Shown here piece after piece: positions 1 to 41,915 of a stretch of DNA of 41,915 nucleotides; the first letter of the stretch is position 1; each line of letters opens with the position of its first letter. The stretch lies in contig CALVVR010000010.1 in assembly GCA_944363915.1 (NCBI GenBank), forward strand, positions 1-41,915, in the 5' to 3' direction. The notes below the pieces were generated by a model that was given only the letters and a program-made list of their open reading frames with translations, made no database searches and was not told where the DNA came from. A program made the translations under genes and the position numbers. The stretch is from an uncultured Bacilli bacterium. GTDB lineage: Bacteria; Bacillota_I; Bacilli_A; RF39; UBA660.

Positions 1-512
1 ATCTCACCATTTCCACTTAATGTTACAGTGATATTTTCTTTTGCCCAACCATTACTATTGATTAAACTTTCATTATAGATAATATTGATAGTTGGTTCAG
101 TGTCTACTTTAACACATTCACTATCATATTCAAATATATATTGGTTATAATTAGATTCCCAATAATACCAAACACAACCTGATAATTCTTCTTCGGTCAC
201 AGGATTTATAATCGATGACTCTAAAAAGCCCTTACTTTGAATTTCACTTAGATAAAGGGCTTGTTTTTCTGTTGGATAACCTATATCATTTTCGATACTA
301 TAGCGATACGCTGCTTCTTCTATTGCATCTATCGTTCTGTCTAATGATTTCTCCCGACTATTTTTTATGGCATTATCTATGATGGGAAATGTTATTAAAG
401 CGATTACTGCTAGTATTATTAGTACTCCCAATAATTCAATTAAAGTAAATCCATTATTTAGTAAACACCATCCATTTTTACTATGTGTTAATTCGCGTAC
501 ATCTTTTTTCAT
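1..512 (-). CDS. Prepilin-like protein, copy 1 (5' part only, cut by window edge)
   Basis: The reading frame starts with ATG at 510-512 and stays open to base 1, giving about 170 residues of a longer protein. The leader is about 21 residues and ends NNG, followed by FTLIELLGVLII. This is the classic prepilin cleavage/methylation signal plus hydrophobic helix, so a prepilin peptidase (a candidate lies at 36705-37478) should cut after the Gly. Residues about 45-135 resemble a pseudopilin globular domain, and the start of an Ig-like segment follows. From residue 60 on it appears the same as copy 2 (13231-15516); the changes I see are in the leader, the residue before the cut and one Glu/Asp swap. 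The ribosome site is AGAGGTG. Its 3' end, where a variable domain would lie, is outside the window. Confidence 0.88.
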   Translation of the reverse strand, partial: MKKDVRELTHSKNGWCLLNNGFTLIELLGVLIILAVIALITFPIIDNAIKNSREKSLDRTIDAIEEAAYRYSIENDIGYPTEKQALYLSEIQSKGFLESSIINPVTEEELSGCVWYYWESNYNQYIFEYDSECVKVDTEPTINIIYNESLINSNGWAKENITVTLSGNGE

Positions 513-541
513 TTCCCTACACCTCTATTTTAACTATTTAA

Positions 542-570
542 ATTTTATCTTATTTTTGATGCTTAGTCAA
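542..570 (-). promoter_or_regulatory. Promoter of prepilin copy 1
   Basis: On the minus strand TTGACT (565-570) and TAAAAT (542-547) are separated by 17 bases, a near-consensus vegetative promoter. The same boxes and spacing stand before copy 2. Similarity between the two loci stops two bases upstream of this -35 box. Confidence 0.7.
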
Positions 571-572
571 GC

Positions 573-1448
573 GGATTATCAACATTTTTTACTCAATAAT
601 CTTTTTATATTGAATGTTCCTAATACTTCTTCTATTATCTTGTTTTTAAATTAATTGCCTCTATCAGTAATAAATATGTTTATCTTATTTAGATTGCATT
701 TTATAGTTGAAATAGCTTTATATACTAATTCCGCATTTTTATTTTTACCAGCCGCATAATCAACAATTTCTCTATTAAATAAATCTATTATTAAACATAT
801 ATAATTAACATTAGCATACGTTAAATCACTTACTACAACATCTAATTTCTCATCTCTATCAAATTCTTGATTTAATACATTGTCAACTTTATCATTGTTG
901 CAAATTTCTTTATGAACTTTGTATTGTTTAACTGTTAATATGAGACCAAACCATTTAAATCCATAAATTTTCTAATTCTTTTTCGGCTTACTTGATATCC
1001 TAGTTTTTCCAGTTCTATCTTAATTTTTCTTGACCAATAATTATTTTTACTTTCTTTAAATATTCTAATAATTTCATCTTCTAATTTTTTATTAACTCGC
1101 TTATTTTTTCTTTTATAATATACCAATACATTGCGCCAATACTGTACTTATCCTTATTTACTAATATTACTTTGATTTTCACCCCATTATCAGCTCCGCT
1201 TACTTTAAAATATCTCCCCCCATTTCTAGTTGTTTATTTCTTTTCCTTAATTCTATTAATTCGTTTTCTTCTTTAGTTCTATTATCTGACACTTTAAATG
1301 AACCACTATTATTATAATTATTAATCCATTTTGCAAACGCTGATGGCGTCAAATCATATTCACTTCTTGGTTTTCCATTATTATATAAATTTACTACTTT
1401 TTGTTTAAATTCATATGTGAATTATCGTCTTTCTCTTCTTTGTGACAT
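573..1448 (-). pseudogene. Degenerate IS3/IS150-type transposase (orfA + orfB)
   Basis: Two broken frames on the minus strand. The orfA-like part starts at ATG 1446-1448 (MSQRRERR) and has a stop as codon 9. The frame then continues as an IS3 HTH protein (PSAFAKWINNYNNSGSF) ending in a coiled segment. The orfB-like part begins near 1126 with an HTH_21-type segment (NYWSRKIKIELEKLGY). It shifts frame near 930 and continues as the integrase core (LDVVVSDLTYANVNYICLII), which lacks a few residues expected after NVN. It reaches TDRGN, where a stop replaces the expected catalytic-core Glu, and breaks up near 573. It cannot encode an active transposase. It ends directly against the -35 box of prepilin copy 1. 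Confidence 0.82.
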
Positions 1449-1653
1449 GTGTTATTTCATCCTATAATTTTATTACTTCTAATTTAACATGTCCTTAATG
1501 AAGTTGTCTAATTTATTCTAACCTATCCAAATAGTATTATTGAATGGGGTAATAATCTTATTAATGTATCAAAAAACTGTCTTTAGATATCATAGTTTCT
1601 ACCATTTTAAAATAAGAATTATGCTTATTGTTTATCTTTATGAATATAATTTA

Positions 1654-1685
1654 AAAAGGTCAAATCCTTCGATTTGACCATCTAT
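1654..1685 (-). terminator. Intrinsic terminator after the M23 peptidase gene
   Basis: GGTCAAAT and ATTTGACC (1659-1680) form an 8-bp stem. On the minus strand it is followed by TTTTT. It lies about 100 bases downstream of the peptidase stop. Confidence 0.65.
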
Positions 1686-1717
1686 TAATTACTCATTTAT
1701 CACTATTTTTTTCCCAC

Positions 1718-1738
1718 CAACACTATTTGACAAAGAGC
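1718..1738. repeat. 21-base repeat B, left copy (possible IS end)
   Basis: An exact 21-base match to 13021-13041 in the same orientation. Read on the minus strand it begins GCTCTTTGTCAAATAGTG, which from memory resembles ISL3-family terminal repeats. No ISL3 transposase is present, so at most it is a solo end. Confidence 0.5.
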
Positions 1739-1782
1739 CCCGATTTTATCATATGTAGTTTTTAGTTTCATCAAAAAGGCTC

Positions 1783-3024
1783 TTAATATTTAGTAGTTCT
1801 ATCATTCCAGTAAACACCTTTACTAGGAAAGTTAATATTTAACTCAGGTCGAAGAAAGCCATCACGCAAAGAGTTTATATTTTCGTTTCCACCATCTTCT
1901 TGGTTAAATGGTTTATCAGATAATTCCAAATGTAAATGGGCTCCAGTAGAACATTCATCCCAATATTCAGTTCCACTATATCCTCCCATAATACCTATTT
2001 GTGTATTTTTTGTGACTACTTGATGTTCTTCAACTGTCACATCACGTAAATGCCAATAACCACTAGTATAAAATTGACCATTAATATAGTGTTGGACATA
2101 AACTTTATTTCCTCCACACCAGGAAGTGTCAGAATTGTCAACATATACAACAATCCCATTAGCAATTGAATAAACCGGATAATCACGATAATTAGCGCCA
2201 CTATCAGACATATCTAAGCCATGATGGAACTCTTTCTCACCAGTAATTGGACTAATTCTCCATCCAGTATAACCAGAAATATAACCAGTAGGAATTGGTC
2301 GCCACATAGTTGTATCAGGAGGTAAAACTTCAGAACTACATTGTTCTATTGTCTGATCTTCGCCGCAACCTAAAGAAGTATATAATTTAATTTCTGATTC
2401 CATAATTTTTAATTGTTCCTCGATAGAAATAGAATCACTATCTAATTCTGATAATTTATCGCCAAGTTTAGCAACCTCAATTTCCAAATCATCACGTTCA
2501 TTATTTAGATCAATTTCTTCTTGTTCTAATTCTTTAGTTTTTTGTTCACTTTCTTCTATGTCTTGTTTATACTGTTCTACTAATTCATTATTATATGAAG
2601 TTAGTTGTTCCGATACAGCTAATCGGTAAATAAAATCAGTAAAATCTTTAGCACCAAAAGCATACTCTAAATAAGAATTCTCACCATTAGCCACTTGAAA
2701 GAAAACTAATATATCATCGATTTCTGATTCTTTATCAGCGATATCTTGATTTAATTCTTCGATTGTATTTCTTAATTCAAACATATTTTCTTGAATATCA
2801 AGAATTGTTGTTCTGATAGTAGATATTCTATTCTTTGTTTGTTCAATTTCTTTTTCTGTTAAATTAATTTGCAATTGATTATTTTCGTATTTTTCTTTTA
2901 ACTCTTCTAATTCCTCACGCATTTCTCTTAATGTCCTGGCTTGAACCTTAGGTATATAAAAATTAGAAACTAATAAACAAACAACAAATAATATTTGGCA
3001 TAATATTTTATAAAAATTTTTCAT
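1783..3024 (-). CDS. M23 (LytM) peptidase with long coiled coil
   Basis: Likely peptidoglycan endopeptidase acting outside the membrane. An N-terminal hydrophobic segment (residues about 6-24) ends in KVQA, a possible signal-peptidase site. Residues about 32-220 are strongly coiled-coil, as in EnvC-type proteins. The C-terminal domain (about 245-385) is M23. HHGLD near residue 268 and HLHLE near 363 supply the usual zinc ligands, so it looks catalytically intact rather than a pure activator. Paired cysteines near 220-230 and 303-358 could form disulfides. I start at ATG 3024 because AGGTGA lies six bases before it; the GTG three codons earlier overlaps that site. It stands alone, between the ytxH terminator and its own terminator. 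Confidence 0.88.
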   Translation of the reverse strand: MKNFYKILCQILFVVCLLVSNFYIPKVQARTLREMREELEELKEKYENNQLQINLTEKEIEQTKNRISTIRTTILDIQENMFELRNTIEELNQDIADKESEIDDILVFFQVANGENSYLEYAFGAKDFTDFIYRLAVSEQLTSYNNELVEQYKQDIEESEQKTKELEQEEIDLNNERDDLEIEVAKLGDKLSELDSDSISIEEQLKIMESEIKLYTSLGCGEDQTIEQCSSEVLPPDTTMWRPIPTGYISGYTGWRISPITGEKEFHHGLDMSDSGANYRDYPVYSIANGIVVYVDNSDTSWCGGNKVYVQHYINGQFYTSGYWHLRDVTVEEHQVVTKNTQIGIMGGYSGTEYWDECSTGAHLHLELSDKPFNQEDGGNENINSLRDGFLRPELNINFPSKGVYWNDRTTKY

Positions 3025-3063
3025 AAATCTCACCTAGCTTCTATGTTAATTATATCATATTTT

Positions 3064-3103
3064 AAAAAAAAATAAAATAATACTTCAAAAATAGTATTAT
3101 TTT
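3064..3103 (-). terminator. Intrinsic terminator after ytxH-like gene
   Basis: AAAATAATACT (3074-3084) pairs with AGTATTATTTT (3093-3103). On the minus strand the hairpin runs into a long T tract. It separates the envelope operon from the M23 gene. Confidence 0.7.
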
Positions 3104-3184
3104 ACATAAACAAAATATTGACTTAACCTTTTCAATATTTATCTTTCGATATCAATAAATATATCAAAATTATAAAAAACTAAA

Positions 3185-3595
3185 TTATTTTTCTTCTAAT
3201 TTAGTCAAAATTTGCTTAATTACTTCAATTGTTTTTTCTTTAGCTGCAGTAGCTGTTTTTTCTAAAACTGGAGTTCCTTTTTCAATTACATAATTTAATA
3301 ATTCATTAGCTTTTTTTTCAACAGCTTTAGCTTTTTCTTTAGCAATTTTTAAAACTTTTTCTTTATCTAAATCTTCTAACTCGGCTTTTATTTCTGCTAT
3401 TTTGTTTTCAATATTTTCTTTTACTTCAGTTGCATCAATTTCTTTAGCACTTGCTAATAATTCATCAAATTTTTGTTTTAACTCTTTTCTTGTTTCAGAG
3501 CCCTTTTTTGGAGCAAATAAAACTCCTAATCCAGCACCAATAAAAGCACCAGCTAAAAACTTACCTAAACCACTTTTCTTCTTTTCTTTACTCAT
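3185..3595 (-). CDS. YtxH-like small membrane protein
   Basis: About 136 residues, last gene of a four-gene minus-strand operon. Near the N-terminus the pattern FLAGAFIGAGLGVLFAPKKG is the signature of the YtxH family: a Gly-rich membrane segment followed by APKKGSETR. The remainder is a long, Lys/Glu-rich amphipathic helix. YtxH-family members are general-stress envelope proteins of unknown biochemical role. ATG 3595 has AGGTG six bases upstream; the earlier GTG and ATG codons in the same frame are too close to that site. It overlaps the 3' end of the preceding gene by eight bases, suggesting coupled translation. Confidence 0.8.
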   Translation of the reverse strand: MSKEKKKSGLGKFLAGAFIGAGLGVLFAPKKGSETRKELKQKFDELLASAKEIDATEVKENIENKIAEIKAELEDLDKEKVLKIAKEKAKAVEKKANELLNYVIEKGTPVLEKTATAAKEKTIEVIKQILTKLEEK

Positions 3596-3875
3596 CATTA
3601 TCACCTTTCTTTTTTCTACTTAATAGCCAATTAATACCATTAGCAATTGAAGATGCGATTCGATCACTAAAAGAATTAATTACATCAGTTGTATTATCGA
3701 TCATATCAAATAAACCATTTAATTTATTAACCTTATTATCGACATTGTCAATAATAAGGTTAATTTTATTTAAAGTTTTAATGGATTTGATCATAGCAAT
3801 AGTTGCCGTTATTACTAGTATAATCAAAGCTAAAAATAATATTACTACAAAAAATTCTTTTACATCAATTACCAT
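3588..3875 (-). CDS. DUF948-like membrane-anchored helical protein
   Basis: A 95-residue protein with one N-terminal membrane helix (residues about 8-29). An amphipathic helical stretch rich in Asn, Asp and Ile follows, then a basic tail (SRKKK). In DUF948/YoxC-type proteins such a helix precedes YtxH, and the neighbouring YtxH-like gene supports that pairing. No catalytic motif is visible. Start ATG 3875 has AAAGGGGAT upstream and overlaps the previous stop as TAATG. Confidence 0.55.
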   Translation of the reverse strand: MVIDVKEFFVVILFLALIILVITATIAMIKSIKTLNKINLIIDNVDNKVNKLNGLFDMIDNTTDVINSFSDRIASSIANGINWLLSRKKKGDNDE

Positions 3876-4555
3876 TATTTATCCCCTTTCTCATACATAC
3901 TATCAATTAAATCAAACAACTCGCTTTCTGTAATTGGCGCATCTTTCTTTTCAGTCATTTCTTCATCAATCATATTGATATCATCATCGATAATATCGAT
4001 AGATTCTTCCTTTTTTTCTTTTGTTTCATCGATTAATTCATCAAATAAATCATCATTTTTAGTTTCGTCATTAAAAAGAATCGAATTATTGCCAACTAAG
4101 GTGTCTTCTAAATCATCTTCTAAAGTTCCATAAGCTTTTTTTCTTACTTCATCAATTGATATTCGTGTACTAGTATAAGTAATAGGTGCCTCTTTTTTAT
4201 GAGTAATATCTTCTTTGTTGTAATTTTTATCTAATACACCATATACTGGAGATATAATTGGTGTCGGTTTAAAATGCTTTTTTTCTTCTTTTACTTTAGT
4301 TTGTTCTTTTAAATAACTAGATTTAACTTCTTTTTTAGGTTGTTCTAATTCTTTAAAATATTCATCATCAAAAAATATTGGAGCATTTTTTTCTTCTTTG
4401 GTTTCGTTTGGCTCACTTTTTGGTAATTCAGATTCTGTTTTAGGTTTTATCTCTTCCTTTGTTGGTGCTGGTATTTCCACTTGAATTACCTCACTTTTTA
4501 TCGGTTCTTCAACTTCATCAGTAAATAAATTTTTCATTTTATCAAGTAAACCCAT
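3875..4555 (-). CDS. Acidic/lysine-rich, mostly disordered protein
   Basis: About 226 residues, unrecognised. The first 14 residues (MGLLDKMKNLFTDE) could form a short amphipathic helix, like the membrane-targeting helix of SepF. The rest is dominated by Glu, Lys, Asp, Pro and Ile and is probably disordered. A short conserved-looking patch, SPVYGVLDKNY, lies near residue 90. The start at ATG 4555 is chosen because GGAGGTTG inside the end of the upstream gene is correctly spaced for it; a TTG three codons earlier is too close. It may be a cytoplasmic partner of the membrane proteins in this operon, but its function is unknown. Confidence 0.6.
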   Translation of the reverse strand: MGLLDKMKNLFTDEVEEPIKSEVIQVEIPAPTKEEIKPKTESELPKSEPNETKEEKNAPIFFDDEYFKELEQPKKEVKSSYLKEQTKVKEEKKHFKPTPIISPVYGVLDKNYNKEDITHKKEAPITYTSTRISIDEVRKKAYGTLEDDLEDTLVGNNSILFNDETKNDDLFDELIDETKEKKEESIDIIDDDINMIDEEMTEKKDAPITESELFDLIDSMYEKGDK

Positions 4556-4556
4556 T

Positions 4557-5156
4557 TTATTCAACCTCCGGTTCTAGTTTTAAAAAATCATCTGTCTCTT
4601 TCTTAGAAGTAAATATATCATATTTTTCTTCACTTACTAAAAAATCTTCATCCAAAACAACTTTAATAACATTATCATTAAATTTAACTGTCGATAAAAT
4701 ATAAGACATATTCAAAATAATGTCATTAATATTTTCATAATTAGCTTCTGTTTCCATCTTAGAATAATTGTACATAAATTCAATAAAGTATCGACCATTA
4801 TCTTGTTTATTTATCTCTAAATATCCTTTTTTACCATTATTATCAATTTTTTTAGAATAATAGGCTTCAGGATTTTCTTTATACTCTTTTTCTACTTTAT
4901 AATAATAGCTAACAACATCAATATATAAATAATAGTAAATTCCATCACTATATAAAACGTCATTATAATCATTAGTATCGATATATGACACTCCTCTTGG
5001 AACATAATATTTATATCCTTTTCCAATTTGATTATATAAATCATTGTCTTTAGACAAAACTACGCTTACAATATTATCAACATCACTAGTATCAATTCTA
5101 ACAATTGAACAACCAGATAACAAAAGTAGACAACAAAGTAGTAATATTTTTTTCAT
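4557..5156 (-). CDS. Putative lipoprotein, first gene of envelope operon
   Basis: 199 residues. MKKILLLCCLLLL then SGCS is a type II signal peptide with lipobox LSGC, so the mature protein should be lipid-anchored outside the membrane; signal peptidase II is encoded at 36189-36647. The mature part is rich in Tyr, Asp and Asn and has no motif I recognise. ATG 5156 is preceded by AGGTGA. A promoter lies at 5178-5207. The stop falls at the ribosome site of the next gene, so the genes down to ytxH are probably one transcript. Confidence 0.7.
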   Translation of the reverse strand: MKKILLLCCLLLLSGCSIVRIDTSDVDNIVSVVLSKDNDLYNQIGKGYKYYVPRGVSYIDTNDYNDVLYSDGIYYYLYIDVVSYYYKVEKEYKENPEAYYSKKIDNNGKKGYLEINKQDNGRYFIEFMYNYSKMETEANYENINDIILNMSYILSTVKFNDNVIKVVLDEDFLVSEEKYDIFTSKKETDDFLKLEPEVE

Positions 5157-5177
5157 ACGATTCACCTACTCATATAT

Positions 5178-5207
5178 ATTATAACAAATTTTACAATATT
5201 TTGGCAA
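5178..5207 (-). promoter_or_regulatory. Promoter of lipoprotein-ytxH operon
   Basis: On the minus strand TTGCCA (5202-5207) and TATAAT (5178-5183) are 18 bases apart, just after the trmB stop. The start codon follows about 20 bases downstream. Confidence 0.6.
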
Positions 5208-5208
5208 T

Positions 5209-5862
5209 TTATTTTACTTTTTTTTGGCAATTTTTATAGTGAGCAATCAGTTTATAAATAGGCATACCTAAATTAACAAATTTTCTTTCGTATTCAGTTT
5301 GAATATTATCATCATTTAAATTCGCATATAAATCTAATTTTATTTCTTCAAACAAATAATTTTTTTGGCTTAAAGTAACTAGTGAATATTCAAATAAATT
5401 TCTATTATCTGTTTTCATTTCAATAACATAATCATTTTCAAAAATTTTAGCATATTTATCTAAAAATAAAGGACTAGTTAATCTTCTGTTAGTATGTTTT
5501 TTCTTAGGCCAAGGATCAGAAAAATTTAGATATATTTTAGTTATTTCCTGATCGAAAACTTCATCAATTATGTTTGCATCAATATTCATTATCTTTAAGT
5601 TATCTAATTCAATATCACTTAACTTTTTAACAGTTTTCACTAAAACACTAGCATATTTTTCGATCCCAATAAAATTAATATTGGGATTTTGTTTAGCTTT
5701 ATTAATAATAAAGTCACCTTTGCCCATTCCTATTTCAATTTCAACTTTATGATTGTTTTTAAATAATTGTTGCACTTTCCCACGATATTCTTTTGGATTT
5801 GAGACAACATATTTATTATGACTTATTATATCTTGTGCATTTTTTATATTTCTTAATCGCAT
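5209..5862 (-). CDS. trmB: tRNA (guanine-N7)-methyltransferase
   Basis: 217 residues, the normal TrmB length. The SAM-binding motif VEIEIGMGKGDF lies near residue 40. FIGIEKY follows, and the family hallmark NFSDPWPKKKHTNRRL lies near residue 115. It makes m7G46 in the tRNA variable loop using SAM. ATG 5862 has AGGTGA upstream. It stands between a divergent small gene (5934) and the lipoprotein operon promoter. Confidence 0.95.
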   Translation of the reverse strand: MRLRNIKNAQDIISHNKYVVSNPKEYRGKVQQLFKNNHKVEIEIGMGKGDFIINKAKQNPNINFIGIEKYASVLVKTVKKLSDIELDNLKIMNIDANIIDEVFDQEITKIYLNFSDPWPKKKHTNRRLTSPLFLDKYAKIFENDYVIEMKTDNRNLFEYSLVTLSQKNYLFEEIKLDLYANLNDDNIQTEYERKFVNLGMPIYKLIAHYKNCQKKVK

Positions 5863-5933
5863 AATTTCACCTAATTCAATTATACACCAAATTTAAACTA
5901 AAGCATATAATTAATTAGATAAAGGAGGAATTT

Positions 5934-6206
5934 ATGAAAAAAGATAGAAATTGTGGTGGTATCTCACCTATTTATAATATGGGAATGCAAGGCCAATTTC
6001 CTGTTATGCCATTAATGCCGATTCCTAATACAATGCCTTACCAATCACAAGCCATGCCTTTTCAAAATATGAATTATCAAACACAAAACGATAGTCAATC
6101 AGATATTTTAGCAAGAATATCTAACCTTGAAAAACGTATAAATACACTTGAAGGAATAATTAATTCCAACAATTCTTATAATACTTCGAACTACCAAATG
6201 ATGTAA
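5934..6206 (+). CDS. Small Met/Pro/Gln-rich protein with C-terminal coiled coil
   Basis: 90 residues with a very strong ribosome site (AAAGGAGGAAT) and its own terminator, so it is a real and probably well-expressed gene. The N-terminal 50 residues repeat Met, Pro, Gln and Asn (for example MPLMPIPNTMPY). Residues about 57-75 (ILARISNLEKRINTLEGII) form a short coiled coil. I do not recognise a family. The composition recalls spore-coat or surface proteins and sporulation genes occur nearby, but this is only a guess. A TATAAT (5906-5911) lies upstream without a clear -35 box. Confidence 0.65.
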   Translation: MKKDRNCGGISPIYNMGMQGQFPVMPLMPIPNTMPYQSQAMPFQNMNYQTQNDSQSDILARISNLEKRINTLEGIINSNNSYNTSNYQMM

Positions 6207-6254
6207 AAAAGATTGTTGCAAAATTAAATAATTTTGTCACAATCTTTTTTTGTG
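6206..6254 (+). terminator. Intrinsic terminator
   Basis: AAAAGATTGT pairs with ACAATCTTTT around an inner CAAAATT/AATTTTG stem, followed by a T run on the plus strand, directly after the stop of the small gene. Confidence 0.8.
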
Positions 6255-6404
6255 TAAAATTTTTAATGTAAGGAAAATGTAAAAATTATGATAACTAGTA
6301 ATTAAAAAATTTTTATCTTTTTTTATTACTTTCTAAAAATAAAAAGGAAACTACTTACTTTTCTCCTATATAACTTATAGAGGAAATTTTTTTTAAAGAA
6401 AGGC

Positions 6405-7247
6405 GTGATTAAAATAACTTCACAATATTATACATCCAAACATGAGATAATTTTTATGTATATCTTTTTGAATGATAAACAATTACTAAAAGATTTATTA
6501 GAAACCATATTAGAAAAAAGAATAGAAAATATAAATATTTTAAATCCTAATTTGGTTACTGATAAAATAAATAATCGAATTCAAAAATTAGATCTATTAA
6601 TCAAAACAAGCAATGAATATATCAATGTCGAATTAAACGCTAAATTTGATAGTCTTATCTTTACTCGTAATCTTTTCTATGCCTTTAAAATATGTAGTAG
6701 TAAAGCCGAAAAAGGCAAAAAAGTTTTTGATCATAATAAAAAAACAGTTCAAATAAACATAAATTTTAATTGTAAACAATTTAAAAAAGATGAATTAGGA
6801 CTATATAGTAAGCAAAGGAAACTAATAGTAACCGATATTTTGACAATTTTAAATATAAATGTAGACTTATATGTCGAAGATTATTATAATAATAGTAAGA
6901 AGTTTAAAAATGGCGAAGAACTAATTGTTATGTTAGGATTAGAAAAAGCAGAATTAGCTAAATTAGCAAAAAGGAGTGATAAAGTTATGCAATATAAGAA
7001 ATTAGCAGATAAAGTTAATAATAACGATGAAATAATTAGTTGGTTTTCTGCTGAAGAAGAAAGAAAAATGTATCAAGATGCTTTAGTTCGGAAAAGCAAA
7101 AAAGATGGTCTAATCGAAGGAGAAAAAAAAGGCAAACAAGCTGGAATTTTAAGTGTAGCTAAAAATATGTTAGCTGAAGGTATGAGCATTGATTTAATTT
7201 CCAAATTAACTAAACTAAGTAAAAAGCAAATTAATAGATTATTATAA
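6405..7247 (+). CDS. Rpn-type PD-(D/E)XK nuclease / transposase-like protein
   Basis: 280 residues of the recombination-promoting nuclease/putative transposase family (PF12784-like). The N-terminal part carries the nuclease fold. KLDLLIKTSNEYINVELN near residue 65-82 supplies the Asp and Glu expected for catalysis, though members usually read ExQ where this one has ELN. The C-terminal half is a charged helical region (residues 215-240) plus a short helix-turn-helix-like tail. Rpn proteins act as DNA endonucleases that promote RecA-independent recombination and spread as multicopy families. The start is uncertain: GTG 6405 lies only one base after AAAGG. It is a lone gene with its own terminator. 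Confidence 0.75.
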   Translation: MIKITSQYYTSKHEIIFMYIFLNDKQLLKDLLETILEKRIENINILNPNLVTDKINNRIQKLDLLIKTSNEYINVELNAKFDSLIFTRNLFYAFKICSSKAEKGKKVFDHNKKTVQININFNCKQFKKDELGLYSKQRKLIVTDILTILNINVDLYVEDYYNNSKKFKNGEELIVMLGLEKAELAKLAKRSDKVMQYKKLADKVNNNDEIISWFSAEEERKMYQDALVRKSKKDGLIEGEKKGKQAGILSVAKNMLAEGMSIDLISKLTKLSKKQINRLL

Positions 7248-7281
7248 AAACTATTGCAAAATCAAATGCAATAGTTTTTTA
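7243..7281. terminator. Intrinsic terminator, probably bidirectional
   Basis: AAAACTATTGCA pairs with TGCAATAGTTTT, with T runs on both strands. It lies between the convergent Rpn-type gene and the DUF2207 gene. Confidence 0.75.
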
Positions 7282-9147
7282 TTTAGTTTTTATTTTTACG
7301 GATGCATATTTATCATGAGCATTATTACGAGCTTCATAAGCTTTTTTTATAGTTAAAATGATAATTTCTCTGATAGTTTTAGCGCGAAATTTTTCTTTTT
7401 CATTACCTTCTAATCTTTTAATAAATTTATTAAAACATCCCATACTATTAGCATACATTAAATAATATGGTACATTATCTAAATTAGCGATATCACCTTT
7501 AATTAAGGTCTTCTTCAAATTAGAGTATTTATAATATTCAGTTAAACCAGCTGCAGTTCTTTTACGGAATAAAATAAAATAAATTAAAAATATAATAGCT
7601 AATATAATAATAATAATTGAAGAATAATAAGTATTCTTGCCGATTAAGAAAAGACCTAAAAAGATTCCAATCACACAATAAATAATTCCAAAAATTTTAA
7701 AGACTAATAAATTTTCGTAATATTTTTCTTCTTCGGCTTCTTCAGTGGCAAAATTAAGCCAATTTGAATAATTTTTTAAGAATTCATCAAAATCTTCTTG
7801 AGCTTGATAAACAATATTTTCTAAAGTCAATTTATTTTGATTAGCAAAAAGCATTTTAATCATTTTTTCTTCGCTACGTGATAAATCACTGGTTTTATTG
7901 CTTTTTAAAATTCTTTTTTTCTCATCAAAAATTATCACTTTTTTTTCAATTAAATAAAGTAATGAGGAAGCTAAATCATAATTGTTAACTTTTTTTCTAA
8001 AAAGATATCCAATTTTAAATGGATTAAGTTGTTCATCTAGTTGAAAATCTTCCATAATGATTCGATGGTTATATTTTTTATAAATTTGATATAAAATAAT
8101 TATTAAACCAATAATCCAAATGGTTATAATACTAGTCAAAATGACTTTTAAAAATTCTTCTCTTCTTTCAATCTTAGGTTCGATATTCATTAATCTAATT
8201 AATAATTCCGTTTTTAATTTATCTGTTTCTCTTAAACTAGAAACTTTTTCAAAAGCTAGATTATAATCATCACGATTATAGCTATTTTCAGCATTATTTA
8301 CCATATTATAAGATTCTTCTCTTAATTGATTATATTCTTCATCTTTGGGATCAATAGCTTCTAAGTCTAAGTTTTTTTCTAAATTAATTATTTTATCTAA
8401 AACAATTTCGTCAGTTGTTTTATCAGTTTTAACAATATCATTATCAAAAATAAGTCTAAAATCAAAAGATTCATCTTTATTTAATGATGCAATATTTATT
8501 AAAATTGTTTCTTCATCAACATGTTTAGTTTGTATATTATCAATACCATGCGTCCAAATTTGTAAATTTTCTTGATTATTAGGAATATGGATAATTAATT
8601 CTAAATTATTAATATCCTCTTCTACATAGTTAAACAAATACATAGCTAATTCAGAAATATCTTTGTGATTTATAACCATATTTTCTAAAGTGTAGTCAAT
8701 ATAAAAATCTTTATTCATTCGACTTGGATTATAAATTTTATATATTTGCCCATTTTCTGTTTCGGTAATTGTGTAAACACTATGATCACCCTTAGTAGCT
8801 TCTAAAACTAATTTAAATAAATCACCAGTCTTTAGAAAATCTTCGATCGTTGCATCTTTTGAATAATCTATTGCTCTTACTTCATTTAATTTTAAACCAC
8901 TACCATTATATAAATTTTTATCAATACTAGCTAACATATCACCTTTATAACCTTGATAATTATTTTTGTAATTAATAACTCTTTCATAACCGTTATAAAT
9001 ACCTTCCATTTGAAAAGCCTCAATAACTCTTACGTCACCATTTTCTAATATTGTTAAATCAATTCGATAATTAGTTACTTCGTAATCAGCTAAAGCAATT
9101 GGTACAAAAAACAAAAAACAGATAATAAAATAAATTATTTTTTTCAT
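7279..9147 (-). CDS. DUF2207 membrane protein
   Basis: 622 residues. A signal peptide (residues 1-20, ending ALA) is followed by an extracytoplasmic DUF2207 domain (DYEVTNYRIDLTILENGDVRV). A membrane helix lies near residue 335-355, and two more lie near 485-505 and 512-530. The cytoplasmic tail is charged. DUF2207 proteins usually sit beside LemA, as here, but their biochemical role is unknown. ATG 9147 is chosen because GGAGGTTTG precedes it; an in-frame start further upstream would run through the lemA terminator and the lemA coding region. The Cys/Gly-rich C-terminus of some relatives is absent. Confidence 0.85.
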   Translation of the reverse strand: MKKIIYFIICFLFFVPIALADYEVTNYRIDLTILENGDVRVIEAFQMEGIYNGYERVINYKNNYQGYKGDMLASIDKNLYNGSGLKLNEVRAIDYSKDATIEDFLKTGDLFKLVLEATKGDHSVYTITETENGQIYKIYNPSRMNKDFYIDYTLENMVINHKDISELAMYLFNYVEEDINNLELIIHIPNNQENLQIWTHGIDNIQTKHVDEETILINIASLNKDESFDFRLIFDNDIVKTDKTTDEIVLDKIINLEKNLDLEAIDPKDEEYNQLREESYNMVNNAENSYNRDDYNLAFEKVSSLRETDKLKTELLIRLMNIEPKIERREEFLKVILTSIITIWIIGLIIILYQIYKKYNHRIIMEDFQLDEQLNPFKIGYLFRKKVNNYDLASSLLYLIEKKVIIFDEKKRILKSNKTSDLSRSEEKMIKMLFANQNKLTLENIVYQAQEDFDEFLKNYSNWLNFATEEAEEEKYYENLLVFKIFGIIYCVIGIFLGLFLIGKNTYYSSIIIIILAIIFLIYFILFRKRTAAGLTEYYKYSNLKKTLIKGDIANLDNVPYYLMYANSMGCFNKFIKRLEGNEKEKFRAKTIREIIILTIKKAYEARNNAHDKYASVKIKTK

Positions 9148-9156
9148 TACAAACCT

Positions 9157-9184
9157 CCAAAAAAAGCTTACTGATGTAAGCTTA
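9157..9184 (-). terminator. Hairpin with T run between lemA and DUF2207 gene
   Basis: AAGCTTAC (9164-9171) and GTAAGCTT (9176-9183) form a perfect 8-bp stem with a four-base loop, followed by a T run on the minus strand. It overlaps the lemA stop and stands just before the DUF2207 ribosome site. It should end or reduce read-through from lemA. Confidence 0.7.
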
Positions 9185-9745
9185 AAACGCAACTTTTGGT
9201 GCTTCTTTAGAAGCTTCATCAATTTCAAAAAATGCTTCTGATTTAAACTTAAACAATGAAGCAACTATATTTGATGGAAAAACTTCTAATTTATTTTTAT
9301 AATTAAGAACTGCATCGTTATAAAATTGTCTAGCATATTGAATTTTATCTTCTGATTCCTTTAAATTATTTTGTAAGTCTAAAAAGTTTGTATTAGCTTT
9401 TAAATCAGGATATGCTTCAGCTACTGCCATAAGTCTACCTAACGCACGTGATAGTTCACCATCAGCTTTAATTTCTTCTTCAGTTGTTTTAGCACCAACA
9501 AGTTTATTTCTTGCTGCGATAACATTTTCTAAAGTTTCACTTTCATGTGTTGCATAACCTTTTACTGTTTCAACTAAATTAGGAATTAAATCAGCTCTTC
9601 TTTTTAATAGTACATCAATCTGAGCCCATTGATCTTTCACTTTATTTCTTAAAACAACTAAACTGTTGTAAGTTGTTCCAACAAATAACAATATTAATAC
9701 TATTATTAAAGCAATTATTATTAGGGCAATCATCCAACCTTCCAT
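9182..9745 (-). CDS. lemA: LemA family protein
   Basis: 187 residues. One N-terminal membrane helix (about 4-24) has a short outside end. The cytoplasmic helical domain carries the family's conserved YNSLVVLRNKVKDQWAQIDV and LLKRRADLIPNLVETVKGY. Other landmarks include AVAEAYPDLKAN and LQNNLKESEDKIQYARQFYNDAV. The function is not settled; LemA is widespread and pairs with DUF2207 or TPM-domain proteins. ATG 9745 follows GGAGGTTAAAAAT; the earlier ATG codons lie at or before that site. Confidence 0.93.
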   Translation of the reverse strand: MEGWMIALIIIALIIVLILLFVGTTYNSLVVLRNKVKDQWAQIDVLLKRRADLIPNLVETVKGYATHESETLENVIAARNKLVGAKTTEEEIKADGELSRALGRLMAVAEAYPDLKANTNFLDLQNNLKESEDKIQYARQFYNDAVLNYKNKLEVFPSNIVASLFKFKSEAFFEIDEASKEAPKVAF

Positions 9746-9842
9746 ATTTTTAACCTCCATTATCATTATATAATATTTTAAATAAAAAATAAATACATAT
9801 TTTAAAAATTTTTAGACAAAATAAAATTGAAAGGAAATGATT

Positions 9843-10052
9843 ATGATGAATATTAATATTAGAAAACATATTTTAGATAACTTTAAAGGAGCTGAAAAAG
9901 ATGAAATTAAAGCTTCAATCGAAGCTTCTATAAAAGAAAAAGATGAGATCACCTTGCCTGGATTAGGCGTTTTTTTTGAAGAATTATGGTGTCATAGCGA
10001 CGATAATAGTCGTGAATATATCTTAAATACGTTAAAAAATTCATTAAAATAA
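9843..10052 (+). CDS. sspI: Small acid-soluble spore protein, SspI-like
   Basis: 69 residues. The stretch LPGLGVFFEELWCHSDD, followed by a helix ending in LKNSLK, matches the SspI family, which reads LPGLGVLFE.IW and is of the same length. SspI is made in the forespore late in sporulation; its exact role is unclear. I start at ATG 9843, seven bases after AAAGG; ATG 9837 overlaps that site and ATG 9846 is also possible. A Cys (WCHSDD) is unusual for this family as I recall it. Function in this organism is inferred, since no sigma-G promoter could be assigned with confidence. Confidence 0.78.
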   Translation: MMNINIRKHILDNFKGAEKDEIKASIEASIKEKDEITLPGLGVFFEELWCHSDDNSREYILNTLKNSLK

Positions 10053-10080
10053 TAAAAAAAGGTTGACAAAATCAATCTTT
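10053..10080. terminator. Bidirectional terminator between sspI-like gene and ncRNA
   Basis: AAAGGTTG (10058-10065) pairs with CAATCTTT (10073-10080). On the minus strand it runs into seven T residues, and on the plus strand into a weaker TTTT. It can end both the sspI-like transcript and the minus-strand RNA. Confidence 0.65.
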
Positions 10081-10219
10081 TGAATTAGTATATATAGTAC
10101 CAATTCGGAAATATTCGAATTGGCGCTAGTATCACACTAGCCAACCCCTTTTTATTCTTTTATGCGAACTATTCCTCAGGGGGGAATAGTTCTTTTTTGT
10201 ACCCCTTTTATTCTAGTAC
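10054..10219 (-). ncRNA. Candidate structured RNA of about 165 nt, unidentified
   Basis: No coding frame spans this block, yet it has a promoter (10226-10255) and terminator in the right places on the minus strand. It contains three strong hairpins: GAACTATTCC/GGAATAGTTC (10166-10192), GCTAGT/ACTAGC (10125-10141) and CCAATTCG/CGAATTGG (10100-10123). A GGGGTT linker is clearly richer in G than its surroundings. I compared it mentally with 6S, SRP, tmRNA and RNase P RNA and found no match. The plus strand also has promoter-like boxes and a T run after the first-named hairpin, so the strand is not certain. Confidence 0.55.
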
Positions 10220-10225
10220 GATTCC

Positions 10226-10255
10226 ATTATAATATATAAAAAATAGCTAAGTCAA
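10226..10255 (-). promoter_or_regulatory. Promoter of the candidate RNA
   Basis: Minus-strand TTGACT (10250-10255) and TATAAT (10226-10231) are 18 bases apart. The expected transcription start is near 10219. Confidence 0.65.
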
Positions 10256-10290
10256 TATATTTTATTAATGGCAATGTCAAGATGTGTCAA

Positions 10291-10485
10291 TTATTTTAAC
10301 TTTATTTTATCTTTAGCTACTTCTTCTAAGGCTCTTCCGATTGGTTTTTTAGAAACATATTCATATTCTTTTAATTGATAATGATGTGTTTGTTCAATCT
10401 CATGAGCTCTTTTCGCTACGATATTTACTAATAAATATTTTGAACCAACTTGATTAAGTAGCTTGTCAATAGATGGATAAATCAT
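10291..10485 (-). CDS. rpoZ: RNA polymerase omega subunit
   Basis: 64 residues. MIYPSIDKLLNQVGSKYLLV, then AKRAHEI and KKPIGRALEEVAKDKI, follow the omega pattern (P.id.Ll..v.skY.Lv...AkRA..i, then .k..~.Al.Ei..g.i). Omega stabilises the beta-prime subunit during polymerase assembly. ATG 10485 has GGAAGGTGATT upstream; an in-frame ATG 24 codons earlier has no such site and lies in AT-rich leader. Usually rpoZ follows gmk; here it stands alone between a nuclease gene and an RNA gene. Confidence 0.9.
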   Translation of the reverse strand: MIYPSIDKLLNQVGSKYLLVNIVAKRAHEIEQTHHYQLKEYEYVSKKPIGRALEEVAKDKIKLK

Positions 10486-10556
10486 TTTAATCACCTTCCT
10501 ATACTTATAATAAACTAAAAATAATATATTTACAACTAATTTCTTAAAATTTGACA

Positions 10557-12329
10557 TTATTTGACAATGTCTCTTAAACCTTTTAATATTTCATACATTG
10601 CCCAAGTATCTTGACAGCAGTATTCAACTAATTTTTGATATTTATATTCATATTCTTGTTTATTCATCGTCTTAAATTTTGCATATGTTACTAAAGCTTC
10701 TACGCCATTAGATATATCCATTCCTTTATAAGTTAAATTACTAAATAAAGGAAGGATTTTTTTAATAGAAAATGATCCTTGCATATCTTCATGGTAATAA
10801 TTAAATAAAGAAGCTTCTTCTTTAGTATAACCTAAGTTCTCATATAATTTAGTATTAGTTTTAGTAATATTCATCAAATCAAAAACTCTATTTCTAATAT
10901 TTAATAAGTCTTTTTTATAATCAGGAAAAATATCGGCTAATTCTTTTAATCTACCTTTTTCAAATGATTCATTATAAACTAAAATTGTTCCTTTATCGCC
11001 AATATATTCGATTAGTTTTTGAATTAACTCTTCCCGATGATCTTGTTCATCTTTAGCTAAATAACCATAATGATCTTTTACTTTATCACAAACTCCTTCT
11101 TCTTTTTCAATGTGCAAAGAAAATTGAAAAACTGACTGGGTATACGGTTTTTCGCCTTTAAATCTAGGTAACGGACAAGGAAATGTTTCAAAATCTAAGT
11201 GGTATACTGGATAAGTTATTTGTTTTAAACCATCTTTAATCTTATTTTTATTGATATAAGGAATATGGGTTTTAACAACTTCTTTTTGAATTTTATTTTT
11301 TTCTCTTGTTAAATCTTCGTCACTAACTTCTAACATATTAGTTATCCCACTATTAATTAATTCATAAACTGATTGTTTATTAAAGCCATAATGATTATCT
11401 AAATAAGTTAAAACCGAATTTTTTTTAGGCAAAATGTCAAAACATAAATCAAAATATTGGCATTCTGTTGATTTTTTATTTTCACAAAATTCTCCTACTT
11501 CACATCTTTTACTATCTAATCTAGCAATATATTCTTCTAATTTTTTTCTGTCTTGGTCAATTATTTCTTGATAATCTTTCGTAATAGAAGTTAAATCAAA
11601 ATAAGCAATTATATCATCACTATAAATAGGTATTCCTTTTTCATATTTACCATCAAAAGTATAATCAGCATTTAAAACCGCTAAATAATAATGTACTTTA
11701 TCAATCTTATCTAGCTGGTTGTTTTGTTTTAAATCATTTTCAATAATATATCTTTGAATAGCTAAATCATAAACATAATGCCCTGCTTTATCATATCTAT
11801 CTAATAGTTTATCTCTTACTTTGTAATATTTATTAGGTAAATTTTTATTATTATCTTCTAATAAATAGTAAATATTATTTTTCTTTTCAAAAATAGAAAT
11901 AAAATCTTCTTCTTTATATCCAATACTTAAAAATTTATTGCTAGTAGTTGCTTTTACTTCAATAATATTAAATGAATCATTATCTTCGTTATAAATATCG
12001 ACATAACAAATATATCTAATCCCATTTATTTTACAATCAAAACTTTCTTGTTCAAAAGTATTATAAGCATATTTAAAACTACCTTTAAAATGATTTTTAG
12101 CGTATTTTCCAGCTAGTATTTCAACTTCATTATAGTAAGGTAGCATAACTTCCATTTGTTCATCTACGTTAGCTTCACTAGCTAGTTCTTTTAATAATTC
12201 ATTTTGTTCTTCTTTTAAATATTCTTCATAACTAATATCACTATTTAATACTTCTTTTTTTAAATCATCTAATGCAACAAATCTTGGACATCTTGTATAG
12301 TTGATAAATTTAGTTTTTGTTATTGCCAT
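10557..12329 (-). CDS. DUF2779 protein: RecB/Cas4-like plus DEDD exonuclease-like domains
   Basis: 590 residues. The N-terminus (TRCPRFVALDDL) and the motif IIEVKATT near residue 120 look like a RecB/Cas4-type PD-(D/E)XK nuclease. A Cys cluster (residues about 280-296: CEVGEFC, then TECQYFDLC) recalls the Fe-S cluster of Cas4/AddB-like enzymes. The C-terminal half is DUF2779: YHLDFETF near 376, VYNESFEKGRL near 447 and YCCQDTWAMYE near 570 give the Asp/Glu and Asp residues of an RNase H-like DEDD exonuclease. Substrate and pathway are unknown. The start overlaps the preceding gene by 20 bases, and GGTGAAAT supplies the ribosome site, so the two are co-translated. Confidence 0.82.
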   Translation of the reverse strand: MAITKTKFINYTRCPRFVALDDLKKEVLNSDISYEEYLKEEQNELLKELASEANVDEQMEVMLPYYNEVEILAGKYAKNHFKGSFKYAYNTFEQESFDCKINGIRYICYVDIYNEDNDSFNIIEVKATTSNKFLSIGYKEEDFISIFEKKNNIYYLLEDNNKNLPNKYYKVRDKLLDRYDKAGHYVYDLAIQRYIIENDLKQNNQLDKIDKVHYYLAVLNADYTFDGKYEKGIPIYSDDIIAYFDLTSITKDYQEIIDQDRKKLEEYIARLDSKRCEVGEFCENKKSTECQYFDLCFDILPKKNSVLTYLDNHYGFNKQSVYELINSGITNMLEVSDEDLTREKNKIQKEVVKTHIPYINKNKIKDGLKQITYPVYHLDFETFPCPLPRFKGEKPYTQSVFQFSLHIEKEEGVCDKVKDHYGYLAKDEQDHREELIQKLIEYIGDKGTILVYNESFEKGRLKELADIFPDYKKDLLNIRNRVFDLMNITKTNTKLYENLGYTKEEASLFNYYHEDMQGSFSIKKILPLFSNLTYKGMDISNGVEALVTYAKFKTMNKQEYEYKYQKLVEYCCQDTWAMYEILKGLRDIVK

Positions 12330-12933
12330 ATTTCACCTTCAAATCATTATATATTTGATCAATTTTTTCTTTTGTATAAATTCGTTCATTTAATCTTTTT
12401 TCTAAAGTATTATAAATAAATCTTCTAGTTGTTAGCCAAACACCTGTTACTTTAAAAACAATTCCTGGCTGGAGAATAAAATAGTGATAAATATCGGCTT
12501 TGACAATAAAAGGATTATTTACTCTCTTATCATTTATTGTCCACTCTAAATCATTAATATCTCCTTTTAAAATACCGCTTTTTCTAATTGTAGCAAACTC
12601 AAATACTCCTGCTTCGTTAATAACAATTAAATTATTATTAATAACCAATGTTTTTTGATAAGTATTTAAATTATTAATTTCAGCAATAATCAATTCATTA
12701 TCAGAATATCTCCTCATTTTACGGAAAGGACTACCATATTTATCAATATTGATCATTAATTTTATTACTGTCAATGTGTTTAAAATAACAAAGACAAAGA
12801 AAAGACATGTTAAAGGAAAACTAAGTAAAGAGTTTAACATAAAAACACTTAAAATACGTAAAACAACTATTGGTGCAACAATAATATAGACAATAGCTAA
12901 AGCAAAAAACAAAACTTTATTTATTTTTTTCAT
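12310..12933 (-). CDS. Membrane protein with divergent NERD-like domain
   Basis: 207 residues. Two membrane helices (about 8-30 and 36-62) precede a soluble domain of about 120 residues. The stretch VINNNLIVINEAGVFEFATIR, followed by GILKGD, a Trp and NNPF, follows the NERD pattern (GVf.IE.K...G.i.gd...W....NP). The expected nuclease E-x-K is changed to FEFATIRK, so catalysis is doubtful. It is coupled to the DUF2779 nuclease, and I infer it anchors or regulates that enzyme. The assignment is by pattern only. Confidence 0.55.
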   Translation of the reverse strand: MKKINKVLFFALAIVYIIVAPIVVLRILSVFMLNSLLSFPLTCLFFVFVILNTLTVIKLMINIDKYGSPFRKMRRYSDNELIIAEINNLNTYQKTLVINNNLIVINEAGVFEFATIRKSGILKGDINDLEWTINDKRVNNPFIVKADIYHYFILQPGIVFKVTGVWLTTRRFIYNTLEKRLNERIYTKEKIDQIYNDLKVKYGNNKN

Positions 12934-13230
12934 TTTACCACCATATTAATAATAACACATTTAACTTAATAATAAAAGTACCGATTTAATCATTACTTAT
13001 ATCATTGTTTTTTTGTTCATCAACACTATTTGACAAAGAGCTCAAAAAAACAATTTTTCGATTTTACTCTACTAAACTGTTTTTATTATAGTTATAGTAA
13101 ACTAAATTTTAAAGTTGTAAAAGTCAAAGTCTATTGTTTATTTAACAGCAATGTGTTTTTCATAAAGTTTTAACAATTGACATTTTTATTAGTTTTTATC
13201 TTAATACTTACACGAGCTTATGTTTGAAAT
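12934..13230. other. Intergenic region downstream of prepilin copy 2
   Basis: Contains repeat B (13021-13041) and otherwise AT-rich sequence with no frame or clear hairpin. I looked here for a DGR template repeat, because templates often lie just after the target gene, and found no G+C-rich block matching 13231-13380. Confidence 0.5.
13021..13041. repeat. 21-base repeat B, right copy (possible IS end)
   Basis: Exact match to 1718-1738 in the same orientation. It lies about 190 bases beyond the stop of prepilin copy 2. Confidence 0.5.
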
Positions 13231-13380
13231 CTATGGGAAGAGGACGGCACGCGCGCTGATGTAACTGAACGCATCACCATTGTAGTAGTTGAAGTGGAAC
13301 ACGCCTGCGTTAGAACCATTGCCGTAGTTGCCGCCACGGAGGAACCAAGAGTGACTAGAGTAGACGAAGCCCGCGAAATC
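13231..13380 (-). other. Putative DGR variable repeat at 3' end of prepilin gene
   Basis: I counted 81 G or C in these 150 bases (54%), against far more AT-rich sequence on both sides. Of the 49 sense codons 42 end in C or T and 29 in C, opposite to the A/T-ending codons of neighbouring genes. Tyr, Phe, His, Asn, Ser, Gly and Asp codons (TAC, TTC, CAC, AAC, AGC, GGC, GAT) dominate, as expected when AAC/AAT codons of a template are altered at adenines. The position, at the very end of an FGE/C-type-lectin-like domain and ending in a G+C-rich tract by the stop, is where DGR variable repeats lie. No reverse transcriptase or template is in the window. Confidence 0.6.
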
Positions 13381-15516
13381 ATCATACCATCCACCTGTAC
13401 TATTTCCATAAGTCTTCAATGTCTCTTTTGTAGCGTCTCCTAGTTTGCCTCGACTATGGGTAGACCAATCGCTGCTATATGTATACTTGTCATAATACTT
13501 CGCATTTGGTGCACTACTAAATCCAGCATAACTTGAATAGAATGATCCACTACTATTGACCATGTTGCCCATTACGTATTCCCATGATCCTCCTGACATG
13601 TCATACACACCATACACATTTCCTGTTGTACTTTGTCCTGTATTACTTTTGTATGAGGTTGTACTATTTCCTCCTCCGGTATAATAGCTACTATTACTAT
13701 TGATTGTTATATCTGTTATTCCTAGTCCGTATTTACTTTGTTTTAGGTAAGCTACTGCTCCCCATTCCATATTTTTCATCATATGTGAGTCGCCACTTAA
13801 GCTATAATTACTTCTTATGTTTTGGATAGCTGTGAAGAAGTTTGATACGGTTGTACTTCTTAAGCTTTGTACTCCTGGCTTTACTGTTATCTTACTTGTA
13901 CTTCCACTCACTTCAAACTTACCTACCCAGAAGCCACTTACTTGTTCACTTCCAAATGTAAACGCTGGATGAGTATACCAATTTCCATTTGATGCATTCG
14001 TACATGTTTGACTACTACTTCCTGATCCACTTACTGCATCAGTACATTTTACAGTTCCTGTTGTCGCTGTTCCTGATTCAAATGTTACATTGATTAATTG
14101 TTGCGATACACTTCCGTTGTTTGCATTAAACAACTGATATTTATATCTTGGTATCCATACATACCATAAGGCTATTTCACTTTCACTTATAGTTTGACCG
14201 ACACTCTTGCTTACGCCACTATTTAATACAACTGCATTAGCCCATTCTTTACTATTATAGTCATACCATTCTTCACTTATATCTGCATATACCCAATTAC
14301 TTCCATTATATTTTATTGGTATCATATTACTTGCTAATTCTGGTTTATTCGCTCCTGTTGTATCTTCATATTCATTAGCTTTTACGGTAATTGATTTAGT
14401 TGCTGTTGTTGTTTTTCCATTTCCGCCTGTGGCTGTACAACTTAAGGTACGACTTCCTACTGCTAAACTACTTGTATTTGTTGGGGTACATGATATACTT
14501 CCCCCACTCGTACTATAACTTACTGTAAAGTAGTTTGCTACCACATTACTTGCTCCTTTTTTTATTTCTACTGTTCCTGATTTTGCTGCTAACGTTGGAG
14601 CATTTTTATCTACTTTAATTGTATAAGTTCTTGTAGCTGTATTTCCAGCTTTATCTGTCGTTGTTATTGTAACTGTTCTTCCTGTGGTGTTACTTGTAAT
14701 ACTTGATATACTGCTTGTTGTATTATTATGCCCCGATAAACTATCTGAACCATTAGATACACGCACTGTTACATTAGAAGTATACCAACTATTACTTCCT
14801 AATGTTCCACTAAATGTAGCAGTTCCTGCTGTTGGTATCGTCTTATCTAATTTAAAACTTTGGCATAAGGCGTCACTACTTCCTAAACTATTAGTAGTTA
14901 ATGCACATATATAATTTGTTCCTTCACTTGTAATAAATTTGGTATTATTTCCTGTTTCTACTATTTCATTTGGTTCACATTCACTATCTGCTAGACAGTA
15001 TTTTATCTCACCATTTCCACTTAATGTTACAGTGATATTTTCTTTTGCCCAACCATTACTATTGATTAAACTTTCATTATAGATAATATTGATAGTTGGT
15101 TCAGTGTCTACTTTAACACATTCACTATCATATTCAAATATATATTGGTTATAATTAGATTCCCAATAATACCAAACACAACCTGATAATTCTTCTTCGG
15201 TCACAGGATTTATAATCGATGACTCTAAAAAGCCCTTACTTTGAATTTCACTTAGATAAAGGGCTTGTTTTTCTGTTGGATAACCAATATCATTTTCGAT
15301 ACTATAACGATATGCGGCTTCTTCGATTGCATCTATCGTTCTTTCTAATGATTTTTCCCGACTATTTTTTATAGCATTATCTATGATGGGAAATGTTATT
15401 AAGGCAATTACTGCTAGTATTATTAATACTCCCAATAATTCAATTAAAGTAAAAGCATTATTTAGTAAACACCCTTCATTTTTGCTATGTGCTAATTCAT
15501 GTACATCTTTTTTCAT
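13231..15516 (-). CDS. Prepilin-like adhesin with FGE/C-type-lectin-like C-terminal domain
   Basis: 761 residues. Leader of 20 residues ending NNA, then FTLIELLGVLIILAVIAL: a type IV/type II prepilin signal, here with Ala instead of Gly before the cut. Residues about 45-135 are pseudopilin-like. About 137-400 is Ser/Thr/Gly-rich with Ig/HYR-like repeats (TTTDKAGNTATRTYTIKVD). From about 455 on it reads ALWYVWIPRYKYQLF, NMEWGAVAYL, GVYDMSGGSWEYV and finally FLRGGNYGNGSNAGVFHF, following the formylglycine-generating-enzyme-like (C-type lectin) fold. That fold is common in DGR target proteins. The last 49 codons (13234-13380) differ sharply in base composition. Promoter and AGAGGTG ribosome site are clear. 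The domain is more likely ligand-binding than enzymatic. Confidence 0.9.
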   Translation of the reverse strand: MKKDVHELAHSKNEGCLLNNAFTLIELLGVLIILAVIALITFPIIDNAIKNSREKSLERTIDAIEEAAYRYSIENDIGYPTEKQALYLSEIQSKGFLESSIINPVTEEELSGCVWYYWESNYNQYIFEYDSECVKVDTEPTINIIYNESLINSNGWAKENITVTLSGNGEIKYCLADSECEPNEIVETGNNTKFITSEGTNYICALTTNSLGSSDALCQSFKLDKTIPTAGTATFSGTLGSNSWYTSNVTVRVSNGSDSLSGHNNTTSSISSITSNTTGRTVTITTTDKAGNTATRTYTIKVDKNAPTLAAKSGTVEIKKGASNVVANYFTVSYSTSGGSISCTPTNTSSLAVGSRTLSCTATGGNGKTTTATKSITVKANEYEDTTGANKPELASNMIPIKYNGSNWVYADISEEWYDYNSKEWANAVVLNSGVSKSVGQTISESEIALWYVWIPRYKYQLFNANNGSVSQQLINVTFESGTATTGTVKCTDAVSGSGSSSQTCTNASNGNWYTHPAFTFGSEQVSGFWVGKFEVSGSTSKITVKPGVQSLRSTTVSNFFTAIQNIRSNYSLSGDSHMMKNMEWGAVAYLKQSKYGLGITDITINSNSSYYTGGGNSTTSYKSNTGQSTTGNVYGVYDMSGGSWEYVMGNMVNSSGSFYSSYAGFSSAPNAKYYDKYTYSSDWSTHSRGKLGDATKETLKTYGNSTGGWYDDFAGFVYSSHSWFLRGGNYGNGSNAGVFHFNYYNGDAFSYISARAVLFP

Positions 15517-15576
15517 TTCTCTACACCTCTATTTTATCTATTTAAATTTTATCTTATTTTTGATGCTTAGTCAAGC
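15005..15576. repeat. Direct repeat A, right copy (prepilin 5' region)
   Basis: Matches 1-572 without gaps as far as the window allows. The left limit is set by the window edge and is probably longer. The right limit is two bases beyond the -35 box. Confidence 0.9.
15546..15574 (-). promoter_or_regulatory. Promoter of prepilin copy 2
   Basis: Minus-strand TTGACT (15569-15574) and TAAAAT (15546-15551) with a 17-base spacer, identical in boxes and spacing to copy 1. Confidence 0.7.
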
Positions 15577-15927
15577 TTAATTTTACAAAAAATTAATATA
15601 TAATCTAAGCAACTAGAGTTAGAAGATTTATGAATAATTTATAGTTAGAATAGCATAACTTATAGTTTATAGTGGTTTTTTTTGCTTTATTTTTAAATAT
15701 AATTACAAACCATATTAAAATTATCACTAGTCTATAATATCTTTATGTTCTTTAAAATATAGCTAAAAATAAAATTTGATTTATTATACATATTTTACTT
15801 TCATTAATTTCCATTTTAATTAATAGGTTATTTTTATCATAAAATATAAATAACATAATTTTATGTAGTTTCATATTTCATAATAACTTTATTTAATATT
15901 ACTTCTTTTAATAATTAATTAGATGTT
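15577..15927. other. Gene-free AT-rich stretch
   Basis: About 350 bases between the prepilin promoter and the radC stop. I see no coding frame, no convincing hairpin and no repeat. Confidence 0.5.
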
Positions 15928-16617
15928 TCAAAAATTAACTAAACTATTATCATTAAAACTATAATAATTGTTTTTACCAATAATAATATGATCTAAAACT
16001 TTAATTCCTAGTATTTTACCTACTTCAATTAATTGCTTAGTCATAACAATATCATTATTGGAAGGAGTAACATTCCCTGATGGATGATTGTGAATACATA
16101 TAATACTTGAAGCGCTTAACAGATAAGCTTCTTTAAATATTTCTCGAGGATGAATTAAACTTTCATTAATCGTTCCAATAAATAATAATTTATCTTTAAT
16201 AATATGGTTTTTGGTATCTAAATAAACACAATAAAAAAATTCTTGTAATTTATCTTTTAATTTATCCTGATAATATTCATAAATACTATTTGAAGAATAA
16301 ATTTTAATTTGATTAAGATTATCGATTTTTTTATTTAATCTTTTTCCCAATTCAATTGCGGCTAATAACTCACAAGCTTTAGCTTTGCCAATTCCTTTTA
16401 TTTTAATTAATCTTTCTAAATTAATATCTTTTAAATTACTAATATTATCTAATTGTTTTAAAATGTTACTAGCTAAAACTTTAACGGAATTTTCTTTAGT
16501 ACCTGTTTTAAGTAAAATAGCTAATAAATCTTCATTACTTAAATATTCAACTCCTTTATTTATTAATCTTTCTCTAGGTCTTTCATTTAAAGGAATATCC
16601 TTAATTAAAACATTCAT
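15928..16617 (-). CDS. radC: RadC/JAMM domain protein
   Basis: 229 residues. An N-terminal helix-hairpin-helix region (LSNEDLLAILLKTGTKENSV and IKGIGKAKACELLAAIELG) is followed by an MPN+/JAMM domain. HNHPSGNVTPSNND near residue 175 carries the metal-binding His-x-His and Asp. The family was named for DNA repair, but its biochemical role is unresolved and it is often linked to mobile elements. GGAGGAATA precedes ATG 16617, which overlaps the upstream stop as TAATG, so it is co-translated with the small membrane protein. Confidence 0.92.
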   Translation of the reverse strand: MNVLIKDIPLNERPRERLINKGVEYLSNEDLLAILLKTGTKENSVKVLASNILKQLDNISNLKDINLERLIKIKGIGKAKACELLAAIELGKRLNKKIDNLNQIKIYSSNSIYEYYQDKLKDKLQEFFYCVYLDTKNHIIKDKLLFIGTINESLIHPREIFKEAYLLSASSIICIHNHPSGNVTPSNNDIVMTKQLIEVGKILGIKVLDHIIIGKNNYYSFNDNSLVNF

Positions 16618-17060
16618 TATTCCTCCTTATATTTGCTTAATACTTGTTTACATATTTCTTTAATTGTATCTTCATCACTAGTATTATTTAAAACCATATC
16701 ATATTGTCTTAAAGTTTCAATAAATTCTTGGTCAGTTAAAGTAGTTGTTTTAATAATGGTATTAATATCTTTACTTTTATAGTATTCTTGAAGTTTATTA
16801 ACATTCGAACTATCCAAAGAAATACCGATATAAACGTAATACATATCATCGATAACACTATAAATATAATCAGTTAAATGAGTAGTATTTTCTTGCATAC
16901 TTTCCATACTTGAATAAACACCTTGTTGAATTAAATAAGCAGTTTCACTTTCGTTAAAAACAGGAAAAATATCTGTTTTTTCATATTCTTTTAACATATA
17001 AAAAGACAATAAAAAACCGACTAATAAAGATACGATAATAGTTAATAAATATTTTTTCAT
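16617..17060 (-). CDS. Small single-pass membrane protein
   Basis: 147 residues. One N-terminal membrane helix (about 5-23) is followed by an outside domain of about 120 residues. That part (YYVYIGISLDSSNVNKLQEY) resembles a SPOR-like alpha/beta unit, which would suggest peptidoglycan or septum association, but the match is weak. ATG 17060 has GGTGAAGAATT upstream. It is translationally coupled to radC. Confidence 0.6.
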   Translation of the reverse strand: MKKYLLTIIVSLLVGFLLSFYMLKEYEKTDIFPVFNESETAYLIQQGVYSSMESMQENTTHLTDYIYSVIDDMYYVYIGISLDSSNVNKLQEYYKSKDINTIIKTTTLTDQEFIETLRQYDMVLNNTSDEDTIKEICKQVLSKYKEE

Positions 17061-17112
17061 AATTCTTCACCATTATTATCATACCCTATTAATCAGTCGA
17101 AAAATGTCGAAT

Positions 17113-18798
17113 TTATTTCATTAATTCAATTATTTTAGTAACAATATCATTAACATGAACATCAAACACTTGATTAGTTTCTCTAATCTTTAATTCGACT
17201 AAGTTATCTTTGGCTTTTTTACCAACGGTTATTCTATATGGTATACCAATTAAATCCATATCATTAAATTTAACGCCTGCTCTTAAGTCACGATCATCTA
17301 AAATAGTATCAATATTATTATTCATTAAGTTATTATATAAAGCATTAGCAATTGATTTTTGCAAATCATCTTCTTTATCAATTAAAACGATACTTACTTT
17401 AAGTGGCGCAATATTAACTGGCCAAATAATACCGTGTTCATCATTTTTTTGTTCGACAACACTTGCCATAATACGTCCTAAACCAATTCCATAACAACCC
17501 ATAACAACTGGTTTTAAAGTATTATTTTCATCTAAATAATTTAAATCTAAAGCTTTAGAATATTTAGTTCCTAATTTAAAAGTATTACCGATTTCAATAC
17601 CATTTTTAAAATATAGTTTTTTACCACATTTCGGACAAGCGTCAAATTCTTTAACATTTTTAATATCCCCAATATAATCATATTTAAAATCAGAAGTGTT
17701 GACATTTTTATAGTGGTAATCTGTTTTATTAGCCCCGACTATATAGTTATATTTATATAATATATCATTATCAATAACTATTTTTATATCTAAACCAATT
17801 GGACCAGCGAAACCAACTTTAGCATTAGTAACATCTTCTACTTCTTCAAAACTAGCTAATTCTATTTTAGTTCCACCAACTAATTTTCTTAATTTAGTTT
17901 CGTTGATTTCTCTATCACCACTAACTAAACAAGCATATAAAATATCATCAATTTTATAAATCAAAGTTTTAACAAATTTATCTTTATTTTCTTCTAATAA
18001 ATTAGAAACCTCTTCGATTGTTTTAGCATTTGGTGTATGAACTAATTCTCTTACTTTAGGAGCTTCAGCTTTTTCTTTATTAATAACACATTCACTTACT
18101 TCAATATTAGAAGCATATCCACAATCGCATAAAACTAAAATATCTTCACCAATATCGGTAACGGCTTGGAATTCTTCACTTAATAATCCACCCATAACTC
18201 CTGTATCGGCGGTTACGATGCGATAATCGATACCAATTCGATCGAATATTTTTTTATAAGCTTCAAACATTTTACGGTAAGATTTATCTAAACCATCTAA
18301 ATCGGTATCAAAACTATAAGCATCTTTCATAAAAAATTCTCTTACTCTTATTAAACCAAAGCGAGGTCTTGGTTCATCACGATATTTATTGCCAATTTGA
18401 TATAAATTAAATGGTAAATCTTTATATGATTTTACTTTCATTTTAGCAGCTTCAACAAAAAATTCTTCATGAGTAGGTCCAAGTACTAAAGAACGGTTAT
18501 AACGATCTTTTAAACTAAACATCGAATCGCCAAAATTATCTCTTCTACCACTACTTATATAAACATCTTCTGGTAATAAATTAGGCATCAATAACTCGTT
18601 AGCACCTGCTTTATTCATCTCTTCTCTAATGATATTTTCAATGTTTTTTAAAACTTTTAATCCCAATGGCATATACATATAAATACCATTACCGACTTTT
18701 TTTATCATACCACTTTTTACAAGTAAATTGCCACTTACTGTTTCTTCATCTTTAACATCTTCTCTAAAAGTATAAAAAAAGTTTTCACTTAAACGCAT
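17113..18798 (-). CDS. proS: Prolyl-tRNA synthetase (bacterial type with editing domain)
   Basis: 561 residues. Class II motifs are present: motif 2 region RDEPRPRFGLIRVREFFMKD near 138-157 and motif 3 GCYGIGLGRIMASV near 430. Between them lies an insertion (about 215-395) matching the editing INS domain that removes mischarged alanine. The C-terminal anticodon-binding domain carries DDRDLRAGVKFNDMDLIGIP. ATG 18798 follows GAGGTGA; the in-frame GTG three codons earlier lies within that site. An extended -10 promoter lies at 18820-18828. Confidence 0.96.
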   Translation of the reverse strand: MRLSENFFYTFREDVKDEETVSGNLLVKSGMIKKVGNGIYMYMPLGLKVLKNIENIIREEMNKAGANELLMPNLLPEDVYISSGRRDNFGDSMFSLKDRYNRSLVLGPTHEEFFVEAAKMKVKSYKDLPFNLYQIGNKYRDEPRPRFGLIRVREFFMKDAYSFDTDLDGLDKSYRKMFEAYKKIFDRIGIDYRIVTADTGVMGGLLSEEFQAVTDIGEDILVLCDCGYASNIEVSECVINKEKAEAPKVRELVHTPNAKTIEEVSNLLEENKDKFVKTLIYKIDDILYACLVSGDREINETKLRKLVGGTKIELASFEEVEDVTNAKVGFAGPIGLDIKIVIDNDILYKYNYIVGANKTDYHYKNVNTSDFKYDYIGDIKNVKEFDACPKCGKKLYFKNGIEIGNTFKLGTKYSKALDLNYLDENNTLKPVVMGCYGIGLGRIMASVVEQKNDEHGIIWPVNIAPLKVSIVLIDKEDDLQKSIANALYNNLMNNNIDTILDDRDLRAGVKFNDMDLIGIPYRITVGKKAKDNLVELKIRETNQVFDVHVNDIVTKIIELMK

Positions 18799-18819
18799 AC
18801 ACTTCACCTCAACAATTTA

Positions 18820-18828
18820 ATTATACCA
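18820..18828 (-). promoter_or_regulatory. Extended -10 promoter of proS
   Basis: Minus-strand TGGTATAAT, an extended -10 element, about 20 bases before the start codon. No good -35 box is visible. Confidence 0.45.
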
Positions 18829-18889
18829 TATTTAAGACTAAACACTTACATATTATTTAATTTTTATGAATTTTATTAGATATTAAATC

Positions 18890-18918
18890 TTTACAACAAC
18901 TTAATTTAATAATATAAT
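18890..18918 (+). promoter_or_regulatory. Promoter of GNAT gene
   Basis: TTTACA (18890-18895) and TATAAT (18913-18918) with a 17-base spacer. Transcription would start near 18925, leaving a leader of about ten bases before ATG 18935. Confidence 0.65.
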
Positions 18919-18934
18919 TAAATTGGGTGATGTT

Positions 18935-19351
18935 ATGTTTGAAATTAAATATTTAACTGACGAATATGAATCATTAGCTAATCTAATTTTGGAAAGTTTT
19001 CCTGACATAAATACTAAAGAAAACATAATTGAATCATTAAAAAATAGTCCTTATTTAAGTTTAATTGCGGTTAAAGATAACAATGTTATTGGCCATATTA
19101 TGATCGATATTAGAACTGATATTATTAAAAATAAAACTGTTTTTTATCTTAATTATGTCTGTGTAGCTAGTAGCGAAAGAAATCAAGGAATTGGAACATT
19201 ACTTCTTAAAAAAGTTGAAGAAATTGCTAAAGAAAAAAATGTAAATTCGATTGAATTTACATCTAATAAAAGAAGATTGTCAGCTCATAGTCTATATTTA
19301 AAAAATGATTATCTAGTTAAAGATACTACTTATTTCTATAAAGAAATTTAG
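18935..19351 (+). CDS. GNAT-family N-acetyltransferase
   Basis: 138 residues, a single GNAT domain. YLNYVCVASSERNQGIGTLL near 78-97 holds beta-4 and the acetyl-CoA pyrophosphate loop (R-N-Q-G-I-G). The C-terminal HSLYLKNDY matches the beta-5 to alpha-4 region. The substrate cannot be told. ATG 18935 has GGGTGA upstream; the TTG at 18923 precedes that site. The last 118 bases are duplicated at 21028-21146, and the stop overlaps the convergent metallophosphoesterase gene by 26 bases. Confidence 0.88.
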   Translation: MFEIKYLTDEYESLANLILESFPDINTKENIIESLKNSPYLSLIAVKDNNVIGHIMIDIRTDIIKNKTVFYLNYVCVASSERNQGIGTLLLKKVEEIAKEKNVNSIEFTSNKRRLSAHSLYLKNDYLVKDTTYFYKEI

Positions 19352-19363
19352 TATCTTTTTTTA
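19233..19363. repeat. Direct repeat C, left copy (GNAT 3' end)
   Basis: Matches 21028-21157 in the same orientation. Within the coding part I see four differences, all synonymous third-base changes. Confidence 0.88.
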
Positions 19364-20060
19364 TAATATTACCAAACTCTACAATTCTATGAAACATAAA
19401 TATTATTTTATCTACTGTTTTATCAGTATGATAATGTCCACAATACCACAAGTTATAATCTATATTCGCTCCAATTTCATCTAAAAAGTATTCAGTTGAA
19501 TTATCAACAGTATTTTGATCTATTCCTTTTAAAAACATTTCTCTTGGCAAATATTTATAAGGACAAGTATGCGATAAAATAATATCAATTTTATTATCTA
19601 AATTTTTTAATACTTTCCTTACCCTATTTTTTGTTTCTTCCGTCGGTTGTTCACTTTCATACCAATTATAACCGTATGTTATTCTAAATTGTTTATCAAC
19701 ACTATAAGCTCCTCCTATGACAAGCACTTTATAATTATTAAAGCTGTATATTTCTCCATCTTTAGCAAATAATATATTGGGGTATTTTTCTTCGTAATAT
19801 ACGACACCATCATGGAATTTTTTTGTTTTATAAGTTTTTATATTTTCCGGTCTTTCTTCATGATTGCCATGAATGCAAAAGAAAGTTATTGGACATTGTA
19901 ACAAACTATTTTTTAATATATCATCTAGTTCATTGGCATAGTAATTTATTCCTGCGTCACCTAAAATAATCAAAATATCATCTATTGTTGTTTTATTAGC
20001 CTTGCAAAAATAAAACACTCCTTTAAAATCTGCATGTTTATCGCCTGTTATATAAATCAT
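19326..20060 (-). CDS. Calcineurin-like metallophosphoesterase
   Basis: 244 residues with the full set of metal-binding motifs: GDKH (6-9), ILGDAG near 32, the signature HGNHEE near 65, SHTCP near 160 and GHYHTD near 205. These coordinate two metal ions for phosphoester hydrolysis; the substrate is unknown. ATG 20060 has AAGTGATT upstream. The final residues are encoded within the GNAT-derived repeat C, so its C-terminus was set by whatever rearrangement created that junction. It is paired with the KilA-N gene, 48 bases apart. Confidence 0.88.
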   Translation of the reverse strand: MIYITGDKHADFKGVFYFCKANKTTIDDILIILGDAGINYYANELDDILKNSLLQCPITFFCIHGNHEERPENIKTYKTKKFHDGVVYYEEKYPNILFAKDGEIYSFNNYKVLVIGGAYSVDKQFRITYGYNWYESEQPTEETKNRVRKVLKNLDNKIDIILSHTCPYKYLPREMFLKGIDQNTVDNSTEYFLDEIGANIDYNLWYCGHYHTDKTVDKIIFMFHRIVEFGNIIKKDTKFLYRNK

Positions 20061-20108
20061 TTTTAATCACTTTAATTATATTTTTAAAATTTTAATTGTT
20101 ATAATTAT

Positions 20109-20906
20109 TTATTTAAGATATTTAAGATCAGTATTATTAAGAATGTTCATTTGCGAAATAGCTATCTTATTTAATCTTTCCAATCGCTCTGATTGTTTCA
20201 AACCATAATTGATAAATACTGCATTTAAGTTTTCCAAATTTGCTAAGCATATTAATTCATTCATATTGGCATAATCCCTTATATTTCCATTTGAACTAGG
20301 ATTTTTGCCACGCCATTCTTTGGCGGTCATTCCAAATAATGCCATATTTAAAACATCAGCTTCCTCAGCGTAAATATGATTAATTTGTTCTTTAGTTAAT
20401 TCCATTGGCACTAAATTTTGCTTTATAGCATCAGTATGAATCCGATAATTAATTTTTGACAATTCTCTTTTAGCATTCCAACCAAACTGTTTTTGCTCTT
20501 CGGCCTTTAATCTTTCAAATTCTTTTATTAATAATAATTTAAATTTGGGACTAATCCACATTCCAAATTCAAAAGCAATATCTTTATGAGCATAAGTTCC
20601 CCCATATCTTCCTGCTTTTGACATTATTCCAATAGCATTAGTTTTATTCACCCACTCTTTAACGCTAATCTTATAACTATTTAGTCCAGCTTGACTTTTA
20701 ATTATGGCGAATTCGCCATAATTAAAATTAGGATTATGTATTTCTTCCCAAATTCCTAAAAATTCAATAGTATTTCTATTTCTCAGCCAATCCGATACAA
20801 AAAAATCTCCATCTTTGGATTTAAGCATATCGGTAATTGATATATAGTCTTCATCATTTACTTTAAAATAAGAAATTTTCTGATTTAATACATTTAATTC
20901 TGCCAT
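20109..20906 (-). CDS. KilA-N domain protein
   Basis: 265 residues. The N-terminal KilA-N DNA-binding domain is recognisable: YISITDMLKSK, DWLRNRNTIEFLGIWE, then GRYGGTYAHKDIAFEFGMWI and SPKFKLLLIKEFERL. The C-terminal half is helical, without a motif I know. KilA-N proteins are typical of phages and mobile islands and are often antirepressor-like. GGGAGGAACT gives a clear ribosome site. Its place between duplicated GNAT ends supports arrival by transfer. Confidence 0.88.
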   Translation of the reverse strand: MAELNVLNQKISYFKVNDEDYISITDMLKSKDGDFFVSDWLRNRNTIEFLGIWEEIHNPNFNYGEFAIIKSQAGLNSYKISVKEWVNKTNAIGIMSKAGRYGGTYAHKDIAFEFGMWISPKFKLLLIKEFERLKAEEQKQFGWNAKRELSKINYRIHTDAIKQNLVPMELTKEQINHIYAEEADVLNMALFGMTAKEWRGKNPSSNGNIRDYANMNELICLANLENLNAVFINYGLKQSERLERLNKIAISQMNILNNTDLKYLK

Positions 20907-21027
20907 AGTTCCTCCCTAATAATAATTATATCATACAAACATACATTTGTAAATTATTTACAGTATTTTATTATGTGTTGCTATTAGTGAAAAAATCAAA
21001 GATTAATAAAAAAATTATAAATTTACA

Positions 21028-21146
21028 AAAAAAATGTAAACTCAATCGAATTTACATCTAATAAAAGAAGATTATCAGCTCATAGTCTATATTTAAAAAA
21101 TGATTATCTAGTTAAAGATACTACTTATTTCTATAAAGAAATTTAG
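21028..21146 (+). pseudogene. 3' fragment of a GNAT acetyltransferase gene
   Basis: Encodes the last 38 or so residues of the gene at 18935-19351, in frame to the same TAG stop, with no start of its own. The four base differences from the intact gene are all synonymous. The fragment therefore seems to come from a second, once-functional allele or paralogue, not from decay of a fresh duplication. Confidence 0.85.
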
Positions 21147-21157
21147 TATCTTTTTTA
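21028..21157. repeat. Direct repeat C, right copy
   Basis: Matches 19233-19363. The pair brackets about 1.66 kb holding the metallophosphoesterase and KilA-N genes. Confidence 0.88.
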
Positions 21158-21206
21158 TTAGCTCTATAACTTTAATTGTTTTAAAAAGATATGAATTTAA
21201 TCATAT

Positions 21207-22973
21207 CTATTTTAGACTTTCAAAACCACTTCGTTTAAATAATTTTTCTAAATCATATTTAGTAAAAGTTATAATAGTTGGTCTTCCATGTGGACAGTTA
21301 AACGGATTGTGGCATTTTCTTAAATCACTAATTAACGCTTCCATTTCATTAATACTTAAATTTGTATTGGCTTTAATACTTGCTTTACAAGCTAAAGTAG
21401 CAGCTAAATGATCGTTAAATTTAGCTAAATCAAAATCTTTTTCTTTACTTGATACTAGTTCTAATATTTTTCTTATTTGTAAATCTTCAAAATCTTTCGT
21501 TAACCAAGTTGGATGAGCTTTAATAATTACCGAATTAATTCCAAACTCAGATATTTCAAACCCCATATTTTCTAAAAAATCAAAGTTTTCTTTTAAAACA
21601 ATATATTCATTATTTGATAATTCGATTGTAAGAGGTAATAACATTGGAATGTTTTCTTTCGTTGGATTAGTTAGTTTTTCTTTAAACATTTCATAATTAA
21701 TCCTTTCTTTAGCAGCGTGTTGATCAATTAAATACATTCCTATTTCGTTTTGACAAACGATATAAGTTCCATGAACTAAACCAACCGGATCAAGCAAAGG
21801 TAATCTCTCTTCCTTTTCTTCTTTTAATTCTTTTTTTTCATAAATAACCGGTTCTTCTTGAATATTAAAATCTAAGGTTATTTCTTCATATTTAGGTTTG
21901 TTTTCTATAATAACATTTTCTTTTAAAATTGGTTTTTCCTTAATCTCTTCAACAACAGGAAAATCAGTGATACTTGCTTCAGGAATTAAGGTTTGACAAT
22001 TCAACTTACTAGTAATCGTTTTTTTAACTAATTCTAATAATTCTTCTTGCTTACTAAATTTAATATCCATTTTAGTTGGATGAATATTAACATCAACCAA
22101 ACTTGGATCTAACTCAATATTAATAACAACGATTGGATAACGATTATCTGGTTTATAAGAGTGATAACTATCGTTAATCGTTTTATTTAATTCTTGATTT
22201 CTTACTACCCTTCCATTGACTAATATTACCATATGGTTACGTCCAGCTCGATTAATTTCAGGGAGACTAATAAAACCATTAATACTATAATCATCATCTT
22301 CACCATTTATTTCTAACATTTTACGAGCAATATCAACACCATAAATAGCACTTATTGTTTTAAGTAAATTACCAGAACCATCTGTTTTTAAAACAACATT
22401 ATTGTTATTAATTAAAGTAAATCTAATCTCTGGATGTGATAAAGCGATTTTATTAACATAATCAGTTATACTAGCTAATTCAGTATATAAACTTTTCATA
22501 TGTTTAAGACGAGCTGGTGTGTTATAAAATAGTTCACTTACCTCAATAACTGTTCCTTTTCTAGCATCAGTATTTTCCACTTTAACTAATTTACCACCTT
22601 TAATATTAACTAAAGTTCCAACATCGCCAGTACTTGTTTTAAGTAAAACATTACTAACAGAGGCAATACTAGCTAAAGCTTCACCTCTAAAGCCTAAAGT
22701 ATTAATGTTATATAAATCAGATTCATCCATTATCTTACTTGTTGCATGACGACTAAAAGCGACAACCGCATCTTCTTTATCCATACCAGTACCATCATCA
22801 GTTACTTTAATTAAACTAGTCCCCGCTTCTTTTAATTCAATTTTTATTTCACGACTATCTGCATCGATACTATTTTCAACTAATTCTTTAACGACTGAAG
22901 CACATCTTTCAACCACTTCTCCAGCCGCTATTTTGTTAGCTAAAATTTCATCCATTACTCTTATTTTACTCAT
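21207..22973 (-). CDS. mutL: DNA mismatch repair protein MutL (endonuclease type)
   Basis: 588 residues. The N-terminal GHKL ATPase has NKIAAGEVVERCASVVKELV near 12-31, DDGTGM near 59 and FRGEALASI near 93. A variable linker (about 330-390) leads to the C-terminal dimerisation/endonuclease domain, with DQHAAKERINYE near 418, ACKASIKAN near 515 and CPHGRPT near 560. These motifs mark a nicking MutL, expected in bacteria without MutH. ATG 22973 follows AGGTGA. mutS is not adjacent: the upstream side holds a DUF3800 stub and a candidate small RNA. Confidence 0.96.
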   Translation of the reverse strand: MSKIRVMDEILANKIAAGEVVERCASVVKELVENSIDADSREIKIELKEAGTSLIKVTDDGTGMDKEDAVVAFSRHATSKIMDESDLYNINTLGFRGEALASIASVSNVLLKTSTGDVGTLVNIKGGKLVKVENTDARKGTVIEVSELFYNTPARLKHMKSLYTELASITDYVNKIALSHPEIRFTLINNNNVVLKTDGSGNLLKTISAIYGVDIARKMLEINGEDDDYSINGFISLPEINRAGRNHMVILVNGRVVRNQELNKTINDSYHSYKPDNRYPIVVINIELDPSLVDVNIHPTKMDIKFSKQEELLELVKKTITSKLNCQTLIPEASITDFPVVEEIKEKPILKENVIIENKPKYEEITLDFNIQEEPVIYEKKELKEEKEERLPLLDPVGLVHGTYIVCQNEIGMYLIDQHAAKERINYEMFKEKLTNPTKENIPMLLPLTIELSNNEYIVLKENFDFLENMGFEISEFGINSVIIKAHPTWLTKDFEDLQIRKILELVSSKEKDFDLAKFNDHLAATLACKASIKANTNLSINEMEALISDLRKCHNPFNCPHGRPTIITFTKYDLEKLFKRSGFESLK

Positions 22974-23088
22974 ATACTTCACCTAATTAATAGTATATCA
23001 AAAAAACAAGCTCAATGTTTATATAAATTAAAATTTTATAACAAATATCACATAAAATTTGATATAATTGAAAAAAGGAGCGATAATA

Positions 23089-23211
23089 TGGAATATAACA
23101 TTTACTGTGACGAAAGTTGCCATTTAAAAAGTAATAATAGCGATTATATGCTTATTGGTGCGGTTGAAATTACAAAAAAGAAAAGACTTCTTAATTTTAG
23201 AAGTCTTTTTT
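23089..23211 (+). pseudogene. Truncated DUF3800-type gene start
   Basis: A 40-residue frame with a good ribosome site (AAAGGAGCG). MEYNIYCDESCHLKSN then YMLIGAVEI matches the N-terminus of DUF3800 proteins, RNase H-like with an early Asp-Glu-Ser. After about 28 residues the match ends, and the frame runs through the terminator hairpin of the minus-strand RNA. The full family is about 200 residues or more, so this is a remnant. Confidence 0.65.
23172..23211 (-). terminator. Terminator of candidate small RNA (bidirectional)
   Basis: AAAAGACTTCT pairs with AGAAGTCTTTT across a seven-base loop. Minus-strand T run TTTTCTTTTTT; the plus strand also ends in T residues. Confidence 0.75.
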
Positions 23212-23276
23212 AAACGGATAACGCAACTAGTAAATAGTTGCGTTTCCAGGACTCATATAATTCTTGATCATTGAGT
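23178..23276 (-). ncRNA. Candidate small RNA of about 100 nt, unidentified
   Basis: A consensus promoter (23283-23311) and a strong terminator (23172-23211) bound this minus-strand unit. The middle has a stable hairpin, AACGCAACTA/TAGTTGCGTT with flanking GGA/TCC (23216-23249). No open frame of note and no gene directly downstream in a riboswitch position; mutL begins about 200 bases further. I cannot match it to a known family. Confidence 0.55.
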
Positions 23277-23282
23277 GATTTA

Positions 23283-23311
23283 ATTGTAGCATATTTTATT
23301 GACTATGTCAA
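23283..23311 (-). promoter_or_regulatory. Promoter of candidate small RNA
   Basis: Minus-strand TTGACA (23306-23311) and TACAAT (23283-23288) with a 17-base spacer. Confidence 0.7.
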
Positions 23312-23405
23312 ACCATGGTATACACTAACAATAAATAATATGATATATTATTTATAAATTATACATGTTTTGTCTTCACTTCATAACTTAGAATAAAACT
23401 ATATT

Positions 23406-24077
23406 TTATCTTTTAAATGATTGATTAATTACTTTTTCTTTTAAAGTGCTGTCAAAAAACAACTTTAAATATTCCAAATCGCCAGTCATTGCACTTACAA
23501 TTGAACCATTCAACAAATTTTTTTTATCAGCATCATCGATGTTAGAAAAATCTAATTCATAGTTTAACGAATTATTTAAAGAAATAAATCCCACAACTTG
23601 CCTTAAGTATTCTCTTAATATTCGACCATTACCTTCTCTAAATGGATGAATAATATTTAACTCCGAATAATAATAGGCTAAAAATTGAACAATATCCTCT
23701 TTTGTTTTCATTTTTTTAGTATCATCTTTCATCTTATCAATAGTCATTCTTAAATAACTTGCAATGAATTCTGGTCTACAAAAAGGTGTATTGCCTTTAG
23801 TTATATTTTCTTCTCTTATTTGACCAGCAAATGGATAAAGATGGTTGAAAACATAATTATGAATCTTTAATAAGTAATCAGCACGAAATAGCTCAAATGC
23901 TTTGGGCACTTTCTTGGTTTGTAAATCTAAAAGCATTAAAGCACTAATTCTTCTTTCAACAATATCTAAAGTTTTTTGATCTGTTATTCCTTGATAATTA
24001 ATCAAAACTTCACTATCAGGATAACAATATTTTGATTGGGTATTTAAAATGTGATTGATATTATCTTTTGTTGGCAT
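23406..24077 (-). CDS. Fic-domain protein (probable AMPylating toxin)
   Basis: 223 residues. The Fic motif HPFREGNGRILREY near residue 140-153 fits HPFx(D/E)GNGRxxR, so catalysis (AMP transfer from ATP to a target) should be intact. The flap region PFAGQIREENITKGNTPF near 83-100 is typical of class I Fic. The small gene upstream encodes a VbhA-like antitoxin and overlaps by 17 bases. ATG 24077 is chosen because GAGG lies six bases before it; an ATG four codons earlier overlaps that site. The target is unknown. Confidence 0.87.
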   Translation of the reverse strand: MPTKDNINHILNTQSKYCYPDSEVLINYQGITDQKTLDIVERRISALMLLDLQTKKVPKAFELFRADYLLKIHNYVFNHLYPFAGQIREENITKGNTPFCRPEFIASYLRMTIDKMKDDTKKMKTKEDIVQFLAYYYSELNIIHPFREGNGRILREYLRQVVGFISLNNSLNYELDFSNIDDADKKNLLNGSIVSAMTGDLEYLKLFFDSTLKEKVINQSFKR

Positions 24078-24270
24078 TTTTTTCCTCATGTTCTATTTCA
24101 TTAGCTAATCCATAAAGAAGAGAATGAATAGCATTATCACCAAGACGATCTTGGTATTTTTTAAAAATTCTCAATATCAACTCTTTTTCTTTTTCAGAAA
24201 TATTATATCCTTCTACTTCAACATTACCAATTGCTGAATCAACTTTTTCTTCTAAAGATTTATCCCCCAT
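24061..24270 (-). CDS. VbhA-like Fic antitoxin
   Basis: 69 residues, directly upstream of and overlapping the fic gene. The region IGNVEVEGYNIS corresponds to the class I inhibitory helix, usually S/T-x-x-x-E-G/N, whose Glu blocks ATP binding in the toxin. Here Asn-Val-Glu-Val-Glu-Gly keeps the Glu-Gly but has Asn at the Ser/Thr position. The rest is helical and charged. ATG 24270 follows AGGTGAT. The position in the operon supports the assignment more than the sequence alone. Confidence 0.7.
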   Translation of the reverse strand: MGDKSLEEKVDSAIGNVEVEGYNISEKEKELILRIFKKYQDRLGDNAIHSLLYGLANEIEHEEKNANKR

Positions 24271-24307
24271 AATATCACCTAAAATAATTATATCAAAAAT
24301 AAAAGAA

Positions 24308-24357
24308 AAAGCAAATCAAATGCTACATATTTCTTAATTTTGCATCTAATTTGCTTT
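24308..24357 (-). terminator. Terminator of pheST operon
   Basis: AAGCAAAT with inner ATGC pairs with ATTTGCTT with inner GCAT across the pheT stop, followed by TTTTTC on the minus strand. Confidence 0.6.
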
Positions 24358-26695
24358 CAACATCTTTAATAATTTTATCAAATAAAATATTAACTTCATC
24401 TTCCGTTAAAGTCTTAGTTGGATCATTAAATGTTAATGAATAAGCAATTGATTTTTCATCATTTTCTAACTTCTCACCAGTATAGACATCAAATACTTCA
24501 ATATTAGTTAATAATCTACCACCAGATTTTTTAATTATATCACTTATTTCATTAGCACTAACATCTTTTTTAACAACGAAAGCTAAATCTTTGTTAATGC
24601 TTGGGTATTTAGATACTTCTTTATATTTTAAAGGTTTAATATTAGTAATTAAAGCATCCATATCAATTTCAAATAGATAAATATCATCTTTAGCTAAGAC
24701 TGGATGAATACGACCAATAATACCTATTTCTTTTCTATCTAATAATATTCTAGCACTCATACCAGGATGCATATTGGGTATTTCTTCAGCTATTAGAGTA
24801 TAGCGGTTCTTTAAACCCAAATAATCTAAAATATTTTCTAATATTCCTTTAATTAAGTAAAAATCAACAGATATTTTAATATTATGCCAACTATTATTGA
24901 TATAATTTCCATTCATTAAAACACATATTTTACTAGTTTCTTGATAATTTATATCATATGTTTTAGCTATTTCATAAATCATAATATCATTTACTTTATG
25001 AGTTTTATTAAAAGAATAAACATTTAACAAAGATGGGATTAAAGTTGTTCTTATATATTCTTTATCACTGCTCATTGGATTTGGTAACACTATATTTTCT
25101 TTATGATCATATTTAAACAAATCAGCCATTTCATGAGATACTAAGGTATAAGTTTTTACTTCATTTAATCCTAAGCTTCTTAGTCTTTTAGAGATTATTT
25201 TACGGTATTTAACATTTCCAACATATTCACCTTTTCTATTTGTCGTTTTTGGTAAAGTAGAAACTAAGTTATGATAACCATATAATCTGCCAATTTCTTC
25301 AGCTATATCATTAACGTTAGGATCGATATCTAGTCTTCTTTTAGGAATTGTAACAATGAACTTATCACCTTTTACTTCATAGTCAAAATCCAATCTTTTA
25401 AGTTCTACTTCCATATCTTCATGACTAATAGTAATACCTAAAATTTTATTAACTTCATCAGCTGTAAATTCAACTATATTAGGTGTTTTATCAACTAAAT
25501 CATGCATTACCATTCCCTTTAAAATTTTAGCATCAGCATATTTTTCTAATAAATGACAAGCCCGATTAATAGCTTTCAAAGTATATTCATAATTTAATCC
25601 TTTACCATATCTAATTGATGCTTCACTTTTTAAATTTAATCGATTAGCAGTATTTCTAATACTAACCGCATCAAAAATCGCACTTTCAATTAAAATATTT
25701 TTGGTATTAATATCGTCTTCCGTGTTTTCGCCACCCATAACCCCAGCAATACAAACTGGTTTACTGCCATCAGTAATAACAATATCAGTTGCTTTTAATT
25801 GTCTTTTTTTACCGTCCAAGGTAACAATTTCTTCATCTTCTTTAGCATCTCTTACTAAAATATAATCGCCTAATTTATCTTTATCAAAGAAATGGAGAGG
25901 TTGCCCATACTCTAACATGACATAGTTAGAAATATCGACAACATTATTAATTGGACGCATACCAGCAGCCACTAATCTTTTCTTAATAAAGTCAGGACTT
26001 TCTTTTATTTTAACATCCGTTACCATCTTAGCTAAATAATAAGGACATTTATCAGTTTTTACTTCCAATTTAAAATGATTATTAATATTGTCATTAATTT
26101 CACTATAACTATCATCTGGTAAAGTTACTTTTCTATTTAAAATAGCAGCAATTTCATAAGCAAAACCGATGTGATAATAACAGTCATTATTACGGTGTTT
26201 ATGAACATCTAGTTCATACAAAGTATCTTCTAAACCTAAATATTTTAATGGATCCTCACCAACTTTAGCCTTATCATCTAATTCATAGATTCCTTTACTA
26301 TAAGTTTCTTCATTTTTTTCTTCTAGTCCTAGTTCATATAAAGCACAAATCATACCATTAGATTCAACATTTCTAATTGTACTTTTTTTTATTTCAAAAT
26401 TACCGGGTAATATTGCACCGGGTAAAGCAACAATTACTTTAATTCCTTTGCGAACATTTTTAGCACCACAGACAATTTGTTTAATTTCATTTCCTACATT
26501 TACTTGGCAAATGTGTAAATGATCACTATCAGGATGATCAATACAATCAACCACTTCGCCAATTACTAAATTATCAATCTTATTACTTATTACTGCTTCA
26601 ACATTGATACCAGCTTTAGTAATTTTAACAGCTAATTCATTTAAATCTTGATCACTTATATCGATATAATCTTTAACCCAATTTAAACTTATCAT
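24323..26695 (-). CDS. pheT: Phenylalanyl-tRNA synthetase beta subunit
   Basis: 790 residues, the normal bacterial length. It begins MISLNWVKDYIDI. An EMAP/OB-type tRNA-binding domain (GEVVDCIDHPDSDHLHICQVN, residues about 46-66) is followed by B3/B4 editing domain and B5 regions (RRLDIDPNVNDIAEEIGRLYGY near 440-461). A C-terminal anticodon-binding FDX-ACB domain ends in FNDPTKTLTEDEVN. It pairs with PheS as an alpha2beta2 enzyme. ATG follows the pheS TAG directly, so translation is coupled. Confidence 0.97.
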   Translation of the reverse strand: MISLNWVKDYIDISDQDLNELAVKITKAGINVEAVISNKIDNLVIGEVVDCIDHPDSDHLHICQVNVGNEIKQIVCGAKNVRKGIKVIVALPGAILPGNFEIKKSTIRNVESNGMICALYELGLEEKNEETYSKGIYELDDKAKVGEDPLKYLGLEDTLYELDVHKHRNNDCYYHIGFAYEIAAILNRKVTLPDDSYSEINDNINNHFKLEVKTDKCPYYLAKMVTDVKIKESPDFIKKRLVAAGMRPINNVVDISNYVMLEYGQPLHFFDKDKLGDYILVRDAKEDEEIVTLDGKKRQLKATDIVITDGSKPVCIAGVMGGENTEDDINTKNILIESAIFDAVSIRNTANRLNLKSEASIRYGKGLNYEYTLKAINRACHLLEKYADAKILKGMVMHDLVDKTPNIVEFTADEVNKILGITISHEDMEVELKRLDFDYEVKGDKFIVTIPKRRLDIDPNVNDIAEEIGRLYGYHNLVSTLPKTTNRKGEYVGNVKYRKIISKRLRSLGLNEVKTYTLVSHEMADLFKYDHKENIVLPNPMSSDKEYIRTTLIPSLLNVYSFNKTHKVNDIMIYEIAKTYDINYQETSKICVLMNGNYINNSWHNIKISVDFYLIKGILENILDYLGLKNRYTLIAEEIPNMHPGMSARILLDRKEIGIIGRIHPVLAKDDIYLFEIDMDALITNIKPLKYKEVSKYPSINKDLAFVVKKDVSANEISDIIKKSGGRLLTNIEVFDVYTGEKLENDEKSIAYSLTFNDPTKTLTEDEVNILFDKIIKDVESKLDAKLRNM

Positions 26696-27739
26696 CTACT
26701 CACTTTCCTTTCTATCAAAAATTGCTGATTCTCTTAAATCAGTGTTATAGAAAACTCTTAAATCATCTATACCATATTTAAGCATAGCTAATCTTTCAGC
26801 ACCAAAACCAAAAGCAAAACCTGACCAAGCTTTTGGGTCATATCCACACATTCTTAAAACATTAGGATGAACAACTCCAGCTCCAGCTACAGTTATCCAA
26901 CCAGTATGTTTACAAATATGACAGCCACTACCCTTACAGTTAAAGCAACTAATATCAACTTCTACTGATGGTTCTGTGAATTGATAATAGCTTGGTCTAA
27001 ATCTTGTTTCAATGTTTTCACCAAATAATTTTTTGACAATAATATCAATTGTTCCTTTTAAATCAGATAAACTAATATCTTTATCAACTAACAAACCTTC
27101 TATTTGCATAAATTGATGAGAATGAGTTGCATCATCATCATCACGACGGTAAGTTTTACCAGGACAAATCATTCTAACTGGTTTTTCACCACGACAAGCT
27201 AACATCGTTCTTACTTGAACTGGAGAAGTTTGACTCCTAAGTAAAATTTCTTCTCCTTTAATATAAAAAGTGTCTTGAGCATCACGAGCTGGATGTCCTT
27301 TAGGAATATTTAACATTTCAAAATTATATTTATCCTCTTCTACTTCTGGTCCATCGACAACATCATAACCTAAAGATATCAATAATTCTTCAACTTCTTC
27401 AATTAATTTTTCTAGTATATTAGGAGTTCCCATCGGAATTTTCGTACTAGGTAAAGAAATATCAATTTTTTCATTTTTTAATTTTTCATTTAAAATATTT
27501 AATTCTATTTCTTTATTTTTATCGTCAAAAATTCTTGTTACTTCTTGTTTTAAAGTATTAATTATAGGACCATATTGTTTTTTTTCTTCGATTGATAGTT
27601 TCCCTAAATTAGAAACTAACTCACTAATAATTCCTTTTTTTCCAATATATTTAACTCTTATATCATATAAAGTTTTTAAATCAGTTACATTTTTTATTTT
27701 CTCAATTACTTCTTCTTTTATTTTTTTTGTATCTATCAT
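26696..27739 (-). CDS. pheS: Phenylalanyl-tRNA synthetase alpha subunit
   Basis: 347 residues. An N-terminal coiled coil precedes the class II catalytic core: HPARDAQDTFYI near 150, LLRSQTSPVQVR, CPGKTYRRDDDDATHSHQFMQIEG and, near the end, FGFGAERLAMLKYGIDDLR (motif 3). A Cys-x2-Cys pair (CFNCKGSGCHICKH) in the middle may bind zinc. ATG 27739 has GGAAGGAGATAATT upstream; an earlier in-frame start would lie in the T-box leader. Expression is set by the Phe T-box just upstream. Confidence 0.97.
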   Translation of the reverse strand: MIDTKKIKEEVIEKIKNVTDLKTLYDIRVKYIGKKGIISELVSNLGKLSIEEKKQYGPIINTLKQEVTRIFDDKNKEIELNILNEKLKNEKIDISLPSTKIPMGTPNILEKLIEEVEELLISLGYDVVDGPEVEEDKYNFEMLNIPKGHPARDAQDTFYIKGEEILLRSQTSPVQVRTMLACRGEKPVRMICPGKTYRRDDDDATHSHQFMQIEGLLVDKDISLSDLKGTIDIIVKKLFGENIETRFRPSYYQFTEPSVEVDISCFNCKGSGCHICKHTGWITVAGAGVVHPNVLRMCGYDPKAWSGFAFGFGAERLAMLKYGIDDLRVFYNTDLRESAIFDRKESE

Positions 27740-27767
27740 AATTATCTCCTTCCATATATTTATTTTC

Positions 27768-27950
27768 AAAATAAAAAGCAATTTATCCCAAAGGACGAAT
27801 TGCTCGTGGTACCACCTTAATTTGTAGCTTAACTACCTTTTTGACTATAACGCGTCACCAAAACAAACTCCAAAGGTGAATTCCTAAAAGATTATTTAAA
27901 TGTTTCCACCAACCACATTCTCTCTTGTAATAACTACTTTTAGTACTACT
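27768..27950 (-). promoter_or_regulatory. Phe-specific T-box riboswitch for pheST
   Basis: The minus-strand leader carries the T-box sequence AAGGTGGTACCACG (27805-27818), stem I elements (AGAGAA, GGTTGGTGG) and a specifier in GGAATTCACC, whose TTC (27878-27880) is a Phe codon. After the T-box, AGCAATT pairs with AATTGCT followed by TTTTTATTTT, the terminator that competes with the antiterminator. Uncharged tRNA-Phe should allow read-through into pheS. I see no promoter between this leader and the upstream gene. Confidence 0.9.
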
Positions 27951-27963
27951 TCTTTTTCACAGT

Positions 27964-28218
27964 TTATCTAACTCTTGATTGATCAATAGATTGTTCTTTA
28001 GTTGGAACAATTTCTTGACAAGCTGTTACTACTTCATTTAATCCCGGATGTGGATGAGAAAAACATTCTTCAGATAACATCCATGTAGTAACTTTATCAA
28101 TATTACTAGGACTTTTAAGTAAACACAACTTAATAATTCTAGGATAAGTATCTTTTAAAGTACTCTCGTTATTTAGGCCATTATTCATTAGTCTCATAAT
28201 ATCCATAAATTCATTCAT
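27964..28218 (-). CDS. Uncharacterised 84-residue protein
   Basis: No family recognised. Mostly helical and polar; a cluster of Cys (residues 32, 52, 67), ECFSHPHPG near 51-59 and a C-terminus ending SRVR. GAAGGAG gives a proper ribosome site, 12 bases after the stop of the upstream gene, so the two look like one unit. It may be a partner of the metallopeptidase-like protein upstream. The function is unknown. Confidence 0.55.
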   Translation of the reverse strand: MNEFMDIMRLMNNGLNNESTLKDTYPRIIKLCLLKSPSNIDKVTTWMLSEECFSHPHPGLNEVVTACQEIVPTKEQSIDQSRVR

Positions 28219-28230
28219 ATAAAACTCCTT

Positions 28231-28752
28231 CTAACAAACACTATTCATTATCAAAGTTTCATCATTGTTGAAATAAGCATTAAATAAAGTATCATTGCCA
28301 ATAACTTCAGCAATCATATTAGTTGCTACTATTTCGTCTTCATATTCAGAAATTTCTTCATTACCAACTAAATAATTAGCTAATATTTCAGTATAACCAA
28401 TATTTAAAGCTTCATAGGCATTATCTTTATTAAATCCAGTAAAATTATCTTTAGCAGTAATCATATTTAACAATTCACGCATTAAAACATGCTTACAATC
28501 AATACTGTCATCTATTTTAACTAGATTGATTAATATTTCGTTATCAATTGGGTCATAACAAGATGAATTTTTAATTAAAAATCGACTTCCTTTTATTATT
28601 TTTAAAGTCTTTAAACGTTCATTTAAGTTAGCTAGATTAACATCAGGAAATTTACTATTAAATAAACTAATTAATTCCATTAAACAATCTTTGATGTCAT
28701 CAGTTAAATTAGGGTTGGAATTTAATGAATTTTTAATTTCATTTAAGTCCAT
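28231..28752 (-). CDS. Degenerate zinc-metallopeptidase-like protein
   Basis: 173 residues. The layout recalls small gluzincin-type peptidases, with a helix where HELLHMxS is expected and a following NEGYTE. Here the helix reads MRELLNMIT and the second motif NIGYTEILANYL: the His pair of HExxH is replaced by Arg and Asn while the Glu residues remain. If the relation is right it is an inactive relative, perhaps a binding protein. ATG 28752 follows AGGTGAT. It lies next to two other uncharacterised genes. Confidence 0.5.
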   Translation of the reverse strand: MDLNEIKNSLNSNPNLTDDIKDCLMELISLFNSKFPDVNLANLNERLKTLKIIKGSRFLIKNSSCYDPIDNEILINLVKIDDSIDCKHVLMRELLNMITAKDNFTGFNKDNAYEALNIGYTEILANYLVGNEEISEYEDEIVATNMIAEVIGNDTLFNAYFNNDETLIMNSVC

Positions 28753-28815
28753 TTTTATCACCTATTTGTTATTTTAACATAATTTTTACATAATTACAAT
28801 TTTTTTATGTTATTT

Positions 28816-29829
28816 TTATAATTTTAATGAAAGTATTTTGGGAATTGTTTGATCTGATTTAACTTTTTTATAAGCTTTAATAATAATTTTAATAACTTGT
28901 TTTCTGTCTTTAAAAAAGTCTTGAAAATTAGCCGATTCAATCAAATTATGAAATTGATCATTCAAATCCATAATTTTTTCATTAGAAATTAATAAAAAGA
29001 TTGATCTTAATAATGATTGATAAACTAATACTTTGGTCATAATATCATCTTGTTTTAAATCATAATCATTTAAAACTAACAATTCTTTTAATATATAGTA
29101 GTAAAAATCCACGCCATACCAATCTTTCATCTTATCGATCACTTCGTCTGGCAAATCATTAATTTGACCAATTAGTTTAATCCCAATATAAGGATTCTGT
29201 TCAATTTCAAAACTATTTTTTAGCATACAAGTTTCAATACCAGAATACAAATAACTACTCGTATACTTTATTTTTTTTAAATTATTAATATTTTTTTGAT
29301 TAATATTATTTTTAGTTTGCAGTTGAACAATTGCCAAAAAACAATTTATTATATCTAAAACTATATTTTCTCTAACTTTTAAACCAATTTTAATAGATTG
29401 AATGGGTTCTTTATCATCCAAACCATTACTTTTAAAAAAAGATTTGATTCCATCAGTTAAATGTTGTTTGTTTTTGGTAAGATTTTGCGTTATTCTATGA
29501 ATAATTCTTAAAATTATTGAAGTCGAATCAAAGTTTAATAATTCTTGAAAAAATTTTTCCGATTCAAATTCGTCAATTTTATTATCGACTAAAAAATTTA
29601 AAAGCTGAGTGTTTTTTACAAAAGAATTACCAATTTTTTTATAGATATCATTTTCCTCAAAAAGTCTTTTTCTTAATCTATTTATTGCCAAGTTATATTC
29701 ATCTGTATTTTTTTTATCTTCTAATTCTAATTCATATAATTCATTATATAAATCTAAAATTTGTTGACTGATTTTAATTAAATTATTTATATTTTGATAA
29801 TCTTGTTCATTTAACTCATATTTTTTCAT
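28816..29829 (-). CDS. Uncharacterised helical protein
   Basis: 337 residues, no family recognised, no signal peptide or membrane segment. The N-terminus (ELNEQDYQNINNLIKIS) and most of the chain are predicted helical, rich in Leu, Ile, Asn and Lys. A Trp-Tyr patch (MKDWYGVDFYYYILKELLVL) lies near residue 230. GAGGAGATTTT precedes ATG 29829. It is likely cytoplasmic; the neighbours give no firm hint. Confidence 0.6.
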   Translation of the reverse strand: MKKYELNEQDYQNINNLIKISQQILDLYNELYELELEDKKNTDEYNLAINRLRKRLFEENDIYKKIGNSFVKNTQLLNFLVDNKIDEFESEKFFQELLNFDSTSIILRIIHRITQNLTKNKQHLTDGIKSFFKSNGLDDKEPIQSIKIGLKVRENIVLDIINCFLAIVQLQTKNNINQKNINNLKKIKYTSSYLYSGIETCMLKNSFEIEQNPYIGIKLIGQINDLPDEVIDKMKDWYGVDFYYYILKELLVLNDYDLKQDDIMTKVLVYQSLLRSIFLLISNEKIMDLNDQFHNLIESANFQDFFKDRKQVIKIIIKAYKKVKSDQTIPKILSLKL

Positions 29830-29883
29830 AAAATCTCCTCGAAATACCAAGTATAATACCATAAAAATTTAAATTTGACAAAT

Positions 29884-31089
29884 TTATAATCCCTTAAATT
29901 GTTTTTTACTATCTTTTAAACTAGCTTTAGTAATAATCTTATTGCCATATTTTTGTTTTAAATTGTCAATCACAGCATCAACTTTTGAATCTTCAATATT
30001 ATCATTGATTTCAAATAATGAAGATTGATAGATGACATTATCAACTAATTTATCCAATCGAACCCCAATTAATCTAATTTTTTCATCATTCCACATTTCA
30101 TCTAGTATTTCTTTAGCTATTTGGTATATTTCATTAGTTATATTAGTTGCATTAGTTAATTTTTTCTGATGTGATCTTCTTTTAAAATAATTATCCTTCA
30201 AAATAACACAAATAACAGTTGCATATTTTTTTTGTTTTCTTAATCTAACACTAACAGTTTCACATAAATTCATTAAGTAAGGATATAGTCCATCTTTCGT
30301 TACTATATCTTTTTCTAACGTTATTTCATTACTAATTCCTTTAGGAACAAAAGTTTCACTATCAACAATACTATCATCAATTCCTCTTGCTTGATTGATT
30401 AAAAAACTAGTTTGGTTTTTAAAATAAGGGTATAGTTTATCATAGGAAAAATTAGCCAAATCACCAATTGTTTTGATTCCTAGATTCATTAGTTTTTCAC
30501 TGGTTTTTTTACCAATCATAAATAAGTCACTAATTGGTAAAGGATACATTTTTGTTTCTATTTCATAATTGTATAAGGTATGAATTTTATTTGGTTTACT
30601 AAAATCGCTAGCCATTTTCGCACATAATTTGTTATTGGCAATTCCAATATTAACCGTGAATTTTAAAGTTTCATATATTTCTTTTTGAAGTTTTAAAGCA
30701 AAATCATACTGATCACCATACATTTTTTTTACTTTACCATAATCTAAATAGCATTCATCAATACTTGCCACTTCAATATCAGGGGTATATTTACTTAACA
30801 AAGCAAATAATTTATTACTCATCTCACTATAAAATTTATAATTAGGAGGATATATTTTTAAAACAGAACATTTTTTCTTAGCTTCATATAAAGTCATCGA
30901 GGTATAAATACCTAATTTTTTACAAGCATTAGATTTAGCTAAAACAATTCCTTTTCTTGCCTTGGGATCACCGCCAATAACAGCATAAGAATTTCTAATA
31001 TCATAGTTATAACCATGATTAAGTAAATCAATAGCTGTCCACGATAAAAAAGCATTATTAACATCAATGTGAAAAATGATTCTTTCCAA
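29884..31089 (-). CDS. dinB: Y-family DNA polymerase (Pol IV/DinB type)
   Basis: 401 residues. Catalytic palm motifs: FHIDVNNAFLSW near the N-terminus (first metal-binding Asp) and SIDECYLDY near 105-113 (Asp-Glu). YPPNYKFYSEMS is the usual finger segment. A helix-hairpin-helix (MIGKKTSEKLMNLGIKTIGDL) precedes the little-finger domain. It performs translesion synthesis. No clear beta-clamp motif stands out at the C-terminus (SKKQFKGL). The start is uncertain: AAGGTGG stands eight bases before TTG 31089, while two GTG codons nearer 31101 overlap it. Confidence 0.92.
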   Translation of the reverse strand: MERIIFHIDVNNAFLSWTAIDLLNHGYNYDIRNSYAVIGGDPKARKGIVLAKSNACKKLGIYTSMTLYEAKKKCSVLKIYPPNYKFYSEMSNKLFALLSKYTPDIEVASIDECYLDYGKVKKMYGDQYDFALKLQKEIYETLKFTVNIGIANNKLCAKMASDFSKPNKIHTLYNYEIETKMYPLPISDLFMIGKKTSEKLMNLGIKTIGDLANFSYDKLYPYFKNQTSFLINQARGIDDSIVDSETFVPKGISNEITLEKDIVTKDGLYPYLMNLCETVSVRLRKQKKYATVICVILKDNYFKRRSHQKKLTNATNITNEIYQIAKEILDEMWNDEKIRLIGVRLDKLVDNVIYQSSLFEINDNIEDSKVDAVIDNLKQKYGNKIITKASLKDSKKQFKGL

Positions 31090-31154
31090 TTTATTCACCA
31101 CCTTAAATTTGATTTCACTACTAAAATTTTATCAAAATAAAACTCTATTGTAAA

Positions 31155-31182
31155 GAAAAAAGCGAATGTTTTTTCGCTTTTA
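31155..31182 (-). terminator. Terminator of spoIIP unit
   Basis: AAAGCGAA (31159-31166) pairs with TTCGCTTT (31173-31180), with a T run on the minus strand, overlapping the stop of the small membrane protein gene. Confidence 0.75.
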
Positions 31183-31515
31183 TTCAACAACAAATTTACT
31201 GACATATTTAAAAAATCCATCGACACCATTTTTAACCGCATTAGCTATTGAATTAGATAAATTTAATCCCATTTGAGAAAATTTGGTTTGGTAATTTTTA
31301 TTAGTACTAGCTAAATAATTTTCTAAATCAACTTTCTTGCCATCTTTAATATCTTGTTCAAATTGTTTTATTTGTTCTTGTGTTAATGTAACTTGTTCAT
31401 GCTTACGATATTCATAGTAACCATACTTATTGCTGATAAAAACAGTTATAAAAATAGCAAATAAAATGATAAAACTTATTCGAAATACTTTGGTTCTCAA
31501 TTTAACTTTTTTCAT
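31180..31515 (-). CDS. Small membrane protein coupled to spoIIP
   Basis: 111 residues. A basic N-terminus and one membrane helix (about 11-29) are followed by a soluble tail rich in Gln, Lys and Asn. No family recognised. Its ATG overlaps the spoIIP stop as ATGA (31512-31515), so the two are translated together. That suggests a sporulation or cell-wall role by association only. Confidence 0.6.
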   Translation of the reverse strand: MKKVKLRTKVFRISFIILFAIFITVFISNKYGYYEYRKHEQVTLTQEQIKQFEQDIKDGKKVDLENYLASTNKNYQTKFSQMGLNLSNSIANAVKNGVDGFFKYVSKFVVE

Positions 31516-32417
31516 TTTAACAACTCCTCTATCGAATTTGCTAAGGCATCGATTGTCAATACTACTTCATCCATTTTATTATAGTTTCCCCCGAGTTCTA
31601 GTAAAATAACATTGCTATTTAAATCTTGATTAAAATTATCAACATATTTATTATAAATTCCTCTAGATAAAGTTGGATATTTATCATTAATAATATTATT
31701 TAACTTATTAGCTAAAGCGATATTTTCTTTATAATTAATATTAGCAACAAACATAACTTTCGCATAGTTTTGATTATTAATAACAGTTGTCGTAGTACTT
31801 TTAGAAACTGCATCACGATGGAGATCAATAATCAAATCAAACTCGTTATTTTTTAACATATCTTTTAAAAACACACGAGTTGCTTGATAACTTTGATTAT
31901 AAGTTAAATTGTTATTTTTGATATATTCACTTGCACTTCTTTCTTCAACAATTGTCCCAATTCCTTTAGCATTTAATTTTTCTTGTAATAAAATAGAAGC
32001 TAAAACAACCGTATTATCTAAATCATATCCTTCGATTTTTTGTCCTAGAAATGTTTCGTTTGGATGAGTACTGTAAATATATACTCGAGGATTATCGACT
32101 ACATTATTTTGAATATAAGCAAATGCTTGGGATATTTCTTCATCTTTTTCATAAGCAAATACTTTATCTAAAATTGTGATTGGCTCTGATAATTCAATAT
32201 TATTGATTGCGTTTATAAATTCACTAAATAAATCGGTGTCGACATTACTAACAATATGACTATTTGATTGATGAAATAACTGGTTAATAAATTTTTCATT
32301 ACTACCTAATTTTATATCTTTTAAAATAAAATTAATAATAAAGAAAAGCGCCATTACAAATAAAAGATAACTTAAGAATTTAAAATTTTTCTTTCGTTTT
32401 AAATGCATTCTTCGCAT
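31512..32417 (-). CDS. spoIIP: Stage II sporulation protein P-like amidase
   Basis: 301 residues. An N-terminal membrane anchor (about 13-32) and a linker precede a SpoIIP domain. Landmarks are VYIYSTHPNETF near 112 (zinc-binding His and Glu), YDLDNTVVLASILL, DLIIDLHRDA near 193 (second His) and NVILLELGGNYN near 273 (catalytic Glu). In spore formers SpoIIP is the amidase/endopeptidase that, with SpoIID and SpoIIM, remodels septal wall during engulfment. ATG 32417 has GGGTGA upstream. The stop is TGA, overlapping the next gene. Confidence 0.87.
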   Translation of the reverse strand: MRRMHLKRKKNFKFLSYLLFVMALFFIINFILKDIKLGSNEKFINQLFHQSNSHIVSNVDTDLFSEFINAINNIELSEPITILDKVFAYEKDEEISQAFAYIQNNVVDNPRVYIYSTHPNETFLGQKIEGYDLDNTVVLASILLQEKLNAKGIGTIVEERSASEYIKNNNLTYNQSYQATRVFLKDMLKNNEFDLIIDLHRDAVSKSTTTTVINNQNYAKVMFVANINYKENIALANKLNNIINDKYPTLSRGIYNKYVDNFNQDLNSNVILLELGGNYNKMDEVVLTIDALANSIEELLK

Positions 32418-32472
32418 ATTTATTCACCCACTTTAATATATTAGAAATTATAACACCTTAGAACTAAATAAA

Positions 32473-32526
32473 ATGTCAAAAAAACTGATAAATTAATCAA
32501 TAATTTTGACAAATTTATCAGTTTTA
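32473..32526 (-). terminator. Terminator of pyrophosphatase gene
   Basis: AAAACTGATAAATT pairs with AATTTATCAGTTTT around a 20-base loop, followed by TTTGAC on the minus strand, at the stop of the gene. Confidence 0.65.
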
Positions 32527-34146
32527 AGACAATTTTTCTAATGTTTCTAAAATTGGTGGTATCATCTGTTGTTTTCTTGAAACAATGTCTTTTAAATAAT
32601 GTCCTTCTTTAATACTATCTAATTTATAACTTTCCATAATTATATTGCTGGCTAAGTCATTATACAAAATATAAGAACCATTTTTAATAATATCTGTTAT
32701 AAACAATAAAACTATTTTATAATTATTTTCTAAAGCTATTTTGTTAAGTAAAGTTACATATTCATCTTGATTATTTAAAATATAATCAACATCAGTTGTA
32801 AAAACTTGACCAACACCAATTTTGTCATTGTTATAATTAAAATTTTTAAAGTCTTGATAAATAATATCTTCTTTATCAATTCCTTCTAATGAAGAACCGG
32901 CTTTAAACATAGCAATTCCATATTCTTGATAGTCAACAGCAGCAATAGAAGCTAATTCATTAGCTGCTTCAATATCTAATCTAGTAGTAGTTGGCGATTT
33001 TAAAATAAGCGTATCAGATAATATACCTGATAACATTGCTCCTGCTATATTAGAGGGAATAATAACTTTATTTTCTTTAAATAAATTATAAATAATCGTA
33101 TTAGAACTACCTACCGCCATATTACGGAAATTAATTGGTAATGTTGTTGCAACAGTTCCCAATTTATGGTGGTCAACTACTTCCAAAATTGTTGCTTCAT
33201 CTAGTCCTTCAACGCTCTGTTCTTTTTCATTATGATCAACTAAAATAACTTTTTTAGGTTTTTTTAAACTAGATAAAGTAATAGGAAATAATCCTAAACA
33301 ATCACCCTTTTGATTTAAAACAGGATAATTTGTATGTTTAGTCTTATTACTTATCTCTTTAAAATAAGTATAATAATCATTTTCATCAACACATGTAGGC
33401 GAAGTAAAACAAACATTTTCAATATAATTACTTAAACTGACTAATTTAGTTGTATGATAAGTATCATAAGATGTTTGAATAATATTAATTCTTTTTTCTT
33501 TAGCTAATTCAAAATTATGTTCTGATATTTCTCCATTACCAACTAAAATTATCAATTTAACTTGACAATTAATAGCATACTCTAAAATATTATTGCGATC
33601 ACCAATTATTAAAATATCATTGTTAGTCATTTTAACGCTTTGAATAATTGTTGTACTACGATAAGCACCAGTCATAACATTTCCTTCAATTTCTTCATCA
33701 AAACGTAATAATTCTACACCATCTAATGTTTCTAGTAAATTATCATAAGATGTTCTTAGTTTAGTAAAATCTCCTTGAATTAATTCACGTGCTAATTCTT
33801 TTAAAGTAACTAACCCATATAATTTTTTGTTGTCATCAACAATTGGTAGACCACTTAATTCATTCTCATTCATGTAATTAAAAGCTTTATTAATGGATTC
33901 TTTGCTATTCATATAGCAATTTTTCTTATACTCAATATCTTTAATTTGTAATTTAACATCATTTAAATATTTAGGTTGTTTTAAATTAAAATACTTTAAT
34001 ACAAATTTAGTTTCTTTATTTATTTCACCTAAAGTTCTTGGCTCTGTTTTTAATCCTAATTTATTTTTTAAATATGATAAACTGATACTAGCACAAACTG
34101 AATCAGTATCTGGTCTACGATGACCAAAAACATAAGTTGCTGACAT
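32524..34146 (-). CDS. ppaC: Manganese-dependent inorganic pyrophosphatase with CBS and DRTGG domains
   Basis: 540 residues. DHH-family catalytic motifs GHRRPDTDSVCAS (7-19), VVDHHKLGT near 328 and a DHHA2 domain at the C-terminus (QVFTTDVDYIL; terminal SRKQQMIPP) mark family II pyrophosphatase. Between the first motif and DHH lies a regulatory insert: a CBS motif (LSGLPIVDDNKKLYGLVTL near 96), a DRTGG-like segment (about 180-240) and a second CBS. In known CBS-PPases this insert binds adenine nucleotides and diadenosine polyphosphates and tunes activity. AGGAGGAGAT precedes ATG 34146. Confidence 0.93.
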   Translation of the reverse strand: MSATYVFGHRRPDTDSVCASISLSYLKNKLGLKTEPRTLGEINKETKFVLKYFNLKQPKYLNDVKLQIKDIEYKKNCYMNSKESINKAFNYMNENELSGLPIVDDNKKLYGLVTLKELARELIQGDFTKLRTSYDNLLETLDGVELLRFDEEIEGNVMTGAYRSTTIIQSVKMTNNDILIIGDRNNILEYAINCQVKLIILVGNGEISEHNFELAKEKRINIIQTSYDTYHTTKLVSLSNYIENVCFTSPTCVDENDYYTYFKEISNKTKHTNYPVLNQKGDCLGLFPITLSSLKKPKKVILVDHNEKEQSVEGLDEATILEVVDHHKLGTVATTLPINFRNMAVGSSNTIIYNLFKENKVIIPSNIAGAMLSGILSDTLILKSPTTTRLDIEAANELASIAAVDYQEYGIAMFKAGSSLEGIDKEDIIYQDFKNFNYNNDKIGVGQVFTTDVDYILNNQDEYVTLLNKIALENNYKIVLLFITDIIKNGSYILYNDLASNIIMESYKLDSIKEGHYLKDIVSRKQQMIPPILETLEKLS

Positions 34147-34157
34147 TTTATCTCCTC

Positions 34158-35318
34158 CTATACTAGCGAACTAATTAAAAACATAATAAAGCCCAAAAAT
34201 ATCACACTTAAAACAAGACCATTAATTCTCTCTGTTTTATTATTTTTATATTTCAAACCACAAATCATTGATATAAATATACCACCGATCAAGCCACCAA
34301 TATGACAAGCATTATCAATTCCTGGCGTAAAGAATCCTAAAGCCAAATTTAAAATTATAATTGGTATAATTTGACTATATAAAGCATTACCTAAATATAG
34401 TCGATAATGATGTCCAAAATATAACATTGCCCCTAAAAGACCAAACATTGCACCGCTTGCTCCTGCACTAATGCTATTACTAAAACAAATAGATAATAAA
34501 CTGCCAAATATAGCACTACCTAAATAAATAATTAAATATTTTATTTTGCCAAAAAAGTTTTCAATTTGAGAACCAATAACTAATAACGAATACATATTGA
34601 CAAATAAATGTAATATTCCAATATGAATAAAGCATGAAGTTATTAAACGATAATATTCATGAAATCCTAAAACTAAAGTTCTATTATTAGCACCAAAAGA
34701 TAATAAAGTTATGTTATCCTCACTACCATTACCAAAAATATACATAGCTAAAAAAACTAAAATATTAATTATGATTAAAATATAAGTAACAATCGGTTTT
34801 TTAGGCTTAAAAACCTCCTCAGTTTGAATAGCATCTTTTTCGGTTTTTTTATTTATTTCTGAAGTCAATTTAACAAATAAATTCATGCCTTCTTCTTTAT
34901 AATTTAAAGTCTTTTTAATATCAGGAAAAACTTCTAAAAGATGATTATTTTTCACAACATCATTAATATTTTTTACATTCAAACAGGTGATATAATCATA
35001 ATTAGCTTCTTTATTCATATGAACATTATCCCCTAAATTTAGGAAAATACTTAAAGTCGGTACTTTAAATGACAAAGTTTTTTTCTTTATTGATTTCATA
35101 ATTTGTTTTGTCTTAAAAATATCATAATCTAATTGTTCATCATTGTGAATATAATTAGATACAATTCTAATTATCTTATAATCACTATTCAAATTTTCTA
35201 ACCATATTTCATTTTGAGCACCTCTTAAAATAACTGGGTTATAATTTTGATCAGTTATAAAATAATGTAATAATTTCATAATAAGTTCTTCATTTTGTTT
35301 TGATATAGTATAATTCAT
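34158..35318 (-). CDS. gluP: Rhomboid-family intramembrane serine protease (GluP-like)
   Basis: 386 residues. An N-terminal soluble domain of about 175 residues precedes six or seven membrane helices. HIGILHLFVNMYSLLVIG near 230 is the rhomboid helix pair. AGASGAMFGLLGA near 290 contains the catalytic Ser (GxSG), and NACHIGGLIGG near 335 contains the catalytic His. It should cut membrane proteins within the bilayer. ATG 35318 overlaps the rluD stop as ATGA, with GAGGAGG before it, so it is coupled to rluD. Confidence 0.92.
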   Translation of the reverse strand: MNYTISKQNEELIMKLLHYFITDQNYNPVILRGAQNEIWLENLNSDYKIIRIVSNYIHNDEQLDYDIFKTKQIMKSIKKKTLSFKVPTLSIFLNLGDNVHMNKEANYDYITCLNVKNINDVVKNNHLLEVFPDIKKTLNYKEEGMNLFVKLTSEINKKTEKDAIQTEEVFKPKKPIVTYILIIINILVFLAMYIFGNGSEDNITLLSFGANNRTLVLGFHEYYRLITSCFIHIGILHLFVNMYSLLVIGSQIENFFGKIKYLIIYLGSAIFGSLLSICFSNSISAGASGAMFGLLGAMLYFGHHYRLYLGNALYSQIIPIIILNLALGFFTPGIDNACHIGGLIGGIFISMICGLKYKNNKTERINGLVLSVIFLGFIMFLISSLV

Positions 35319-36208
35319 ATTTCCTCCTCAAATTTTTTTAAAATATTGGTAAAACAAGCTGGCAAATCACAACTAAATTCTAAATACTTTTTAGTAGTCG
35401 GATGAATAAATCCTAATTCTTTTGCATGTAAGCATTGTCCTGTATTGTCAATTAATTTTCTTCTACCATAAACCGGATCATTAACCACAGGATAGCCAAT
35501 ATAATTCATATGAACTCTAATTTGATGAGTTCTTCCTGTTTCTAATTTCAATTCAATTAAAGTGGCAGATTTATATCTTTTTAAAACTTTAAAATGAGTA
35601 ATCGCTTCTTTCCCCCCACTTACAACAGCCATTTTTTTACGATCTATATTGTCACGACCAATTGGGGCATCAATCGTTCCCGTGTCATTTTTAATCACAC
35701 CCCAAACTAAAGCAATATATTTACGATGAACTGTTTTCTCGCTTAATTGCTGTGATAAAAACTCATGTGCTTTATCATTTTTAGCGATCATTAGTAAGCC
35801 TGTTGTATAAGCGTCTATTCGGTGAACAATACCAGGTCTAAATTCGCCATTTTTATTACTTAGTTCTTTCGAATGATATAAAAGTCCATTAACTAGTGTA
35901 TGGCTAATATTTCCAACAGCAGGATGGACAACCATCCCATTTTCTTTATTAACAACAATAACATCATCATCTTCATAAACAATATCTAAATCCATTTTCT
36001 CAGGGACTGCCTTCATTTCTTCTTCTATGTAATCTATAATACTTATTTTATCATTTTCTTTAACCAAATAACTATTCTTTACTTTTTTATCATTAACTAA
36101 AACATTATTTTCAATTAATTTAACTGCTTTACTACGACTTATATTTAAAGTTTTAGCTAAAAAAGTATCAATTCTTTCATCATTTATTTCAACTATTAGT
36201 TCTTGCAT
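35315..36208 (-). CDS. rluD: Large-subunit rRNA pseudouridine synthase, RluD type
   Basis: 297 residues. An S4 domain (residues about 11-60: RIDTFLAKTLNISRSKAVKLI) precedes the RluA/RluD catalytic domain. GIVHRIDAYTTGLLMIAK near 127-144 carries the catalytic Asp; the usual LDKDTSG is varied to IDAYTTG. GRTHQIRVHM lies near 228. It makes pseudouridine in 23S rRNA helix 69 if truly RluD; other RluA-family targets are possible. ATG 36208 has GGTGG upstream, inside the end of lspA. The stop is TGA. Confidence 0.92.
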   Translation of the reverse strand: MQELIVEINDERIDTFLAKTLNISRSKAVKLIENNVLVNDKKVKNSYLVKENDKISIIDYIEEEMKAVPEKMDLDIVYEDDDVIVVNKENGMVVHPAVGNISHTLVNGLLYHSKELSNKNGEFRPGIVHRIDAYTTGLLMIAKNDKAHEFLSQQLSEKTVHRKYIALVWGVIKNDTGTIDAPIGRDNIDRKKMAVVSGGKEAITHFKVLKRYKSATLIELKLETGRTHQIRVHMNYIGYPVVNDPVYGRRKLIDNTGQCLHAKELGFIHPTTKKYLEFSCDLPACFTNILKKFEEEI

Positions 36209-36647
36209 TTTTACCACCCATCATTATTAATAATAGAATAACAGCAACCACAATAAAACTATCAGCTAAATTAAAAATAGCAAAATTAAATATATTAACA
36301 TCGATAAAATCAATAACATAACCAAACAAAATTCGATCAATCAAATTACCAATGATACCACTAATTAATAAAGCATAAATAACAATTTCACTATTTTTTA
36401 ATTTTTTATCTTTTATAAAAAAAAGATAAATTATGTTTAAAGCGATAAAAGCTATTATTATAAAAAAACACTTTGCTCCTTCAAAAATACTGAAAGCTGC
36501 TCCAGTATTATGAACATAAGTAAAACTTAAAAAATTAGGTATAATCTCAACGCTTTGATTTAAGTTTAAATATATATTTATCAATCCTTTTGATACTTGA
36601 TCAATAAAAGTAAAAATAATTGTATAAATAAATAATTTTTTATACAT
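36189..36647 (-). CDS. lspA: Lipoprotein signal peptidase (signal peptidase II)
   Basis: 152 residues with four membrane helices. Conserved blocks: FIDQVSKG near 15, VHNTGAAFSIF near 47, GIIGNLIDRILFGYVIDFI near 97-115 (first catalytic Asp) and FNLADSFI near 127 (second Asp). It cuts lipidated prolipoproteins such as the one at 4557-5156. ATG 36647 follows CGGTGAAC. It ends in TGA and overlaps rluD by 20 bases, a common lspA-rluD arrangement in Firmicutes. Confidence 0.95.
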   Translation of the reverse strand: MYKKLFIYTIIFTFIDQVSKGLINIYLNLNQSVEIIPNFLSFTYVHNTGAAFSIFEGAKCFFIIIAFIALNIIYLFFIKDKKLKNSEIVIYALLISGIIGNLIDRILFGYVIDFIDVNIFNFAIFNLADSFIVVAVILLLIMMGGKNARTNS

Positions 36648-36679
36648 AAAGTTCACCGTAATCATTATACTATATTTTA

Positions 36680-36706
36680 AAAGAAAAATCTAGTTACCTA
36701 GATTTT
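36680..36706 (-). terminator. Terminator of the prepilin peptidase gene
   Basis: AAAATCTAG pairs with CTAGATTTT across a short loop, followed by TTCTTTT on the minus strand. Confidence 0.7.
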
Positions 36707-37478
36707 ATAAGCATAAGATTCTTAAAAAGTTTAAAATCATATTAATATCTAAATGGGTAAAATAGATAAACAAAGCTGCTACACTTAAAAAGGGCCCATA
36801 AGGTATCTCATGATTTTTATTAGTCTTTAAGATAAAAAGGGATATTGGTAACGCAATAAAGGCTGATAAAAATATCGTTATTATTGACATTTCCCAACCG
36901 ATCATTAAACCAAAGATGGCCATTAATTTGATATCCCCACCACCCATTGACTCTTTTTTAAAAATAAAATCACCAACTAGTTTTAAGATATACATAATTA
37001 AAAAAGCAATTAAAGCTGACAATAGATGATGTAATAAATAAGAAGAACCATGAATAAAATAAATTTCAATTATTAATAAAAGTCCAAAAACAATTAAGAC
37101 ACTATCTTCAATTATCATATAATAATAATCACTTAACATGACAATTATTAATAAAGAAGTAAATGTCAATGCAATAATAAGATCATAAGATATCCCAAAT
37201 GATAAATAACAAAAAACAAGTAGTAGTCCACATAATATTTCAGATATTGGATAAAAAATAGATATTTTTTGCTTACAACTAGAACATTTACCACCTTGTA
37301 ATAAGTAAGAAAAAATGGGAATTAGCTCCCATGGTCTTAATTTATGATTACAATTTGGACAATGGCTAGCAGGATATACAATTGACTCACCCTTAGGTAA
37401 ACGATAAGCGACAACGTTATAGAAGGAACCAAGAATGGTTCCTAAGACAAACAATCCAATTATAATACTTACTTCCAT
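36705..37478 (-). CDS. pilD: Prepilin peptidase (PilD/ComC type)
   Basis: 257 residues, several membrane helices. The N-terminal domain has LGSFYNVVAYRLPKGES and two Cys pairs (CPNCNHKL and CSSCKQKI), as in the zinc-binding methyltransferase domain. The A24 peptidase domain carries the first catalytic Asp near LSDYYYMI and the signature MGGGDIKLM near 195. It should cut the leaders of both prepilins here and methylate the new N-terminus. ATG 37478 follows AGGGGGGAT, overlapping nothing essential of the PilC-like gene 11 bases away. Confidence 0.94.
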   Translation of the reverse strand: MEVSIIIGLFVLGTILGSFYNVVAYRLPKGESIVYPASHCPNCNHKLRPWELIPIFSYLLQGGKCSSCKQKISIFYPISEILCGLLLVFCYLSFGISYDLIIALTFTSLLIIVMLSDYYYMIIEDSVLIVFGLLLIIEIYFIHGSSYLLHHLLSALIAFLIMYILKLVGDFIFKKESMGGGDIKLMAIFGLMIGWEMSIITIFLSAFIALPISLFILKTNKNHEIPYGPFLSVAALFIYFTHLDINMILNFLRILCL

Positions 37479-37488
37479 TATATCCCCC

Positions 37489-39462
37489 CTATATAGCAAT
37501 TGAGTTATAAAAGTCAAACATTGGAATAACGATTGCTAAAACAATACCACCAACGACAAAAGTTAAGAATAAAATCATAAATGGTTCAACAAATGTTTTA
37601 ATTCTTGTAACGGCGTTACGATGTAACTCTTGATAATAATTTGATACTTTTTCCATCATTTCAGCTAATTGTCCCGTTCTTTCTCCGGTTGTAATCATTT
37701 CATAAGCAGGAACCGGAAAAGCCCAATGATCTTTAAATGCTAAAGAAATTCTCTCACCTTTAGCTAAGTTAGTAATCGTATCAAGAATAAGCATTTTGTA
37801 TATTTCATTATTAGTCATTTTATTTAATATTTCCATACTATCAGTGATAAAAACGTTATGTGCTAATAATGAAGCAAAAGTTTTAGTAAACATTGTAACC
37901 TCATTATATATGATAACATTTCCAAAAACTGGCATATGCATAACAGTCCATTGAACGAATGTTTTAAAAGCTTTAATATTTTTATATAGGTAAATAAAGA
38001 CTAGAACAAATAAAACAATACCTAATAATAAATACAAATAATTATTTTTTAAGAAATTACTTAAATTCATAACGAAAATAGTAATGTCTGGTATGGTCGC
38101 CCCATCAATTCCTTCATAAATAGCGACAAATTGTGGTACAACATAAACCATAATAAAGACTACAGCGACAATAGCAAAAATAAAGATAATTGTCGGATAA
38201 GTCATTGCAGTAATCATTTGTCTTCTTGTCTTATCAGTTTCTGTAAAATAATCAGTCATATTATCTAAAACTTCAGGTAATTCTCCAGTCATTTCAGATG
38301 TTTTAACCATATTAATTAATAAACGAGGGAAAGCTTCTCCTTGTTTATCCATTGCCGTAGAAAAATTATCTCCCATTGTTAAATCATAAATCATCGTTCT
38401 AAAAATTCGAGAATATGTTTTGCTTTTAAATTGATGAGATAATATTTTTAATGACTCAACTAAAGTTATACCTGCTTTAACATAAGTTGATAACTGAGTA
38501 CAGAAGAAAATTAAATCTCTTGTTTTGATTTTGGATTTATTCATTCGATTAGGATTACCATATATTCTTTGAATCCATTTATTAGTTTCAATACTATATA
38601 CTTCATTACCTTCACTCAACAAAAATGAATGTACCTCAACTTTTGAGTAAGCTGGAAAATATCCTTTAATTATTTTTCCGTCTGGGTTTTTAGCAACATA
38701 CTTATACATGATTTTTTCTTCACTTTTTTCAGCATCAGCACCTTCAAAGTCAAGTAATAAAGCTTGACGATTGATGTCTTTTTTATTTTTAGCATTTTTA
38801 ATAAAACGATTGTTGATAAATAATTCTTTAATTTTGGAAGGAATTCGGCCAATTGCCAAAAAGAAATCATTTAAATAATCTTTAAATTTCTTCTTTTCTA
38901 AAGTAACATTTTCATTAATATAAATATCTGTTTTTGTTCTTTGTTTTTCTCTTTCTCTTGCTTCTTTTCTTTCTTGTTTCTTCTTTTCTTCTTGTTCTTT
39001 TTCTTTGATTTTTAATTCTTCTAAACGTTTTTTATTTTCCTCTTTAATTCGTCTATTACGCTCACGAGCAGCTAATTTTTTTTCTTGTTCTAGTTGTTGT
39101 TTAGCTAACATTTTTTCATTTATTTCATTTAATTTAATAAATGCTCTTACTAATAAAACGAATGGTAATACTACTCCAAACACAACATATTTCATAAATA
39201 AGTACAAGCATCTTGATAAAATTATAAAACCAATAAAAATGTATTTGATTGTTCTATATACAATAACCGATAACATTAAAAAGCCTAATAATATAAATTT
39301 AACAAAATAATATAAAGTACTAATAATTATATCGATAAGAACAAATAATGTTATAAAAAAGCCAACGTTAATATATTTTACTGTTTTAATGATGGCAGAC
39401 AACAAAAAACGAACCATTTTATACACATAAATAAATGGCAATAAATATAAAGGCTTGTTCAA
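37489..39462 (-). CDS. pilC: PilC/GspF-type platform protein with long N-terminal extension
   Basis: 657 residues, about 250 more than usual. Residues 1-110 form about four hydrophobic helices and 115-178 a highly charged Lys/Glu/Arg coiled coil. The region 180-250 is a linker, and YKYVAKNPDGKIIKGYF near 253 is the usual N-terminal beta unit. Two T2SSF domains follow, beginning RDLIFFCTQLSTYVKAGITL near 315 and TMFTKTFASLLAHNVFITDS near 530. PilC/GspF is the inner-membrane platform on which the assembly ATPase pushes pilins into a filament. The start is TTG 39462 with GGTGAT eight bases upstream. It lies just upstream of pilD; no PilB-type ATPase gene is in the window. Confidence 0.9.
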   Translation of the reverse strand: MNKPLYLLPFIYVYKMVRFLLSAIIKTVKYINVGFFITLFVLIDIIISTLYYFVKFILLGFLMLSVIVYRTIKYIFIGFIILSRCLYLFMKYVVFGVVLPFVLLVRAFIKLNEINEKMLAKQQLEQEKKLAARERNRRIKEENKKRLEELKIKEKEQEEKKKQERKEAREREKQRTKTDIYINENVTLEKKKFKDYLNDFFLAIGRIPSKIKELFINNRFIKNAKNKKDINRQALLLDFEGADAEKSEEKIMYKYVAKNPDGKIIKGYFPAYSKVEVHSFLLSEGNEVYSIETNKWIQRIYGNPNRMNKSKIKTRDLIFFCTQLSTYVKAGITLVESLKILSHQFKSKTYSRIFRTMIYDLTMGDNFSTAMDKQGEAFPRLLINMVKTSEMTGELPEVLDNMTDYFTETDKTRRQMITAMTYPTIIFIFAIVAVVFIMVYVVPQFVAIYEGIDGATIPDITIFVMNLSNFLKNNYLYLLLGIVLFVLVFIYLYKNIKAFKTFVQWTVMHMPVFGNVIIYNEVTMFTKTFASLLAHNVFITDSMEILNKMTNNEIYKMLILDTITNLAKGERISLAFKDHWAFPVPAYEMITTGERTGQLAEMMEKVSNYYQELHRNAVTRIKTFVEPFMILFLTFVVGGIVLAIVIPMFDFYNSIAI

Positions 39463-39583
39463 AGTATATCACCACACATTCCCTTTTGCTATTCTTTTAA
39501 CTATAATGATTATATCATATTTTTTCAAAATATAAAACTTTTTTTGTTGAAATCATATAATATTTTTGAAAGGAGGATAAAAT

Positions 39584-39937
39584 ATGAATTATTATCCTTA
39601 CTATACAGTTATTCCTTATACAACTTTAACACCAATTGCTCGTGGTGGTGGACTACGTTCTTTATTAGGTGGTATCAAATGGAGTTCAATTTTAAATGGA
39701 ACGCAAAAAACACTTGGAATAGTTAATCAAGCTATTCCTATTATTAAACAAGCAGGTCCAGTTATTAATAACGCTAAAACGATGTTTCGAGTTATGAGTG
39801 AATTTAAAAAAGTTGATTCAGTACCACTAACAAATACAGTTAATGAAAATAAACAAACTGAGCAAAATACAAACGATATAAATAAAAGTAGCGAAAAGAT
39901 TAACTACAAGCAAAATGGACCAGTTTTTTTTCAATAA
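39584..39937 (+). CDS. YqfQ-like (VrrA-type) protein, probably sporulation-linked
   Basis: 117 residues. RGGGLRSLLGGIKWSSILNG followed by TQKTLGIVNQAIPIIKQAGP and AKTMFRVMSEFK matches the YqfQ family pattern (RGGGL..., W..iLn..QktLg..nq..P...q.gp). The N-terminus is Tyr/Thr/Pro-rich and the tail is polar and repetitive. YqfQ/VrrA proteins are associated with spores in Bacillus. GAAAGGAGG is a strong ribosome site. Upstream CATATAATA (39554-39562) resembles a mother-cell sigma-K -10 box, with AC 15 bases before it, which is suggestive only. Confidence 0.68.
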   Translation: MNYYPYYTVIPYTTLTPIARGGGLRSLLGGIKWSSILNGTQKTLGIVNQAIPIIKQAGPVINNAKTMFRVMSEFKKVDSVPLTNTVNENKQTEQNTNDINKSSEKINYKQNGPVFFQ

Positions 39938-39964
39938 AAAGCCACGAAAATGTGACTTTTTATT
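39936..39964. terminator. Bidirectional terminator between yqfQ-like gene and typA
   Basis: AAAAAGCCAC and GTGACTTTTT form a stem with one mismatch and T runs on both strands, between convergent genes. Confidence 0.7.
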
Positions 39965-41771
39965 TTTTACTATCAGCTTTTTTCCGTAATTCTGTATTAA
40001 GAATTTTCTTTCTTAAACGATAACTTAAAGGTGTAACTTCAACTAATTCATCATTATTAATATAATCTAGACAAACTTCTAAACTCAACTGACGTGGTCG
40101 TTTTAAGACAACGGTATGATCACTACCACTAGCACGGGTATTGGTTAGTTTTTTTCCTTTAACAACATTGACAGCCAAATCATTATCATGATTATTTTCG
40201 CCAACAATCATGCCTTCATAAACCTCAGCACCAGGTTCGATAAACATAACTCCTCTATCTTCTAATTGTCCTAAAGCATAAGCTGTTGCTTTTCCATTTT
40301 CCATTGATACTAAGACACCAGCTTTTCTTTGACCAACTTTAGATCCAGCTAATTTACGATATTCTTTAAAAGTATGATTAATAATACCATAACCTTTAGT
40401 CATTGTCATAAATTCTGTCATGAAGCCAATTAATCCTCTTGAAGGAACCGTATAATTTAGTCTTACTTGATTATCACGATTGGTCATATTAACCATTTCC
40501 CCTTCACGATTGCCTATTGCTTCGATAACTGAACCAACATATTCTTCTGGAACTTCAATTAAAACATCTTCAAAAGGTTCACACATAATGCCATCAATTT
40601 CTTTTATTATTACTTGTGGTTTAGAAACCTGTAATTCGAATCCTTCGCGACGCATATTTTCAATTAAAATTGATAGATGCAATTCCCCACGACCAGATAC
40701 AATAAATGATTCATTATCATTTGGTTCAACTTTTAAAGAGACATCTTTTTCTGTTTCTTTATATAATCTTTCTTCAATTTTTCGAGCTGTTAATATTTTC
40801 CCTTCTTTACCACAAAATGGACTAGTATTAACACCAAAAGTCATTTGTAAAGTTGGTTCGTCTATCTTAAGTAAAGGTAGAGCTTCTTCTTGACCAACCG
40901 TACAGACAGTTTCCCCTACTTCAATATCAGGTAATCCTGCTATAGCAACAATTTCACCAGCTTTAGCTTCATTTACTTCAATTCTTTTAAGTCCTAAAAA
41001 ACCATACATTTTTTGAATTCTAAATTGTTTAATCGAACCATCTCTTCTGACACAAGATACCATTTCGCCCACTTTAGCTTTTCCTCTTTTTACTCTTCCT
41101 ATACCAATTCTTCCAACAAAATCATTATAATCTAATAAAGCAGGTTGGAATTGAAAACCACCTTCTAATGAAGCATTAGGAGCTGGTATATAATTAATAA
41201 TTGCTTCTAAAATTGGTGCCATTGTTTTTTCTTGTTTTTCAATTTCTGGATAAATACTCGAAGTTCCAGCTAACGCTGAGGCATAGACAACTGGGAAATC
41301 TAATTGATCGATATCTGCTCCTAATTCGATAAATAAATCTAATACTTCATCGACAACTTCTTTAGGACGCGCTGACGGTTTATCGATTTTATTAACGACA
41401 ACAATCGGCGTTACTCCAGCGTCAAGTGCTTTTTTTAAGACAAAACGAGTTTGTGGCATTGTTCCTTCATAAGCATCAACTACCAATAATACTCCTTCAA
41501 CCATATTCATAATACGTTCAACTTCGCCACCAAAATCAGCATGTCCTGGTGTATCTAAAATGTTAATACGATATCCATCATAATTAATAGCTGTTGTTTT
41601 AGCTAAAATAGTTATGCCTCTTTCTTTTTCTAAATCATTTGAGTCCATTGATAAATCAGCAACATTTTCGTTTTCTCTAAATGTTCCTGATGCTTGCAAT
41701 AACTTGTCAACCAAAGTTGTTTTACCATGGTCAACATGGGCAATAATTGCAATATTTCTGATTTTTTCCAT
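39960..41771 (-). CDS. typA: Ribosome-binding GTPase TypA/BipA
   Basis: 603 residues. G1 motif AHVDHGKTT near 11-19, switch I ERGITI, G3 [13 protein letters not shown]4 NKID near 126 and G5 ASAL. Then come EF-Tu-like domain 2, the EF-G-like domains (MEPF-type region [20 protein letters not shown]) and the TypA-specific C-terminal domain ([17 protein letters not shown]). It acts on ribosomes, in assembly and stress adaptation. ATG 41771 follows GGGAGTGGAATT; earlier in-frame starts overlap that site. Confidence 0.97.
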
Positions 41772-41796
41772 AATTCCACTCCCAATCAACTAAAGA

Positions 41797-41825
41797 ATTA
41801 TAGCATTTTTAAGATTATTTGTAAA
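41797..41825 (-). promoter_or_regulatory. Promoter of typA
   Basis: Minus-strand TTTACA (41820-41825) and TATAAT (41797-41802) with a 17-base spacer, about 25 bases before the start codon. Confidence 0.7.
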
Positions 41826-41915
41826 GTTTTAATGATATAATATGTCTTAAATTTGTGATAAATTCCTATTATAAGTTTATTTATGAATAATTCCTAAAAT
41901 TCTACAACAAAATGT

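Follow-up and report, generated by a model that had tools for sequence, protein, structure and literature searches.

The locus between sspI and rpoZ

In the window, the whole stretch of 41,915 nucleotides that was analysed, the genes sspI and rpoZ enclose an interval in which a putative small RNA (sRNA) gene was observed on the plus strand. The features of the locus are as follows.

9837-10052, plus strand: sspI, small acid-soluble spore protein, a neighbour outside the RNA (PF14098, E 2.9e-19)
10063-10091, plus strand: predicted sRNA promoter TTGACA-17-TAGTAT from a motif scan (TTGACA in 45/48 relatives, 17-nt spacer in 45/48)
10096-10200, plus strand: sRNA, covariance-model match of 109.5 bits (E 4.6e-18), the same sequence being also in the model
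10100-10123, plus strand: hairpin 1, from fold and covariation
10125-10141, plus strand: hairpin 2, GCTAGT-ATCAC-ACTAGC, from the fold, looped out in the proposed duplex
10142-10165, plus strand: unpaired linker CCAACCCCTTTTTATTCTTTTATG, the proposed main pairing segment
10166-10198, plus strand: hairpin 3 and T6, predicted intrinsic terminator, with 12 pairs at 10166-10192 followed by T6
10226-10255, minus strand: promoter-like site, a putative antisense start within the genus that lacks conservation across the family
10291-10485, minus strand: rpoZ, RNA polymerase omega, convergent neighbour (PF01192, E 1.3e-14)

Transcription of the sRNA would begin a few bases past the -10 element. The linker (CCAACCCCUUUUUAUUCUUUUAU) is unpaired and sits after hairpin 2 of the three-hairpin array, ahead of the terminator. 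Between positions 9000 and 11500, promoter-like sites were observed not to be in excess as a class (15 found, 17.1 expected); terminator-like sites were in excess (4 found, 0.7 expected) and hairpin 3 is the longest of these four. Both strands fold better than their shuffles, the plus strand more clearly so (z -5.55 at 10095-10200, against z -3.77 at 10075-10220 on the minus strand). A pseudoknot between CCCC of the linker and the AGGGG found in the hairpin 3 loop of 35/48 relatives is possible, but it was rejected as CCCC is kept in 13/48 copies that lack AGGGG. A small protein was likewise rejected since, by eye, the length variation of hairpin 1 leaves no start in frame. Just beyond the terminator, the linker recurs in part (CCCCTTTTATTCT, 92% alike) at 10202-10214 on the plus strand.

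The original prediction had read a compact structured RNA of about 165 nt from the minus strand of this interval. Its placement between an sspI-like gene and rpoZ agrees with the Pfam matches of both neighbours, and the three hairpins that it described are present at 10100-10123, 10125-10141 and 10166-10192. The promoter-like site that it named on the minus strand also exists (TTGACT-18-TATAAT, 10255-10226, 11/12 matches) and was seen by eye in the congener G046 (locus L009) as well, and the genus may thus have an antisense RNA of its own. The hairpin at 10053-10082, which would serve as the minus-strand terminator, folds worse on that strand (-4.6 kcal/mol) than on the plus strand (-8.1 kcal/mol). 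Thus the compact structured RNA and its hairpins stood, but the strand and the length did not: the plus strand carries a predicted promoter and the longest terminator-like hairpin, and the RNA predicted from it is about 105 nt long.

The RNA was also expected to lie outside the known families, and this was borne out. No family exceeded its curated cut-off at the sRNA locus in a scan with Rfam 15, and a permissive search of 9990-10340 gave matches at chance level with none over cut-off; permissive searches of the loci of 19 relatives also gave none over cut-off. The RsaE/RoxS model had no match at E up to 10 in 9990-10340, and 6S RNA (RF00013) had none at the sRNA locus. A replacement of 6S RNA was ruled out because 6S is encoded elsewhere in the genome (G000:C2:5560-5742). 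The window's sole Rfam match over cut-off is a T-box leader (RF00230, 104.6 bits) at 27788-27969 on the minus strand. A search of mostly open-access literature found no description of this RNA or of an rsmH-acting sRNA in the group.

Distribution and covariation in the order

A 211-base query matched 180/193 genomes of the family at E<=0.01, the window's own included. A covariance model (R1) built from 63 sequences, comprising exact 30-mer copies and BLAST hits, matched 261/288 genomes of the window's order, which we take to be RF39 of GTDB, and 224/246 of the order's genomes with a completeness of at least 90%. As the genomes are mostly about 86-97% complete, the missing copies may be assembly gaps. 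In a sample of the class, R1 matched 49/395 genomes; all 49 belong to the window's family, five further genomes of the family gave no match, and among the 341 sampled genomes of other families there was none (326 rows of the sample were counted as outside the family because the list is ordered by kinship). Searches over more than 40 genomes ran with stricter filters, with weak matches lost. The exact core 30-mer was found in at least 118 stretches of named genomes; among the 80 of these matches that were listed, most labels read Bacilli, Bacillales, Tenericutes, Mollicutes or Erysipelotrichaceae, besides a few of Clostridia, Lachnospiraceae and Actinomycetes and one of Candidatus Pelethosoma. 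The core of loci L038-L155 is invariant by construction because these loci were fetched by the exact 30-mer. Six copies lying too close to a contig end were left out.

The genes flanking 171 distinct copies were compared. The upstream ORF is divergent in 142/158 copies and the downstream ORF convergent in 126/164, with RecG and pyruvate:ferredoxin oxidoreductase as the most frequent neighbours (Pfam check on one locus). Since the neighbours vary and mostly lie divergent upstream and convergent downstream, the gene is free-standing and not a leader; a riboswitch or cis-regulatory leader was rejected on the same counts, the downstream neighbour being of many kinds. A repeat element was rejected as well, the sRNA being single-copy in the window's genome, where the second model match (E 0.0041) comes from reading that very place in reverse. 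At L055:5051-5307, in L137 and at G228:C1:117051-117306, the sRNA gene was noticed as a tandem pair with a spacing of about 155 nt. In G003, the 3' end of an OLE RNA (RF01071) adjoins the sRNA gene at L441:1-82, with a match of 30 bits that is below the cut-off of 50 (E 2.8e-5) and is cut by the end of the stretch.

Copies and complements of the core were also seen apart from the sRNA gene. A phage-like region of G004 (L279:7150-7260) carries hairpin 2 and the linker in sense orientation, without hairpin 1 or promoter, ahead of phage genes (terminase); ARAGORN found no tRNA gene beside this copy. The same hairpin 2 and linker copy occurs in the viral contigs L498 and L499 and is perhaps a phage mimic of the sRNA. 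In G008 (L280:5990-6100, minus strand) a 157-aa ORF with no Pfam match has a leader in which about 26 nt are complementary to the linker and an arm of hairpin 2; a hairpin and T7 follow in an attenuator-like arrangement.

Alignment A3 holds 48 of the 49 class-sample copies (G196 is absent), and 97.3% of its pair cells are standard pairs. Two-sided changes were observed in 151 cells against 41.5 in shuffles; they occur in all nine pairs of hairpin 3 and in four of the seven pairs of hairpin 1, and hairpin 2 hardly varies and shows little covariation. Stem conservation in relatives, which the original prediction had named among its checks, was found together with compensatory changes. G.U cells, which pair only on the plus strand, number 34 and A.C cells, which would pair only on the minus strand, number 4 in these 48 relatives (4, 9 and 21 against 0, 0 and 4 in hairpins 1, 2 and 3), and this excess places the RNA on the plus strand. 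Promoter scores on the minus strand beside the 48 copies equal those of shuffles (8.79 vs 8.86). A T run follows hairpin 3 in 38/48 copies; of the remaining 10, 9 have by eye another hairpin and T run further on, which suggests that hairpin 3 is more than a terminator. Comparison of the genomes thus shows the predicted sRNA to be near-universal in the order, with stems that covary on the plus strand and a linker that is near-invariant and, at predicted probabilities of 0.97-0.99 in the 48 relatives, unpaired.

Complementarity between the sRNA and rsmH

The candidate target rsmH encodes a 16S rRNA methyltransferase (Methyltransf_5) and lies in an mraZ-rsmH-division operon, which in the window's genome runs from MraZ through rsmH to a DivIC-like ORF (below the Pfam cut-off) and a transpeptidase with PASTA domains. 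A 14-nt scan for the linker complement AAAAAGGGGTYGRC matched 167/193 genomes, mostly in the sRNA itself and with the extra sites scattered, so a single shared 14-nt target was rejected. Several of the extra sites are promoter-like TTGAC sites or lie in other genes; two of them, in G005 and G059, coincide in their position within rsmH, where the complementarity extends over 23 nucleotides. The rsmH lead therefore arose from a scan of many genomes, and the genes used to test it were chosen independently except for these two. The in-group consists of 52 rsmH genes, G005 and G059 among them, and the out-group of 68 rsmH genes from families without the RNA.

GGGG was present at the rsmH site in 28/52 in-group genes (26/50 without the two lead genomes) against 3.8 expected from synonymous resampling by codon use, and in 3/68 out-group genes against 3.0 expected. 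AAGGGG was found there in 23/52 in-group and 0/68 out-group genes. Over 19 nt, the in-group form AAA AGA ATA AAA AGG GGT TT is the complement of the linker (AACCCCUUUUUAUUCUUUU). The residues at the site are of the IKRGFLFAFD type in the in-group and mostly of the LTTGHLY type in out-group proteins, so the amino acids differ too. In the window's genome the linker complement covers rsmH codons 37-44 and the second segment codons 45-49, and the site ranks first of 296 positions in rsmH at -16.8 kcal/mol.

Across the whole gene, the linker pairs best at this site in 36/51 in-group rsmH genes and in 6/68 of the out-group, where this rate exceeds the roughly 3% expected by chance. In 37/51 genes the site lies under the 1% level set by 19,928 background windows. 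The lowest column mean was -16.1 for in-group rsmH, -8.3 for the out-group and between -10.4 and -11.9 for four other gene families, one out-group gene with an N having been left out and two of the control families having nine genes each. In the 15/51 genomes where the site is not the best position, it is second or fourth in two and clearly lost in most others, and the linker is unchanged in these 15. In the congener G046 the site is gone. As the linker is kept where the rsmH site is lost, other targets are likely, with other mRNAs or a protein holding the linker constant.

Beside the GGGG site, rsmH carries TTCGCC (in segment B), which is complementary to the GGCGAA that most relatives carry in the 3' arm of hairpin 1. 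We noticed that the two motifs vary together: among 51 genomes, 28 have both, none has TTCGCC alone, 6 have GGCGAA alone and 17 have neither (Fisher 7e-9), these pairs being obtained by leaving out the 7 of the 52 in-group rsmH genes for which no sRNA copy was available and adding 6 other genomes. Cognate pairs have a mean longest match of 6.1, compared with 5.4 in non-cognate ones, and 0/10000 shuffled pairings reached the cognate mean. When changes were mapped on a tree of RsmH built without the site, 9 were observed to go in the same direction on the same branches (of 16 and 12 changes in total), a number reached in 0/2031 simulations. Phe-Ala is written TTCGCC in 28/32 genes at the site and in 0/16 elsewhere in the same genes. 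A compensatory pair occurs in G052, with ATTCGCTT in rsmH and AAGCGAAT in the sRNA; G003 has the same sRNA letters but not the matching ones in rsmH. In the window, the 3' side of hairpin 1 reads ATTCGAA, and the rsmH of the window's genome lacks segment B, so segment B pairing would not occur here. The order of the segments fits a single antiparallel duplex with hairpin 2 looped out. This comparison thus shows that in most genomes of the order the rsmH mRNA has a pair of neighbouring segments, one complementary to the linker and the other to the 3' arm of hairpin 1, and that the latter segment changes together with the sRNA.

Alternative explanations and proposed mechanism

A regulator of many targets, with a C/U-rich seed working in the manner of RoxS/RsaE, ribosome-binding sites (AAAAAGGGG) as its main targets and rsmH as one of many and perhaps a minor one, appears unlikely. 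It would suit the linker, which stays invariant even where the rsmH site is lost, and at 13 of 40 further AATAAAAAGGGG sites an ORF of 60 aa or more begins 11-21 nt past the start of the site; few gene families recur among the 40, however, and AAAAAGGGG-type sites are expected anyway because GGGG is a ribosome-binding sequence itself. Ribosome-binding sites as a general target were rejected, since AAAGGGGT-N(2,10)-ATG showed no excess over a reversed control in 41 genomes (239 vs 219, p 0.37). We consider it very improbable that the RNA is instead a protein-binding sponge or scaffold, for which the linker and hairpin 2 would form the protein site and the rsmH complementarity would be secondary: the near-invariance of both elements, with little covariation in hairpin 2, and the recurrence of this core alone in a prophage and two viral contigs fit such a role, but the linked changes in rsmH and hairpin 1 are not predicted by it.

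That the rsmH constraint is its own, arising from codon use or a local mRNA hairpin (for example AAAGG with CCTTT) and merely resembling the sRNA, is similarly hard to credit. TTCGCC and GGGG are indeed associated inside rsmH (20/8/5/18, p 0.0006), as such a constraint would have it, but TTCGCC tracks GGCGAA among genes that have GGGG as well as among those that do not (p 0.0004 and 0.0016), and the constraint is absent from families without the sRNA. A functional RNA on the minus strand, as originally predicted, has in its favour the good promoter match, repeated by eye in G046; we regard it as most improbable given the G.U excess over A.C, the weaker end hairpin on that strand and the lack of a minus-strand promoter excess in relatives.

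We therefore favour the reading of the locus as the gene of a plus-strand trans-acting sRNA of about 105 nt, which would pair with rsmH mRNA and has its own predicted promoter and terminator; this we consider probable, with rsmH a likely target. The RNA is provisionally filed as a new family within a known kind, the trans-acting base-pairing sRNAs, since besides its promoter and terminator it has a candidate target on another contig and a complementarity that coevolves with that target, although some of the genomes lack this complementarity. Further targets for the linker probably exist.

In cells, the duplex with rsmH would nucleate at the open linker, and both segments would join one duplex, leaving hairpin 2 looped out, at about 110-150 nt into the coding part of rsmH. 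Pairing so deep in the gene cannot cover the start codon, so RsmH would most likely be lowered by cleavage or a ribosome block; that is, a double strand would be offered to an RNase, or ribosomes would be blocked, and the genes behind rsmH may be lowered too. Hfq was found in 0/31 genomes of the family, and the pairing would thus not need it. A wider proposal, possible and held only tentatively, is that of an order-wide core riboregulator, a single sRNA to which the methylation of 16S rRNA by RsmH and the division/cell-wall operon would both be coupled through two-segment pairing in a coding region, the need for pairing shaping the codons and amino acids of RsmH.

Small RNAs with C-rich unpaired pairing segments are known from Bacilli in RoxS/RsaE of Bacillus and Staphylococcus (RF01820, which we take to be their Rfam family). 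The RNA described here shares this kind of segment and this host group but differs in its structure, its order-wide presence and its predicted target, which lies within the coding part of rsmH. SR1 of Bacillus subtilis pairs with ahrC in several segments inside the coding region; both RNA and target differ from those here, the sequences having been compared via Rfam only. The Bacillus sRNA ncr1241 (RF02451) is likewise a short RNA with a similar terminator hairpin, but its match was far below the cut-off of 60 (18.3 bits, E 1.1; in one relative 24.6 bits, E 0.76). UpsM (and StsR) of Rhodobacter sphaeroides was also compared. UpsM is a leader-derived sRNA of the division cluster (PMC5089854); it comes from the cluster's 5' leader, whereas the RNA here has its gene elsewhere and finds its complement in the coding part of rsmH.

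In B. subtilis, MraW/RsmH affects a sporulation checkpoint (preprint, PMC13317604), and spore formation has been predicted for RF39 (PMC10868615). It is therefore conceivable that sporulation is controlled through RsmH, and the sRNA may exert this control. A core regulator of a large and mostly uncultured gut group, present in about nine tenths of its genomes and absent from Rfam, would have gone unnoticed. Its putative target was named by comparison alone, from changes that are linked although the two genes are not, and the function can thus be tested directly. Should the pairing hold, RNA pairing would constrain the protein sequence of a conserved rRNA-modifying enzyme.
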